Source: Clostridia bacterium
GTDB taxonomy: Bacteria > Bacillota > Clostridia > Oscillospirales > Acutalibacteraceae
Length of the DNA stretch: 52,017 bases
Assembly: GCA_017416345.1 (NCBI GenBank)
Contig: JAFQCR010000037.1
Coordinates: forward strand, 1 to 52,017
Reading direction: 5' to 3'
Shown here: piece after piece, positions 1-52,017 of the stretch
Layout: the number at the start of each line of letters is the position of its first letter
Position numbering within the stretch: the first letter of the stretch is position 1
Position numbers and translations under genes: made by a program
The notes under the pieces: model-generated
Seen by the model: the letters and a program-made list of their open reading frames with translations, nothing else
What the model was told of the DNA's origin: nothing
The model's database searches: none

Positions 1-1548
1 ATATGCGGTCTGATTGGTGCCCTGCTCATAAACGATGTCGGTAACATCCTTTTTATAGCAAACACCCTGCTTAACGATAGTGTTAAGTCCGTTTTCAAGC
101 TTATACCAATCACTGTCGGCTCTGACAGCAGAGGAGGGGGCAACAAGGAAGCCGATCTCGTCAGCCGCATCCTTGACCGAATTGTCAATTATAGCTCTGA
201 AGCGCAGACCCGCAGAGAGATAAACGCCGTTGTTATCGGCCGCCTTCTTTTCGGTACGGATAGAAGCGGCGGCCGAAGCATCGTTCTCAGCGGGAACTGC
301 ATCGGGAATGCTCTCAACCTCAATCACCTGAACATTATCAAAGTAAGCTGTTGCACCGCTTACACCGAAGAGAAAATGTATAGCACTGTTCCAGAAGGTT
401 GCTTTGTATGCTGTTATTTTTGCAAGCAGTTCCTCATTGGATGTATCAATAACAATACCATAGCGCTGCCATTCGGTCGAGAATTTGAGGTTTGCGGCTG
501 TAACCTGCTTGCCGTCAATAAAGAATGAAGCACCTTTGTCGTAAGGGGTCTGGAAGCCCGTGAAGAAGAAACGGCAGCTTCCTGTACCCGAACCGTTGAC
601 GCCCAACACCGTCACAGGCTGTGCGTTATCGGTTTCGGCCTTGGCATCAAAATATACGTAATATTTACGGTTTTGCATGATGTCGAAATCATCAAAGCCG
701 AGACGTGCGTAGTTGCCGCCGACCAGCTTCAGAACACTTCCGTGTTCCTCGTCATAATTATCAATCAAGGCAGTGCCATCATTACAACCCGAAGCAACTA
801 TATAGGCATCATTGGTTGCATCGTCCATAGTGTGCAGGCGGCTTTCGTTATACTCAAAGCCTTCGGCAACCTCGCTGATAGTGAGGTTATCGACAGCGAG
901 ATACGAGTGATAGGTAGCGCTGTAACCGGGATGCATACCTATAGCAACACCGTCGGTCTGGTCGTCATTGACCGTAAAGATATAGTAAGCGGTAGCCCAC
1001 TCGGTATCCTCGGTCAAAACGGTTTCGGTCTCAGCGATCTTCATCGTTGCGGCCTGCGATTCAACAAGTGTTGCGCGCTTGCCCATTTTATAATCGGAGA
1101 TGGATGATGCGCTGGGGTCGGGAACCGTCCAGATATCTACAGTTTTTGTTATACCGCCTGTACCTGCAAGGTATTTGAAGTCAAACTTCAAACGGTAGGT
1201 CTTACCGGCCTCGCACATAAACAGATTGCTTTTTGCCTCGGCAACAAGGTCCGTATTTTTGTCTTTGCGGTTAATGGGTGTAGCACCAACGGTGCCGTCC
1301 TTGCCTATATAGGCTGTACCGCCGTTGCTGCCATTATTGTGCAACAATGCGTAACCGTTTTCATAGCCTATAGTGGTCAATCCACGGTGCAACGGTATGC
1401 CGTAAGGGGCATCACCGTCAAAGGTGAGTGATACCTTGTCAAGGTATGTGGTCACGGTTTTGGCCGAGGTACTGCCGACCAGTCCCACGGAAACGACCGA
1501 AACCAACATACAGATGCAAAGCATCAGACTTAAAAGCTTGCGTTTCAT
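1..1548 (-). CDS. Secreted multidomain protein, C-terminus beyond window edge
   Basis: The frame is open from an ATG at 1548 (complement) to the window edge, giving 516 visible residues. Residues 1-30 form a classical signal peptide: a KRK start, a long hydrophobic core and a small-residue stretch ending near SAKT. Two beta-rich stretches follow (about residues 35-190 and 200-410), with phrases such as KTYRLKFDFKYL and YYVYFDAKAE that resemble carbohydrate-binding-module jelly rolls. From about residue 425 a RTEKK...GLRFRAIID...EIGFLVAPS region matches a module I associate with extracellular proteins of gut Clostridia. This suggests a cell-surface or secreted glycan-binding protein, but no catalytic domain is visible and the rest may lie off the edge. 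It diverges from an AraC gene across repeated operator-like sites. The architecture is seen directly; the function is inferred. Confidence 0.75.
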   Translation of the reverse strand, partial: MKRKLLSLMLCICMLVSVVSVGLVGSTSAKTVTTYLDKVSLTFDGDAPYGIPLHRGLTTIGYENGYALLHNNGSNGGTAYIGKDGTVGATPINRKDKNTDLVAEAKSNLFMCEAGKTYRLKFDFKYLAGTGGITKTVDIWTVPDPSASSISDYKMGKRATLVESQAATMKIAETETVLTEDTEWATAYYIFTVNDDQTDGVAIGMHPGYSATYHSYLAVDNLTISEVAEGFEYNESRLHTMDDATNDAYIVASGCNDGTALIDNYDEEHGSVLKLVGGNYARLGFDDFDIMQNRKYYVYFDAKAETDNAQPVTVLGVNGSGTGSCRFFFTGFQTPYDKGASFFIDGKQVTAANLKFSTEWQRYGIVIDTSNEELLAKITAYKATFWNSAIHFLFGVSGATAYFDNVQVIEVESIPDAVPAENDASAAASIRTEKKAADNNGVYLSAGLRFRAIIDNSVKDAADEIGFLVAPSSAVRADSDWYKLENGLNTIVKQGVCYKKDVTDIVYEQGTNQTAY

Positions 1549-1586
1549 AGTGTCCATCCTTTCAAAATGAATATTTTTACAAATAA

Positions 1587-1615
1587 AGTATAGCATAACG
1601 GCAAAAATATTGAAA
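1587..1615 (-). promoter_or_regulatory. Probable promoter of the secreted-protein gene
   Basis: On the minus strand a TATACT -10 (1587-1592) lies 17 bp from a poor -35 (TTTCAA, 1610-1615). The weak -35 touches the first 21-bp-spaced repeat, as expected for an activator-dependent promoter. Confidence 0.5.
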
Positions 1616-1672
1616 TACACAAATCAGCTATCCATATACACAAATCTGCTGTCTGTATACATAAATCTGCTG
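1615..1672. promoter_or_regulatory. Three direct repeats with 21-bp period: AraC operator candidate
   Basis: Units of the form ATACACAAATCTGCTG begin at 1615, 1636 and 1657, exactly 21 bp (two helical turns) apart. Unit 1 reads ATACACAAATCAGCTA and unit 3 ATACATAAATCTGCTG. They fill the space between the divergent -35 regions of the secreted-protein gene and the first AraC gene. A partial copy (ATAAACCTGCTG) precedes the promoter of the second AraC gene. A tandem AraC-family binding site serving both promoters is the simplest reading. Confidence 0.6.
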
Positions 1673-1701
1673 TTGACGGAGATGGGTTTTCAATATATAA
1701 T
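1673..1701 (+). promoter_or_regulatory. Sigma-A promoter of first AraC gene
   Basis: TTGACG (1673-1678), 17-bp spacer, TATAAT (1696-1701). The -35 abuts the third operator repeat, which would allow autoregulation. Confidence 0.8.
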
Positions 1702-1736
1702 AAAGATGAAAGCAAAAATTGAAGGCGGTGAGGATA

Positions 1737-2579
1737 ATGTATGTTATCAACAAAACAAAAGGTGACGAAAAAAGCGATATTGAGTCCAAAAACTTTTTAA
1801 AGATCAACTGTGCAGGTGTAGCGGTAGGCTCTTACGAGCGTTTTCGTGGGGATTGCAGGATCTTCAGACCCGAAGGTCGCAACGATTGGCAGATACAACT
1901 GGTCACGGAAGGTGTTATCGACCTTTATGACGGTGACGTACATTACGCCCTGAAGTCGGGCGATTGCTTTATAATCCCGCCGCATGTTACAAACGATTAT
2001 ATTTACAGAATAAATGGCAAGAAAAGACAAACTGTGGGGTATTATGTTCATTTCAGCGGCACCGCCGCAAAAGAGCTGATGGACAGTCTCGGTGTTCGGG
2101 GGGTAGCAGTTTTCCGCAATGTTCCCGGTGATGCTATCCGAATGTTCGAGTCGTTATTTTACAGTAGAAGAACAGGGCGCAAAATTGCCTCACTCGGAAC
2201 TTTGTTGAGGATCGTGTCGGTGCTTTCCGACGAGGCGAAATTCTTGCCCACCGAAACCGAGAAAATAGTGCGCCGTGAGGCCGATTATATCAACAAGCAT
2301 TATACCGAGGATATAGACTTTGATGTCATGGCCAAGCGGTGCAACCTCAGCCGCAGCCGATTCACCCACGTGTTTTCCGATATTTTCGGTATGCCGCCCA
2401 CACAGTATCAGCAGAATCTGAGGATCGAGCAGGCAAGTGAACTTCTGCGCTTCTCCGAGCTGCTGATTGTCGAGATCGCACAAAGATGCGGCTTTAAAAA
2501 TCAGTTGTATTTCAGCCGTGTTTTCAAAAAGGTGACGGGAGTTTCACCTACCGAATTCCGTGAGACGGATAACTTTTAA
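1737..2579 (+). CDS. AraC family transcriptional regulator
   Basis: A 280-residue regulator with a typical AraC layout. The N-terminal cupin-like sensing domain (about residues 40-130) contains the LKSGDCFIIPPH stretch. The C-terminal double helix-turn-helix (about 180-280) has the signatures LSRSRFTHVFSDIFGMPPTQY and IAQRCGFKNQLYFSRVFKK. The ATG at 1737 is preferred over an upstream TTG because AAGGCGGTGAGG is correctly spaced in front of it. The gene has its own consensus promoter beside three direct repeats and diverges from the secreted-protein gene, its likely target. A close paralogue follows in tandem. The ligand is unknown; a sugar or oligosaccharide is likely from family knowledge. 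Confidence 0.92.
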   Translation: MYVINKTKGDEKSDIESKNFLKINCAGVAVGSYERFRGDCRIFRPEGRNDWQIQLVTEGVIDLYDGDVHYALKSGDCFIIPPHVTNDYIYRINGKKRQTVGYYVHFSGTAAKELMDSLGVRGVAVFRNVPGDAIRMFESLFYSRRTGRKIASLGTLLRIVSVLSDEAKFLPTETEKIVRREADYINKHYTEDIDFDVMAKRCNLSRSRFTHVFSDIFGMPPTQYQQNLRIEQASELLRFSELLIVEIAQRCGFKNQLYFSRVFKKVTGVSPTEFRETDNF

Positions 2580-2587
2580 ATAAAAAT

Positions 2588-2625
2588 CAAGCCCAACCGT
2601 ACTAAATGCGATTGGGCTTGTTTTT
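2588..2625 (+). terminator. Rho-independent terminator
   Basis: CAAGCCCAA pairs with TTGGGCTTG (2588-2620), followed by TTTTT, directly after the first AraC gene. Confidence 0.85.
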
Positions 2626-2703
2626 GGTCTTTAGCTGTGGAAATGGCCACCGTGGAGAATAAAAAGCGGGACCGTTCTGCTGATTTTATGGATAAACCTG
2701 CTG

Positions 2704-2732
2704 TTGACTACGGCGGGGTGTTGTTGTATAAT
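2704..2732 (+). promoter_or_regulatory. Sigma-A promoter of second AraC gene
   Basis: TTGACT (2704-2709), 17-bp spacer, TATAAT (2727-2732). The sequence CCTGCTG just upstream of the -35 matches the end of the upstream operator repeats, so the promoter appears duplicated together with the gene. Confidence 0.8.
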
Positions 2733-2766
2733 AAGGATGAAAATAAAATCAGGAGGCTATGGAACG

Positions 2767-3603
2767 ATGCTTGTTTTCAATGTAAAAAAAGGATACGATA
2801 AATCCGATTTTCAATCTGATAAATTTTTACAGATCAACTGTGCAGGTGTGGAGATAGCCTCATATCAGCGCTTTAAAGGTGATTGCAGGATCTGCCGTGC
2901 AGAGGGTCGTTACGATTGGCTGATCCAATTGGTTACCGAGGGGCTCATCGACCTTTTTGACGGCGGAGTACATTATGCGCTAAGGCCGGGTGATTGCTTT
3001 ATAATCCCGCCGAATGTCCCAAGCGATTACATTTACAGAATAAATAACAGAAAAAGACAAAGTCTGGGATACTATGTCCATTTCATAGGTACCGCCGCAA
3101 AAGAAATGATGGAGAGCTTTGACGCTAATAAAATAACCGTCCTCCGCAACGTTTCGAGTGACGTTGCCCGACTGTTTGAGTCACTGTTTTACAGCAACAG
3201 AACGGGTCGCAGATTGGCAGCGATCGGCAATTTGTTGAGGATAGTATCAGCCCTTTCCGACAAAGTGAGTTCTTTGCCCACCGAAACCGAGAAAAAGGTG
3301 CGCCGTGAGGCCGATTATATCAACAAGCATTACACAGAGGAGATCGATTTCGATGCTATGGCCGCAAGGTGTAACTTGAGCCGCAGCAGATTTACCCATG
3401 TTTTTTCGGATGTTTTCGGTGTGCCGCCCACACAGTATCGGCAGAATTTGAGGATCGAGCTTTCGAGTGAGCTTCTGCGCTTCTCCGAGCTGACGATTGC
3501 CGAGGTTGCGCAAAGATGCGGATTCCGTGATCCGTTGTATTTCAGCCGTGTTTTCCGAAAGCTGATCGGAGTTACACCGTCCGAATACCGTGATCAGGTT
3601 TGA
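2767..3603 (+). CDS. AraC family transcriptional regulator, tandem paralogue
   Basis: A 278-residue AraC regulator closely similar along its whole length to the gene upstream, with shared blocks such as LKINCAG/LQINCAG, GDCFIIPP, RREADYINKHYTE and RCNLSRSRFTHVFSD. The N-terminal cupin-like domain and the C-terminal double helix-turn-helix are both complete. The ATG at 2767 follows AGGAGG at good spacing; an earlier ATG at 2759 is out of frame. The pair looks like a local duplication with divergence mainly in the sensing half, for example AKEMMESFDANKITV against AKELMDSLGVRGVAV. It may respond to a related ligand or antagonise its twin. It has its own promoter and terminator, so it is not strictly co-transcribed. 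Confidence 0.92.
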   Translation: MLVFNVKKGYDKSDFQSDKFLQINCAGVEIASYQRFKGDCRICRAEGRYDWLIQLVTEGLIDLFDGGVHYALRPGDCFIIPPNVPSDYIYRINNRKRQSLGYYVHFIGTAAKEMMESFDANKITVLRNVSSDVARLFESLFYSNRTGRRLAAIGNLLRIVSALSDKVSSLPTETEKKVRREADYINKHYTEEIDFDAMAARCNLSRSRFTHVFSDVFGVPPTQYRQNLRIELSSELLRFSELTIAEVAQRCGFRDPLYFSRVFRKLIGVTPSEYRDQV

Positions 3604-3621
3604 TTTTCAAATAAATGAAAA

Positions 3622-3655
3622 CAGCCCAACCGCAAAAAACGGTTGGGCTTGATTA
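3622..3655. terminator. Bidirectional terminator between convergent genes
   Basis: AGCCCAACCG (3623-3632) pairs with CGGTTGGGCT (3640-3649) across a CAAAAAA loop. It lies between the second AraC gene and the convergent DUF362 gene. Confidence 0.75.
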
Positions 3656-3673
3656 TTGTATTGTGCCGACGGA

Positions 3674-4537
3674 TCAAAGCTCGATAAGGGTGTATTCTCT
3701 TGAACCGAAGCCGAGCTCGGCGGCGGCTTCAACGGTATGGATCCCGTTGCGGCTTTCGATGCGTTCTATAAGGTGCGGACGGCCGGGGTCGGAGGAGGCA
3801 TAAACAAGGTCGACCGATGCCTGGTCGATGGCAATGGGATCATCGGAGGCCAAAATTCCGATGTCGGCAATACATGGGTCTTCGGCAATCTCACAGCAGT
3901 CGCAGTCAACGCTCATATTCTTCAATACATTAATATATACTATCTTGCCTTTAAAAAGCTCAACAACGCTCGAAGCGGCGTCGGCCATGGCTTCAAGGAA
4001 AAGGTTTTGCTCGGTGTTCCAGAAGTCGACGGTACTGCCTGCACCGTGGATATAGGCCTTGCCGAAGGACGATGCACATCCGATGGATAGCTGCTTTATT
4101 GCACCGCCGAAGCCACCCATCGGATGACCCTTGAAGTGCGACAAAACAAGCATGGAATCATAATTCGCAATGCTTTTACCGACGAAGTTTTCCTTTATGA
4201 CCTTGCCGTTGGGGATCTTAAGGCAAAGATCGGGACCGCTTGCGTCAAGCAGGTCAACGTCAAAATACCTGCTCCAGCCGTGGTCGGCAAAAAGCTTTAA
4301 ATGACGCTCGGTCGTGTTTCGTGCGCCCTCATAAGCGGTGTTGCACTCTACAACCGTGCCGCCCACAAAGTCAACAACGGGTCTCCAAAAATCGGGCTTT
4401 AAAAAGTTCTGATTGCCTTTTTCTCCCGAATGCACCTTGATGGCGATCTTACCGTCCAAAGGCTTTTTGACGGCCTTAAAAAGCTCCAAAACCTTTTCAG
4501 GTGTTATGTCTTTTGTGAAATATACGTTAGCGCTCAT
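3674..4537 (-). CDS. DUF362 domain protein without ferredoxin tail
   Basis: A 287-residue protein with DUF362 hallmarks: an N-terminal IAIKVHSGEKGN, a central LSHFKGHPMGGFGGAIKQLSIGCAS, and a C-terminal CIADIGILASDDPIAIDQASVDLV. The ATG at 4537 follows AAGGAG. Many DUF362 proteins carry a [4Fe-4S] ferredoxin segment; here only a short Cys cluster (VDCDCCEIAEDPC, about residues 210-222) is present. The biochemical role is not established; iron-sulfur or redox function is a guess from the family. It has no close functional partner nearby: convergent AraC genes lie on one side and tRNA genes on the other. Confidence 0.85.
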   Translation of the reverse strand: MSANVYFTKDITPEKVLELFKAVKKPLDGKIAIKVHSGEKGNQNFLKPDFWRPVVDFVGGTVVECNTAYEGARNTTERHLKLFADHGWSRYFDVDLLDASGPDLCLKIPNGKVIKENFVGKSIANYDSMLVLSHFKGHPMGGFGGAIKQLSIGCASSFGKAYIHGAGSTVDFWNTEQNLFLEAMADAASSVVELFKGKIVYINVLKNMSVDCDCCEIAEDPCIADIGILASDDPIAIDQASVDLVYASSDPGRPHLIERIESRNGIHTVEAAAELGFGSREYTLIEL

Positions 4538-4840
4538 AGCTTGACTCCTTAAAAATATATGATATTATTTATTATATCATAAATACTGCGATAAACAAGA
4601 TGTGAGGTCGGGAATCTTTTTAGGCAGAGTCAGTATGCCTCTGAGCCTTCCGACGTTTAACGTTGCGCAGTACTCTTTAGGTTAAGTTTACCATAGTTTT
4701 TGGGTTTTGAAAAGGTTTTTTTGTAAACGGATTACTTAAATCATACATGGGGATGATTTGAAATGTCGGAGTTCTGTTGAGCGGCTGAAAATCAAATTTT
4801 TTTCTTAAAAGTTAAAAAGAAAAATATAAAATTCCAAAAA
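4538..4840. other. Non-coding stretch: palindrome and folded region
   Basis: No gene is seen. Near 4558-4581 an inverted repeat TATGATAT-TATTTATT-ATATCATA lies in the promoter zone of the DUF362 gene. At about 4603-4660 a GTCGG...CCGAC pair encloses a smaller hairpin (AGGCA...TGCCT), followed by the small palindrome AACGTTTAACGTT-like. It could be a small RNA or an old repeat. I do not recognise a known RNA family. Confidence 0.3.
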
Positions 4841-4844
4841 TGTG

Positions 4845-4873
4845 TTGACAACGCCTTTGATTTGTGTTAAAAT
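4845..4873 (+). promoter_or_regulatory. Promoter of the tRNA-Ser pair
   Basis: TTGACA (4845-4850), 17-bp spacer, TAAAAT (4868-4873), about 58 bp ahead of the first tRNA. Confidence 0.85.
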
Positions 4874-4930
4874 CTTTAGGCGTTGGATAAGTCCGCACAA
4901 GAATTTCGGTAGGATCATGACGATTTATAC

Positions 4931-5019
4931 GGAGAGGTATCGAAGTGGTCATAACGAGGCGGTCTTGAAAACCGTTTGGGGGCAACCCCACAAGGGTTCG
5001 AATCCCTTCCTCTCCGCCA
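4931..5019 (+). tRNA. tRNA-Ser (UGA)
   Basis: The acceptor GGAGAGG (4931-4937) pairs with CCTCTCC (5009-5015), then a G discriminator and encoded CCA (5017-5019). The anticodon loop CTTGAAA gives UGA. A long variable arm (GGGGGCAACCCC) marks a class II serine tRNA, and the T-loop GGTTCGAATCC is intact. Confidence 0.97.
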
Positions 5020-5076
5020 TTAACGGTTTAAATTTCCAAAACGGAAAATTAAATAAATATCAGAATTTGGCAACAT

Positions 5077-5167
5077 GGAGTAGTACTCAAGTTGGTGAAG
5101 AGGCGCCCCTGCTAAGGGCGTAGGTCGGGTAACCGGCGCAAGAGTTCAAATCTCTTCTACTCCGCCA
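5077..5167 (+). tRNA. tRNA-Ser (GCU)
   Basis: The acceptor GGAGTAG (5077-5083) pairs with CTACTCC (5157-5163), then G and encoded CCA (5165-5167). The loop CTGCTAA gives anticodon GCU. The long variable arm GGTCGGGTAACCGGC is typical of serine tRNAs. It lies 57 bp after the other tRNA-Ser and shares its promoter. Confidence 0.97.
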
Positions 5168-5168
5168 T

Positions 5169-5207
5169 TAAATAAAGCTCCGCTTTTGCGGTGCTTTATT
5201 TAATTTT
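5169..5207 (+). terminator. Terminator of tRNA-Ser operon
   Basis: AAATAAAGCTCCGC pairs with GCGGTGCTTTATTT across TTTT with one mismatch, followed by AATTTT. Confidence 0.75.
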
Positions 5208-5212
5208 GTGCT

Positions 5213-5250
5213 AAAAAAACACCGCAACTCCCTTACTGCGGTGTTTTTTA
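5213..5250 (-). terminator. Terminator of the six-hairpin protein gene
   Basis: AACACCGCA and TGCGGTGTT form a stem, with T-runs on both strands. It lies just beyond the stop of the minus-strand gene at 5254. Confidence 0.8.
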
Positions 5251-5253
5251 GTA

Positions 5254-6822
5254 TCATATTTCTCCTATTGCTTCGGCTAATGTGAGCATACTGAATGCTG
5301 TGCCAATATGGCAGTTGATCCAGAAATTTTGCAGATTGGTCATACAATCTCGGGTCATCCAATGAGTGGGATAAACGCCCGAATCGGCATTCTGCAAGCG
5401 TGTGATAGAATCACCCAACGCGCAGGCCTTTTCAAGCAAAAGTGGGTTTTTGGTGGCTTTGTAAAGGTTTACAAAAGCCTTCATAACGGCACCTGTGCTT
5501 CCGTCAATCGGCACGTACCAAGCGTACTGTTCCAAAGCGGCGGGTGAATACCAATAATCGCCAGAATTCAAAAACGGATTCCAAGATGCGTGCTCGCCCC
5601 AAACCACAAACTGATCCTCAACAAAGCGCATCAGCGTTTCGGCTTCGCTTATTTTGTTTTGGTCGTCGACAAAATGCTCGGTGATGTAGTTTATCATATT
5701 GTTAGCATTGAAATGGGTTAGATTGTCGTAATTTCCCGCAAGCCTTGTGTCCTCAAACTGACCCTCCCAATTATATTGGTCAAGGCATGTCTTTTCGATA
5801 TATTCGTAATAATTCTTTTCCAAAACGGCAAATCGCTCGTCACCCGTGTGATTGTAATACTCGTTAAGGAAGTTGAGAATCGAGAAATTGACACATATAT
5901 TTTCGGATGTGGGTGTGCCCGTAGGTTCGTTTACAAGAAGATACCAACTTCCGCAAGGCAGAACGTTAGCTGCGTAATATTCGGCAATTTCTTTCGTTGC
6001 TGTTAGGTATTTTTCATTGCCCGTTGCATCGGCTAACTTTATATAAGCGCTTCCAACCATTGCCGGATAGATCATCATACAGGTGTCTTTGCGGCTATCA
6101 TAAACATGGATGTTTGCACGTGAAATTTTAAAAATTGCGTCACGATCCAATCCCTTCATAGTGTATGTGGGAGGCAATCCCTTAAGCGGAGAGCCTTCGG
6201 TATATGTTATTGAAAGCAGATAGTCGGCTGCGTTTTTTGCCAATTGCAGGGCTTCGTCTTTCATATTGGGCTCAAGTTTGGCCAAATACACCATTGCACC
6301 GATGATACTGCTGATCATTTTCGAAGGGAAAACGTTGTGGTAATATTCGGGGTCGGGTGCGTTGTCGGTTAACCAACAATTAGTCGAAGGGTCTTTGAAG
6401 ATATAGTGGAGAGCCATCAGAGCACTTTCTTTGTAAGAACGTGCTCGAACGGGAAGGTTATTTCGACCGGGGAATGGAGCCGACTTGTAAAAGGTTCGTG
6501 TACCTGCAAGGATTGGTTCACCACCACGCTTGTGAACCGCCGCAACCTCTAAGGTTACGTAACCTACTGCAATATCACCCCAGATAGGTGTCAAAGCGGC
6601 AATAGGTGAGTTATCCTCAAACTTGTGGGTGTTGCCGTTACTGTCGGTTGCAGTATAAATATAAGATTTTGCACCCGGAATATTTGGAAACTGAAACTGT
6701 GGTACAAACATAAATTGCGAAGAATTGATGTTCCAAAAAGGTTTTCCGTTAGTGCCGGCACGACGAACGGTTTTTGTGTCGCTATTATATTCAGCTAATG
6801 CAATTTCTTTGAAATTTTCCAT
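5254..6822 (-). CDS. Six-hairpin (alpha/alpha barrel) glycosidase-like protein
   Basis: A 522-residue cytoplasmic protein (no signal peptide). After a beta-rich N-terminal part (about residues 1-120), regular helical pairs with Trp/Tyr/Asn-rich loops follow, for example NIHVYDSRKDTCMMIYPAMVGSAYIKL, CVNFSILNFLNEYY and NLQNFWINCHIGTAFSMLTLAEA. This pattern suggests an (alpha/alpha)6 barrel as in several glycoside hydrolase and epimerase families, but I cannot assign a family or substrate. The ATG at 6822 is chosen over a TTG nine bases upstream because AAAGGAG is properly spaced only for the ATG. It is monocistronic, with promoter and terminator visible. A role in intracellular sugar degradation is inferred. 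Confidence 0.7.
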   Translation of the reverse strand: MENFKEIALAEYNSDTKTVRRAGTNGKPFWNINSSQFMFVPQFQFPNIPGAKSYIYTATDSNGNTHKFEDNSPIAALTPIWGDIAVGYVTLEVAAVHKRGGEPILAGTRTFYKSAPFPGRNNLPVRARSYKESALMALHYIFKDPSTNCWLTDNAPDPEYYHNVFPSKMISSIIGAMVYLAKLEPNMKDEALQLAKNAADYLLSITYTEGSPLKGLPPTYTMKGLDRDAIFKISRANIHVYDSRKDTCMMIYPAMVGSAYIKLADATGNEKYLTATKEIAEYYAANVLPCGSWYLLVNEPTGTPTSENICVNFSILNFLNEYYNHTGDERFAVLEKNYYEYIEKTCLDQYNWEGQFEDTRLAGNYDNLTHFNANNMINYITEHFVDDQNKISEAETLMRFVEDQFVVWGEHASWNPFLNSGDYWYSPAALEQYAWYVPIDGSTGAVMKAFVNLYKATKNPLLLEKACALGDSITRLQNADSGVYPTHWMTRDCMTNLQNFWINCHIGTAFSMLTLAEAIGEI

Positions 6823-6867
6823 TGCGAGCAACTCCTTTGTGATTTTTTACTGATAATTTGTGATTTA

Positions 6868-6896
6868 ATTATACAAACGAAAACTTTATTAGTAAA
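6868..6896 (-). promoter_or_regulatory. Promoter of the six-hairpin protein gene
   Basis: On the minus strand: TTTACT (6891-6896), 17-bp spacer, TATAAT (6868-6873). Confidence 0.65.
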
Positions 6897-7072
6897 TGGT
6901 ATTTTTCTATTCAAACATAGAAAAAGGTTATATTTTTAATAGGCGGTGAAAAGGAAACAATCATCTGAATGTGTGTGGTTGGGTTTGGGTTGGCGAAAAG
7001 ACTGTAAAAAACGTTGTTGAAATTTTGTGGTAAAATACTCATAACTTGAAAATTTAAGGACAAGGTAGTTAA

Positions 7073-8332
7073 ATGAAAGAAACTGTAAAGCTTTATTCAA
7101 AAAAAGCCGTGAGCTACTTGCTGGCATTTTTGCGGTGGTCTGTGTTAGGATTGACCGTAGGAGTTGTCAGCGGCACCGTCGGCTCGGGCTTCTCAAAGGC
7201 CATACTATTCGTTTCGGGCGTTCGGAGCGAGCATGGCTGGCTGGTGCTTTTGCTGCCGCTGGGCGGTCTTGTTTCGGTTGGGATATACAAACTTTGCAGG
7301 GTCACGGGCATTGGTACCAACCAGGTTTTTAAAAGCGTGGAAAGTGAATCAAAGGTGCCGTATTTGCTGGCTCCTGCCGTTTTTATCGGAACCTGTCTGT
7401 CGCATCTGTTCGGCGGTTCGGCCGGAAGGGAGGGTGCGGCGCTTCAGCTCGGAGGAAGTGTGGCTTCGCTTTTAGGCGGTATACTGAAGCTCGATGAAAA
7501 AACACGCCACATACTGACGATGTGCGGAATGGGTGCATTTTTCTCGGCACTTTTCGGAACACCGCTCGGAGCCTGCGTGTTTGCTCTTGAGGTCGTGAGT
7601 GTCGGACATTTTTGCTCGGCGGCTTTCTTCCCGGCGATCGTTTCAAGCGTTACGGCATACGGTGTGTCGCTGTTTTTCAATGTGCACCCCGAGCGCTTTG
7701 CCGTTGCGGTCGATCCCGAGCTTGGATTCGGCGTTTTATGGCGCGTGATGGTGATATCGGTGGCAGGTGCCATTGTGAGCTTTGCTTTCTGCCATCTGAT
7801 GCATTTATCGGAAAAGCTGTTCAAAAAGTGGTTTAAAAACGATTACCTGCGAATTGCGGTCGGCGGTCTTGTGATAGTGGCGTTGACCTACATTGTGGGA
7901 AGTCGGGACTACAATGGCGGAGGTATTGATGTTATAAACCGAGTGTTCAGCGGCGGGGAAGTGAGGTATGAGGCTTTTGCTCTTAAAATGCTGTTCACGG
8001 CCATCACCATCGGCGTAGGCTTCAAGGGCGGCGAGATCGTCCCCACTTTGTTCATCGGTGCAACTCTGGGAGCTGCTGTTGGCAGTCTTATCGGGCTTGA
8101 CCCAAGCCTTGCGGCGGCGGTCGGTATGGCATCGCTGTTCTGCGGAGTTACAAACTGTCCTCTGGCAACCATCGTATTGTGCATCGAGCTGTTTGGCGGC
8201 AAGGCCATGATAATGTGTGCGCTGGCCTGCATAACAAGCTTCCTGCTTTCGGGCAACGCAAGTCTTTACACGGCACAAAAGCTTATATATTCAAAGCTGA
8301 ATGACGAAGAGATAAACTTCAGCGCAGGCTGA
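7073..8332 (+). CDS. ClC-family chloride channel or transporter
   Basis: A 419-residue polytopic membrane protein with the ClC signatures GSAGREGAALQLGGSVAS (about residues 112-129, containing the gating glutamate of the GxEGP-type motif) and GGEIVPTLFIGATLGAAVGS (about 323-342). Hydrophobic helices run throughout, as in prokaryotic ClC proteins of 400-470 residues. It moves chloride or fluoride-type anions across the cytoplasmic membrane, as a channel or H+ antiporter; the sequence alone does not decide which. The ATG at 7073 is preceded by AAGGACAAGG. It stands alone, convergent with the leucine-rich-repeat gene. Confidence 0.93.
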   Translation: MKETVKLYSKKAVSYLLAFLRWSVLGLTVGVVSGTVGSGFSKAILFVSGVRSEHGWLVLLLPLGGLVSVGIYKLCRVTGIGTNQVFKSVESESKVPYLLAPAVFIGTCLSHLFGGSAGREGAALQLGGSVASLLGGILKLDEKTRHILTMCGMGAFFSALFGTPLGACVFALEVVSVGHFCSAAFFPAIVSSVTAYGVSLFFNVHPERFAVAVDPELGFGVLWRVMVISVAGAIVSFAFCHLMHLSEKLFKKWFKNDYLRIAVGGLVIVALTYIVGSRDYNGGGIDVINRVFSGGEVRYEAFALKMLFTAITIGVGFKGGEIVPTLFIGATLGAAVGSLIGLDPSLAAAVGMASLFCGVTNCPLATIVLCIELFGGKAMIMCALACITSFLLSGNASLYTAQKLIYSKLNDEEINFSAG

Positions 8333-8364
8333 TCTGATTAAAAAACAGCACAACAAAAAACAAT

Positions 8365-8400
8365 GCCGCCGCAGTCATTTGACTGCGGCGGCTGTTTGTT
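8365..8400. terminator. Strong bidirectional terminator
   Basis: A perfect 13-bp stem, GCCGCCGCAGTCA / TGACTGCGGCGGC (8365-8392), lies between the convergent ClC and leucine-rich-repeat genes. Confidence 0.85.
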
Positions 8401-8412
8401 TGGGCTTTCTAA

Positions 8413-10905
8413 TTATTCTTCGTCATCATGAGTAAGAGTGGTTTCTCTGATCTTCTTTTTCTTGAGATAGATTCTCAATACAACGATACCGGCAACGATA
8501 GCGGCGATGATGATGAAGATGATGACGAACAGAATGATGTTGGCAGACTCTTCAGGCGGCTCGACATAGTCCTCTTCAACAAGCTCGATCTTGACCTTTG
8601 CATCGGTCAGCTTCTGAGCGATGATAGAGCCTTCAACACACTTAACGGTGAGCTTATCGCAGCCCTTGAATGCGTTGGCACCAAGGTTTTCAAAGCTGGA
8701 GGGGAGACGCAGGTCAACAAGTGCGGAACAGCCTTCGAATGCGCTGTCGTTGATGGAACGGGGTCTTCCGACAAACTTGACGCTGGTAAGCGAGGTACAA
8801 CCCTTGAACATTTTGGTCTCAACGGTAGCAACATAGTTGGGAAGGGTCATAGATTTCAAAGCGGTACAGCCTTCAAATGCAGAGGATGCAATGGTCGAAA
8901 CCTTGGAAGGAAGCACGATCTCGGTCAGACCGGTACAGTTAAGGAATGCTCCGGAGCCGATAGAACTTGCACTTTCGGGAAGGGTCACCTTGGTAAGACC
9001 GGTACAATCGGCCAAAACGGTATCCGAAACAGCGATAATGCTGGCAGGGAAGGTGAACTCTTTAAGGAGTGAGCAGCCCTTGAAGCAGGAAACGCCGATC
9101 TCCTTGACCGATTCGGGAACCTTGAACTCTGCAAGAGAGGTACAGCCTTCAAAAACAGAGATTCCAAACTTAGTAAGATCGCTCTGAATGGTGATGGTCT
9201 CAAGTGCGGTACAGCCCTTGAAGGTCATATCAAAGAACTGGGTGACTGCCTTGGGGATGGTGATCGACTTCAAAGCTACACAGCCTTCGAAAGCATTGGT
9301 GCCGATCTCATAGATGGCATCGTGAAGCTTGACGTCGGCAAGAGCGGTACATCCGTTGAAGAGCGAGTTGGAAACGACCTTTACGGTCTCGGGGATAGTA
9401 ACGGTGGTGATACCGGTACAGCCGCTGAAAGCACCCGACTTGATGGTGATGAGAAGCTTGCGGTCAAGGTCAAGGGTGGTGATGCCGGTACAGCCTGCAA
9501 ATGCGCTGTCACCGATGGTGGTGATGTTCTTGGGAAGAACAAGGTTGGTGATCTTATCGCAGGTGCTGTAGGCTTCCTTGCCGATGGTGATAACACTGTC
9601 GGGAATTACGGCCTCGGTCAAAGCGGAGCAATAGTAGAATGCCTTTTCACCGATGTTGGTAAGCTTTTCGGAATAAACAACATTGTTGAGTGCGGTACAC
9701 TCAGCGAATGCGTTGGAACCGATAGAGGTAACCTTTCCGGTGTTAACGGTAGTGAGTGCGGTGCAACGCTTAAATGCGCCTTCCTCGATGGCGGTGAGCT
9801 TATCGTTGAAGGTTACCGAGGTGATGGCAACACACTCGTTGAAAGCGTACTGTCCGAGGGTGGTTACCGAGTCGGGAATGACTATAGCGTTAGCAACGGC
9901 GGCATCCTTTTTACCAAGGGTAGTGAGAGCGGCGCACTTGCTGAAAGCAAAGCTGCCGATGGTCTCAACATCGCCGAGGAAATAAACCGAAGTAAGAGCA
10001 GGGCAGTTGATGAATGCGTACTGACCTACAGTCTTTAGGCTTGCAGGGAGGGTGATGGTTTCGAGCACATCACACTTACCGAATGCGGCGCTGTCGATAG
10101 TGACGAGCTTGGCGTTTTCGGGAATGTTGACGGTTTTGAGAGCCTCGTTATCATAGAAAGCTCTTTCGCCGACGGTGAGAAGCGAAGCGGGAAGGTTGAC
10201 GGTTGCCAAAGCATCACACTTGCTGAATGCCTCCTGGCCGATGACGGTCAGCTCAGCATTTTCCGCAAATACTATATCGGTCAGAGCCTCGCAATCAAAG
10301 AAAGCGAACTTGTCGATCTCGGTCACCTTTGCGGGAATGTTGATGGAGGTCAAAGCCTTACACTTTTCAAAAGCGTGTTCGCCGATATAGGTCAAGGTCT
10401 CGGGGAGGGTGACCTTCTCGAGCGCATTACAGTTGGCGAAAACATAGAAGTCGAGCTTGGTTACCGAAGCAGGAACGGTGACCTCGGTCAAAGCGGTCTT
10501 GCTGAAAGCGGCATAGCCGAGAACCTTAACGCTGTCCGGAATGGTGATCGAGGCGATCTTGGTGTTATAGAAGGCGTAAGCACCGATCTCGGTTACCGAG
10601 TTAGGGATGGTGACCGAAGTGATCGAGGTGCCATCAAAAGCACCCGAGCCGATAACGGTAACAGCCTTACCGTCGGCCTTATCCTTAACTGTGACAGACT
10701 TTGCCTTGCCCTTGTAGTCTACCAGCTCTGCGTGGTCGGCGTATACCTTATAGGTAAAGTCGCCGTCCTCAAGAACGGTGTAGGCATTTTCGGTTGCGGC
10801 AGGCTCGCTGTAGTCAAATGCCGAGTAGTCACCCGAGCATCCGCAGGCCAGCACAGCAACGGCAAGTGCCACGATCAACAATAACGTAATGTGTACCTTT
10901 TTCAT
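8413..10905 (-). CDS. BspA-like leucine-rich repeat surface lipoprotein
   Basis: 830 residues. An N-terminal lipoprotein signal has a lipobox VLAC with Cys21. About thirty repeats of roughly 23 residues follow, of the form xAFxGCTALTxVTIPxSVTxIG (LRR_5, BspA/TpLRR type). Near residues 790-815 there is a strongly hydrophobic helix (ILFVIIFIIIAAIVAGIVVL), then a KKKK-containing basic and acidic tail. The family mediates surface adhesion and protein-protein contact in oral and gut bacteria. Having both a lipid anchor and a C-terminal transmembrane helix would tether both ends of the solenoid to the membrane, which is unusual. It has a consensus promoter and is monocistronic. The opposite strand of the repeats also stays open for long stretches through periodic codon use; those frames are not genes. 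Confidence 0.92.
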   Translation of the reverse strand: MKKVHITLLLIVALAVAVLACGCSGDYSAFDYSEPAATENAYTVLEDGDFTYKVYADHAELVDYKGKAKSVTVKDKADGKAVTVIGSGAFDGTSITSVTIPNSVTEIGAYAFYNTKIASITIPDSVKVLGYAAFSKTALTEVTVPASVTKLDFYVFANCNALEKVTLPETLTYIGEHAFEKCKALTSINIPAKVTEIDKFAFFDCEALTDIVFAENAELTVIGQEAFSKCDALATVNLPASLLTVGERAFYDNEALKTVNIPENAKLVTIDSAAFGKCDVLETITLPASLKTVGQYAFINCPALTSVYFLGDVETIGSFAFSKCAALTTLGKKDAAVANAIVIPDSVTTLGQYAFNECVAITSVTFNDKLTAIEEGAFKRCTALTTVNTGKVTSIGSNAFAECTALNNVVYSEKLTNIGEKAFYYCSALTEAVIPDSVITIGKEAYSTCDKITNLVLPKNITTIGDSAFAGCTGITTLDLDRKLLITIKSGAFSGCTGITTVTIPETVKVVSNSLFNGCTALADVKLHDAIYEIGTNAFEGCVALKSITIPKAVTQFFDMTFKGCTALETITIQSDLTKFGISVFEGCTSLAEFKVPESVKEIGVSCFKGCSLLKEFTFPASIIAVSDTVLADCTGLTKVTLPESASSIGSGAFLNCTGLTEIVLPSKVSTIASSAFEGCTALKSMTLPNYVATVETKMFKGCTSLTSVKFVGRPRSINDSAFEGCSALVDLRLPSSFENLGANAFKGCDKLTVKCVEGSIIAQKLTDAKVKIELVEEDYVEPPEESANIILFVIIFIIIAAIVAGIVVLRIYLKKKKIRETTLTHDDEE

Positions 10906-10981
10906 TATTATGTATCCCTTCCTATATGCTTATGTCACTTGAAAACACAACAACCGACAATAAGCGAATATAACTGTTATA

Positions 10982-11010
10982 ATTATATAATCTCAAGAGC
11001 GTTTTGTCAA
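10982..11010 (-). promoter_or_regulatory. Consensus promoter of the LRR lipoprotein gene
   Basis: On the minus strand: TTGACA (11005-11010), 17-bp spacer, TATAAT (10982-10987), a perfect sigma-A match. Confidence 0.88.
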
Positions 11011-11154
11011 CATTAAAAGTCAAAAACTGTACCCCAAAAAGTAAAAAATATGTGCAAGGTTGATATATAAATAGGAATATTGTTACAATAAGCAGTTGAA
11101 ATAATGCCGTATTTATGGTTTAATAATAAATATAGATCCTCGGAGGGTGAGATA

Positions 11155-11994
11155 ATGGAAAAATATTTTGAGCTTTCAAACAAGGTTTTGATACCCAATA
11201 TCGGCTTCGGTACGTGGCGTGTCCCCGAAAGTCAGCAATGCGTGGACAGCGTTCTGTGTGCGCTGGACTGCGGCTACCGTCATATCGATACCGCTTACTT
11301 TTACAAAAATGAAAAAAGCATAGGTGAGGCTGTTCATCAGAGCGGCATCCACCGTGACGATATTTTTATCACCAGCAAGCTCTGGAACGATTTTCACGGC
11401 TACGAGTCCACGCTTGCCGCCTTTGAGGAATCCGTAAAGGCTTTGGGCACCGACCATCTTGATCTTTACCTTATTCATTGGCCGAATCCCTTAAAATACC
11501 GTGATGATTGGGCGAGAGCCAACGCCGAGACCTGGCGTGCGTTTGAAAAGCTTTACCGTGACGGCAGGGTGAGGGCAATAGGTGTCAGCAACTTTATGCC
11601 GCACCACCTCGAGGAGCTGATGAAAACGGCCGAGATAGCACCGATGGTCAACCAGATCGAGATGCAGCCCGGTCTAAACCGTGATAAAGAGCGTGAATGC
11701 AACGAAAAATACGGTATTCTGACCGAGGCGTGGGCACCGTTTCAGATAGGTGAGGTGCTGAACGACGTAACGGTTTGCGCATTGGCCGAAAAGCACCAAA
11801 AGACCCCTGCGCAGATCATTTTGCGCTGGTTTTTGCAGAAAAAGGTCGTGCCGTTGCCCAAGTCGGTCACACCCGAGCGTATTTTAAGCAATATTCAGGT
11901 GTACGATTTTGAACTGTCGTCCGAGGATATGGCTGCGATGGACAGTATACCTCAGCACGCACCCCGCCACGACCCCGATAAGATAGATTTCTGA
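11155..11994 (+). CDS. Aldo/keto reductase
   Basis: A 279-residue NADPH-dependent TIM-barrel reductase. All AKR signatures are visible: GFGTWRVPES, GYRHIDTAYFYKNEKSIGEA (catalytic Asp and Tyr), ITSKLW (Lys), LYLIHWPNP (His), IGVSNF and the C-terminal cofactor loop LPKSVTPERI. It reduces carbonyl compounds; the physiological substrate cannot be read. The ATG at 11155 is chosen over an in-frame ATG at 11104 because CGGAGGG sits 6-10 bases in front of it. The gene ends 25 bp before rsmA and is probably co-transcribed with it. Confidence 0.94.
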   Translation: MEKYFELSNKVLIPNIGFGTWRVPESQQCVDSVLCALDCGYRHIDTAYFYKNEKSIGEAVHQSGIHRDDIFITSKLWNDFHGYESTLAAFEESVKALGTDHLDLYLIHWPNPLKYRDDWARANAETWRAFEKLYRDGRVRAIGVSNFMPHHLEELMKTAEIAPMVNQIEMQPGLNRDKERECNEKYGILTEAWAPFQIGEVLNDVTVCALAEKHQKTPAQIILRWFLQKKVVPLPKSVTPERILSNIQVYDFELSSEDMAAMDSIPQHAPRHDPDKIDF

Positions 11995-12019
11995 AAACGA
12001 TCTGCAGTAAGGAGTTTTT

Positions 12020-12868
12020 ATGCAACTGACCGATCCGAAAGTTATAAAAGAGGTCTTGTCCAAAAACGGATTCTCGTTTAAAAAAAGCTTGGGACAAAAC
12101 TTTCTTATCAATCCGTCCGTTTGCCCCAAAATGGCCGAAAGTGCCGTCTGTAACGGGGAAGAGGCGGTCATAGAAATAGGCCCCGGCATCGGCGTGCTTA
12201 CCGCCGAGCTGGCAAAAAGAGCCAAAAACGTTGTTTGTATCGAAATTGACGAGCGGCTTCGCCCCGTTTTGCCCGAGACCTTGGCTGAATTTAATAATGT
12301 CGAGGTTATTTTCGGGGACTGTATGAAGTTGGATATTGCCAAAATTATTGAGGAGCGTTTCAAAGGTAAAAAGGTTTCGGTCTGTGCAAATCTGCCTTAT
12401 TACATAACCTCGCCCATCATTATGATGCTGCTTGAAAGCCGCCTGCCCATAACCTCGCTTACCGTTATGGTGCAAAAGGAGGCCGCCGACCGCATTTGCG
12501 CCAAGGTCTCAAGCAGGGAGGCCGGTGCCGTTACGGTTGCGGTCAATTATTACAGTAGTCCCGAGGTGCTTTTTAATGTGTCGCGCGGCTCGTTTATGCC
12601 GCCGCCCAATGTTGACAGCTCGGTAATACGCCTCGCTGTCCGTCCCGAGCCTTCGGTCAAGGTGGATGATGAAAAGGGATTTTTCAATTTTGTGCGCTCG
12701 GCCTTCGGTCAGCGCAGAAAAACGCTCATAAATTCGGTATCGTCCGCAGGAAAATGGACCAAGGACGGCATCCGCGCTGCTTTGGAAGATGCAGGTCTTT
12801 CGGAGACCGTGCGTGCCGAGGCGCTCACAATGGAGCAGTTGGCCGAGGTCTTCAACGGTCTTCAATAA
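12020..12868 (+). CDS. rsmA: 16S rRNA dimethyladenosine transferase (KsgA/RsmA)
   Basis: 282 residues. The N-terminal FKKSLGQNFLINPSVCPKMA is the classic KsgA opening. The SAM-binding motif EIGPGIGVLTAELAKRAKNVVCIEID and the catalytic NLPYYITSPII (about residues 125-135) are intact, and the C-terminal helical domain is complete with FGQRRKTL. The enzyme dimethylates two adjacent adenosines near the 3' end of 16S rRNA (A1518/A1519 in E. coli numbering), a late 30S assembly step. Length is normal. It lies downstream of the aldo/keto reductase and ends in its own terminator. Confidence 0.97.
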   Translation: MQLTDPKVIKEVLSKNGFSFKKSLGQNFLINPSVCPKMAESAVCNGEEAVIEIGPGIGVLTAELAKRAKNVVCIEIDERLRPVLPETLAEFNNVEVIFGDCMKLDIAKIIEERFKGKKVSVCANLPYYITSPIIMMLLESRLPITSLTVMVQKEAADRICAKVSSREAGAVTVAVNYYSSPEVLFNVSRGSFMPPPNVDSSVIRLAVRPEPSVKVDDEKGFFNFVRSAFGQRRKTLINSVSSAGKWTKDGIRAALEDAGLSETVRAEALTMEQLAEVFNGLQ

Positions 12869-12887
12869 TTGAATCGTATAAAATGAT

Positions 12888-12914
12888 AAACGGCAGGGGA
12901 GACCTGCCGTTTGT
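12888..12914. terminator. Terminator after rsmA
   Basis: AAACGGCAGG pairs with CCTGCCGTTT around GGAGA. It lies between convergent genes. Confidence 0.75.
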
Positions 12915-12939
12915 GATATGTGGGGTTATTCGTTAGATT

Positions 12940-13359
12940 TTATAACATTATGTAAACCAAAGCCAGCAAAAGCAACTCGTCGGTGTCCTCGGTTGAAAGC
13001 AGAAATATCAGCGCAATTATCACAATGACGTCGGAATCCATGCGGATGTTTTTGAAATTCAGCATTTTTAAAAGGTCAAAGCCCTTGAGCTTGCTTAAAA
13101 ATCCGCCTTTTTCGGGCGATTTTATAGGTTGCGGCTCGGTCGTGGGGCGGCGATCGGTGTTCTGGGGACGTTCTTCGGGTCGGGGACGGTTCTGCGGCGG
13201 TGTGTTTTGCCGACCCGACCGCTGTCCGTTGCCCGAAAAATTGGGAACCGGCGGAATATCGCCGCCCTGCACGGCACGTTCGGCCCTGCGGTTCATCTCC
13301 CGTAGTCTACGCTCGGCATCACGCTGCATTTTTTCATAATCCGGTATGCTGTTTGGCAT
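12940..13359 (-). CDS. Small protein, Arg/Pro-rich with C-terminal membrane helix
   Basis: 139 residues. A charged N-terminal helix (DYEKMQRDAERRLREMNRRAERAV) leads to a disordered Pro/Arg/Asn/Gln-rich linker (about 35-80), then KGGFLSKLKGFDLLKMLNF. A very hydrophobic C-terminus follows (VIVIIALIFLLS, an acidic turn, LLLLALVYIML), likely a hairpin in the membrane. It is last of three small genes on this strand, 14 bp after its upstream neighbour, so they form an operon. I do not recognise a characterised family; anchoring of a cytoplasmic complex at the membrane is a guess. Confidence 0.75.
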   Translation of the reverse strand: MPNSIPDYEKMQRDAERRLREMNRRAERAVQGGDIPPVPNFSGNGQRSGRQNTPPQNRPRPEERPQNTDRRPTTEPQPIKSPEKGGFLSKLKGFDLLKMLNFKNIRMDSDVIVIIALIFLLSTEDTDELLLLALVYIML

Positions 13360-13373
13360 TTTTTCACCGCCAT

Positions 13374-13736
13374 TCAGAACAGATCAAGTATGCCTTGATC
13401 CTTTAAGATCGGCAAAAGTGCCGCAATTTTCAAAAATTTCACCGCTTTATCCACCTTTTCACGCCGCTCTTGCGACAAATGCGGCTTTAACGCCAGTAAA
13501 AGCTCCGATCTGCGGTCGGTCTTTTGGTTGTTAAAGGCCGAAAGCAGACCCATCATTTTGCCAATGTCAAAGCCGTCGGGCAGGGAAAGTCCGACATCAC
13601 CGTCCGAGCCGTTGCCGTTGGCTTTGGGAGGTTCGTCCTCTTTGCCGCCCAAAAGACCCTCAGCAAGGGATCTTATCCTTTCCATCCCGTCGGGGTCGGA
13701 AAGCAGCTGTGAAAGCTTGTCGGCGATGCCGTCCAT
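13374..13736 (-). CDS. Small helical protein of unknown function
   Basis: 120 residues. The N-terminal helix DKLSQLLSDPDGMERIRSLAEGLL precedes a Gly/Asn/Asp linker and a helical C-terminal half (FDIGKMMGLLSAF, RRSELLLALKPHLSQERREKVDKAVKFLKIAALLPIL). It is soluble with no signal peptide. A ribosome site AAGGTGGGG is present. It sits 16 bp after the 67-residue gene and 14 bp before the membrane-helix gene. The DPDGMERI...L..KPHLSQERREKVDKAVKFLK pattern looks conserved rather than random, but no function is known to me. Confidence 0.75.
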   Translation of the reverse strand: MDGIADKLSQLLSDPDGMERIRSLAEGLLGGKEDEPPKANGNGSDGDVGLSLPDGFDIGKMMGLLSAFNNQKTDRRSELLLALKPHLSQERREKVDKAVKFLKIAALLPILKDQGILDLF

Positions 13737-13752
13737 CTCCCGTCACCCCACC

Positions 13753-13956
13753 TTATTTATCAAATTTTCTTTTAAGCTCTTCGGTCAGATTCTTGTCGGC
13801 CATCACCTGACGCACCTTTTCGGCCGAGGCACCGTCCATTTTGGAAAGTATGCCGTCAACGTTGCCCGATCTTGCGGTCTCCTTGAGCTGTTCGGGTGTC
13901 ATACCGAGTTTTTTTGCCGCAAGAGCGATCATTTTTTCAATTTGCTTTTCATCCAT
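13753..13956 (-). CDS. Small helical protein, first gene of a three-gene operon
   Basis: 67 residues, almost wholly alpha-helical and charged: MDEKQIEKMIALAAKKLGM, then TPEQLKETARSGNVDGILSKM and a Lys/Glu-rich C-terminal helix. The MTPEQLKE...GNVDGILSKM phrase resembles short helical adaptor proteins, but I cannot name a family. GGAG lies upstream of the ATG at 13956. The start codon overlaps the -35 of the divergent phosphodiesterase promoter, so transcription in the two directions may interfere. Confidence 0.7.
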   Translation of the reverse strand: MDEKQIEKMIALAAKKLGMTPEQLKETARSGNVDGILSKMDGASAEKVRQVMADKNLTEELKRKFDK

Positions 13957-13984
13957 TGAAATTCAACTCCGTTTTGTGTATAAT
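13956..13984 (+). promoter_or_regulatory. Promoter of phosphodiesterase-trkH operon
   Basis: TTGAAA (13956-13961), 17-bp spacer, TATAAT (13979-13984). The -35 overlaps the start codon of the divergent small gene. Confidence 0.8.
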
Positions 13985-14069
13985 GTAATTTATAGTAACT
14001 GTTCTGCATTTCATTATATGTCAGAAACCGTTTTTCGATAACCTCTTTACTGTTTTTAAGGAGATGTTT

Positions 14070-14543
14070 ATGAGGATACTTGTAATGTCCGATTGCCACG
14101 GAGCGCAGGGCACTATGGAAAAGGTGCTTCAAAAGCACGGCGACATCAAAAAGGTGTTTTTCCTGGGTGACGGAGTGACACAGGTTGAGGAGGTCATGCA
14201 CTTTTTCCCCGACCGCGATTTTAAGATAGTCAGCGGTAACTGCGATTGGGACCCCGTGTATCCGTCGTTTTCCAACGCCGTGGTCGAGGGTGTCAAGATA
14301 CTTTTCACCCACGGTCACCGATTCGGCGTGAAGGGCAGCCGTGAGCGGCTTTTTGAAATGGCGAGGGCTATGGGGGCAGCGCTTGTCCTTTACGGACACA
14401 CGCATATAGCCGATGTTGAATACCGTGACGGGGTGTATATGGTAAATCCCGGTGCATTGAACGGATCACGCAACGGCCCTAACGGTTATGCGATAATTGA
14501 TATTACTTCGGCAGGAATAATGCCGTCATTGATGAAGATTTAA
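14070..14543 (+). CDS. YfcE/MJ0936-family metallophosphodiesterase
   Basis: 157 residues. The complete metallophosphoesterase ligand set is visible: SDCHG (residues 7-11), FFLGDGV, GNCDWD, FTHGHRFG and LYGHTHIA. The family hydrolyses phosphodiester bonds in small molecules in vitro with Mn or Ni; in vivo substrates are usually unknown. The ATG at 14070 is preferred to one at 14064, because AAGGAG ends directly against the latter. It is followed 10 bp later by trkH in one operon; the link to potassium transport is unclear. Confidence 0.93.
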   Translation: MRILVMSDCHGAQGTMEKVLQKHGDIKKVFFLGDGVTQVEEVMHFFPDRDFKIVSGNCDWDPVYPSFSNAVVEGVKILFTHGHRFGVKGSRERLFEMARAMGAALVLYGHTHIADVEYRDGVYMVNPGALNGSRNGPNGYAIIDITSAGIMPSLMKI

Positions 14544-14553
14544 GGGGAAGTTT

Positions 14554-15987
14554 ATGTTTGGATTTAAAACAAAGAAGCAGAAGCTTAAAGAAGAAGTGAA
14601 CAAACAGCAGGCGTTTTTGAAAAACAATCCGCACTATAAACCGAGCGGAATGGAGCATTCGAGTGCACCTGCAAGAATAATCGTCAGCAGTTTTCTCATA
14701 ATCGTGCTGGTCGGAACATTTTTGCTGTGTATGCCTTTTTCGTCGGCCGAGGGCAGGTTCACCGATCCGTTGACGGCCATGTTCACCGCCACCACCTCGA
14801 CCTGCGTTACGGGACTTGTCCTTGAGGACACGGGAAGCTATTGGTCGTTTGCAGGCCAGTTTATAATACTGCTGCTGTTGCAGGTGGGAGGCATCGGACT
14901 TGTAACGTTTTCGGCCTTCTTCCTTGTGCTTTTCAGACGAAAGCTGGGTCTTGGCGGAATGGTGCTGGCTCAGTCGTCCACGGGGTCAAGCTCGTTGCAA
15001 AATCTGTATTCTCTGGTCAAGGTCATCGTTGTGTCCACACTCATGATAGAGACTGTGGGTGCCATACTGCTAAGTATTCGGTTTATTCCGCAATTTGGCG
15101 TTGCAAAAGGTATATGGGTGAGCATTTTTACGGCGGTTTCGGCCTACTGCAACGCAGGACTTGACCTTTTCCCCGGTGATTTCACTTCACTTACCGCCTA
15201 TTCGGGTGATGTTCTGGTCAACGTGGTCATAATGGCACTCATCGTGCTTGGCGGTATGGGCTTTTTGGTATTTCAGGACTTTTTGTTCTACCGCAAAAAC
15301 CGCCGTCTGATGCTTCACACCAAGGTGGTTCTGCTGACAACCGCCGTGCTGATAACCCTTGGTGCGTTAATGTTTTTTGCGATAGAATATTCCAATCCCA
15401 AAACACTCGGCGGTTTAAGCTTTGGTGACAAGGTGCTGGCATCGTTTTTCCAGTCGGTCACCTTGAGAACGGCAGGCTTTAATACAATAGATATTGCCGC
15501 CTTGCGTGACCCGACCAAGCTTTTGAGTTGTATATTTATGTTTATAGGTGCGGCTCCCGGCTCTACGGGCGGCGGTGTTAAGGTCACGACCTTCGTTGTG
15601 CTGGTCATGACGGTCATCGGTACCTATATGAACCGCCGCGAGACGGTCATTATGCGCCGCAAGGTCGACCACGGAATAGTTTACAAGTCGATGTCGCTTA
15701 TAGCGGCAGGTATAACCGTTGTGGCCGCTGTCACGGCCGTTATAGTTGCCGAAAGTGACAGTATCGGTGTCATTGACGGACTTGTGGAGGCAACATCGGC
15801 GTTTGCTACGGTCGGTGTTACTGCGGGAGCGACCCTCGTGCTTGGCACCGTGTCAAAAATAACCTTGATAATAACCATGTTTATAGGTCGTGTGGGAACC
15901 CTGTCGCTGATAATGGCGCTGACCTTAAAGGAGCACGAAAGGGAAGACCACACCGTCCTCCCCGACGGGGAAATTATGGTTGGATAA
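14554..15987 (+). CDS. TrkH/KtrB-type potassium uptake membrane subunit
   Basis: 477 residues. Four pore repeats are recognisable by their filter-like sequences: TTSTCVTGLV (about 75), SAYCNAGLDL, TLRTAGFNTID and SAFATVGVTAG. Between them lie paired transmembrane helices and the conserved APGSTGGGVKVTTF loop. It forms the K+-translocating pore in the cytoplasmic membrane. These proteins need a cytosolic TrkA/KtrA RCK gating subunit, which is not next to this gene and must be encoded elsewhere. It lies downstream of the phosphodiesterase in the same operon. Confidence 0.94.
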   Translation: MFGFKTKKQKLKEEVNKQQAFLKNNPHYKPSGMEHSSAPARIIVSSFLIIVLVGTFLLCMPFSSAEGRFTDPLTAMFTATTSTCVTGLVLEDTGSYWSFAGQFIILLLLQVGGIGLVTFSAFFLVLFRRKLGLGGMVLAQSSTGSSSLQNLYSLVKVIVVSTLMIETVGAILLSIRFIPQFGVAKGIWVSIFTAVSAYCNAGLDLFPGDFTSLTAYSGDVLVNVVIMALIVLGGMGFLVFQDFLFYRKNRRLMLHTKVVLLTTAVLITLGALMFFAIEYSNPKTLGGLSFGDKVLASFFQSVTLRTAGFNTIDIAALRDPTKLLSCIFMFIGAAPGSTGGGVKVTTFVVLVMTVIGTYMNRRETVIMRRKVDHGIVYKSMSLIAAGITVVAAVTAVIVAESDSIGVIDGLVEATSAFATVGVTAGATLVLGTVSKITLIITMFIGRVGTLSLIMALTLKEHEREDHTVLPDGEIMVG

Positions 15988-16019
15988 ATTATAATCTTAA
16001 AAAGGGATAAATTGGTTTT

Positions 16020-16245
16020 GTCGGGCGATTCACGAATCGCCCTCACAATACGGTGAATTGATATTTTGTAGGGACCGGCGTCCCCGACGGTCCGCGGGCG
16101 AACACGCAGGTTCGCCCCTACTAAGATTCTTCGACTCCGCTGACGCTTCGCTCAGAATGACAAACAAAAAGCCACTCTGTCATTCTGAAGAGTGAAACGA
16201 CGAAGAATCTTACAAAAAGGGGACGGTTCTCCTGTCCCCTAACAC
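16020..16245. repeat. Composite intergenic repeat block
   Basis: No gene lies in 15988-16445. The block holds a GGGCGATTCACGAATCGCCC palindrome (16023-16042) and a GTAGGGAC...CGCCCCTAC unit (16068-16120) of the same family as the units at 32.7-33.4 kb. A 90-bp element follows (16123-16212) with inverted ends, AAGATTCTTCG at one side and CGAAGAATCTTA at the other and internal CAGAATGACA/TGTCATTCTG arms. Last is GGGGACGGTTCTCCTGTCCCCT (16219-16240). These look like several non-autonomous palindromic repeats accumulated in one spacer. Confidence 0.75.
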
Positions 16246-16377
16246 AAAATAATTTCATCCTTTCTAAAAAGGGCGGTTGGTGAAAGCTGATCGCTCCACT
16301 TTTCATACCCTTTACCGTTTCAAATACGCCTTCACACGGTCTTGCACCGCTTTTTGCTTTGGTTTAAGGCGGTTTTA

Positions 16378-16406
16378 TTGACTTTTGATACTTTTCGTGG
16401 TACAAT
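16378..16406 (+). promoter_or_regulatory. Promoter of the sugar transferase gene
   Basis: TTGACT (16378-16383), 17-bp spacer, TACAAT (16401-16406). Confidence 0.82.
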
Positions 16407-16451
16407 AATTCAGTACGCATAATTCTTTGATTTGTGAAAGGCGGTGACGGT

Positions 16452-17807
16452 ATGAGTTTGCTGGTGAAATTCCGTAACACCATTTTGTTCTTTCTTAAAA
16501 TATTGGTCATCATAACGGTCACAACGGCCTTTATCGGCGTGTGGCAGAACTTTTATCCCGCCGCTTTGTTTACGGGCTACGGCAACTATGTCGTCGTGCT
16601 GGTATATATTGCCGTGTTTGTTGTTTTCGGCAATATCTATGACGGTTTTAAGGTCGGCATTATGCGTGTGCACGAGCTGTCCTACAGTCTGTCGCTGTCG
16701 GTCGGCTTTTCCAACCTTATCATATACCTTGTTTTGAGCCTTATTGCCCGAAGGTTCCTTAACCCTCTGTGGCTTATTTTGCTGACCGTTATCCAGGCCT
16801 TCATGATAATCATTTTGATGTATTCCTTGAGCCGTGTTTACTTTGCTTTATATAAGGCAAGACGTGTGCTTGCGATATTTGAACAGGGCAGCCGCAACGA
16901 TGTCATCAAAAAAATATCACTTATAAAGGAGCGCTTTACACTGGCCAAGGGCATCACCACCGACCACCCGTTTGACGAGATCAAGGCCGAGATCGACCGC
17001 TATGAGACCGTGCTGATATGCGATTTTGACCCTGCGTTGAAGGACGAGGTGCTGAAATACTGCTATGCCGAAAACAAGCGTATCTATCTGTTGCCGTCTT
17101 CGGGTGATACCATTCTGAACGGCAGCTACCAGGTTCAGGTGTTTGATACTCCCGTGCTGTTTTTGCACAACGGCGGCCTTTCGATGGAGCAGCGCATCAT
17201 CAAGCGCACCTTTGACATTATAGTTTCGGGACTCGGCATTATCATTTCCAGCCCGTTTATGCTGGCCATTGCCATTGCCATCAAGCTGACGAGCAAGGGC
17301 CCTATCATCTTCAAGCAACAGCGCATCACCCGTGGAAACAAGGTCTTCAACATCTATAAATTCCGTTCGATGAAGGTGGCCGAGGACGACGAGGTCAAAA
17401 AGACCACCGTCGGTGACGACCGCATTACCGCTGTGGGTAAGATAATCAGACCGTTAAGACTTGACGAACTGCCCCAGCTTTTCAATATTCTGTTCGGCGA
17501 TATGTCGGTGGTAGGTCCCAGACCCGAAATGGTCGAGCTGGTCAAGGATTATACCCAGCAGCTGCCCGAGTTCAACCTTCGTCACAAGGTCAAGGCAGGA
17601 CTTACCGGCTATGCACAGATCTACGGAAAGTACAATACAACTCCGCAGAATAAGCTTAATATGGACATTCATTATATCGAGCATTATTCTTTTTTGGAGG
17701 ATATAAAGCTTTGTGCGATGACCTTTAAGATATTGTTTGTGCGTGAAAGCACCGAAGGCTTCAGCGAGGCCGACAGTAAACTGAAAAGCGACACGAAAAA
17801 GGATTAA
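16452..17807 (+). CDS. Undecaprenyl-phosphate sugar-phosphate transferase
   Basis: 451 residues of the polyprenyl-phosphate hexose-1-phosphate transferase type (WbaP/CpsE-like). Four to five N-terminal transmembrane segments (about 1-140) and a Rossmann-like cytosolic region precede the catalytic domain. That domain starts at KRTFDIIVSGLGIIISSPF (about 255), with KGPIIFKQQRIT, YKFRSM, LDELPQLFNILFGDMSVVGPRPE and the C-terminal KAGLTGYAQIYGKY. It transfers a sugar-1-phosphate from a nucleotide sugar to undecaprenyl phosphate, starting capsule, exopolysaccharide or glycoprotein repeat units. The ATG at 16452 has AAAGGCGGTG upstream. The nucleotidyltransferase downstream is a plausible supplier of nucleotide sugar. 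Confidence 0.94.
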   Translation: MSLLVKFRNTILFFLKILVIITVTTAFIGVWQNFYPAALFTGYGNYVVVLVYIAVFVVFGNIYDGFKVGIMRVHELSYSLSLSVGFSNLIIYLVLSLIARRFLNPLWLILLTVIQAFMIIILMYSLSRVYFALYKARRVLAIFEQGSRNDVIKKISLIKERFTLAKGITTDHPFDEIKAEIDRYETVLICDFDPALKDEVLKYCYAENKRIYLLPSSGDTILNGSYQVQVFDTPVLFLHNGGLSMEQRIIKRTFDIIVSGLGIIISSPFMLAIAIAIKLTSKGPIIFKQQRITRGNKVFNIYKFRSMKVAEDDEVKKTTVGDDRITAVGKIIRPLRLDELPQLFNILFGDMSVVGPRPEMVELVKDYTQQLPEFNLRHKVKAGLTGYAQIYGKYNTTPQNKLNMDIHYIEHYSFLEDIKLCAMTFKILFVRESTEGFSEADSKLKSDTKKD

Positions 17808-17903
17808 ATCGTACTATTTTACTAAAGATAAACCGATTTTACCGTAGCAAAACTTTAAAAATGTGATATATTATACCCAAGAATTTTTTGGAGGCGTATA
17901 TTT

Positions 17904-18773
17904 ATGGAAAAAACATTGGTCGTTATGGCGGCAGGTATGGGAAGCCGTTTCGGCGGACTCAAGCAGGTTGCGGCAGTAGGTCCCGACGGTCAGGCTATTC
18001 TTGACTTTTCGGTCTACGATGCCAAAAGAGCAGGCTTTACCGAGGTCGTTTTTGTTATCAAGCATGCGATCGAGCAGGAATTTAAGGCAACCGTCGGTGC
18101 ACGTGTTGAAAAGGTTCTGCCCGTAAAATATGTTTTCCAGGAGCTGGATAAGCTCCCCGAAGGCTTCGCCGTTCCCGAAGGCCGTGAAAAGCCGTGGGGT
18201 ACGGGTCACGCAATCCTTTGCTGTAAGGATGCTGTGAAAAATCCGTTTGCCGTTATCAATGCCGACGATTTCTACGGCGCTTCGGCCTATCAGAAGATCT
18301 CCGAGGGTCTTGAGGACACCGATAATTTCTGTATGGTCGGCTTTAAGCTTTCCAACACCGTTACCGAAAACGGCTACGTTTCCCGCGGTGTTTGCTCGGT
18401 CGAAAACGGTTTTTTGGTTGATGTTGACGAGCATACCAAGATCGACAGCGAGTGCAAATTTGTCCGTGAGGACGGCTCGGTCGGAAGCTTGTCACCCGAC
18501 ACCGTCGTTTCGATGAATATGTGGGGCTTCACACCCGATATTTTCAAGTATCTCGGAGAATTTTTCGTTGACTTTATGAAGGAAAAGGGAACCGAACTGA
18601 AGTCCGAGTTCTTCCTGCCCAGCGTGGTCGACAGCCTTATCAAATCGGGTGAGAAAAAGGCCAAGGTGCTGGTTGCCGAGGATAAGTGGTACGGCGTTAC
18701 ATATAAAGAGGATCTTGAGGCGGTCGTTTCGGCCATCAAGGCTTTGTGTGACGCAGGAAAATACAAGTTTTAA
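17904..18773 (+). CDS. Sugar nucleotidyltransferase
   Basis: 289 residues of the NTP_transferase fold. The nucleotide-binding signature LVVMAAGMGSRFGGLKQ (residues 5-21) is intact, and the PWGTGHAILCC and VINADDFYG motifs hold the base-contacting and metal-binding residues. It activates a sugar-1-phosphate to an NDP-sugar; specificity (glucose, mannose or other) cannot be read. Length is close to bacterial UTP-glucose-1-phosphate uridylyltransferases, but the core differs from typical GalU. It is probably co-transcribed with the UPF0340 gene 12 bp downstream. Confidence 0.9.
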   Translation: MEKTLVVMAAGMGSRFGGLKQVAAVGPDGQAILDFSVYDAKRAGFTEVVFVIKHAIEQEFKATVGARVEKVLPVKYVFQELDKLPEGFAVPEGREKPWGTGHAILCCKDAVKNPFAVINADDFYGASAYQKISEGLEDTDNFCMVGFKLSNTVTENGYVSRGVCSVENGFLVDVDEHTKIDSECKFVREDGSVGSLSPDTVVSMNMWGFTPDIFKYLGEFFVDFMKEKGTELKSEFFLPSVVDSLIKSGEKKAKVLVAEDKWYGVTYKEDLEAVVSAIKALCDAGKYKF

Positions 18774-18785
18774 GAGTGATTTTTG

Positions 18786-19334
18786 ATGAATGATTATATT
18801 TCGGCGGCAAAAATTGCCGCAAGCGAGATCGTAGAGATCGGAAAACTTAAAAAGGGACAGATATTGGTGGTCGGTTGCTCGACAAGTGAGATCACCGGAA
18901 ACCGGATCGGTACACAGTCGGTGCCCGAGGTGGCCGAATCGGTCTGTAAGGCGATAAAAGATGTGCTGGACGACAAGGGAATATACCTCGCCGCACAGTG
19001 CTGTGAGCACCTCAACCGTGCAATTATTATTGAGCGTGAGCTGGCCGACCGTCTGGGTATTGACACCGTGAACGTTGTACCCCAGCCCAAGGCAGGCGGT
19101 TCGTTCGCAACGGCGGCGTACAAGCTTTTCAGTGATCCCGTTGCGGTCGAGAATATCCGTGCCGACGCAGGTCTTGACATCGGTCAGACCCTCATCGGTA
19201 TGCATTTAAAGCCCGTTGCGGTGCCCGTCCGCCTTTCGGTCAAAGCAATAGGCGATGCCATACTCACCGCCGCAAGGACCCGAGCAAAATTCATCGGCGG
19301 CCAAAGGGCTGTTTATGATGAAGAGTTGATGTGA
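18786..19334 (+). CDS. UPF0340 / TIGR01440 family protein (YwlG-like)
   Basis: 182 residues. Characteristic blocks are KGQILVVGCSTSEITGNRIGTQS (about 20-42), LAAQCCEHLNRAIIIERE (about 72-89), VPQPKAGGSFATAAYKLF and GMHLKPVAVPVRL. The family is widespread in Gram-positive bacteria, with no established function. The ATG at 18786 is preferred over an adjacent TTG. The last twelve codons read GGQRAVYDEELM. After a 128-bp gap containing a palindromic repeat, a second in-frame version, GGYRAVYDDDLM, occurs at 19463-19501, so the current 3' end may be a replacement of the original one. Confidence 0.9.
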   Translation: MNDYISAAKIAASEIVEIGKLKKGQILVVGCSTSEITGNRIGTQSVPEVAESVCKAIKDVLDDKGIYLAAQCCEHLNRAIIIERELADRLGIDTVNVVPQPKAGGSFATAAYKLFSDPVAVENIRADAGLDIGQTLIGMHLKPVAVPVRLSVKAIGDAILTAARTRAKFIGGQRAVYDEELM

Positions 19335-19343
19335 TCGTAAGAA

Positions 19344-19458
19344 GGAATCCCTCCGTCTTTTTGCTTCGCAAAAATCCACCCGCTTACTGCGGCGGTCCCC
19401 TCTGTCCTGCGGACATCTCCCCATTTTATGGGGAGTTACCCTTTAGGCAAGGGAGGCT
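19344..19458. repeat. Three-hairpin intergenic repeat (family A)
   Basis: About 108 bp match 33141-33248 in inverted orientation with essentially one difference (an adjacent C/G change), and 27046-27153 more loosely. It contains three hairpins: TTTTTGCTTCGCAAAAA, CTCTGTCCTGCGGACA and CTCCCCATTTTATGGGGAG. It carries no open frame and lies between the two versions of the UPF0340 3' end. Confidence 0.85.
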
Positions 19459-19462
19459 GAGT

Positions 19463-19501
19463 GGCGGCTACCGTGCGGTTTATGATGATGATTTGATGTA
19501 A
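19463..19501 (+). pseudogene. Detached second copy of the UPF0340 gene 3' end
   Basis: These 39 bases read GGYRAVYDDDLM-stop, against GGQRAVYDEELM-stop at 19296-19334. GGCGGC, GC-GTTTATGATGA and TTGATGT are shared; most differences are at wobble positions or are E-to-D changes. It is either the original 3' end displaced by an insertion or a remnant of recombination with a related strain. Confidence 0.7.
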
Positions 19502-19511
19502 ACCAAACCAA

Positions 19512-19545
19512 AGCACCTTGAACGTTGAGTTCAGGGTGCTTTTTT
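19512..19545 (+). terminator. Terminator downstream of the displaced gene end
   Basis: AGCACCTTGAAC pairs with GTTCAGGGTGCT (one G-U), then TTTTTT. It lies eleven bases after the displaced stop codon, as if it were the native terminator of the UPF0340 gene. Confidence 0.8.
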
Positions 19546-19569
19546 GTCTTTGACCGTTCTGAGTTTTGC

Positions 19570-20343
19570 TTATTTTGTGCGGTAGGCGGTGGGGCTTTGG
19601 CCGAAGCGCTTTTTGAAGGCGGCGGCGAAATTTAGCTGTGACGAAAATCCTACCGAGCCTGCGATCTCTTTTATCCTCAGGTCGGTGCTTTTTAACAGTT
19701 GCTTGGCTTTTTCAAGGCGGATGTTCATTAAAAATTCCTGCGGAGGCACGCCGAACTGCCTTTTGAACTGCTTACAAAAATGCTTTTCCGAAATGTGCAT
19801 AAGGTCGGCTACCTGCTGCATCGTGATGCGGCGATGATAGTGCTGTTCCAAAAATTTTGCCGCTGTTATCATTGAACTGTCGACCGTTGCTATTGCGATT
19901 TTCGGCTCGGACAAAAGCGATAGCATGGCATAAAGCCAGCTTTCGGCAACCTTGACGTCTTCGTGTGTTTTAACGGAGGCGATTGCGGCTTCGCAAAGCG
20001 AGTCAGCAAACCTGCGGTCGGATACCGTAAGCTTTGCGTGTTGGTAGGGGTCAAGACCTAAGCTTTGCAAAAGCTCTGCGGCCTTTTTGCCGTCAAACGC
20101 CGCCCAAACGTGTCGGTAGCCGGGCTCCACCTTAAAGGAATGCAGTTTGCCCTTTGATATCAGAAAAGCCTCTCCTGCGTTGGCTTCAAAGCCGTCAAAA
20201 TGGCAGGTGCCGTTTAAAACATAGTGCAAAATATAAGTGCTTCTGACATATGGCCCGACCGATTTCGGACGGTCAAGCAGGCTGTGGGCAAATTCGGTGA
20301 TGTACACAGAGCCTTCTGTATTAAAAAAATATACAACTTCCAT
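19570..20343 (-). CDS. AraC family regulator beside glycoside hydrolase
   Basis: 257 residues. The N-terminal cupin-like domain (about 20-100, with YILHYVLNGTCHFDG and GEAFLISKGKLHSF) precedes the AraC double helix-turn-helix (about 160-257: ITMQQVADLMHISEKHFCKQFKRQFGVPPQEF and IKEIAGSVGFSSQLNFAAAFKKRFGQSPTAYR). It diverges from the 683-residue glycosidase across a region with repeated CGTGAT motifs and probably activates that gene in response to its sugar. The ATG at 20343 follows AGAGGGTG. Confidence 0.92.
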   Translation of the reverse strand: MEVVYFFNTEGSVYITEFAHSLLDRPKSVGPYVRSTYILHYVLNGTCHFDGFEANAGEAFLISKGKLHSFKVEPGYRHVWAAFDGKKAAELLQSLGLDPYQHAKLTVSDRRFADSLCEAAIASVKTHEDVKVAESWLYAMLSLLSEPKIAIATVDSSMITAAKFLEQHYHRRITMQQVADLMHISEKHFCKQFKRQFGVPPQEFLMNIRLEKAKQLLKSTDLRIKEIAGSVGFSSQLNFAAAFKKRFGQSPTAYRTK

Positions 20344-20380
20344 TTTTTCACCCTCTTTATTTCAATATACCTTAAAAATG

Positions 20381-20420
20381 CGTGATCGTCAATAACAAAA
20401 ACGTGATTTTAATATATAAT
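20381..20420 (+). promoter_or_regulatory. Activator-type promoter of the glycosidase with AraC half-sites
   Basis: CGTGAT occurs at 20381-20386 and 20402-20407, 21 bp apart. TATAAT at 20415-20420 has only a weak -35 (ATAACA, 20392-20397) overlapping the repeats. A similar AAGTGATTTTATATA at about 20454 lies downstream. The geometry fits direct activation by the divergent AraC protein. Confidence 0.5.
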
Positions 20421-20480
20421 AACTGACTAAAATCGGTTACAATTCGAAATATAAAGTGATTTTATATAAGGGTGATTACA

Positions 20481-22532
20481 ATGCTTTATGAATCAAAAAC
20501 CAACCGCAAGGACTATTATCCGCCGATTCTTGGTAACGGCGATATTGCGTTTTCGGTGGATGCGGAGGGCTGCCTTGGGTATAATGCGGCCGATTTTGGC
20601 GGAGGAGAAATAAAAACCGCACTCAGCGGCGGTTGGATCATACGTGCCGGCCGCAGGATAAACCGTGCCTTTGATACCGAGGCCAAGCTGTTGCCGTTCG
20701 GTCGGCTGTTTTTTGAAAAGAAACAAAAGCCCTTGTGCTTTTCGCAGGAGCTGGATGTCAGAAAAGCGCAGGTCAGATCAAAAGGCGAGTATCCCGACGA
20801 ACTAAAGACTCAAACGGTCGGTATCATTCACCCAAGCCGCAATATCTATGCGCTTAAAAAGACGGTCTCGGCTGACACCTGTATTAAATTCCGATATGAG
20901 CTTAAAGGCTATGACCGATTTGTTGAAAATGCCATTCGACGTGTCGATGTGACCGCCGCAAAAAACGGCATAAAGGTCGACTATTTTATGGTCGGCAGCG
21001 AGGAGATAAGAGGCTCGCTTCGGCTGTTTCTCGACCGTACGGCCGAGGTTCGGTGCAACGGCAACGGGGCGGTAATATCCGCCAAAATGTCGGCAGGGGA
21101 GAGTGTCTGCCTTTATCTGTGTCTTGAGGACTGCCTTGACGGTGATTTTGAGGCAATACTTGATGAGAATATCAAGTACATAAGCACGGTCGGATTTGAC
21201 GGTATTGCCGAGGATACCGCCGCTGAATGGGAGAAATATTACTCCAACGGGTATGTCAAAACGGGTGATGAGCGCATCGACAGCGTGTATGAAACAGCGT
21301 TGTATCATTTGAAATGCTACACCACCAAATGGTCCATCCCCGTGGGGCTTAATATGTCCTGCTGGCACGCTGGCTTCTTTGCGTTTGACGAGTATTACAG
21401 CTTGTTGGGGTTGCTTGGGGCAGGTCAGCTTGACCTTGCGAGACGTGTGCCCGAATTTCGTCTGAACAGTTGTCTCAAAAGGGCGATAGCATTTCAGCAT
21501 CACACCTTTAAAAATGAACCAAAGGCCGCAAGATTTATGTGGATAACCGAGGAGCACGGTGCCGAAATGGCTTCACACGGATTTTGGAACGATCACATTT
21601 TCCATATGGCGGTGATAGCGCTCGGAGCGTTTGAGTGCTTTGAATACAGCGGAGATGTTGAGCTTTTAAAGCGGTATTATCCGTTGATATTAAGCTGTGC
21701 AGCATTTTATGTAAACCAATCGGTCTACACCCATCCCGACGGCAGCGTGACGGTGGGGAAGTGCACCGATCTGGAACGGCTGGGGCCTTCAAGGGAGAAT
21801 CCGTTTATGACGTCGTGCGGTGTTATAAAAACGCTGGAGTGCCTTGTGAAAGCGGCCGATATTCTGGGTGTTGACAAAGGCTTCCGTGATGAATGCGAGC
21901 AAAAGGCCGCAGGACTTCGCAAAACCTTGCCCAATGACGGTGAAAAATATGTACCGTTTTTGGGGTGCGAGCAAAGAAGCATTGGCGTTTTTTCGGGCAA
22001 GTATCCGTTTGACGTACTGGAAAACGGTGACAGACTGATGCTCAACGCCTGGGAGGATTACGTCAAAAACGAAGAACAGTTTGGCAATATGTATTCGATG
22101 GGCGGCGGTGTTTCGTCGTGGTATGCTGCGTGGAAGGCGGCGGCCAACGCCCGTGCAGGCTTTGGTGATAAGGCTTACAGATACTTAAAGCAGGCCTGCT
22201 TGTCGGTCGGCGCTTTTTATGAGATGTTTGAGATAAATGAATCCGGCCGTGTGATGTACCGTCCGTGGTTCACAACGGCGGCAGGTGTGTTTATGTGCGC
22301 CGTCAACGATATGCTGATAAAAAGTGACGGCAAAAACATCACACTTTTGCCTGCCTTCGGCGGCGAGGTGAAGGATCTGTCGTTCAAGCTTCGGACAAAA
22401 GGCGGCGTGACGGTGGAGGCAGCTTTCAAAAACGGCCGTCTGACCGAACTTGCGCTTTCCTCCGAAACGGTTGATGTTGACCGCTTAAATGTGTTTTACC
22501 GTGGGGAAAAGGTAAGTCAAAATACAATATAG
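20481..22532 (+). CDS. (alpha/alpha)6-barrel glycoside hydrolase, GH65/GH95-like
   Basis: 683 residues. An N-terminal beta-sandwich (about 1-270) is followed by a helical barrel with conserved acidic/aromatic loops: MSCWHAGFFAFDEYYSLLGLLGAG (about 295-318), FMWITEEHGAEMASHGFWNDHIFHMAVIAL (about 353-382), GKCTDLERLGPSRENP and NMYSMGGGVSSWYAAW. A C-terminal beta-domain includes ITLLPAFGGEVKDLSFKLRTKGGVTVEAAFKNGRL, the typical ending of GH95/GH65-type enzymes. There is no signal peptide, so substrates must be imported. Family and substrate are not certain. The ATG at 20481 follows TAAGGGTG. It is regulated by the divergent AraC gene. Confidence 0.8.
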   Translation: MLYESKTNRKDYYPPILGNGDIAFSVDAEGCLGYNAADFGGGEIKTALSGGWIIRAGRRINRAFDTEAKLLPFGRLFFEKKQKPLCFSQELDVRKAQVRSKGEYPDELKTQTVGIIHPSRNIYALKKTVSADTCIKFRYELKGYDRFVENAIRRVDVTAAKNGIKVDYFMVGSEEIRGSLRLFLDRTAEVRCNGNGAVISAKMSAGESVCLYLCLEDCLDGDFEAILDENIKYISTVGFDGIAEDTAAEWEKYYSNGYVKTGDERIDSVYETALYHLKCYTTKWSIPVGLNMSCWHAGFFAFDEYYSLLGLLGAGQLDLARRVPEFRLNSCLKRAIAFQHHTFKNEPKAARFMWITEEHGAEMASHGFWNDHIFHMAVIALGAFECFEYSGDVELLKRYYPLILSCAAFYVNQSVYTHPDGSVTVGKCTDLERLGPSRENPFMTSCGVIKTLECLVKAADILGVDKGFRDECEQKAAGLRKTLPNDGEKYVPFLGCEQRSIGVFSGKYPFDVLENGDRLMLNAWEDYVKNEEQFGNMYSMGGGVSSWYAAWKAAANARAGFGDKAYRYLKQACLSVGAFYEMFEINESGRVMYRPWFTTAAGVFMCAVNDMLIKSDGKNITLLPAFGGEVKDLSFKLRTKGGVTVEAAFKNGRLTELALSSETVDVDRLNVFYRGEKVSQNTI

Positions 22533-22540
22533 TTGATTTT

Positions 22541-22621
22541 TGTAGGGCAGGGATAGAACCTTGCCCTATATTGTTGCTTTAGCTGTCTTACGGCAGGCTG
22601 TTGGGGAGAACGTCCCCTACA
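22541..22621. repeat. Intergenic palindromic repeat with TGTAGGG termini
   Basis: It begins TGTAGGG (22541) and ends CCCTACA (22621). It encloses two smaller hairpins, one with arms AGGGCA.../TGCCCT and one GGGGAGAACGTCCCC. It belongs to the GTAGGGG-type family seen at 16.07 and 32.7-33.4 kb. Confidence 0.7.
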
Positions 22622-22660
22622 TTATGGTATTATTTGCATAGTTGCCGTTGCGACTAAAAC

Positions 22661-22674
22661 CACAATATATTGTG
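22661..22674. promoter_or_regulatory. NrdR-box-like palindrome upstream of nrdD
   Basis: CACAATATATTGTG is a perfect palindrome with the look of NrdR boxes, which precede ribonucleotide reductase operons in many bacteria. It lies 41 bp upstream of the -35. Boxes normally come in pairs; the only possible partner is a half-match (ACACAATAATA) just downstream of the -10. Confidence 0.5.
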
Positions 22675-22714
22675 TTGAGCGTGAAAAATAATTACAAAAT
22701 ATGCAATTTTGCTA

Positions 22715-22743
22715 TTGACAAAGCAGTGGCGGTTTGGTACAAT
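22715..22743 (+). promoter_or_regulatory. Consensus promoter of nrdD
   Basis: TTGACA (22715-22720), 17-bp spacer, TACAAT (22738-22743). Confidence 0.88.
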
Positions 22744-22797
22744 ACTCATACACAATAATAAAATGAGAAATTAGCCCCCAAAAATGAGGTGTGAGTT

Positions 22798-24981
22798 ATG
22801 AAAATTATCAAAAGAAACGGATCGGAGGCCATTTTTGAGCCCATCAAGATCGAAAACGCTATTGCCAAGGCCAATCTTGCCGCCGAGGGCAGGCCTGAGC
22901 TTATCCCCGAGCAGATACACGCCATTGCCGCCATTATCGAAAACTACTGTGCAGGCATAGGCAGAGCTTTGTCGGTTGAGGAGATCCAGGAGTTGGTCGA
23001 GACCCAGCTTATGAAGCACGGCGCTTACGAGACTGCCAAGCGTTACATCCGCTACCGTTACACCCGTAATATGGTGCGTGCCTCCAACACCACCGATGAC
23101 AAGATCTTGTCGCTTATCGAGTGCAACAACGAGGAAGCCAAGCAGGAAAACTCCAACAAAAACCCCACCGTCAACAGCGTTCAGCGTGACTATATGGCAG
23201 GTGAGGTCAGCCGTGATATCACCGAGCGTATCTTGCTGCCCGAGGAGATCGTCAAGGCTCACCGTGACGGTATAATCCACTTCCACGACAGCGATTATTA
23301 CGCACAGCATATGCACAACTGCGACCTTGTAAACCTTGAGGATATGCTGCAGAATGGCACCGTTATCAGCGGAACTATGATCGAAAAGCCGCACAGCTTT
23401 TCCACCGCCTGCAACATTGCAACCCAGATCATCGCACAGGTCGCCTCTAACCAGTACGGCGGTCAGAGCATCAGCTTGACCCACCTTGCACCCTTTGTGC
23501 AGATCTCCCGTGAGAAGATCCGTAAAGAGGTTTTGGCCGAGCTTGAATCGGCCGAGGTCGAGATGGCTGATGACAAGATAAGCGCCATTGTTGAAAAGCG
23601 CCTTCGCTCCGAGATCAACAAGGGTGTTCAGACCCTGCAGTATCAGGTCGTAACACTGCTTACAACCAACGGTCAGGCACCGTTTATTACCGTGTTTATG
23701 TACCTTGGTGAAGCTCGGTCCGAGCAGGAGAAAAAGGACCTTGCCTTGATTATCGAGGAGGTTCTCAATCAGCGTATCGAGGGTGTAAAAAATGAGGCAG
23801 GCGTTTATGTAACACCTGCATTCCCCAAGCTTATTTATGTTCTTGAGGATGACAACATCACCGAAAATTCGCCTTATTGGTATCTGACCGAGCTGTCGGC
23901 AAAATGTACCGCAAAGCGTATGGTACCCGACTATATTTCGGAAAAGATAATGCTTAAACTCAAGATAGATCAGAACGGCAACGGTAACTGCTATACCTGT
24001 ATGGGTTGCCGCAGCTTTTTGACTCCGTGGGTCGATGAAAACGGCAAGCCGAAGTACTACGGCCGCTTTAACCAGGGCGTTGTCACCATCAACCTTGTCG
24101 ATGTTGCCTGCTCCGCTTGTGTTGAGGGCAAGGATGAGGACAAGTTTTGGAGGGTCTTGGACGAGCGTCTTGAGCTTTGCCACAGAGCCTTGCAGTGCCG
24201 CCACGAGCGTTTGGAGGGTACTTTGTCCGATGCCGCACCCATTCTTTGGCAGTACGGTGCTTTGGCAAGACTTAATAAAGGCGAGCCTATCGACAAGCTG
24301 CTTCACGGCGGTTATTCCACCATTTCGTTGGGCTATGCAGGACTTTGGGAGTGTGTTTACCACGTTACCGGTCGCAAGCTGACCGAGCCGCAGGGCGAAG
24401 CATTCGGCATCAAGGTGCTCGAAAAGCTGAACGATGCTTGCCTGAAGTGGAGAAATGCCGAGAACATCCACTATTCTCTGTACGGCACTCCGCTGGAGTC
24501 GACCACCTATAAGTTTGCCAAGGCTTTACAGAAGCGTTTTGGCATCATTCAGGGTGTTACCGACAAGAACTACATCACCAATTCATACCACGTTCACGTG
24601 ACCGAGGAGATCGACGCTTTTGCTAAATTGACCCTTGAGGCCAAGTTCCAGGCTTTGTCGCCCGGCGGTGCCATCAGTTACGTTGAGGTTCCCAATATGC
24701 AGGACAATATTCCTGCCGTGTTGGAGGTTATGAAGTTTATCTACGACAACATTATGTATGCCGAGCTTAACACCAAGTCGGACTACTGCCAGGTCTGCGG
24801 CTTTGACGGTGAGATCCGCATTGCCAAGGATGACGGCAAGCTGGTCTGGGAGTGCCCCAAGTGCGGCAACCGTGATCAGTCCAAGATGAACGTTGCAAGA
24901 AGAACCTGCGGCTACATCGGCACGCAGTATTGGAACCAGGGCAGAACCCAGGAGATCCGGGAAAGAGTACTGCATCTGTAA
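22798..24981 (+). CDS. nrdD: Anaerobic (class III) ribonucleoside-triphosphate reductase
   Basis: 727 residues. An N-terminal ATP-cone (about 1-90, KIIKRNGSEAIFEPIKIENAIAKAN) gives allosteric activity control. The catalytic ten-stranded barrel carries GNCYTCMGCRSFLTPW and FNQGVVTINLVDVA. Near the C-terminus a four-Cys zinc site (CQVCG...CPKCG) precedes the glycyl-radical loop RRTCGYIG with Gly705. It makes dNTPs from NTPs using formate under anoxia, after activation by NrdG. The nrdG gene is not adjacent but 4.5 kb downstream at 29441. A consensus promoter and an NrdR-like palindrome precede the gene. Confidence 0.97.
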   Translation: MKIIKRNGSEAIFEPIKIENAIAKANLAAEGRPELIPEQIHAIAAIIENYCAGIGRALSVEEIQELVETQLMKHGAYETAKRYIRYRYTRNMVRASNTTDDKILSLIECNNEEAKQENSNKNPTVNSVQRDYMAGEVSRDITERILLPEEIVKAHRDGIIHFHDSDYYAQHMHNCDLVNLEDMLQNGTVISGTMIEKPHSFSTACNIATQIIAQVASNQYGGQSISLTHLAPFVQISREKIRKEVLAELESAEVEMADDKISAIVEKRLRSEINKGVQTLQYQVVTLLTTNGQAPFITVFMYLGEARSEQEKKDLALIIEEVLNQRIEGVKNEAGVYVTPAFPKLIYVLEDDNITENSPYWYLTELSAKCTAKRMVPDYISEKIMLKLKIDQNGNGNCYTCMGCRSFLTPWVDENGKPKYYGRFNQGVVTINLVDVACSACVEGKDEDKFWRVLDERLELCHRALQCRHERLEGTLSDAAPILWQYGALARLNKGEPIDKLLHGGYSTISLGYAGLWECVYHVTGRKLTEPQGEAFGIKVLEKLNDACLKWRNAENIHYSLYGTPLESTTYKFAKALQKRFGIIQGVTDKNYITNSYHVHVTEEIDAFAKLTLEAKFQALSPGGAISYVEVPNMQDNIPAVLEVMKFIYDNIMYAELNTKSDYCQVCGFDGEIRIAKDDGKLVWECPKCGNRDQSKMNVARRTCGYIGTQYWNQGRTQEIRERVLHL

Positions 24982-24986
24982 AAAGG

Positions 24987-25022
24987 AAAAACTTCCGAAG
25001 CGATTGCTTCGGAAGTTTTTTT
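24987..25022. terminator. Bidirectional terminator after nrdD
   Basis: AAAAACTTCCGAAGC pairs with GCTTCGGAAGTTTTT (24987-25020), with a T-run. It is shared with the convergent gene at 25025. Confidence 0.88.
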
Positions 25023-25024
25023 GT

Positions 25025-25846
25025 TTAAAATTCGATTACCCTACCGTCAAAGGCTACGAGATATCCGTCATCCTTGACCTTTTCCTCCAATACATCCTGT
25101 AACGGATTACCGTTGTGGGAAAAGTGGTTGATTACCTTCACTGTGTTTTCTTTCACACTCCCGATTTCGGTTAATTTCTCAATGCAACGGCGGATATTAG
25201 GCAGACCCATATGGCTGCTCTCGTCGGAGATGGGGATGTCTATGTTAGTGCAATCCATCGTCACAAGGTCAAACCTATATGCCTTTTCTTTGATAAAATC
25301 AAAGACATCGGGGAAGAAATATCCCGTATCGTGGGCGTAAAGCAGGGTATTGCCGTCAGACTCGATGATGTAAAAATTGGCATTGTCACCATTAAAATGC
25401 CGCGCGGGTAGGGCGGTGACCTTGTAGTCGTTAAGCTCGACCGTTTCAAAATGCTTTACGACGTTGACCTCAATACCAACCATGTTTTGAAGCTTGTTAT
25501 ATGCTTTTTGATATGCACCCTCGTTCAAGTATACCTTTAATAGCGGCACGTCCATGTCGTGCGCAAAGGCACCGTGGTGCATATTCAGCTCATCGGGATA
25601 AAAGTGATCCTCGTGTGAATGGGTGACAAATAAGTATTTTATTTTGTGCCCCACAATGCCGTTTTGCAGAAAGTGGTGGTAGGTGTCGGCAGGAAGGTCA
25701 ATCAACAATTCATCGTTTATTATACTTTGCGACCGTGTGCGGATATTTTTGCCGCCAAGTGAACGTGTTTTTTGGCAAAACTCGCAGTTGCAAAAAACGG
25801 CAGGGAAGCCCTCTGCGGCAGAGGTGCCCAAGAATTGAAGCTTCAT
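25025..25846 (-). CDS. Metallo-beta-lactamase-fold phosphodiesterase, PhnP-like
   Basis: 273 residues. An N-terminal LGTSAAEGFPAVFCNCEFCQ stretch with paired Cys resembles the structural zinc site of PhnP-type enzymes. The catalytic VTHSHEDHFYPDEL motif (about 75-88) follows, with ALPARHF, YAHDTGYF and INHFSHNG as later metal ligands. PhnP hydrolyses cyclic ribose phosphodiesters; here the gene is last in an operon with an AGE-type epimerase, so a carbohydrate-phosphate substrate is equally possible. It starts 9 bp after the epimerase stop, with AAGGTGA as ribosome site. Confidence 0.88.
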   Translation of the reverse strand: MKLQFLGTSAAEGFPAVFCNCEFCQKTRSLGGKNIRTRSQSIINDELLIDLPADTYHHFLQNGIVGHKIKYLFVTHSHEDHFYPDELNMHHGAFAHDMDVPLLKVYLNEGAYQKAYNKLQNMVGIEVNVVKHFETVELNDYKVTALPARHFNGDNANFYIIESDGNTLLYAHDTGYFFPDVFDFIKEKAYRFDLVTMDCTNIDIPISDESSHMGLPNIRRCIEKLTEIGSVKENTVKVINHFSHNGNPLQDVLEEKVKDDGYLVAFDGRVIEF

Positions 25847-25855
25847 GAAATCACC

Positions 25856-27001
25856 TTACATTATCAAAAGTTTTTGTTTATTATAGGCTTGTTTTTCCAT
25901 TCTGTCAAGCAACAGCAGCATTCTCGGAATGTGGAACGGACCTTTGAAAATATTGCCTTTTAGAGTGTTGGCAACCGTGCCGTCATAGTGCAGATATCCG
26001 TACCACTCACCGTTTTCACGGTCGACAAAATGCTCTTCAACATATTTTTCGATTTCGTTGTACCAGTCCAGATATTTCTTTTCGCCCGTTTTAAGGTAGC
26101 ACATTTTGTTGGCAATCATGGCCTCGCATTGCGGCCACCACAGCTTCATATCCCATTCCAATGCGTTGGCAGGCTTTGAGTCACAGTCGCAGAATGCGAT
26201 AATACCGCCGTCATAAAGACCGAGCTTCATTGAAATGTCAATGATTTTCTTGGCTTTTTCGAAAAGAACCGGGTCGTCGGTCAGTTCACTCTGTACCATC
26301 AAAAACCAAGCTGCTTCAAGGCTGTGACCGGGATTCACGGTGCGACCTACCGGGGTGTCGACTGCCTTTCCGTCAAAAGATACATTTTCGAGTAAGCCTT
26401 TGTCGGTCAGGTGAAGCAAAATGTCTTTGGTCATATCCTTCGCAATGGGGTCATATTTTTCGGGATCGATCTTTCTCAAAACATGTGAGGTTGAAAGCAA
26501 TATCATACACGGTGACAAAGCGTGAAGCTTCACCGTGTCGGGGTTGAATTTCGGTGTCGTTTTGGACGGGTCGGAGTAGATACTAAAGGCCACGCCAAAA
26601 TACTTTTCGGCCAATGTCTTGGCGTTTTCGTCGCCCGTTGCAAGATAATATTCGCAACAGCCGATGGCGGCAAAGGTTTCCGAAAACCAATAGCGTCGCT
26701 TTTGAATTTCCTCTCCCTCACGGGTTACGGTGAAGGCCATTCTATGATTTTCGTCACCGCATTTTGGTAAAAATTCAAAAATCTTCTTGGCGGCGCAAAG
26801 TAAACGCTCATCCTTTATACCGCAGTTGTAAGCAAAACTGAAAATATAAAGGGCCCTGCCTTGAAACCAAACGCTTTTCTCCGTTCCGTAGATGTTTCCT
26901 TTTTCGTCAAGCTGGGTGAAAATACCGCCTTGCTTCTCATCAATGGCGTTGTCCAACCAAAACGGCAGAATATCCTCGGTTAAATGTTTTATGTAGTTCA
27001 T
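25856..27001 (-). CDS. AGE family epimerase/isomerase
   Basis: 381 residues, an (alpha/alpha)6 barrel of the N-acylglucosamine 2-epimerase / cellobiose 2-epimerase family. Conserved features are KSVWFQGRALYIFSFAY (about 43-59), RYWFSETFAAIGCCEYY, VNPGHSLEAAWFLM (catalytic His region), LWWPQCEAMIA and the C-terminal KGPFHIPRMLLLL. It epimerises or isomerises a sugar at C2; the exact substrate is not readable. AAAGGAG precedes the ATG. It is co-oriented with a GH-like gene upstream and the PhnP-like gene downstream, consistent with catabolism of an amino sugar or disaccharide. Confidence 0.92.
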   Translation of the reverse strand: MNYIKHLTEDILPFWLDNAIDEKQGGIFTQLDEKGNIYGTEKSVWFQGRALYIFSFAYNCGIKDERLLCAAKKIFEFLPKCGDENHRMAFTVTREGEEIQKRRYWFSETFAAIGCCEYYLATGDENAKTLAEKYFGVAFSIYSDPSKTTPKFNPDTVKLHALSPCMILLSTSHVLRKIDPEKYDPIAKDMTKDILLHLTDKGLLENVSFDGKAVDTPVGRTVNPGHSLEAAWFLMVQSELTDDPVLFEKAKKIIDISMKLGLYDGGIIAFCDCDSKPANALEWDMKLWWPQCEAMIANKMCYLKTGEKKYLDWYNEIEKYVEEHFVDRENGEWYGYLHYDGTVANTLKGNIFKGPFHIPRMLLLLDRMEKQAYNKQKLLIM

Positions 27002-27045
27002 AAATTACTCCTTTATAGGACAGATTTCCCTGCCCTTTATCTCTT

Positions 27046-27153
27046 TCTCCGTCTTTCACCTTGTGAAATCCACCCACTTACTGAGGCGGTCCCCTCTGTC
27101 ACTTCGTGACATCTCCCCATTTTATGGGGAGTCACCCTCGTCAGAGGGAGGCT
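27046..27153. repeat. Three-hairpin intergenic repeat (family A), diverged copy
   Basis: It resembles the copies at 19344 and 33141: the TCTCCCCATTTTATGGGGAGT hairpin, CTCTGTCACTTCGTGACA and ATCCACCCACTTACTGAGGCGGTCCCC are recognisable. It separates the GH-like gene from the epimerase gene and could reduce read-through or stabilise the upstream mRNA. Confidence 0.8.
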
Positions 27154-27177
27154 CTCAGATATGGCAGCGTATGATCA

Positions 27178-28515
27178 TCACGCAAAATCCACATCGGGGT
27201 TTATTGCTACATCATAAATAATATCGTTTATATCACGGTCTGCATCCCAAAGTAGCTCGGCATAAAGTGCCGTGGGGAAATTGAGCTTTTCTTCAAAGCA
27301 GGCATCCTCAACCAGCACGGTCATCATCGAGTCAAAATTTAACTCTTTGATAAGCGTTTGGGCTTTGGGTGCGTATTTCAACCACACAGCCTGAAAATAA
27401 CGCTGAAACTCATGGCGCTCTTTTTCAAGGCTGTTTATATAGTTGTGGGTGCTGACACCAATGGGCGAGGGACCCTCGTGGTGCTTGAAGGTCGGCCAAT
27501 AGAGGTTGATGTAGCCCTTTAAAACTCCGCCGAAGCCGCCGCTTTCACGAAGGTCGCGGATATCCTTTGTAATTTGAAGGGTCTTGTCAAATTCGTGCAT
27601 ATTCCCGGGGAAGTAATGCCAAGGGAAGGTACCGACATCCTCCCAAATAATTGAAACGCGTTCATTGACCTTGGCAATATCGGGAAGGTTGTTCAATACC
27701 GGCATTGCGTGTAATCCGAAAAGTATTTTCAAATCAGGTTGTTCTTTTAAGATTTCAGAGCTTATCTTGTTGACCATATCGACCACGACCTCGGCAACCG
27801 AACGACCGCTCAAATGTTCATTCTTGTGCTCGGTGATGGTTTGGAAATAAATGCCGTCGCATTTTACATTTCTGTACTGCTCACGGTGGGTTTTCAAAGA
27901 GCTTTCGATGATACTGTTGATATAATTATCATCCAACTCCTTGGGCATAACGGTGTCCCAACCCCAGGCATAACCAAGGTATACCTTTATATAATTCTCG
28001 TGGGCATAAGCGATAACATCGTCGATATTAGTGGGGACAAAGTCGTTCCAAATGATGAGGGTGTTCATTTTTAGCTCGGCCATATTGTCGATAAAACGGC
28101 GGTAGTCGTAAATGGTGTGACCCCACGTCCAGATACCGCGTTGACCGATTTTAGGACAGCTTTCATAATTGTGTTCAGGCAAAGCAACATCAAAAATTTT
28201 CGGTGTGTTCCAACGGCGGAATTCATACTTTGTTTTGGCAATTGGCACATATTTGGTTTTAAAATCGCAGGCGGCATAGAAAAGGTGTGCCTCGTCTTGT
28301 CCCTTGATCTCGATAGATTGGCTCTCACCGTCTGCCGGGCTTACGGTTATTTTCACGCCTTTGACGGTGCTGTCTACCGCTAAAGTGATGCAATTATACT
28401 TATCGTTCGGCTTGTTGTTGCACAGCATCACATAGTCGATATAAGGTTGCATCGCAGAGACCACCTTGTTGCAGGCCTTAAGGTATCCGTTATGATTTAT
28501 CATCCATTTTTTCAC
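27178..28515 (-). CDS. TIM-barrel glycosidase-like protein (GH20/GH84-like), unassigned
   Basis: 445 residues, no signal peptide. A small N-terminal alpha/beta domain (1-100, ending with DEAHLFYAACDF) resembles the domain before beta-N-acetylhexosaminidase barrels. A TIM-barrel-like part follows (RGIWTWGHTIYDYRRFIDNMAELKMNTLIIWNDF at about 125, ENYIKVYLGYAWGW, CDGIYFQTITEH, VSIIWEDVGTFPWHY), rich in Trp and acidic residues at strand ends. Family placement is uncertain. The start is a GTG at 28515 with AAAGGAG upstream. With the epimerase and an AraC gene diverging from it, a cytoplasmic role in (amino)sugar oligosaccharide breakdown is likely. Confidence 0.75.
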   Translation of the reverse strand: MKKWMINHNGYLKACNKVVSAMQPYIDYVMLCNNKPNDKYNCITLAVDSTVKGVKITVSPADGESQSIEIKGQDEAHLFYAACDFKTKYVPIAKTKYEFRRWNTPKIFDVALPEHNYESCPKIGQRGIWTWGHTIYDYRRFIDNMAELKMNTLIIWNDFVPTNIDDVIAYAHENYIKVYLGYAWGWDTVMPKELDDNYINSIIESSLKTHREQYRNVKCDGIYFQTITEHKNEHLSGRSVAEVVVDMVNKISSEILKEQPDLKILFGLHAMPVLNNLPDIAKVNERVSIIWEDVGTFPWHYFPGNMHEFDKTLQITKDIRDLRESGGFGGVLKGYINLYWPTFKHHEGPSPIGVSTHNYINSLEKERHEFQRYFQAVWLKYAPKAQTLIKELNFDSMMTVLVEDACFEEKLNFPTALYAELLWDADRDINDIIYDVAINPDVDFA

Positions 28516-28538
28516 AAAACATCAACTCCTTTAATTTC

Positions 28539-28567
28539 ATTATATATACTTTTAACCGCCGAAACAA
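28539..28567 (-). promoter_or_regulatory. Promoter of GH-like/epimerase operon
   Basis: On the minus strand: TTGTTT (28562-28567), 17-bp spacer, TATAAT (28539-28544). Confidence 0.65.
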
Positions 28568-28597
28568 ACTCTATATTGACCAATTATTTTCATTATA

Positions 28598-28625
28598 TTG
28601 ACATTTTTGAGAGATTTGGTATAAT
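28598..28625 (+). promoter_or_regulatory. Promoter of AraC-nrdG operon, near-leaderless
   Basis: TTGACA (28598-28603), 16-bp spacer, TATAAT (28620-28625). The start codon at 28635 is only 9 bases past the -10, so the transcript would have almost no leader. TATATTGAC occurs at 28572-28580 and 28594-28602, 22 bp apart, and may be the regulator's half-sites. Confidence 0.75.
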
Positions 28626-28634
28626 ATAATCACT

Positions 28635-29444
28635 ATGATTAAATATGATGACAGTTATAAACTACAACAAGGCTCACACTTTGCAGTTGCCGAAAAACAA
28701 ATAACCGCCGCTTCACCTTGTCAACATACAATTTTGCACTACCACCGTGACATGGAGTTGCTTTTTATTGATGAGGGAAAGACAACAATACAGATTGCAG
28801 GCAGGGAGTTTACGGCAGACAAAGGGAGTTTAATAATTATAAACCCTTATGAGGTTCATTCGGGTGAAGCTCACACGGGGAAATATGCCCACCGTTGTAT
28901 ATGCTTTGATATGGAGCAGTTGGGGTTGCCAAACACCGCACAAATGCTTTCGGGTGAAATGGGATATATCAACATCATTTATGATACAAGCCTTATACGT
29001 CCATATTTTTCAGCCTGCTACGAAACGGTGAAAAACCGTTTTGACGGTTGGGAAATGCGTGCCAAGGGTAATCTTTTGATGATGTTTTCCGCTTTGACCG
29101 ACAAGGTTGTATCATCAGCGCCAACCAAGGAGCAGGATTTTTCAAAGGCGGTGCTCGATTTTATTGAACAGCATTTTTCCGAGAGTATAACCTCGAAGGA
29201 AATAGCCGACAGTTTTTCTTATGACCATAGTTATTTCTGTCGAAAATTCAAAACCTTGTTTTCGGCCAATTTCAGCAATTTTTTGAGTGGTTATCGTGTG
29301 TCAAAGGCGAAAGAAATGCTTAAAAAACAATCGGTCACACAAACGGCGACCGACTGCGGTTTCCAGAATATAAGTTATTTTTCAAGGGTGTTCAAGGCCG
29401 TGACGGGACAGACACCGAGTGAGTATAAGAAAGGCAAAATATGA
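28635..29444 (+). CDS. AraC family regulator of the adjacent sugar operon
   Basis: 269 residues. The cupin-type N-terminal domain shows HYHRDMELLFIDEGKTTIQI and LIIINPYEVHSGEAH. The C-terminal AraC DNA-binding domain (about 165-269) contains SKEIADSFSYDHSYFCRKFKTLFSANFSNFL and TATDCGFQNISYFSRVFKAVTGQTPSEYKK. It diverges from the GH-like/epimerase operon. There is no Shine-Dalgarno in front of the only in-frame early ATG, and the promoter predicts a transcript starting within a few bases of it, so translation is probably leaderless. Its stop codon overlaps the nrdG start (ATGA). Confidence 0.92.
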   Translation: MIKYDDSYKLQQGSHFAVAEKQITAASPCQHTILHYHRDMELLFIDEGKTTIQIAGREFTADKGSLIIINPYEVHSGEAHTGKYAHRCICFDMEQLGLPNTAQMLSGEMGYINIIYDTSLIRPYFSACYETVKNRFDGWEMRAKGNLLMMFSALTDKVVSSAPTKEQDFSKAVLDFIEQHFSESITSKEIADSFSYDHSYFCRKFKTLFSANFSNFLSGYRVSKAKEMLKKQSVTQTATDCGFQNISYFSRVFKAVTGQTPSEYKKGKI

Positions 29445-29962
29445 ATTACGCGAAGATAAATAAAAATGATATTGCCAACGGAATTGGTATCAGAGTGACG
29501 CTGTTTGTGTCGGGATGCACCCATTTTTGCAAGGGATGCTTCAACCGGGAGGCTTGGGATTTTGACTTTGGTGAGCCGTTCACCGAAGCCACCCAAAATG
29601 AATTGCTTAAGGCTTTGGAGCCGAGCCATATAAGCGGTCTGACCTTGCTTGGCGGTGAGCCTATGGAGCCGCAGAACCAGCGTGCTTTGTTGCCGTTTTT
29701 GAAGGAATTGAAGGAGAGATTTCCTCAAAAGACAATATGGTGCTATTCGGGTTATACCTTGGAGGAGCTGACGATCAACTCAAGGGCACGTTGCGAGGTC
29801 ACCGACCAAATGCTGTCGCTTATCGACATTCTGGTCGACGGAGAATTTATTGAAGAACTGAAGGATATTTCATTGCGTTTCCGCGGCTCGGCAAATCAGC
29901 GGATCATTGACCTCAAAACTACCCTCAAAAAGGGTGAGGTCGTGCTGTGGGACGGCAAGTGA
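29441..29962 (+). CDS. nrdG: Anaerobic ribonucleotide reductase activating protein
   Basis: A 173-residue radical-SAM activase. The cluster-binding motif CTHFCKGC (CX3CX2C) lies at residues 26-33, followed by the LTLLGGEPMEPQN SAM-binding region and IWCYSGYTLEEL. It generates the glycyl radical on NrdD Gly705 using S-adenosylmethionine and a [4Fe-4S] cluster. The ATG overlaps the stop of the upstream AraC gene, so nrdG is translationally coupled to a sugar-operon regulator rather than to nrdD. The intervening sugar genes appear to have split an ancestral nrdDG unit, or nrdG has been captured. Confidence 0.95.
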   Translation: MNYAKINKNDIANGIGIRVTLFVSGCTHFCKGCFNREAWDFDFGEPFTEATQNELLKALEPSHISGLTLLGGEPMEPQNQRALLPFLKELKERFPQKTIWCYSGYTLEELTINSRARCEVTDQMLSLIDILVDGEFIEELKDISLRFRGSANQRIIDLKTTLKKGEVVLWDGK

Positions 29963-29975
29963 GACGCATTTGCTC

Positions 29976-30004
29976 TTGACTTGTGACCCGTAATAATATA
30001 TAAT
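29976..30004 (+). promoter_or_regulatory. Promoter of the TerB-like unknown gene
   Basis: TTGACT (29976-29981), 17-bp spacer, TATAAT (29999-30004), 14 bases after the nrdG stop. Confidence 0.85.
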
Positions 30005-30039
30005 GTGCGCAGAGATATTGTGTTTTCGGAGTTGATAAA

Positions 30040-30528
30040 ATGGATTTCAAGGTGATTTCCGAAGCAGGCAAGCTTTACAAAAACATTGCTTTGCGTTGCG
30101 CAGACGTGGGTGCGGAGCATCTGCCACAAAACCGTGACGGAAAGACAATACCTTTAAAGGATACCTTCCGTATCGACACGGTGCTGTTTATGATGTTTCT
30201 GTCCTCGACCGACGGCAGTCTTTCGAGGTCGGAGGTCGAGTTGTTGGACGCCGTTACTGGGCACAACACCGACCCCAAGGTGCTGGCTACGCTCATCAAG
30301 GAGCACAAGCTCAATTCGGTAAAGTCGGGCGTGCGTACGCCTAAAAGCCTTAAGGCTGCGGTGAGCTACGGCAAGGAAAAGCAGGATATGTCGTTGGCCG
30401 AGGATATGGTGGGATTTTACCGTCTGTTCGGTCAGTTGCTCATAGATTCCTACAACGGTGCCGAAAGAGCAGAGGAAGCAGGGCTTGAGTTATATCTTTC
30501 AAACCTTGAAAAATATATGAAAAAATAA
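30040..30528 (+). CDS. Helical cytosolic protein of unknown function
   Basis: 162 residues, mainly helical, with no signal or transmembrane segment. The central LFMMFLSSTDGSLSRSEVELLDAVTGHNT (about 51-79) resembles the acidic helix-loop of TerB-like domains, but the resemblance is loose. The ATG at 30040 follows CGGAG, and the gene has its own strong promoter. Downstream lies a DUF559 insertion-like element flanked by short direct repeats. No function is assigned. Confidence 0.8.
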   Translation: MDFKVISEAGKLYKNIALRCADVGAEHLPQNRDGKTIPLKDTFRIDTVLFMMFLSSTDGSLSRSEVELLDAVTGHNTDPKVLATLIKEHKLNSVKSGVRTPKSLKAAVSYGKEKQDMSLAEDMVGFYRLFGQLLIDSYNGAERAEEAGLELYLSNLEKYMKK

Positions 30529-30568
30529 TATTTCTACGTTGTTTTATTTTTGGCAATTTCCGTAAAAA

Positions 30569-30618
30569 GCCTTCCCCAGTGGGGGAAGGGGGACCAACCG
30601 TAAGGTTGGTGGATGAGG
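30569..30618 (+). repeat. Two-hairpin repeat, left copy (family B)
   Basis: GCCTTCCCC-AGT-GGGGGAAGG forms hairpin 1, ACCAACC-GTAA-GGTTGGT hairpin 2, then GGATGAGG. The same architecture occurs inverted at 31001-31049 and direct at 32909-32957. The terminal GATGAGG serves as ribosome site for the DUF559 gene six bases later. Confidence 0.85.
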
Positions 30619-30624
30619 CGTTTT

Positions 30625-30993
30625 ATGTATCCCTACAATAAAAAACTTGTTGCAAATTCACAAGCATTAAGGAAAAATATGACGCATGAGGAAAAGCATT
30701 TGTGGTACGACTTTTTAAAGATGCTACCAATGCCTGTAAAACGCCAAAAGAATATAGAAAATTATATTGTTGATTTTTATATTCCACAGGTTAAAACTGT
30801 AATAGAAATTGATGGGATACAGCATACAGCCGATGATCATTATGAGAAGGATCAAAACCGTGATTTGAATTTGAAAAAGTGGGGTATAAAGGTTTTAAGA
30901 TATTCAAACAAGGAAATTAACAGTAATTTTAATAGTGTTGTTTTGGATATATTAAACAATATCGGTTTAACGGAAGCGGATTTAAATTTATAG
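30625..30993 (+). CDS. DUF559 protein, restriction-endonuclease-like fold
   Basis: 122 residues, the usual length of stand-alone DUF559 proteins. An N-terminal helix (ALRKNMTHEEKHLWYDFLK) leads to the nuclease-like core: IENYIVDFYIPQVKTVIEIDGIQH (about 56-79, with the D...E-x-D pattern of PD-(D/E)XK enzymes and the conserved QH) and WGIKVLRYSNKEI. The fold is related to very-short-patch repair nucleases; the substrate is unknown. The ATG at 30625 fits GATGAGG of the flanking repeat as Shine-Dalgarno; an ATG at 30613 lies within the repeat. The base composition is clearly more AT-rich than neighbouring genes, a sign of transfer. Inverted repeats flank it on both sides. Confidence 0.88.
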   Translation: MYPYNKKLVANSQALRKNMTHEEKHLWYDFLKMLPMPVKRQKNIENYIVDFYIPQVKTVIEIDGIQHTADDHYEKDQNRDLNLKKWGIKVLRYSNKEINSNFNSVVLDILNNIGLTEADLNL

Positions 30994-31000
30994 CTATGAC

Positions 31001-31049
31001 TACTCATCCGTCAGGCTGCGCCTGCCACCTTCCCTTACAAGGGAAGGCT
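31001..31049 (-). repeat. Two-hairpin repeat, right inverted copy (family B)
   Basis: Read on the minus strand: GCCTTCCCTTGTAAGGGAAGG, TGGCAGGCGCAGCCTGAC, then GGATGAG. This is the same layout as the left copy. Together they form terminal inverted repeats around the DUF559 gene. Confidence 0.85.
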
Positions 31050-31201
31050 GTTGAATAACGATAGTTTTAAGTGAAAGCAATAGTTATTAAAAACTTGAAA
31101 GCTCAAAAAATTTTATATTAACTTTTGGCAATTACCGTTTTTTACGGTGTGCAAATATTATGAACTGTATCCCTTTTGGGAACAGTATCGGAGGAATTTG
31201 T

Positions 31202-31777
31202 ATGAAAGACAAAAAACAAACGCAAAGGTTAGTGCTTGGTGCCATTATGACAGCACTCGTCATAGTGTTGCAGTTGCTGGGTCAGTTTATAAAGCTCGGG
31301 CCCTTTTCTGTGTCACTTGTGCTTGTGCCGATCGTTGTCGGTGCCGCGATCTGTGAGTACAAGATCGGAGCCTGGCTCGGTCTTGTGTTCGGTGTAGTGG
31401 TATTGCTGAGCGGTGATGCGGCCGCCTTTTATGCCATTGATGTGCCGGGTACGATCATCACCGTTCTTTTAAAAGGAACGCTGTGCGGTCTGTGTGCAGG
31501 ACTTGTTTATAAGCTGTTGGCCGACAAAAACAAGTATCTTGCCGTTATGCTTTCGGCCATCGTGTGTCCCGTGGTAAATACCGGTGTGTTCCTTTTGGGA
31601 TGCAAGCTGTTCTTTATGAGCACTATAACCGAGTGGGGCGTGGCCAACGGCTTTGCAAGCACTATGGAATATATGTTTATCGGCCTTGCAGGCGGAAACT
31701 TTATTTTTGAGCTTGTGGTCAACATCGTTTTGGCACCTGTGATTTTAAGGGTCATATCCTTTAATAAGAATTTATAA
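31202..31777 (+). CDS. ECF transporter S component (substrate unknown)
   Basis: 191 residues with five to six hydrophobic segments. The N-terminal LVLGAIMTALVIVLQLLG matches the opening helix of energy-coupling-factor substrate-binding proteins; GPFSVSLVLVPIVVGAAICEYKIGAWLGLVFGVVVLLSGD and GTLCGLCAGLVYKLL follow. It captures a vitamin or similar micronutrient and works with an EcfA/A'/T module encoded elsewhere. The ATG at 31202 has GGAGGAATT upstream; an in-frame ATG at 31160 lacks a ribosome site. The 31050-31200 leader contains small hairpins such as ACTGTATCCC...GGGAACAGT but no riboswitch I recognise. A terminator follows. Confidence 0.85.
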   Translation: MKDKKQTQRLVLGAIMTALVIVLQLLGQFIKLGPFSVSLVLVPIVVGAAICEYKIGAWLGLVFGVVVLLSGDAAAFYAIDVPGTIITVLLKGTLCGLCAGLVYKLLADKNKYLAVMLSAIVCPVVNTGVFLLGCKLFFMSTITEWGVANGFASTMEYMFIGLAGGNFIFELVVNIVLAPVILRVISFNKNL

Positions 31778-31784
31778 TCAACAA

Positions 31785-31824
31785 AAGCGTTGGCGGTTCA
31801 CAGTTTCGCCAACGCTTCATTTTT
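31785..31824 (+). terminator. Terminator of the ECF S-component gene
   Basis: AAGCGTTGGCG pairs with CGCCAACGCTT (31785-31817), then CATTTTT. Confidence 0.85.
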
Positions 31825-31834
31825 GTATAACGAA

Positions 31835-32140
31835 AACCACACGCTAAGCGTGTGGTTCCAGAGAGGCTTTTGCCGATGAGTAATCCCGCCGCAGCGGAAG
31901 GCTCCCCTGTGTAAGGGGAGCTGTCAGCGAAGCTGACTGAGGGGTTGTTTGAGAGAATTTTTTACAATCCCTCCGTCACGGCCCAGCCGTGCCACCTCCC
32001 TTTACACAAGGGAGGCTGAAAATGGTAGCCAAATCTTTGGCGGTAGGGCGAGTTTGCAAGTGTCAAATATTTCGGTGGACTTTCAGTCCAGCCAGTAACA
32101 GCGGCTTACAGCCGCAGAGCAAACCACCGGCTTAGCCGGT
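31835..32140. repeat. Cluster of palindromic repeats
   Basis: No gene is seen between 31778 and 32142. The stretch contains AACCACACGCTAAGCGTGTGGTT (31835-31857 region), a two-hairpin unit at 31895-31947 (GGCTCCCCTGTGTAAGGGGAG, then TGTCAGCGAAGCTGACTGAGGGG), its inverted partner at 31966-32018 (GGGAGG arms and CACGGCCCAGCCGTG), and short palindromes GGACTTTCAGTCC, GCGGCTTACAGCCGC and ACCACCGGCTTAGCCGGTGGT up to 32142. The units share the family B plan. Confidence 0.8.
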
Positions 32141-32142
32141 GG

Positions 32143-32352
32143 TTATGATTTGCATTTTTTACAGTAATCGGGGATGGTGCGTTCGGTGTGCAGACCGTCA
32201 CGCAGTTCAAAATCCTCGCAGACAGCGGCATAAGGGGACACCTCAATGTCTTTCAAAACACAGTGCTTGTCGTTGTCCTCATCATAAGGCCAATAGTATT
32301 TACAGCACCAGCATTCGACTTCATTTCTGCTCTCAAAGAACTCATTTTTCAT
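32143..32352 (-). CDS. Small cysteine-rich protein
   Basis: 69 residues with seven cysteines: a CWCC cluster at 14-17, C31, C45, and CKKC at 64-67. This suggests a structural zinc or iron-sulfur site. It is rich in acidic and aromatic residues (YYWPYDEDND). AAAGGTGA lies six to seven bases before the ATG at 32352. It diverges from a ribbon-helix-helix-like gene across palindromic sequence. It resembles small Cys-rich proteins found often in Clostridia genomes; the function is unknown. Confidence 0.75.
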   Translation of the reverse strand: MKNEFFESRNEVECWCCKYYWPYDEDNDKHCVLKDIEVSPYAAVCEDFELRDGLHTERTIPDYCKKCKS

Positions 32353-32378
32353 AAAAATCACCTTTCTGTATAATGATT

Positions 32379-32456
32379 AAGTATACTTAAAACGGGTATA
32401 CTTCCACCATTATAACACAAAAAATCTTAAAATGTACTTAAAATAAGATTTTTTGG
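32379..32456. promoter_or_regulatory. Palindromic operator-like region between divergent small genes
   Basis: AAGTATACTT (32379-32388) is followed after a short gap by GTATACTT, a repeated GTATAC core. Beyond lies an inverted repeat, AAAAAATCTT ... AAGATTTTTT (about 32420-32456), touching the ribosome site of the downstream gene. A plausible binding site for the ribbon-helix-helix protein next door. Confidence 0.5.
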
Positions 32457-32467
32457 AGAAATTTTTT

Positions 32468-32656
32468 ATGAGAAATAAAGAAAATAAGCATTTAGGCATT
32501 GAAATCAACAAGGAAATGCACTATAAATTGCATTATATCGCAAAATATGAGGGCAGATCGGGCAACGGACAGATATTGTATCTGGTCAACGAGTGCATCC
32601 GCAAGTTTGAAAAGGAGCACGGCGAGATCAAGGTCGAGGCCGAGGAAAAGAAATAA
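32468..32656 (+). CDS. Arc/ribbon-helix-helix-like small DNA-binding protein
   Basis: 62 residues. KHLGIEINKEMHYKLHYIAKYEGRS fits the beta-strand and first helix of the Arc/MetJ fold, and GNGQILYLVNECIRKFEKEHG fits the second helix, as in small Arc-type repressors. The charged tail KVEAEEKK is probably disordered. The ATG at 32468 follows TTGGAG; an in-frame TTG at 32453 overlaps that site. It probably acts as a dimer, binding the GTATAC palindromes upstream and regulating itself and the divergent Cys-rich gene. No toxin gene is adjacent, so an antitoxin role is not supported. Confidence 0.78.
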   Translation: MRNKENKHLGIEINKEMHYKLHYIAKYEGRSGNGQILYLVNECIRKFEKEHGEIKVEAEEKK

Positions 32657-32730
32657 AAGGTTTGCATTTAATCTTTCAACTTTGCTGCGGCTGATGCTGG
32701 TTGAGGAAAAAATATGAGGCTTTGTTTTAA

Positions 32731-33402
32731 TGTAGGGGACGGCGCCCTCGACGTCCCGAAAGTCGGCTCACGGCGGACCGCCCGGGAGGTCGGTCCCTAC
32801 ATTGTGCGCTTGAGTTTGGTTGTAGGGGAGGGCCTCTGCACCCTCTTGAAAGCCGTCTCACGGCGGGCGAACACATAGGTTCGCCCCTACGGTTTGCCTT
32901 CCGATTTTTGCCTTCCCCAGCGGGGAAGGTGGCATTGCGAAGCAATGACGGATGAGGAGAACACCGTCACATAAGTCCGTAAATGATGCAATACAGTTTG
33001 CTCATGGCGGGCGAACACATAGGTTCGCCCCTACGGTACGGACAATAAAATTTCGTAGGGGACGGCGCCCTCGACGTCCCGAAAGTCGGCTCACGGCGGG
33101 CGAACAGGAAAGCCCCTACAGAACCTCCCGTAATGGCCCCCTTGCCTAAAGGGTAACTCCCCATAAAATGGGGAGATGTCCGCAGGACAGAGGGGACGGC
33201 CGCAGTAAGCGGGTGGATTTTTGCGAAGCAAAAAGACGGAGGGATTCCGTAAGCCGGTTTGCGGCGGACCGCCGAGGACGTCGGTCCCTACATCGTGTCT
33301 TTGAGTTTTGCTGTAGGGGAGGCATTTATGCTCTCCGTGGCCTTATATTTTTCGCAAAATTATGTTTGAACTGAATTGATAAATCCATCCCTACAATACA
33401 CT
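32731..33402. repeat. Dense array of intergenic repeat units without genes
   Basis: Units in order: TGTAGGGGAC...GGTCCCTACA (32731-32801), TGTAGGGGAG...CGCCCCTAC (32821-32890), a family B two-hairpin repeat ending GGATGAGG (32909-32957), CGGGCGAACA...CGCCCCTAC (about 33006-33034), GTAGGGGACGGCGCCCTC...GCCCCTACA (33053-33120), a family A three-hairpin repeat (33141-33248), GCGGACCGCC...GGTCCCTACA (about 33258-33292) and TGTAGGGGAGG...CATCCCTACA (33311-33397). The 32731 and 33053 units share over 40 nearly identical bases. No protein-coding potential is evident. Confidence 0.88.
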
Positions 33403-33418
33403 TCAATACCGCAAAAAC

Positions 33419-33456
33419 AAAAGCGTTGGTAACTGTTTGTTACCAACGCTTTTTGC
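33419..33456. terminator. Terminator of uppP-coaX operon
   Basis: AAGCGTTGGTAAC pairs with GTTACCAACGCTT, with T-runs in both directions, just beyond the coaX stop. Confidence 0.85.
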
Positions 33457-33466
33457 ATCTTATGGA

Positions 33467-34231
33467 TTACACGTTTTTATCGTGGATGATCTTGAGGCCG
33501 TCGAGTAAAAGGTTATCGTCGAGCAGTATCTCATGGTCGCAATTGGCGACCACCTCGGGGGCAAGGCCGCCCGTGGCGACAACCGTGGCTTTGGTGCCGA
33601 GTTCACGCTCGATTCGGGTTATCATACCGTCCAGCAACGAAGCCTGACCGATTATAAGACCCGATTTGATACAGTCGATGGTGTTGGTGCCGATGACCTT
33701 TTTGGGTGCCTCAAGGCCTACCGACGGAAGCTGCGCGGTGCCCGAGGTCAGCGCCTCCATCGTAAGCTTGATGCCTGCGGCGATCGAACCGCCCAAAAAC
33801 TCACCGTTTTTGCCGATAACGCTGATGGTGGTTGCTGTGCCCATATCAATAACGATGCAAGGGCAGGGGTATTTTGCCAATGCTCCAACGGCACCTGCGG
33901 CAAGGTCGGCACCCAGCTGTGCAGGGTTGTCGATCTTGATATTAAGACCCGTTTTAATCCCGGGACCCAACACGATAGGCTTTATGCCGAACAAGCGCTG
34001 AACGGCTCTTTCAACGGCACTTCCGACCGTGGGTACGACCGAGGCAATGGCCGCCGAGGTTATCTCGTTGCGCTCTATCTCGTAAATGTGCAGGATATCA
34101 CGTATCTCGATGGCGTATTGGTCAGAGGTGCGGCGGCTGTCGGTTGCAAGACGTGCCGTGAATTTCAAGGTGTCTTTGTCAAATACGCCTATGGTTATAT
34201 TCGAGTTGCCTATATCAATACAGATCAGCAT
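33467..34231 (-). CDS. coaX: Type III pantothenate kinase
   Basis: 254 residues, the normal length of CoaX. Diagnostic blocks are the phosphate-binding MLICIDIGNSNITIGVF at the N-terminus, PAQLGADLAAGAVGALAKYPCPCIVIDMGTATTISVI (about 105-141, with the pantothenate-binding GADL and the second phosphate motif) and GGSIAAGIKLTMEAL. It phosphorylates pantothenate as the first step of coenzyme A synthesis. It starts 12 bp after the uppP stop, so the two are co-transcribed. Confidence 0.96.
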   Translation of the reverse strand: MLICIDIGNSNITIGVFDKDTLKFTARLATDSRRTSDQYAIEIRDILHIYEIERNEITSAAIASVVPTVGSAVERAVQRLFGIKPIVLGPGIKTGLNIKIDNPAQLGADLAAGAVGALAKYPCPCIVIDMGTATTISVIGKNGEFLGGSIAAGIKLTMEALTSGTAQLPSVGLEAPKKVIGTNTIDCIKSGLIIGQASLLDGMITRIERELGTKATVVATGGLAPEVVANCDHEILLDDNLLLDGLKIIHDKNV

Positions 34232-34243
34232 TTTATTACTCCT

Positions 34244-35095
34244 TTATTTTGCAAACAGGAAAAAGTATCCCAAAAGTATGATGCCAAGTATGACACGGTA
34301 ATATCCGAAGGGCTTGAAATTTTTGCGCTTTACATACTCGGTAAGGAAGCGGATGGCCAACAACGATACAACAAATGCAACAACAAGGCCGACCAACAGT
34401 ACGGTTATCTCAAGCGAGTCTATCATCAAAGCCTCACCGTCAATGATATCCTTGGCGTAGGCGGCACATTTCAAAAGGCTGGCACCGAACATAACGGGGA
34501 TGGCCAAGAAGAACGAAAACTCCGCGGCAACGGCTCTGGAGCAGCCAAGCAGCATTGCACCCAAAATGGTAACGCCCGAGCGTGATGTGCCGGGGATGAG
34601 CGACAAAAGCTGAATAAGACCGATGAAAAGTGCGGTCTTGTAGGACATTTCGGAAACATCGTTGATTTTTGGAAGCGGACGCTTGGTCGATTCAAGCGCA
34701 ATAAACGCAATACCGTAGATTATCAGCGTTGCGGCAACGGTGGGGAAGTTGTAGAAATACCTGTCAAGCGTATCCTCAAACGGCAGACCCACAACGGCGG
34801 CCGGTACGCAGGCGATGATGACCTTGAACCACATTTCCCAAGTCGATCTTTTGGCAAGAGCGTCCTTCTTGGGTGAAAACGGGTTGAGTTTTCGGAAAAA
34901 CATCACGATAACGGCCAATATAGCGCCCAACTGGATGACAACACGGAACATTTCCATAAAGTTAGGGTCGGATTCCTTCCACCACAGCTCCTCAAATAAA
35001 ATGAGATGTCCGGTGCTGGAGACGGGAAGCCATTCGGTGATACCTTCGACGATACCGTATAATATAGATTTGAGTATCTCAATAAATTCTGTCAT
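34244..35095 (-). CDS. uppP: Undecaprenyl-diphosphate phosphatase (UppP/BacA)
   Basis: 283 residues, an eight-helix membrane protein. The two signature stretches are present: GIVEGITEWLPVSSTGHLIL (about 14-33) and PGTSRSGVTILGAMLLGCSRAVAAEFSFFLAIPVM (about 165-199). It recycles undecaprenyl pyrophosphate to the monophosphate carrier for peptidoglycan and other cell-wall polymers, and confers bacitracin tolerance. First gene of a two-gene operon with coaX, driven by a TTGACA promoter. Confidence 0.97.
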   Translation of the reverse strand: MTEFIEILKSILYGIVEGITEWLPVSSTGHLILFEELWWKESDPNFMEMFRVVIQLGAILAVIVMFFRKLNPFSPKKDALAKRSTWEMWFKVIIACVPAAVVGLPFEDTLDRYFYNFPTVAATLIIYGIAFIALESTKRPLPKINDVSEMSYKTALFIGLIQLLSLIPGTSRSGVTILGAMLLGCSRAVAAEFSFFLAIPVMFGASLLKCAAYAKDIIDGEALMIDSLEITVLLVGLVVAFVVSLLAIRFLTEYVKRKNFKPFGYYRVILGIILLGYFFLFAK

Positions 35096-35117
35096 AAAAA
35101 CACCCTCTCAACTGACT

Positions 35118-35146
35118 ATTGTATACCAAAACTGTCGGTTTGTCAA
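35118..35146 (-). promoter_or_regulatory. Promoter of uppP-coaX
   Basis: On the minus strand: TTGACA (35141-35146), 17-bp spacer, TACAAT (35118-35123). Confidence 0.85.
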
Positions 35147-35264
35147 TTTTTGCTTTTCTTTCGGTAATTAATATGCTGATATCGGCTGTCACACAACCGC
35201 AAAACGGGAATAAAATGTAGAGAAGTCAGGGTATAGCCTGACAAATACATTTTGGAGGAATATT

Positions 35265-36086
35265 ATGGCAGATATAAAACAAAACTGTCCGACCGACAGC
35301 ACCGCCTTTAAAGAAGCGGTCTGTGTTGATGCAGGCAGAGTTTACGACTCCTGCTGTGACCGTGACTGTGTTACCGATATGAGGGTGTATTTTTCGCCCA
35401 ACGACCAACAGCTTGTCAATGCGGCCTGCAGCGTAAGGCTAAAATCGGCAGAGGTCATCGACGTGAACATAGATGTCGAGCAGGTCACCTTTAACCGTGG
35501 TTTTTACTCGTGCGACCTGACCTTCTTCTTTGTTGTGGCGCTGGATGTGTTCACCGCTCCGCACACCTGCCCCGTTTGCATCAAGGGTGTTTGCTTCTAC
35601 AACAAAAAGGCTATCCTTTACGGCAGCGAGGGTAATGTCAAGACCTTTACCAACGAGTATGTTGCCGATGACGGCTGTAACCGACGCACCGTATCGGGCG
35701 GCAATGCACCCAGATGCGTTGTGCAGGCGGTCGACCCCATTCCGCTTTCGGCAAGAGTGTCCGAATGCCGCTGTGCCTGCGACCTGCCCGGCTATATCCC
35801 TGCAGGTATCGCCTCGGTGGTCGGCGGCTGCATAGACCCCTGCTCCGACCCCGACAACAAGTCTATATTGGTCACTCTGGGTCTGTTTACGGTCATCCAG
35901 CTTGTTCGCAATGTGCAGATGCTCATTCCAGTATATGATTTCTGTGTGCCCGAAAAGCAATGCGATGACTCGTGCGACAGCCCTTGCGAGGTCTTCCGCA
36001 GGATAAAATTCCCGACCGACGATTTCTTCCCGCCCAGACCGTGTGACACGGACAACAACTGCGGCTGCGGTTGCGACGATAACTGA
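35265..36086 (+). CDS. Cysteine-rich conserved Clostridia protein, unknown function
   Basis: 273 residues with many cysteines, often paired with Asp (CVDAGRVYDSCCDRDCVTD near the N-terminus, CRCACDLPGY, CIDPCSDPDNK). The C-terminus is CDTDNNCGCGCDDN. Between these, regular beta-like strands (KSAEVIDVNIDVEQVTFNRGFYSCDLTFFF) suggest repeated beta-sandwich units. I recall proteins like this as uncharacterised in many Clostridia; I know no confirmed role, though a structural spore or envelope role is possible. There is no signal peptide. GGAGG precedes the ATG; a small hairpin, GTCAGGGTATAGCCTGAC, lies about 20 bases upstream of it. Confidence 0.8.
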   Translation: MADIKQNCPTDSTAFKEAVCVDAGRVYDSCCDRDCVTDMRVYFSPNDQQLVNAACSVRLKSAEVIDVNIDVEQVTFNRGFYSCDLTFFFVVALDVFTAPHTCPVCIKGVCFYNKKAILYGSEGNVKTFTNEYVADDGCNRRTVSGGNAPRCVVQAVDPIPLSARVSECRCACDLPGYIPAGIASVVGGCIDPCSDPDNKSILVTLGLFTVIQLVRNVQMLIPVYDFCVPEKQCDDSCDSPCEVFRRIKFPTDDFFPPRPCDTDNNCGCGCDDN

Positions 36087-36093
36087 AAATTTG

Positions 36094-36127
36094 CGGTGCT
36101 GTAACTGTGTTGCGGCACCGTTTTTTT
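36094..36127 (+). terminator. Terminator of the Cys-rich protein gene
   Basis: CGGTGCTGTAA pairs with TTGCGGCACCG (with G-U pairs), then TTTTTTT. Confidence 0.85.
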
Positions 36128-36135
36128 ATAAACTG

Positions 36136-36164
36136 TTGAAATTGCCGCCGATCGGGTGTATAAT
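36136..36164 (+). promoter_or_regulatory. Promoter of the SMI1/KNR4 gene
   Basis: TTGAAA (36136-36141), 17-bp spacer, TATAAT (36159-36164). Confidence 0.82.
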
Positions 36165-36196
36165 ATAAAAAAGGAATCCGGAAGGAGATAGGTCTA

Positions 36197-36655
36197 ATGA
36201 TAAAATGGGATTGCATCGAAAAGCTTCATGATGAAAGGCTCATCGCGGAATTTGAGCAGGAGATAGGCTGGGTCCTCCCTGAAAGCTATAAGGCATTTGT
36301 AAAGGAAAACAACTCCTGCCAGCCCGAAAAGCGCACCTGTTTTTCGGTCGACGGTAGCGAGGTCGAGCTGAATCATTTTTATAATCTTAACAAGGGTAGC
36401 GTTATAAGTATCTGGGATTTTTACGATTTTCCCGAGGAGGACCGCAAGTGGTTCAAGGAGCAGTACGGCGGCGAGCTGAACGATCATATCGCCTTTGCCG
36501 ATGATGTTGACGGCAATGCGGTCTGCTTTAATAAGGCTGATGGTTCGGTGACCCATTACGACCGTGAGAATGACAAAATGAGCACCGTGGCTCCCGATTT
36601 CACGGCATTTTTAACCGCACTTTATGTGCATGAGACCGACGAAACGGTAGATTGA
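36197..36655 (+). CDS. SMI1/KNR4 (SUKH) family protein
   Basis: 152 residues. LPESYKAFVKENN (about 28-40) is the classic SUKH opening. It continues through FSVDGSEVELNHFYNL, DHIAFADDVDGNAVCFNKADGSVTHYDRE and FTAFLTALY. In bacteria these proteins are often immunity proteins against secreted nuclease or deaminase toxins, but no toxin or secretion gene is nearby, so it is an orphan. AGGAGA precedes the ATG. Confidence 0.88.
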   Translation: MIKWDCIEKLHDERLIAEFEQEIGWVLPESYKAFVKENNSCQPEKRTCFSVDGSEVELNHFYNLNKGSVISIWDFYDFPEEDRKWFKEQYGGELNDHIAFADDVDGNAVCFNKADGSVTHYDRENDKMSTVAPDFTAFLTALYVHETDETVD

Positions 36656-36664
36656 TGATAAAAG

Positions 36665-36702
36665 AAAAAGCGTATCCGATCAAATTCGGATACGCTTTTT
36701 TG
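36665..36702. terminator. Terminator shared by SMI1 gene and tRNA-Val
   Basis: AAAAAGCGTATCCGA pairs with TCGGATACGCTTTTT. On the minus strand the stem begins immediately after the tRNA-Val CCA end, so both transcripts use it. Confidence 0.88.
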
Positions 36703-36777
36703 GTGGAAACAGACAGGCTCGAACTGTCGACCTCCTGCGTGTGAAGCAGGCACTCTGACCAACTGAGCTATGCTTCC
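36701..36777 (-). tRNA. tRNA-Val (CAC)
   Basis: On the minus strand the acceptor GGAAGCA pairs with TGTTTCC (one G-U), discriminator A, encoded CCA (36701-36703). The anticodon stem CCTGC/GCAGG encloses TTCACAC, giving CAC. The D-loop AGCTCAGTTGGTCAGAGT and the T-loop GTTCGAGCC are canonical. Confidence 0.96.
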
Positions 36778-36795
36778 GTTGCTTCTGCGAAGGAT

Positions 36796-36824
36796 ATTAT
36801 ACAACAACCGTCCCCGATTTTCAA
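36796..36824 (-). promoter_or_regulatory. Promoter of tRNA-Val, inside a hairpin
   Basis: On the minus strand: TTGAAA (36819-36824), 17-bp spacer, TATAAT (36796-36801), 19 bases before the tRNA 5' end. The -35 and spacer lie inside the hairpin at 36806-36852. Confidence 0.8.
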
Positions 36825-36852
36825 GTGTTGTTTTGAATTTCGGGGACGGTTT
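36806..36852. terminator. Long hairpin between aldolase and tRNA-Val genes
   Basis: AACCGTCCCCGATTTTCAA pairs almost perfectly with TTGAATTTCGGGGACGGTT. A T-rich run follows on the plus strand only. For the aldolase transcript (minus) the run after the stem is poor (GTTGTTGTATA), so termination there is uncertain. Confidence 0.6.
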
Positions 36853-36871
36853 ATTTTTTTGTTTAGCGGTA

Positions 36872-37702
36872 TTAATATCTTCCGTCTGAGCCGAAGAGCT
36901 TTATTTTATTCATAACGACCTGCTTTACAGCCTCAACGGCACCGGGCATAAGCTTGGTGTAGCCGAGATTTTCGGTCCAGTTATCGTGGATGTATTTGCA
37001 AAGGGCTGTGTTGATGTCGGTGAAGATGTTGACCTTGGAGATACCGTTTTTGATGACGTTTCTGAAATCGTCGTCGGTAAGTCCCGAGCCGCCGTGAAGC
37101 ACCAGCGGAACATCAACAACGTCGGCAATTTCCTTGAGTCGGCCGATATCCAGCACAGGTTTTTCCTTATAAACGCCGTGTGCGGTGCCGATGGCAACGG
37201 CCAGAGCATCAACGCCGGTCTCCTCGGCAAACTCTTTGGCCTGCATGGGATCGGTGTAGATATTGTGGTCGGCGGCGTTGGCGTTGGAGCCAACGTGTCC
37301 CAGCTCACCCTCAACCGTAATATTGTTTGCGTGTGCCAGCTTTACGATGTCGGCAAGGCATTTCTTGTTTTCCTCGTAAGGCTTGGATGAGCAATCGTAC
37401 ATGACCGAGGTAAAGCCTAAGCTTATGGCCTCCTTTACACGCTCCTCGGTAAGACCGTGGTCAAGGTGCAAAACAACGGGGACGGTGGCACGCTCGGCCA
37501 TGGGCTTTAGCATATCGGCAAGCTCCTGAAGCTCGGAGCAGTTGAGCAGGACCTCTGCGCTGCCGATGATAACGGGTGCACGAAGCTCCTCTGCGGCGGC
37601 AAGGACACCCTTGGCCATTTCAAGGTTGACGGTGTTAAAAAGGCCTACACCGTATTTGTTTTTCTTGGCATCAGCCAATATGTCTTTAAAATTTACAAGC
37701 AT
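36872..37702 (-). CDS. Class II fructose-bisphosphate aldolase family (GatY/IolJ/Fba type)
   Basis: 276 residues. Class II metal-dependent aldolase motifs are all present: VVLHLDHG (about 75-82, zinc His), VEGELGHVG (about 132-140), AVAIGTAHGVY, VLHGGSGL and VNIFTDIN. It cleaves or forms a ketose-1,6-bisphosphate with dihydroxyacetone phosphate; fructose-, tagatose- or inositol-pathway members of this size cannot be told apart here. With no dedicated sugar operon around it, a glycolytic role is most likely. A weak TTTACT-17-TAGAAT promoter lies upstream. Confidence 0.93.
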   Translation of the reverse strand: MLVNFKDILADAKKNKYGVGLFNTVNLEMAKGVLAAAEELRAPVIIGSAEVLLNCSELQELADMLKPMAERATVPVVLHLDHGLTEERVKEAISLGFTSVMYDCSSKPYEENKKCLADIVKLAHANNITVEGELGHVGSNANAADHNIYTDPMQAKEFAEETGVDALAVAIGTAHGVYKEKPVLDIGRLKEIADVVDVPLVLHGGSGLTDDDFRNVIKNGISKVNIFTDINTALCKYIHDNWTENLGYTKLMPGAVEAVKQVVMNKIKLFGSDGRY

Positions 37703-37808
37703 CTTTATTCTCCATCCGCCGAAAACGGCATTTACTCATCCCATTCTAATATGTAGAAGATAAAAAGTAAATGGATTATTTGACAGTTTATGGATAATAC
37801 AGGGGTTT

Positions 37809-38732
37809 TTAAAAGGTTGAAACGATGCTCTTGACGCAATTTTCGGGGGAATAGCTCCAGCGGTCGATGTGCCCGTCCTTTATGAAATAGGTCAAGGGAG
37901 CTTTAGTGCGGTCGGCTTCAAACGAGTCGATTATTATCAGCTTGACCTTCATTTTGTCGGGCAGGATGCTTTTGATGTAAACGCATGTCTTTTGTCCTGC
38001 TTTAACACCGTCCTTCAGCTCGGCAAGGCCTGCAAGGTTGGGTGAAAGCTCAACAAATATTCCGTAAGGCTCTACCGACCGTACAAGCCCCGTGACCGTT
38101 TCGCCCGTGATGAATCGGTCGGCGTTTTGCTGCCACGTGCCGAGAAGCTCCTTCATGGTGAGTGTTATCTTGCCGTCGGCAATGCTTTTTATAACAGCCC
38201 TTATCTCATCGCCTGCCGAAAAACGGTCGCCGGGGTGGGAGATACGTGAGACCGAAATGGCATCTATGGGCAACAGCGCAACACAGCCGCAACCGATGTC
38301 GCAAAAGGCACCGAAGCTTTCAAGGTGGGTCACGGTGGCAGGGATAATATCACCCGGACGAAGGTTTTTGATAAACTCATCGGTGCAGTATTGCTGTGCC
38401 TTGCGTCGGGAAAGCAGGGCAATGCGGCGGCCTTCGCTGTCGGTGGAAAAGCCGTCCACCACAAAGGACACCGGCTTGCCCACACGGGAAATGAGCGCAA
38501 TATCACGCACAAGACCCTCGGCAATGCCGATGGCACCCTCGCATCGGGGGATAATTCCACGGCACACTCCCAGGTCAACGTACAGATTGTGTGCAGGGTC
38601 GCAGTTGGTGGCAAGTCCCTCCAAAACGGTGCCGACTGCGGCGGCCTCCTCGAGCGAACGGAGACTTGATAACGCTTTTCGGTTTTTTATGCTTGTCAAA
38701 GCACGGCCTTCGGGCATAAAAATTCTTTGCAT
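37809..38732 (-). CDS. S1 RNA-binding domain protein (RpsA-like)
   Basis: 307 residues. At least two S1 OB-folds are visible: LRPGDIIPATVTHLESFGAFCDIGCGCVALLPI (about 125-157) and FITGETVTGLVRSVEPYGIFVELSPNLAGLAEL (about 210-242). An N-terminal degenerate S1-like part begins at EAAAVGTVLEGL. It resembles the short ribosomal-protein-S1-like proteins of Clostridia and probably binds mRNA or assists translation. AAAGGTAAG precedes the ATG at 38732. The C-terminal 40 residues (KAPLTYFIKDGHIDRWSYSPENC) fall outside the S1 folds. Confidence 0.88.
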   Translation of the reverse strand: MQRIFMPEGRALTSIKNRKALSSLRSLEEAAAVGTVLEGLATNCDPAHNLYVDLGVCRGIIPRCEGAIGIAEGLVRDIALISRVGKPVSFVVDGFSTDSEGRRIALLSRRKAQQYCTDEFIKNLRPGDIIPATVTHLESFGAFCDIGCGCVALLPIDAISVSRISHPGDRFSAGDEIRAVIKSIADGKITLTMKELLGTWQQNADRFITGETVTGLVRSVEPYGIFVELSPNLAGLAELKDGVKAGQKTCVYIKSILPDKMKVKLIIIDSFEADRTKAPLTYFIKDGHIDRWSYSPENCVKSIVSTF

Positions 38733-38752
38733 TTTATTCTTACCTTTCTTTT

Positions 38753-38792
38753 GGCAGACCTTTCGGAGTGATCCGAAAGAGGTCTGCTTTTT
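38753..38792 (+). terminator. Terminator-like hairpin before the phage head cassette
   Basis: GCAGACC-TTTCGGA pairs with TCCGAAA-(GA)-GGTCTGC, then TTTTTG on the plus strand. No plus-strand gene ends here. It may block antisense entry into the head cassette or act in the 5' leader of the divergent S1 gene. Between 38793 and 38926 I see AT-rich DNA but no clean promoter. Confidence 0.55.
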
Positions 38793-38926
38793 GTTTATCT
38801 ATTTATATGTGAAAACGGCCGAAAATTTGCAAAAAAATATTTTTTTATTGAAAGTTGTATGGCTGTTGCCCAAAACAATGCAACAAGCCTTGGATTTGGC
38901 AGGGTAGGTGAAAGGGGTTTTGAAAA

Positions 38927-39403
38927 ATGTCACTCAACAAACGTGAGACCGATTTTTGCAGATTTTTTGTTGCTTGCCGCAACAGCCGTGAGGCGGCCGC
39001 CAAAGCCGGCTTTGCCTTTCCCGAGCGTTCGGGGATACGGCTTTTGGACAAGCAGGCCGTCATTGACGAGATCGACCGTCTGTCCGAGCAGGTCAGGACG
39101 GCTGTTTCGGCGGTGGACGGCTTGAAGCGTATTGCGTTCGGCTCGGTTGCCGATGCCGTGAAGCTGGTGCTGCATCCCGACACCGTTGAGCCTGAAGCGC
39201 TCGACCTTTTTATGGTGTCGGAGCTGAAATGTACCGATAAGGGTGTTGAGGTCAAGTTTTTTGATCGCATAAAGGCACTTACGGCTTTGCTTCAGGTCAC
39301 CGACAGCGCAGAAAGCAACGAAACATCAAGATTTGTCGAGGCTATTTTCAAGGGTGCTTCGGCGATCGAAGGTCTGGGACGGAGTGTGAGCGATGAGGTT
39401 TGA
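38927..39403 (+). CDS. Phage terminase small subunit-like protein
   Basis: 158 residues. The N-terminal helix-turn-helix region (KRETDFCRFFVACRNSREAAAKAGFAFPERSGIRLLDKQAVIDEI, residues 5-49) matches the layout of Terminase_2-type small subunits (crop-and-tail, NsreAAakAGf). It would recognise the packaging site on DNA and load the large subunit. AAGGGG lies 11 bases before the ATG. Its end overlaps the large-subunit start by 11 bases. First of eight tightly packed phage genes. Confidence 0.82.
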   Translation: MSLNKRETDFCRFFVACRNSREAAAKAGFAFPERSGIRLLDKQAVIDEIDRLSEQVRTAVSAVDGLKRIAFGSVADAVKLVLHPDTVEPEALDLFMVSELKCTDKGVEVKFFDRIKALTALLQVTDSAESNETSRFVEAIFKGASAIEGLGRSVSDEV

Positions 39404-40643
39404 ACCCTTTTCAAAAAAGCAGCTGGCAACGCTTTGCTGGTGGGGAAGCAACAGCCCTTACCGTGACAAGGATGCCATAATATGCGACGGAGCCGTGCGA
39501 AGCGGAAAGTCACTCTGTATGTTTGTTTCGTTTATTACTTGGGCAGGATGCAGCTTCCGAAACGCTTCCTTTGCCATTTGCGGACGCACAGCGTCATCGG
39601 TAAGGCGCAACCTTTTACAGCCTTACCTGCCGGTGCTTAAAGACCTTGGTCTTAGGTGCCGTGACGAGGTGTCAAAGGGCAAGATAACGGTTGAAATGAA
39701 CGGCAGGGAAAACACCTTCTGGATATTCGGAGGTAAGGACGAATCATCGGCTTCGCTGATACAGGGAATGACGCTGTCGGGCGTTATGTTTGACGAGGTG
39801 GCGCTGATGCCAAGATCCTTTGTCGAGCAGGCGCTGGCACGTTGCTCAATGGAAGGCTCAAAGTTCTGGTTTAACTGCAATCCGTCCAACCCGTCTCATT
39901 GGTTTTATACCGAGTGGATAAAAAAGTGCAGGCAGAAAAACGCACTTTATCTCCACTTCACGATGAACGAAAACCCGTCGCTGTCCAAGGCGGTGCTCGA
40001 AAGATATGAAAATATGTATTCGGGTGCGTTCTACGAGCGTTTCGTAAAGGGCAGGTGGGTGGCGGCCGACGGAGCAGTCTACCCGATGTTTTCGGATGCG
40101 TGCATGGCCGACTGTCCAAAACAGTGTACACGCTACTATGTTTCGTGTGATTACGGCACGGTCAATCCTGCATCGTTTGGACTTTGGGGCGAGTATCACG
40201 GCGTGTGGTACCGTTTAAGGGAGTATTACTGGTCATCCCGACGTGAGGGTGCACAAAAGACCGATGAGGAATATTACGCCGAGCTTAAAAGTTTGTGCAA
40301 CGGCTGTAATGTTACGGCGGTCATCTGCGACCCGTCGGCGGCATCCTTCATAACGCTTATCAGGCGCAAGGGTGAGTTTTCGGTGATACCTGCCAAAAAC
40401 GATGTGCTGGACGGCATCCGCCGTGTGTCCGATGCACTTAAAAACGGTAAGATCAAGATCTGCCGCGGCTGTGATGACACGGTGCGTGAGTTTTCACTTT
40501 ACCGCTGGGATGAAGGCTCTGTGCGTGACTGTCCCAAAAAGGAAAACGACCACGCAATGGACGACATAAGATATTTTGTTTCCACCGTGCTGTACCGACC
40601 CGAACGCACAAGCGTTGCCGTTGCTGCCAAAAGAAGCCGTTAG
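39393..40643 (+). CDS. Phage terminase large subunit
   Basis: 416 residues, PBSX/T4-like terminase. The ATPase domain has Walker A GAVRSGKS (Lys39) and Walker B VMFDE (Asp134, Glu135), then WFNCNPSNPSHWFY as coupling motif. The RNase H-like nuclease domain shows YVSCDYGT, AVICDPSAASF and NDHAMDDIRYF, so the three metal-binding acidic positions appear intact. It would translocate DNA into a prohead and cut it. Length is normal and no frameshift is seen, which argues against simple decay. Confidence 0.94.
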   Translation: MRFEPFSKKQLATLCWWGSNSPYRDKDAIICDGAVRSGKSLCMFVSFITWAGCSFRNASFAICGRTASSVRRNLLQPYLPVLKDLGLRCRDEVSKGKITVEMNGRENTFWIFGGKDESSASLIQGMTLSGVMFDEVALMPRSFVEQALARCSMEGSKFWFNCNPSNPSHWFYTEWIKKCRQKNALYLHFTMNENPSLSKAVLERYENMYSGAFYERFVKGRWVAADGAVYPMFSDACMADCPKQCTRYYVSCDYGTVNPASFGLWGEYHGVWYRLREYYWSSRREGAQKTDEEYYAELKSLCNGCNVTAVICDPSAASFITLIRRKGEFSVIPAKNDVLDGIRRVSDALKNGKIKICRGCDDTVREFSLYRWDEGSVRDCPKKENDHAMDDIRYFVSTVLYRPERTSVAVAAKRSR

Positions 40644-40661
40644 GCTTCGGAAAGGAATAAA

Positions 40662-41792
40662 ATGGGCACTAAAACTAAAAAAGAAGACCGAAGCCATTCT
40701 GCTTCGGTGCAGACCGCACGTCAGAACCGACATCCGTTTTCGGTGCTTGACCGCCACCGTCCGTTAAGCCTGCCCGAATTTGAGGTGTTTGATGCCATTC
40801 GTGAAGCCGTGCCGATAGTCGGTGCGGCGGTGGATAAGATAATCCGCTTGGTGGGAAGCTTTTCGGTCGAATGTGACAACAAAACGGCCGAGCGTGAGCT
40901 GGCTGTGTTTTTGAAAAATGTCCCGAGCGGTGTTGCAACAGTTGGCATCGACGGCTTTATAGGAAGCTATCTCGACAGCCTTCTTATGTACGGCACCGCC
41001 GTGGGCGAGATGGTGACCGACCGAAGCGGAAACATCGCAGGACTTTACAATGCACCGTTAAAGGGGCTTGAGATAAGGCTGACCGATGACCCGTTCGGGT
41101 GTGAGATATCGGTGCGTGAGCCTAACGGCAAGCTAAGGCCTGTCCGCTATCCCGAAAGGATACTGATGTGTGCCGCCAACCCTACCTCCGATCGACCCGA
41201 GGGCAGGTCGCTTTTGCACGGTCTGCCGTTTGTGACGGGTATACTGCTCAAAATTTTTGACAGCGTGGGCACCAATTTTGAGAGGGTGGGAAATCTCCGC
41301 TATGCCGTGACCTACCGTCCTTCAAACGAGGCCGATGCGACCTTCGGAGCCGACCGTGCCGCCGAAATAGCACGTGAATGGTCCGAGGCCATGAGCGACA
41401 AGGACGGCGTGCGTGACTTTGTGGCTGTGGGCGATGTTGACATCAAGGTCATCGGTGCCGACAACCAGACCCTCGAATGCGAGGTACCCGTCCGTCAGAT
41501 GATGGAGCAGATAGTTGCCAAGACCGGCATTCCTCCTTTTTTGCTGGGACTTTCGTGGTCGAGCACCGAGCGTATGTCGGTTCAGCAGATCGATGTTCTG
41601 ACCTCCGAGCTTGAGTACTACAGAGGCTTGCTTGGCAGTATTATAAACCGCATCTGCCGTGCGTGGCTGAGATCAAAGGGCTATACCTGCAACTTTGAGG
41701 TCAACTGGGACGACATCACCCTGCACGACGAGGTGGAGCAGGCAAGAGCAAGGCTTTTGCGTGCTCAGGCGGCAGAGGTTGAAAACAAGTGA
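40662..41792 (+). CDS. Phage portal protein
   Basis: 376 residues. Portal-type features are DAIREAVPIVGAAVDKIIRLVGSFSVE (about 45-71), a long insertion with SYLDSLLMYGTAVGEMVTD, and the crown-proximal VRQMMEQIVAKTGIPPFLLGLSWSSTERMSVQQIDVLTSELEYYRGLLGSIINRICRAWL (about 280-340), a typical PPFLLG...Q...L portal motif. It would form the dodecameric ring at one capsid vertex. It lies 18 bp after the terminase gene, with GGAAAGGA as ribosome site. Confidence 0.9.
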   Translation: MGTKTKKEDRSHSASVQTARQNRHPFSVLDRHRPLSLPEFEVFDAIREAVPIVGAAVDKIIRLVGSFSVECDNKTAERELAVFLKNVPSGVATVGIDGFIGSYLDSLLMYGTAVGEMVTDRSGNIAGLYNAPLKGLEIRLTDDPFGCEISVREPNGKLRPVRYPERILMCAANPTSDRPEGRSLLHGLPFVTGILLKIFDSVGTNFERVGNLRYAVTYRPSNEADATFGADRAAEIAREWSEAMSDKDGVRDFVAVGDVDIKVIGADNQTLECEVPVRQMMEQIVAKTGIPPFLLGLSWSSTERMSVQQIDVLTSELEYYRGLLGSIINRICRAWLRSKGYTCNFEVNWDDITLHDEVEQARARLLRAQAAEVENK

Positions 41793-41803
41793 GGTGAAAT
41801 TTT

Positions 41804-42766
41804 ATGAAAAACGGAAATATAGGAGATTTCGGCATTCCTACGGAAAATGAGCTTGAGCTTATCAACCGACACACACGCCGAAAGTTTGCGGCCGACGAGC
41901 TGTACGCCTTTTCGGTTGTGCTTTGCGATAACGACATCGACCGTGACCACGAGCGCTTCACCGATGAGGCTTTGGAAAAGCTGGCCGAGCTTTATATCGG
42001 CAAGACCGGTATTTTTGACCATTCTCCCAAGGCCGAAAACCAATGTGCAAGGATATTTTTTGCCGAGGTCAGAGAGATTGAGGGCAGAAAAAACCGCATA
42101 GGTGAGCAGTATAAGCAGCTTTTTGCACGTGCTTATATGCCTAAATCCGAGGCGGGTGAGGAGCTGATACTTTCCATCGAATCGGGCATCAAAAAAGAGG
42201 TCAGCGTGGGTTGCTCAATGGCAACATCACGTTGCTCGGTCTGCGGTCAGCCCTTGGGAGCCTGCCAGCACCGAAAGGGCAGGGTCTACCGTAAGGACGG
42301 TGTTAAGACCATGTGCTATTTTGAACTGTCAGAGCCGACCGATGCCTATGAATGGTCGTTTGTGGCCGTTCCCGCACAGCCTAAGGCAGGTGTGGTCAAG
42401 GCATTTGACAAGGAAAAGGAGATATCGGTGCTGGGCGTTACAAAAACGCTCAAAAACGGTGTCGTTACCTTTTCTGAGGAGGAGGCAACAAACCTTGAGA
42501 AGCAATTTGAGCAGCTTCGCTCTGTAGCGGCTGCGGCAGGTGGATTTTTGCGTTCAAAAAAGGCGTTCATCGTAAAACAGGTCATGCCTTCGGCAACAGA
42601 TACGGCGGTCGATGTGTTTATGAAGCTGCTTGACCGACTTGAGCCCGAGGAGCTTTTCGGACTTTACGCAGAGTGCGAAAAGCAGAATGAACCGATCGCT
42701 TCACAGCTTGCCGTCAAGCGAAGCACCGCCGACAAAAGCAGTAAAAACAGTTATTTTATAGTTTAA
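41804..42766 (+). CDS. Probable prohead protease/scaffold protein
   Basis: 320 residues. The order of motifs fits HK97-type capsid maturation proteases: VLCDNDIDRDHERFTDEAL, GIFDHSPKAENQC (His73 candidate), ARAYMPKSEAGEELILSIESGIKKEVSVGCS (Ser134 candidate in the S-V-G context), then the typical YEWSFVAVPAQP. A four-Cys cluster (CSVCGQPLGACQH, plus a nearby Cys) is inserted after the Ser, and the C-terminal 100 residues (EEEATNLEKQFEQLRSVAAAAGG...) look like a helical scaffold. The assignment rests on motif order and position between portal and capsid. Confidence 0.72.
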   Translation: MKNGNIGDFGIPTENELELINRHTRRKFAADELYAFSVVLCDNDIDRDHERFTDEALEKLAELYIGKTGIFDHSPKAENQCARIFFAEVREIEGRKNRIGEQYKQLFARAYMPKSEAGEELILSIESGIKKEVSVGCSMATSRCSVCGQPLGACQHRKGRVYRKDGVKTMCYFELSEPTDAYEWSFVAVPAQPKAGVVKAFDKEKEISVLGVTKTLKNGVVTFSEEEATNLEKQFEQLRSVAAAAGGFLRSKKAFIVKQVMPSATDTAVDVFMKLLDRLEPEELFGLYAECEKQNEPIASQLAVKRSTADKSSKNSYFIV

Positions 42767-42782
42767 TTTTTTGGAGGAAAAA

Positions 42783-43793
42783 CAAATGAGTTTTGATAAC
42801 ATTACACTTGAAAAGGGAATGTATTCCCACCCCGAAAAGAGCTTTTCCGATATTTTGGAGGAGCTTGACCCCTCGCAGAACTATGTTGGCACCGAGTATG
42901 AGGGCCTTGATGCATTCGGCCGTCAGCTTAAAAGATTCGACATCAAGGTAGCAGGCGCAGGCTCCGATGCCGTCCGCAAATTCTTTGCCACCACCCAGTC
43001 GGCGGCCTTGTTCCCCGAGTATGTTTCCCGTGCCGTAAAGCAGGGCATCGAGGAGGCTGATATGCTGCCCTCCATCGTGGCTTCCACCACCCACATCAAC
43101 AGCCTTGACTACCGCACCATCGCATCGGTCCCCACCGATGAGGAAAAGTCGCTGGTCGATGTTGATGAGGGCGCCGAGATCCCCGAGACCGTAGTCCGCA
43201 CCCAGGAAAACCTTGTCAAGCTTCACAAGCGAGGCAGAATGCTGGTTGCATCCTATGAGGCTTTGAAGTTCCAGAAGATCGACCTCTTCTCGGTAACCCT
43301 CCGCCAGATCGGTGCACACATCGCACGCAGTCAGTTTGCCGATGCGGTCAACGTTCTTATGAACGGTGACGGCAACGACAACGCCGCCGCGGTTATCAAT
43401 GCCGCAGCCTCGGGTGAGCTTTCCTATCAGGATCTTTTGAGCCTTTACGATCAGCTCGATCCGTATACCCTCAACCGCCTTATCATGAGCCCCTCAACCA
43501 TGCTTAAGGTAATGAGCCTTGATGAGTTCAAGAATCCTCTTACCGGCATCAACTTCCAGGGCACAGGCAACCCCGGTAATCCTCTGGGCGCCAAGCTGCT
43601 TCGCTCCAACGCTGTGGCCGACGGCAAGATCATCGGCCTTGATGCAGGCTGTGCACTTGAAATGGTGGTCGCCTCTGATGTAAACGTCGATTACGACAAG
43701 CTTATCGACCGTCAGCTCGAGCGTGCCGTCATCACCACCACCGCAGGCTTTGCCAAGATCTTCAAGGATGCTTCGGCAGTGCTCTCTGTCTGA
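42783..43793 (+). CDS. Phage major capsid protein, HK97-like fold
   Basis: The start is taken at ATG 42786-proximal MSFDN; an upstream in-frame ATG at 42771 coincides with the GGAGG ribosome site and is not used. About 336 residues with the usual progression: a flexible N-arm (about 1-65), FFATTQSAALFPEYVSRAVKQGI, LDYRTIASVPTDEEKSLVDVDEGAEIPE, VKLHKRGRMLVASYEAL and a C-terminal VVASDVNVDYDKLIDRQLERAVITTTAGFAKI. It has no long delta-domain, consistent with a separate scaffold in the preceding gene. It would build the icosahedral shell. Confidence 0.88.
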   Translation, partial: QMSFDNITLEKGMYSHPEKSFSDILEELDPSQNYVGTEYEGLDAFGRQLKRFDIKVAGAGSDAVRKFFATTQSAALFPEYVSRAVKQGIEEADMLPSIVASTTHINSLDYRTIASVPTDEEKSLVDVDEGAEIPETVVRTQENLVKLHKRGRMLVASYEALKFQKIDLFSVTLRQIGAHIARSQFADAVNVLMNGDGNDNAAAVINAAASGELSYQDLLSLYDQLDPYTLNRLIMSPSTMLKVMSLDEFKNPLTGINFQGTGNPGNPLGAKLLRSNAVADGKIIGLDAGCALEMVVASDVNVDYDKLIDRQLERAVITTTAGFAKIFKDASAVLSV

Positions 43794-43797
43794 TGCT

Positions 43798-44169
43798 ATG
43801 GAGCATATTATCAGCATTGACCGTGTGGTAGACCGTTTTCTGGCGCTTGCAGGCGAAGCTTCGGCGGCCGAGGGCAGGATATTTTGCCGTACCGCCGCTG
43901 AAACGGTTGAAAGCTGGGTCGACCGCTCACGGCTTACCGAGGCTTACGGCGAAGGGCTTGACTATGCCGCCGCAACCGTGGCATTTTACCGATTTACGCT
44001 CAAAAATTCGAGCAACGCTCAGTCGGTCAAGGCAGGCGACATCACGGTCACCGATCTTTCCGACCGCTCGGTGGAATTTGCCAAAAGCCTTATGCAGGAC
44101 GCATTAAAGGCGGTTGAGCATCTGTTTAAGCCCAAACGGTTTGCTTTTATGAAGACCGAGGTGGTATAA
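43798..44169 (+). CDS. Head-tail connector/adaptor-like protein
   Basis: 123 residues, helical. RFLALAGEASAAEGRIFCRTAAETVESWVDRSRL is typical of small connector proteins below the portal, and LDYAAATVAFYRFTLKN continues the helix pattern. The ATG at 43798 is four bases after the capsid stop, implying translational coupling. The next gene starts immediately after its stop. Assignment rests on gene order and helical character. Confidence 0.65.
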   Translation: MEHIISIDRVVDRFLALAGEASAAEGRIFCRTAAETVESWVDRSRLTEAYGEGLDYAAATVAFYRFTLKNSSNAQSVKAGDITVTDLSDRSVEFAKSLMQDALKAVEHLFKPKRFAFMKTEVV

Positions 44170-44526
44170 ATGGATTTTAAGGCAGAGACACTTAAATTTC
44201 TTGATTGCCTCGGTGAGGAGGCTACGGTCACGGTGGGGGAGGACAGCTACCCGATAAAGGCGCTCATCCAGCCTATGCGATACAAAAACAAGATGTATCT
44301 TGAGGATGATCGCACCGAGCTTGGCTTTAAAAACGGCGAGTGCTTTTTGTATCTCGGCCCTGCAGAGCCCGATTTTGCAGGGGTGGAAACAAGTACGACC
44401 GTCACCACCAAGCACCGTGTGTATTCGGTCTCCCGTGCCGACCGAATTGCGCTCAAAGGCATCACGCAGTATATCTGGGCGGTGCTTACTCCAAAGTATA
44501 AGGACGGTGCTTTTTATGGTCTGTAA
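44170..44526 (+). CDS. Head-closure-like phage protein
   Basis: 118 residues, mainly beta: YPIKALIQPMRYKNKMYLEDDRTELGFKNGECFLYLGPAEPDF and TTKHRVYSVSRADRIAL resemble head-completion (gp16-type) proteins that close the portal after packaging. The start directly follows the preceding stop, and the next gene overlaps its last codons. Identification is by position and beta-rich profile, not by a unique motif. Confidence 0.6.
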   Translation: MDFKAETLKFLDCLGEEATVTVGEDSYPIKALIQPMRYKNKMYLEDDRTELGFKNGECFLYLGPAEPDFAGVETSTTVTTKHRVYSVSRADRIALKGITQYIWAVLTPKYKDGAFYGL

Positions 44527-44932
44527 AAAACTGATAGATTATCTCGTGGCAACACTTTCGGCCAACGAGGCGCTGACCGATATGACGGTCATCACGGAGT
44601 TCCCTTCGAAAAGGCAGGATCTTCCGCTTGAAAATGCGGTGGTCAGCGTGGGGCTTGAGGGGGTAGACATCACGGGTGTGGGTGATGCTCTGCAGATAGC
44701 CGCCGACGCATCTCCTGTCAATTACACCGTAGGGCTTACGCTGTGCGTGCCAAAGTCGGCAACGGGTGCCGTTTGCCACAGCGCAGTTGATGGCATACTG
44801 TCTGCTTTGGCCACCTTTGTTGCCGAGTATTCGGTCACCGACATCACGGTGGGGCAGATGAAGTACAGCGGCACTTTGGGTGCTCTGACCGTGCCTATCA
44901 CCCTAAAGATCTTTAACGGCAACGCATACTAA
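44516..44932 (+). CDS. Tail-terminator/tail-completion-like phage protein
   Basis: 138 residues: LIDYLVATLSANEALTDMTVITEFPSKRQDLPLENAVVSVGLEGVDI at the start and SALATFVAEYSVTDITVGQMKYSGTLGALTVPITLKIF at the end fit the alpha/beta fold of gp17-type tail terminators. The ATG at 44516 overlaps the upstream stop. It is the last gene of the cassette; a terminator follows 15 bp later. No tail tube, tape-measure or baseplate gene follows. Confidence 0.65.
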   Translation: MVCKKLIDYLVATLSANEALTDMTVITEFPSKRQDLPLENAVVSVGLEGVDITGVGDALQIAADASPVNYTVGLTLCVPKSATGAVCHSAVDGILSALATFVAEYSVTDITVGQMKYSGTLGALTVPITLKIFNGNAY

Positions 44933-44946
44933 ACCACAAAAACAAA

Positions 44947-44978
44947 GGGCTTGGAGTGTAAAAACTCCAAGCTTTTTG
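44947..44978 (+). terminator. Terminator closing the phage head cassette
   Basis: GCTTGGAGT pairs with ACTCCAAGC, then TTTTT. Confidence 0.85.
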
Positions 44979-45084
44979 TGTTTTTATGTTAAATCGGTGT
45001 AAAGTTTTGCGGCAGTTATGCAATAAATACATAAAATAACGTGTAAAAACGTATAAAAAATTAAAAAATGTTATAAAATTTAAA

Positions 45085-45242
45085 AAAGTTGACAATTTCC
45101 TCTTTATTTTTTTGTGAAATAGTGTTATAATCAATCGGATGCTTCAAGACAGTTGGAGCAGTCTGTCCAAATTTCGGACGGAAATGGCACTTTGAAGGTG
45201 CCGCATTAAGATGTTTAATATTTTTTAGGAGGATGATTCAAT
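45085..45242 (+). promoter_or_regulatory. ppdK promoter region and structured leader
   Basis: TATAAT at 45126-45131 is the likely -10; the TTGACA at 45089 is too far away and the aligned -35 is poor. The roughly 105-base leader can fold into three hairpins: GACAG...CTGTC (about 45148-45168), GTCC-AAATTTC-GGAC, and GGCAC-TTTGAAG-GTGCC (45186-45202), before AGGAGG. No known riboswitch is recognised. Confidence 0.5.
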
Positions 45243-47873
45243 ATGAGTCACAAGTTTGTTTACCTGTTCTCTGAGGGTGACGCTTCCATGCGTGAGCTTC
45301 TCGGCGGTAAGGGTGCTAACCTGGCAGAAATGACCAAGATCGGTCTTCCTGTTCCCCAGGGCTTCACCGTTTCTACCGAGGCTTGTACCCAGTACTATGA
45401 GGACGGCCGCAAGATCAACGATGATATCAAGGCAGAGATCATGGAGTACATCGACAAGATGGAAGGCATCACCGGCAAGAAGTTCGGCGATAAGACCAAT
45501 CCTTTGCTCGTTTCGGTTCGTTCCGGTGCCCGTGCATCCATGCCCGGTATGATGGATACCATTCTTAACCTCGGTCTTAACGAGGAAGTTGTAGAGACCA
45601 TGGCAGCGATGTCCGGCAACGCACGTTGGGCATACGACTGCTACCGTCGTTTCATCCAGATGTACTCCGACGTTGTTATGGAGGTCGGTAAGAAGTACTT
45701 CGAGGAGCTCATCGACAAGATGAAGGAAGAAAAGGGCGTTAAGCAGGACGTTGAGCTTACTGCTGACGATCTTAAGGAGCTTGCTAACCAGTTCAAGGCC
45801 GAGTACAAGGCTAAGATCGGCAAGGATTTCCCCTCTGATCCTAAGGAGCAGTTGATGGGTGCTGTTGAGGCTGTTTTCCGTTCTTGGGACAACCCCAGAG
45901 CAAACGTTTACCGTCGTGACAACGATATTCCTTATTCTTGGGGTACCGCTGTTAACGTACAGATGATGGCTTTCGGTAACATGGGTGACGATTGCGGTAC
46001 CGGTGTTGCCTTTACCCGTGACCCCGCTACCGGCGAGAAGGGTCTTATGGGTGAGTTCCTCACCAACGCACAGGGTGAAGACGTTGTTGCAGGTGTTCGT
46101 ACTCCGATGCCTATTGCCGAGATGGCCAACAAGTTCCCCGAGGCTTTTGCAGAGTTCCAGAAGGTCTGCGCAACCCTCGAGGATCACTACAGAGATATGC
46201 AGGACATGGAGTTCACCGTTGAGCACGGTAAGCTCTTCATGCTCCAGACCCGTAACGGTAAGAGAACCGCTAAGGCTGCATTGAAGATCGCTTGTGACCT
46301 CGTTGACGAGGGAATGATCGACGAGAAGCAGGCTGTTGCTATGATCGACCCCAGAAACCTCGACACCCTTCTCCATCCTCAGTTCGATACCAAGGCTTTG
46401 AAGGCTGCTGTTCCTGCAGGTAAGGGTCTCGGCGCATCTCCCGGTGCTGCTTGCGGTAAGGTTGTATTTACTGCTGAAGATGCTGAAGTCTGGAACGCCC
46501 GTGGCGAAAAGGTCGTTCTTGTCCGTCTTGAGACCTCTCCCGAGGACATCACCGGTATGAAGGCTTCTCAGGGTATCCTCACCGTCCGTGGCGGTATGAC
46601 CTCTCACGCAGCCGTTGTTGCCCGTGGTATGGGTACCTGCTGTGTTTCCGGTTGCGGCGACATTATTATGGACGAAGAGAACAAGAAGTTCACTTTGGCC
46701 GGTAAGGTATACAACGAGGGAGACTACATCTCCATCGACGGTTCTACCGGTAATATTTATGATGGCATCATCCCCACCGTTGATGCCGAGATCGCAGGCG
46801 AGTTCGGCCGCATCATGGCATGGGCCGACAAGTACAGAACCCTTAAGGTTCGTACCAACGCTGACACTCCTGCAGACGCTAAGAAGGCTCGTGAGCTTGG
46901 TGCTGAGGGTATCGGTCTTTGCCGTACCGAGCATATGTTCTTTGAGGCAGAGCGTATTGCAGCATTCCGTGAGATGATCTGCTCTGACACCGTTGAGGGT
47001 CGTGAGGCAGCATTGGCTAAGATCCTGCCCTATCAGCAGGGCGACTTCGAGAAGCTTTATGAGGCTCTCGAGGGCAACCCCGTTTGCATCCGCTTCCTTG
47101 ATCCTCCGCTTCATGAGTTCGTACCCACCGAAGAGGCTGACATCAAGGCTTTGGCAGAGGCACAGGGCAAGACCGTTCAGGATATCAAGAACATCATTAC
47201 CGGTCTCCATGAGTTCAACCCCATGATGGGTCACCGTGGCTGCCGTCTTGCAGTTACCTATCCTGAAATTGCAAAGATGCAGACCACCGCTGTTATCCGT
47301 GCAGCTTTGAATGTTAAGAAGGCTCATCCCGATTGGAATATCGTTCCCGAGATCATGATCCCTCTTACCGGCGAAGTTAAGGAGCTCAAGTACGTTAAGG
47401 ATGTTGTTGTTGCAACTGCTGACGCTGAGATCGCTGCCGCAGGTTCTGACCTCAAGTACGAGGTAGGTACCATGATGGAGATCCCCAGAGCTTGCTTGAC
47501 CGCTGACGAGATCGCAAAGGAAGCTGAGTTCTTCTGCTTCGGTACCAACGATCTTACTCAGATGACCTTCGGCTTCTCCAGAGATGACGCAGGTAAGTTC
47601 CTTACCGCTTACTATGACACCAAGATCTACGAGAACGATCCGTTCGCAAAGCTCGACCAGACCGGTGTTGGTAAGCTGATGGATATGGCAGTTAAGATGG
47701 GTAAGGTTACCCGTCCTTCGATCCACTGCGGTATCTGTGGTGAGCACGGCGGCGACCCTGTTTCCGTTGAGTTCTGCCACAAGATCGGCTTGGATTACGT
47801 ATCCTGCTCACCCTTCCGTGTGCCCATCGCACGCCTCGCCGCCGCCCAGGCTGCTATCAAAGAGTCTAAGTAA
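45243..47873 (+). CDS. ppdK: Pyruvate, phosphate dikinase
   Basis: 876 residues, full length. The N-terminal ATP-grasp part opens with LLGGKGANLAEM. The phosphohistidine domain carries GGMTSHAAVVARGMG with catalytic His455. The C-terminal PEP-binding barrel has GIGLCRTEHMFF, PPLHEFVP, GTMMEIPRA, GTNDLTQMTFGFSRDD and the catalytic HCGICGEHGGDP. It interconverts ATP, Pi and pyruvate with AMP, PPi and PEP, serving PPi-dependent glycolysis or gluconeogenesis in anaerobes. Codon use (GGT, GCT, GAG, AAG) is more biased than in neighbours, as for a highly expressed gene. A second version of its last codons lies at 48463-48501. Confidence 0.98.
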   Translation: MSHKFVYLFSEGDASMRELLGGKGANLAEMTKIGLPVPQGFTVSTEACTQYYEDGRKINDDIKAEIMEYIDKMEGITGKKFGDKTNPLLVSVRSGARASMPGMMDTILNLGLNEEVVETMAAMSGNARWAYDCYRRFIQMYSDVVMEVGKKYFEELIDKMKEEKGVKQDVELTADDLKELANQFKAEYKAKIGKDFPSDPKEQLMGAVEAVFRSWDNPRANVYRRDNDIPYSWGTAVNVQMMAFGNMGDDCGTGVAFTRDPATGEKGLMGEFLTNAQGEDVVAGVRTPMPIAEMANKFPEAFAEFQKVCATLEDHYRDMQDMEFTVEHGKLFMLQTRNGKRTAKAALKIACDLVDEGMIDEKQAVAMIDPRNLDTLLHPQFDTKALKAAVPAGKGLGASPGAACGKVVFTAEDAEVWNARGEKVVLVRLETSPEDITGMKASQGILTVRGGMTSHAAVVARGMGTCCVSGCGDIIMDEENKKFTLAGKVYNEGDYISIDGSTGNIYDGIIPTVDAEIAGEFGRIMAWADKYRTLKVRTNADTPADAKKARELGAEGIGLCRTEHMFFEAERIAAFREMICSDTVEGREAALAKILPYQQGDFEKLYEALEGNPVCIRFLDPPLHEFVPTEEADIKALAEAQGKTVQDIKNIITGLHEFNPMMGHRGCRLAVTYPEIAKMQTTAVIRAALNVKKAHPDWNIVPEIMIPLTGEVKELKYVKDVVVATADAEIAAAGSDLKYEVGTMMEIPRACLTADEIAKEAEFFCFGTNDLTQMTFGFSRDDAGKFLTAYYDTKIYENDPFAKLDQTGVGKLMDMAVKMGKVTRPSIHCGICGEHGGDPVSVEFCHKIGLDYVSCSPFRVPIARLAAAQAAIKESK

Positions 47874-47893
47874 TTAGATTTATAAAGCAAACC

Positions 47894-47929
47894 AATCCCT
47901 CTGCTGAGAAATCGGCAGAGGGATTTTTG
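47894..47929 (+). terminator. Terminator after ppdK
   Basis: AATCCCTCTGC pairs with GCAGAGGGATT, then TTTT. Confidence 0.85.
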
Positions 47930-47935
47930 TATTTG

Positions 47936-47964
47936 TTGCAGTTCATAAAAATTTATGTTATAAT
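47936..47964 (+). promoter_or_regulatory. Promoter of the small lipoprotein gene
   Basis: TTGCAG (47936-47941), 17-bp spacer, TATAAT (47959-47964). Confidence 0.78.
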
Positions 47965-47992
47965 ATAATTGCAAAAGGAGGTATAGTAAATT

Positions 47993-48439
47993 ATGAAAAA
48001 AATTTTAACTGTTTTTCTTTGCGGAATAATGTTATTATGTTTCGCAGCTTGCGATAAAAACTCCAACAGTAATGTACAACCAACCGAAAGTACAAACCAA
48101 AACGATACTCACAACCAAGCAACCGCTATTTTTAACACAAAAAACATTAAACGCATCACCTTCTATGCCTACTATGGTAACGGTAAAGGTAGCGATGTTC
48201 CTGCCGAACATTTAGATGAAATGATAGCTTGGCTCGATTCTTTTACGCTTGATAAAGAAGTTCCCGAATTATTACCCCCAGGAACAAACACGATTCATGT
48301 AGAAATTGAGTATCTTGATGGAACTATTGTTAAAAGAGGTTTAGATACGACAACTGTTGATGGAATTACATACTACATAAAAGGTGATAACTCTCCCGAG
48401 TGCTATGAAGAAATTATATCAAAGACAAGTTTGAATTAA
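47993..48439 (+). CDS. Small secreted lipoprotein, unknown function
   Basis: 148 residues. The lipoprotein signal (KKILTVFLCGIMLLCFAAC, lipid-attached Cys20) is followed by a Ser/Asn/Gln/Thr linker (about 21-50), then a small alpha/beta domain (INTKNIKR-type strand, HLDEMIAWLDSF, HVEIEYLDGTIVKRGLD). AAGGAGG precedes the ATG. The gene is markedly AT-rich compared with ppdK and is bracketed by ppdK's current 3' end and a displaced copy of that end, so it was probably acquired. It is anchored outside the cytoplasmic membrane; the role is unknown. Confidence 0.82.
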   Translation: MKKILTVFLCGIMLLCFAACDKNSNSNVQPTESTNQNDTHNQATAIFNTKNIKRITFYAYYGNGKGSDVPAEHLDEMIAWLDSFTLDKEVPELLPPGTNTIHVEIEYLDGTIVKRGLDTTTVDGITYYIKGDNSPECYEEIISKTSLN

Positions 48440-48462
48440 CGAATTGTATTTTCCCTCTTTTG

Positions 48463-48501
48463 CGGATAGCAGCACAGGCTGCTATCAAAGAAAGCAAGTA
48501 A
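48463..48501 (+). pseudogene. Displaced copy of the ppdK 3' end
   Basis: In frame it reads RIAAQAAIKESK-stop, against RLAAAQAAIKESK-stop at the real end of ppdK. CAGGCTGCTATCAAAGA is identical (17 bases) and the remaining codons are mostly synonymous alternatives (GAG TCT against GAA AGC). It has no start and no upstream coding sequence. It is either the original ppdK end pushed away by the lipoprotein segment or a recombination scar. Confidence 0.8.
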
Positions 48502-48591
48502 GCTTTCAAAAAGTCAGTATTTATGCGGGTTTTCGGGCACTCTGATTGCTCCAAACGTCCCGTAAAATACAGCTACTAAATGAGCAATAAA

Positions 48592-48624
48592 CGCCCCGTG
48601 TTCAACTGAACACGGGGTGTTTTT
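48592..48624. terminator. Bidirectional terminator
   Basis: CCCCGTGTTC pairs with GAACACGGGG, then TGTTTTT. It ends the AraC gene from the other side and may be the original ppdK terminator. Confidence 0.82.
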
Positions 48625-48634
48625 CATATAAGCA

Positions 48635-49417
48635 TCATTTTGAAGATTTATATTTTTTAAAAAACTCTGTGGGAGATATGCCTACATATTCCTTAAACTG
48701 TCGGCTAAAAAAATAGACATTTCCATAGCCACAGCTTTCGGCTATCTGCGATATTGAATATTCCTCTGATTTTAACAGGTCACAAGCGTAGTTTATCTTC
48801 ATTTGAATGATGTATTTCAAAGGTGAAATCCCAAACTTTTTTATAAATAACTTGTTCAGATATGATTCACTTATACCGCATGTTTCGGTCAATTCTGCAA
48901 TCGTAATTTTGTTCTTCAAAAAGTTTTCACCGATATAATCAATGGCAGGCTTTATTGCCTTGTACTGCTTTTCGGGAATATAGCTTTCTTTCTGCATTTC
49001 GGCAAAAATTTTATATAAAAGTGAAATGCACTCAAAATAATATCCTTCATTTTTTGCAACCCAAACCGAAAAAGCTTTCTTGAAAAGATTGGCAACAGTA
49101 ATGTTATTTTGTATTTTTTGAACGAATGCAACGTCTGAAACAGGTACATCTGTATCGAAATATATATCAATACATTCCGATTTTTCGCGGTTAAACACAA
49201 TGTACTCGTCGGTCTTTCCTTTAGGTAAAAAATTTATTGAATCCTTTTCGCGTTTTAAGCTCAAACCGTTGAATTTTATCTCGGCTTCCCCCGATAAATA
49301 GTATATCAGTTCATTGTATTTAAGGTTGGAACCAAAATGAAGCACAGGATCCTTGTACTCGTCTTTTCCAACGAAAATAATACGGGAAATGCTGGTTATA
49401 ACAAAATCATTATTCAT
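48635..49417 (-). CDS. AraC family regulator divergent from a glycyl-radical enzyme
   Basis: 260 residues. The N-terminal sensing part has beta strands (ELIYYLSGEAEIKFNG, DSINFLPKGKTDEYIVFN). The C-terminal double helix-turn-helix (about 160-260) has ITIAELTETCGISESYLNKLFIKKFGISPLKYI and ISQIAESCGYGNVYFFSRQFKEYVGISPTEFFKK. The ATG at 49417 with GCGGTGAT upstream is preferred to one at 49447. It very likely controls the divergent glycyl-radical enzyme operon in response to that enzyme's substrate. Confidence 0.9.
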   Translation of the reverse strand: MNNDFVITSISRIIFVGKDEYKDPVLHFGSNLKYNELIYYLSGEAEIKFNGLSLKREKDSINFLPKGKTDEYIVFNREKSECIDIYFDTDVPVSDVAFVQKIQNNITVANLFKKAFSVWVAKNEGYYFECISLLYKIFAEMQKESYIPEKQYKAIKPAIDYIGENFLKNKITIAELTETCGISESYLNKLFIKKFGISPLKYIIQMKINYACDLLKSEEYSISQIAESCGYGNVYFFSRQFKEYVGISPTEFFKKYKSSK

Positions 49418-49432
49418 AATATCACCGCTTTG

Positions 49433-49461
49433 ATGGTACCACATCATAAAATATTTGTCAA
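49433..49461 (-). promoter_or_regulatory. Promoter of the AraC gene
   Basis: On the minus strand: TTGACA (49456-49461), 17-bp spacer, TACCAT (49433-49438). Confidence 0.65.
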
Positions 49462-49500
49462 CAATCAGTACCGAAAAGTATAAACATCCGTTTTAGTGTA

Positions 49501-49529
49501 TTTACATATATAAACGGACTTATTACAAT
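49501..49529 (+). promoter_or_regulatory. Promoter of the glycyl-radical enzyme operon
   Basis: TTTACA (49501-49506), 17-bp spacer, TACAAT (49524-49529). TATAAAC occurs at 49479-49485 and 49509-49515, 30 bp apart, and may be regulator sites. Confidence 0.7.
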
Positions 49530-49559
49530 GATGACAGAAGCATGAAAGGCGGTTTTATT

Positions 49560-51680
49560 ATGAATAAGCGAATTGAAGAGCTGACCAAATTGACCTTAAA
49601 CGGTGAGATGTATGCCCATCCAACAAAAACAGAGTATGATAGAGAGGACCTGTTTTTGTCCCGTCAACAGCGGGAATCCAAGAGACTTTGCGAGTTTATT
49701 TTGAATCAAGAGCCTGTTTTAACAGAGTATTCCAAAATGACAGGATTTTTCAACTGCGGCGGTTCTGTTGTTGGTGACGCTTTTCGCCGAATGGGACATA
49801 AGCATACAGCCGAAGTCATGTCAAATTTTTATCTAAAAAGCATTGATAATTTATCTACTATGGAATGGCAGCACGCAACAGCCGATTATAAAAAGGTTTT
49901 GGAAAAGGGTATCAAAGGTATTATTGCAGAAATAGACGATTCTTTAAAGGTGCATACCGAAACAGAAGAAATCGAGTTTTTAAATGCACTCAAAAGTGTT
50001 GCCAATGCGCTTATTGGTTGGGCACATAAATGTTCAGACAGAGCGATGACTCTTGCAAAATCCGTAGAGAATGAAGAATACAGACAAAACCTTATCAAAC
50101 TCTCTGAAGCACTTTTGAATGTTCCCGAAAATACACCTTCAACCTTTTACGAAGCTGTTTTAACCATTTATGTTTGCTTTAGTGCGGATCCTGACAGTGT
50201 AGGTACATTAGACAGATACTTGACTCCGTTTTATGAAAACGATATCAAAAACGGCGTAATGACAAGAGATGATGCAAAAGAATGTTTGCAGGAGCTGTTT
50301 TTAATGCTGCAGGCGGCGACACCTGTCACTTCTGACAGATTTACAAGGGGCGGAGAGTCTCATTTTTGCATCGGTGGATATTTACCTGATAGAACTGACG
50401 GATTTTGCGATTTATCAAAACTTATCCTTGAAAGTCTTATTGATTTACCTACCTATATCCCACAGGTAACCTTGCGTTGGACGGCAAAAACACCAAAAGA
50501 GGTATTCCGCTATGTGCTTGACTGCGAGCGTAAAGATCCCAATAAGCGAATTGCCTTCCAAAATGATGAAAAGCGGCTCAAATGCTATACCGAAATCTGC
50601 GGTATCCCCTTTGATAAAGCGGTTGGATATACTACCGTCGGATGTAATGAACCTGCATTTTTGGGGGCCATTACCGGCAGTAACTCCAAAATTAATTTTG
50701 CACGCTCCACCGAAACTCTTTTTCATAAAAAAAGTGAAAAGATAGAAAATGTAAAAACCTTTGATGAGTATTATGACGTTTTCCTGAAGGAGCTTTTCAG
50801 CGACCTTGACAGGGCTTATGAATATGACGATAAGTATAATCGGGAGCGTGCCAAGGATATAAATTATCTCTCAAGCATCTTCTTCCAAGGCACGATACAA
50901 AAGGCAAAAAGCCTTACCCAAGGCGCTTGCGATACCGTTATTGCCTCACCGATGCTTATGGGAATCCCTAATGTTATAGATTCACTTATTGTGGTCAAGC
51001 AGTTTGTTTTTGACGAGAAAATCGTTTCGATGGGCGAGCTTGTTTCGGCGGTACAAAACGATTGGGCAGGGTATGAGGACCTGCATATGCTCATTAAAAA
51101 CAAGGGTGACTTTTTCGGCAACGACACCGAGCGTTCAAACTGTGTTGCACAGAAGTTGTATCAATCAATGTATGAATATCTGAAGGACAAAACCAATCTT
51201 TTCGGATACCATTTCCTCATGGGTGATCTGTTCGGCTATAATCCGCATTACAAATGGTTTGGCGAAAAGATGAGAGCAACCCCCGACGGAAGAAAGAACG
51301 GCGAGCCTTTGAAATTCGGTCTTCAGCAAAGCGGTGGTTACGACCGTAACGGACTTTCTGCGTTGCTCAATTCCATCGCCAAGGTTGACCCCAACGCTAT
51401 CGGATGCGGTTCGACGGTTACAAATCTTATGATAGACGAACAACTGATAAAAAACGACGAACACTTTGAAAAAACAGTTGATATGCTTGAAACCTATTTT
51501 AAAATGGGCGGTGTGCATTTCCAATTAACCTATGTTTCAAAAGAAGATTTAATTAATGCAAAAGTAACGCCCGAAGACTATAAAAACTTGCGTGTTCGTG
51601 TTTCAGGCTTTTCGGATTATTTTGTAAAGCTTGATGAGGCTATACAGGATAACATTATTGAAAGGACTACCCAGAAATGA
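49560..51680 (+). CDS. Glycyl-radical enzyme, pyruvate-formate-lyase-like, unassigned
   Basis: 706 residues. The C-terminal radical motif RVRVSGFSDYF (Gly683) and the active-site loop YTTVGCNEPAF (Cys362, Glu364) are both present. The family phrases TPDGRKNGEP and DRNGLSALLNSIAKVDP are also seen. The C-x-E arrangement is typical of dehydratase/lyase-type members (diol, choline, hydroxyproline) rather than of true pyruvate formate-lyase, which has two adjacent Cys. The residue between them is Asn rather than the Val I associate with many dehydratases, and the protein is shorter than most (about 780-850). The substrate is therefore open. The ATG at 49560 has AAAGGCGG upstream. It overlaps its activase by ATGA. 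Confidence 0.92.
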   Translation: MNKRIEELTKLTLNGEMYAHPTKTEYDREDLFLSRQQRESKRLCEFILNQEPVLTEYSKMTGFFNCGGSVVGDAFRRMGHKHTAEVMSNFYLKSIDNLSTMEWQHATADYKKVLEKGIKGIIAEIDDSLKVHTETEEIEFLNALKSVANALIGWAHKCSDRAMTLAKSVENEEYRQNLIKLSEALLNVPENTPSTFYEAVLTIYVCFSADPDSVGTLDRYLTPFYENDIKNGVMTRDDAKECLQELFLMLQAATPVTSDRFTRGGESHFCIGGYLPDRTDGFCDLSKLILESLIDLPTYIPQVTLRWTAKTPKEVFRYVLDCERKDPNKRIAFQNDEKRLKCYTEICGIPFDKAVGYTTVGCNEPAFLGAITGSNSKINFARSTETLFHKKSEKIENVKTFDEYYDVFLKELFSDLDRAYEYDDKYNRERAKDINYLSSIFFQGTIQKAKSLTQGACDTVIASPMLMGIPNVIDSLIVVKQFVFDEKIVSMGELVSAVQNDWAGYEDLHMLIKNKGDFFGNDTERSNCVAQKLYQSMYEYLKDKTNLFGYHFLMGDLFGYNPHYKWFGEKMRATPDGRKNGEPLKFGLQQSGGYDRNGLSALLNSIAKVDPNAIGCGSTVTNLMIDEQLIKNDEHFEKTVDMLETYFKMGGVHFQLTYVSKEDLINAKVTPEDYKNLRVRVSGFSDYFVKLDEAIQDNIIERTTQK

Positions 51681-52017
51681 CGGCAACTATTTTTGATATA
51701 GAACGCAATTCCTTTGTTGACGGACCGGGTATTAGAACAACAGTGTTTTTTAAGGGCTGTAATTTGCGGTGCGCTTGGTGTCATAACCCGGAAAGTCAGG
51801 GTTTTAAACCGCTGATGATGTTTTATAAGGATAAATGTAAAGGCTGCGGAAAATGCAAAGAAATCTGTCCCACACCCGACCGGTGCACCCTTTGCGGAAA
51901 GTGTACGATTTACTGCCCTGTAGATGCTCGTAAGGTTTGCGGCAGAGAATATACCGTGGACGAAGTTTTTGCGGAAGTAATCAAGGACAAAGCCTATTAT
52001 GACAATTCGGGTGGAGG
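51677..52017 (+). CDS. Glycyl-radical enzyme activating enzyme, truncated by window edge
   Basis: 113 codons are visible. The radical-SAM cluster motif GCNLRCAWCHNPES (CX3CX2C) lies at about residues 28-41. A two-cluster ferredoxin insert follows (CKGCGKCKEICP and CTLCGKCTIYCP), as in activases of dehydratase-type glycyl-radical enzymes, while PFL activase lacks it. This supports the non-PFL nature of the partner. The ATG overlaps the stop of the enzyme gene, so expression is coupled. The rest lies beyond 52017. Confidence 0.95.
   Translation, partial: MTATIFDIERNSFVDGPGIRTTVFFKGCNLRCAWCHNPESQGFKPLMMFYKDKCKGCGKCKEICPTPDRCTLCGKCTIYCPVDARKVCGREYTVDEVFAEVIKDKAYYDNSGG

Follow-up and report, generated by a model that had tools for sequence, protein, structure and literature searches.

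The cassette and its site

The window, that is, the whole stretch of 52,017 nucleotides that was analysed, contains a cassette (38927-44932) of eight intact co-directional genes with a terminator, located between an S1-domain gene and ppdK (Table 1). The genes follow the order TerS, TerL, portal, protease, capsid, g6, g7 (two small neck-type genes) and tail terminator. A preliminary description of this DNA had recognised eight intact phage head and packaging genes, a terminator and then ppdK, and this was confirmed, with no broken frame.

Table 1. Features of the cassette and its flanks, in window positions
Feature	Position	Strand	Basis or remark
S1-domain RNA-binding gene	37809..38732	-	PF00575 1.2e-17; host gene, divergent left neighbour, site marker
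Small terminase TerS, 158 aa	38927..39403	+	PF03592 2.5e-10, phrog_2606
Large terminase TerL, 416 aa	39393..40643	+	phrog_2 2.2e-48, PF03237, PF17289
Portal protein, 376 aa	40662..41792	+	phrog_30703 9.1e-134; alignment
Prohead protease with C-terminal helical, scaffold-like part, 320 aa	41804..42766	+	
Major capsid protein, 335 aa	42786..43793	+	phrog_3922 3.6e-99, PF25209 3.7e-15
g6, small neck/connector-type protein, 123 aa	43798..44169	+	position conserved among relatives; no family match
g7, small head-closure-type protein, 118 aa	44170..44526	+	position conserved among relatives; no family match
g8, tail terminator, 138 aa	44516..44932	+	AlphaFold model; structural match to lambda gpU
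Intrinsic-terminator-like hairpin and T run	44942..44979	+	16 pairs, loop 6; operon end
ppdK	45243..47873	+	host gene, right neighbour, site marker

We found that the S1-domain gene also adjoins the cassette in loci L034, L035, L036, L048 and L082, and that ppdK directly follows it in the first three of these. The same head-only set occupies the interval from S1 to ppdK in two of the three further congeneric species examined and in a single genome from another genus, the kind of site conservation that had been proposed as a sign of domestication. No tail replacement gene conserved in the window's lineage was seen, g8 being followed by ppdK (in the window, L034, L035 and L036) or by other genes. 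Sheath, tube and baseplate genes are absent from the window locus, whereas PBSX-type elements and tailocins are recognised by a contractile tail and tape measure. Inspection of the gene list by eye showed no integrase or other mobility gene at the locus, and neither lysis nor regulatory genes were found there. The locus gene list and family searches revealed no gene for integration or replication alongside the structural operon, as expected of a gene transfer agent (GTA). Sigma-70-type promoters were uninformative (5 found versus 4.5 in shuffles). LexA-like boxes upstream of TerS were limited to L099 and L100, and SOS control is therefore unsupported.

The Walker A, Walker B and nuclease Asp positions of TerL are intact and form invariant columns across 18 sequences, and the active-site positions of the protease are also invariant in the alignment, in agreement with the earlier view that the ATPase and nuclease residues of the terminase and a candidate His/Ser of the protease look intact. 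By eye, the alignment showed that the window TerS retains an N-terminal helix-turn-helix-like part of DNA-binding type, which is missing in seven relatives. The AlphaFold model of g8 (pLDDT 80.9) matched lambda gpU (3fz2) at E 6e-6 with a TM of 0.65, and g8 identity within the genus is merely 27-39%. This tail terminator is retained in the window although no tail lies downstream. Domain and phage-family profile searches gave no family match for g6 and g7, and searching PDB sequences with profiles of the protease, g7 and g6 gave no credible match. For the protease, Foldseek gave no match in the PDB at E 0.001, and the structure search gave matches in VIA-align and BFVD. The portal gene of genome G132 contains an in-frame TGA close to its end.

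Distribution and inheritance with the host

Portal homologues were detected in 227 of 398 genomes of the window's family (a single match in 224 of these), in 70 of 394 genomes of its order and in 8 of 391 genomes of the class, all 8 within that one order; the class-wide search used a cut-off of E 1e-20, at which distant portals outside the order may be missed. No portal match was found in 171 of the 398 family genomes and the congener G002 has lost the cassette, indicating that the cassette is dispensable. Among 50,697 phage records, close portal and capsid matches came only from five unverified faecal scaffolds, and no further carrier of this cassette emerged when phage records were searched with portal and capsid and plasmids with capsid. 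TerL alone is common to ordinary phages, with 986 phage records matching and the best named ones at about 51%. The 80 named loci retained included no Faecalibacterium record.

The element tree was compared with the host rpoB tree for 59 genomes hand-chosen among those with cassette loci (G411, which has no rpoB, was omitted). The results showed that the two trees agree (Mantel r 0.780, 59 genomes), also within the family (Mantel r 0.753, 42 genomes), and in both cases none of 9999 permutations was as high. The trees have 34 of 56 splits in common, against at most 5 in 1000 shuffles; 26 element splits have a support of at least 0.95, of which 24 recur in the rpoB tree and 1 conflicts with it. 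This co-divergence and the common S1/ppdK site show that the structural genes are chromosomally fixed and vertically inherited, as those of a GTA are.

Tail modules and selection on the head genes

Among the relatives, 64 loci have a short tail module that lacks a tape-measure gene and has no gap able to hold one. In the locus tail survey, genome G022 was entered twice, as L094 and L275. Locus L048, counted as head-only, retains a tube gene, and in L085, L093, L106 and L129, where g8 was not recognised, a gene labelled chapN is retained. On the host tree, the baseplate gene J undergoes about 6 changes, compared with at least 12 in 1000 shuffles, and the J-less state clusters; at the cut-off of 1e-50 diverged J may be missed, and the 102 of 227 without J are an upper bound. 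The tailless state is common to several genera, and the tailless clades include the window's genus and genomes of the L067 type.

Genome-wide searches found neither J nor hub in eight tailless carriers other than the window's genome, and J, hub and fibre had no match in congeners G001 and G003. In the window's genome (G000), the J, hub and fibre matches were confined to a separate ordinary tailed prophage on contig C32. These searches, which covered J, hub and fibre, revealed no baseplate or fibre of this element family for the window's lineage; the fibre search also missed the baseplate-bearing genome G116, so a diverged fibre may escape it. The tail missing from the window was lost from an element that spans the order and retains a tail in other lineages. 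Other tailless loci have a tail terminator with a fibre domain fused to it, and the fusion is under purifying selection. The C-terminal extension of g8 in other loci was tested as a fused tube, which was unsupported, and a fibre match was found instead.

In six pairs from tailless clades, the dN/dS of head genes ranged from 0.026 to 0.279 wherever defined, and that of TerL in tailless-clade pairs from 0.036 to 0.079; in the pair L083/L084, the contigs end after g6 and the tailless state was inferred from kinship. Selection on the window's own copy was measured roughly, because dS is high or saturated within its genus and g8 is so divergent there. These results show that purifying selection maintains the head genes in tailless relatives, as it does in GTAs, with the estimate rough within the window's genus. 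The GTA-like domestication raised in the preliminary description, together with its expectation of dN/dS well below 1, is supported by the conserved site, by these ratios and by the absence of J and hub from the eight tailless carriers.

Interpretation and comparison with known systems

We consider it probable (about 0.72) that the cassette encodes a chromosomally fixed, vertically inherited GTA-like particle that is reduced to its head and would package, and perhaps transfer, host DNA. The operon would be expressed in a fraction of cells, TerS and TerL would thread host DNA fragments via the portal into capsids, the protease would mature these capsids, and g6, g7 and the terminator g8 would close the vertex; the particles would then exit at cell lysis through genes encoded elsewhere. 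Because the searches revealed neither a baseplate nor a fibre of the family in the window's lineage, any delivery there would have to use an unfamiliar adhesin or DNA release. In other tailless lineages, the fibre domain fused to the terminator would act as the adhesin. A wider proposal, to which we give slightly less than even odds, is that an ancient GTA lineage co-diverged with an entire order within the Clostridia and repeatedly shed its tail, the window's branch becoming a tailless, fibreless DNA-packaging head, while another branch moved a receptor-binding fibre onto the tail terminator to give a minimal tailless delivery particle.

The strongest rival, although unlikely, is a selected particle with another job, such as PBSX-like kin lysis or competitor killing, competition with infecting phages in capsid assembly, or intracellular DNA storage. 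DNA injection is hard to picture where no family tail or adhesin was found, and purifying selection shows merely that some function exists; however, a tailocin requires a tail, the invariance of the motor and nuclease positions of TerL speaks for DNA packaging, and the fibre domain on the terminator of other tailless loci points to cell attachment there. Very unlikely is a self-packaging phage satellite with tails taken from a helper phage, as had also been suggested. The content of head and packaging genes with a retained tail terminator would suit it, as would the tailed prophage on C32, but the suggestion fails on the missing integrase or mobility gene beside the cassette (by eye), the fixed S1-ppdK site, vertical inheritance and co-divergence with the host, the lack of J, hub and fibre matches in G001 and G003, and the phage-record and plasmid searches that gave only the five faecal scaffolds. 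Least probable of all is a leftover of a prophage that is decaying or was recently truncated, to which phage head genes unaccompanied by tail, lysis, integrase or regulator genes, the in-frame TGA in G132 and the loss in G002 would point, but this earlier suggestion falls to eight of eight intact frames, dN/dS far below 1 in tailless relatives, a tailless state that spans genera, an element tree that follows the host, and the lack of a full prophage at the site in any congener seen (in G002 the cassette is lost).

The GTA-like reading describes a phage-derived packaging system, nearly always single-copy, that runs through several families of one Clostridia order and tracks the host tree, with stages from a sheathed tail to a bare head. 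Its carriers include named isolates in which packaging could be tested, among them Faecalispora sporosphaeroides DSM 1294, Caproiciproducens galactitolivorans, Pseudoruminococcus massiliensis and Anaerotruncus massiliensis, whose forms have a tail module, and the passage of DNA between cells inside a tailless capsid becomes testable. Detailed studies exist for few GTAs, most of them alphaproteobacterial (PMC12946183), and the cassette offers candidate genes for gut DNA-packaging signals that were described without an operon (PMC12946183), for example in Ruminococcus callidus, a putative link.

The closest phage-type relative found is the Tepidibacter hydrothermalis plasmid NZ_CP120734.1, a 38.8 kb circular element with homologues, in the same order, of TerS, portal, protease, a small pre-capsid gene, capsid (43% identical), g6-g8, sheath, tube and baseplate genes. 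It adds a tape measure, a tail protein, a holin, an M15 peptidase (endolysin-type) and other genes, and profile searches matched neither its TerL nor its fibre, even at E 10. RcGTA and other alphaproteobacterial GTAs are vertically inherited under purifying selection, do not replicate themselves and keep their tail. The present family shares the vertical inheritance, the purifying selection and the lack of self-replication, and several relatives have lost the TerS DNA-binding part; in contrast, the host phylum differs, and the window is tailless and its TerS retains the DNA-binding-type part. The Xkd order of Bacillus subtilis PBSX (TerS-TerL-portal-protease-capsid-neck-sheath-tube-LysM-hub-baseplate) presumably matches that of the tailed relatives here. 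PBSX has a contractile tail with a tape measure, and lysis genes. It packages 13.4 kb host fragments and has a tailocin role (as cited in PMC12946183). Unlike PBSX, the 64 tail-bearing relatives leave no space for a tape measure, and the window's cassette stops at the terminator gene.

The closest published system is FpGTA I/II of Faecalibacterium (PMC12946183), whose proteins include RCH50849.1 and RCH50851.1, likened here by description rather than by sequence. According to that account, a TerS-TerL-portal-scaffold-capsid operon without replication genes is fixed in the chromosome of 12 of 12 Faecalibacterium genomes examined, and the particles are about 40 nm, with no identifiable tail and about 9 kb of DNA (PMC12946183). 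The window cassette is similar in this gene order, in its fixed chromosomal location, in its lack of replication and tail genes and in belonging to gut Clostridia. In some Faecalibacterium strains a further operon encodes baseplate, fibre, receptor-binding protein, holin and endolysin (PMC12946183), whereas the J, hub and fibre searches, which could miss a diverged set, found no such operon in the window's genus. FpGTA TerS is described as lacking a DNA-binding domain (PMC12946183), which the window TerS retains by eye. As described, FpGTA is reported in Faecalibacterium only (PMC12946183), in contrast to the order-wide, co-diverging family found here. What differs from FpGTA as described is the order-wide co-divergence with the host and the repeated loss of the tail.

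Distribution and inheritance with the host

Portal searches found matches in 227 of 398 genomes of the family Acutalibacteraceae (82 of 135 genera), 224 of them having a single match and three having two. Across the order Oscillospirales, 70 of 394 genomes carried a portal, in the coded families f1, f2, f7, f14, f15 and f26, while at class level (E 1e-20) eight of 391 genomes had a match, every one from the window's order. A scan of named genomes returned at least 544 relatives; the 80 retained included isolates of Faecalispora, Anaerotruncus, Merdimmobilis, Pseudoruminococcus and Caproiciproducens, which NCBI assigns to Oscillospiraceae or Acutalibacteraceae.

We recovered rpoB from 59 of 60 chosen genomes and compared the corrected rpoB tree with a portal plus large terminase (TerL) tree of the same 59 genomes, using FastTree. 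The results showed that 34 of 56 splits were common to both trees, against a mean of 0.25 and a maximum of 5 in 1000 tip shuffles, and that 24 of the 26 element splits with support of at least 0.95 recurred in the host tree, while one conflicts with a well-supported split there. Mantel r was 0.780 for the 59 genomes; restricted to the 42 members of the family it was 0.753, and none of 9999 permutations gave a value as high. The shared splits and these correlations show that the element is inherited by co-divergence with the host, not by phage spread.

The S1-domain gene lies upstream of the cassette in the window and in five related loci (L034, L035, L036, L048 and L082), and ppdK follows it in the window, L034, L035 and L036. 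In G002, the fourth species of the genus, the S1 gene and the start of ppdK (at the contig end) are kept with a 585-aa gene where the cassette would be; this state is a loss of the cassette.

Among 50,697 phage records, the portal had 6 matches and the capsid 5. Five unverified human-faecal scaffolds were common to both, and the sixth portal match was a Microcystis phage (29%); TerL, unlike portal and capsid, matched 986 records. Four faecal 'Bacteriophage sp.' scaffolds from Mexico (L006, L005, L287 and L288; GenBank MT835508, MT836604, MT835769 and MT835952) look like bacterial chromosome pieces with the element, and by eye bacterial-looking genes lie next to it in L287 and L288, two of the five. 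These accessions may come from a childhood-obesity virome study which sequenced virus-like particles and took out bacteria-matching reads (PMC8361208). The capsid matched two plasmids; the better match, in Tepidibacter, has the gene order of tail-bearing loci, to which it adds a holin and a tape measure of 796 aa.

Coordinates of features at and beyond the cassette
Feature	Contig	Positions	Strand	Remark
Cassette, TerS to g8	window	38927-44932	+	
Protease	window	41804-42766	+	invariant Cys-x2-Cys...Cys-x-His set
SUKH (SMI1/KNR4) immunity-type gene	window	36197-36655		near tRNA-Val; PF09346, 2.5e-20
Separate ordinary tailed prophage (L195)	C32 of the window's genome	52001-72000		818-aa tape-measure-like gene (by eye)

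Tail content of related loci

Tail genes were scored with iterated profiles in 103 loci whose sequence extends 7.5 kb or more beyond the portal, genome G022 contributing twice. The loci form a series: sheath and baseplate were found in 20, baseplate without sheath in 44, a partial set in 7 and neither in 32, one of which (L048) retains a tube gene. In 64 of 64 tail-bearing loci, the gap 5' of the LysM baseplate gene was at most 911 bases and contained no same-strand reading frame above 229 aa; these loci therefore lack a tape-measure gene of normal length.

A close match to the baseplate gene J was found in 127 of 398 family genomes. Among the 227 portal carriers, 125 had it and 102, spanning 36 genera, did not. 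With G027 as positive control, J and the hub gene had no match in the whole genomes of eight tailless carriers (G001, G003, G132, G034, G195, G065, G290 and G227), and the sole J match in the window's genome sits in the separate prophage. On the rpoB tree, J presence required 6 changes against at least 12 in 1000 shuffles, with seven J-less groups; G368 was scored J-positive in this count, its J being on another contig. Four f26 loci (L180, L183, L189 and L177) show a further reduced form with head genes and hub and no J at the locus, and may be related to the packaging events that PMC12946183 reports for Ruminococcus.

Gene fusions and selection

In 21 of 37 head-only loci, a further domain of about 130 aa is fused to the tail terminator. 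Homologues of this domain occur as stand-alone reading frames, 40 in 39 genomes, that lie 3' of the baseplate genes of tail-bearing loci (E as low as 8e-35). The fused fibre domain had dN/dS of 0.07-0.23 (defined in 7 of 9 pairs) and the terminator part 0.016-0.09; faster yet constrained, the domain behaves as would be expected of a receptor-binding part. The other 16 head-only loci, including the window, comprise 12 with a terminator gene (g8) without the domain and 4 without a recognised g8. The domain had no match in G001, G003, G132, G085, G034 and G183, in a search that also missed baseplate-bearing G116 and is hence non-exhaustive; the window's genome gave a weak match only, within the C32 prophage. 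Fusions of neck and tube genes recur across loci, with tube fused to g8 in five (L052, L079, L102, L114 and L115; hhalign E 3e-7) and to the head-closure-type gene g7 in six (L042, L044, L046, L051, L096 and L141; E 2e-17 and 3e-24).

Nei-Gojobori counts for six pairs from tailless clades, some undefined through saturated dS, gave dN/dS of 0.036-0.079 for TerL, 0.046-0.114 for portal and 0.049-0.111 for capsid, the fastest small genes reaching 0.279. Within the window's genus dS was at least 1.0 or saturated, and the defined values, read at this high dS, were as follows: TerL 0.08, portal 0.20, capsid 0.10-0.14, protease 0.13-0.19, g7 0.23 and g8 0.19. Identity there ranged across the cassette from 27-39% (g8) to 78-83% (TerL and capsid), compared with 62-69% for the neighbouring S1 gene and 97% for ppdK. 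G132 (L036/L066) has an in-frame TGA close to the portal C-terminal end, the remaining cassette frames recovered from it being open. The Cys/His set of the protease resembles a zinc knuckle.

Proposed packaging role and comparison with Faecalibacterium

These results show that the element is a selected, vertically inherited packaging head that originated in a tailed phage. We infer that the window's head would package host DNA, because its motor is intact, no replication or mobility genes for the element were seen, and Faecalibacterium offers a precedent. There, PMC12946183 describes a comparable operon with particles of about 40 nm, no identifiable tails and about 9 kb of DNA. Among the papers listed in literature searches, this was the only one on gene transfer agents in this group, and no order-wide family with tail loss appeared. 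In L082, the small terminase (TerS) frame begins downstream of the N-terminal DNA-binding-type part. The TerS of the Faecalibacterium agent (FpGTA) is reported to lack this part, like seven relatives (L042, L044, L047, L096, L176, L178 and L190) and unlike the window TerS, which retains it.
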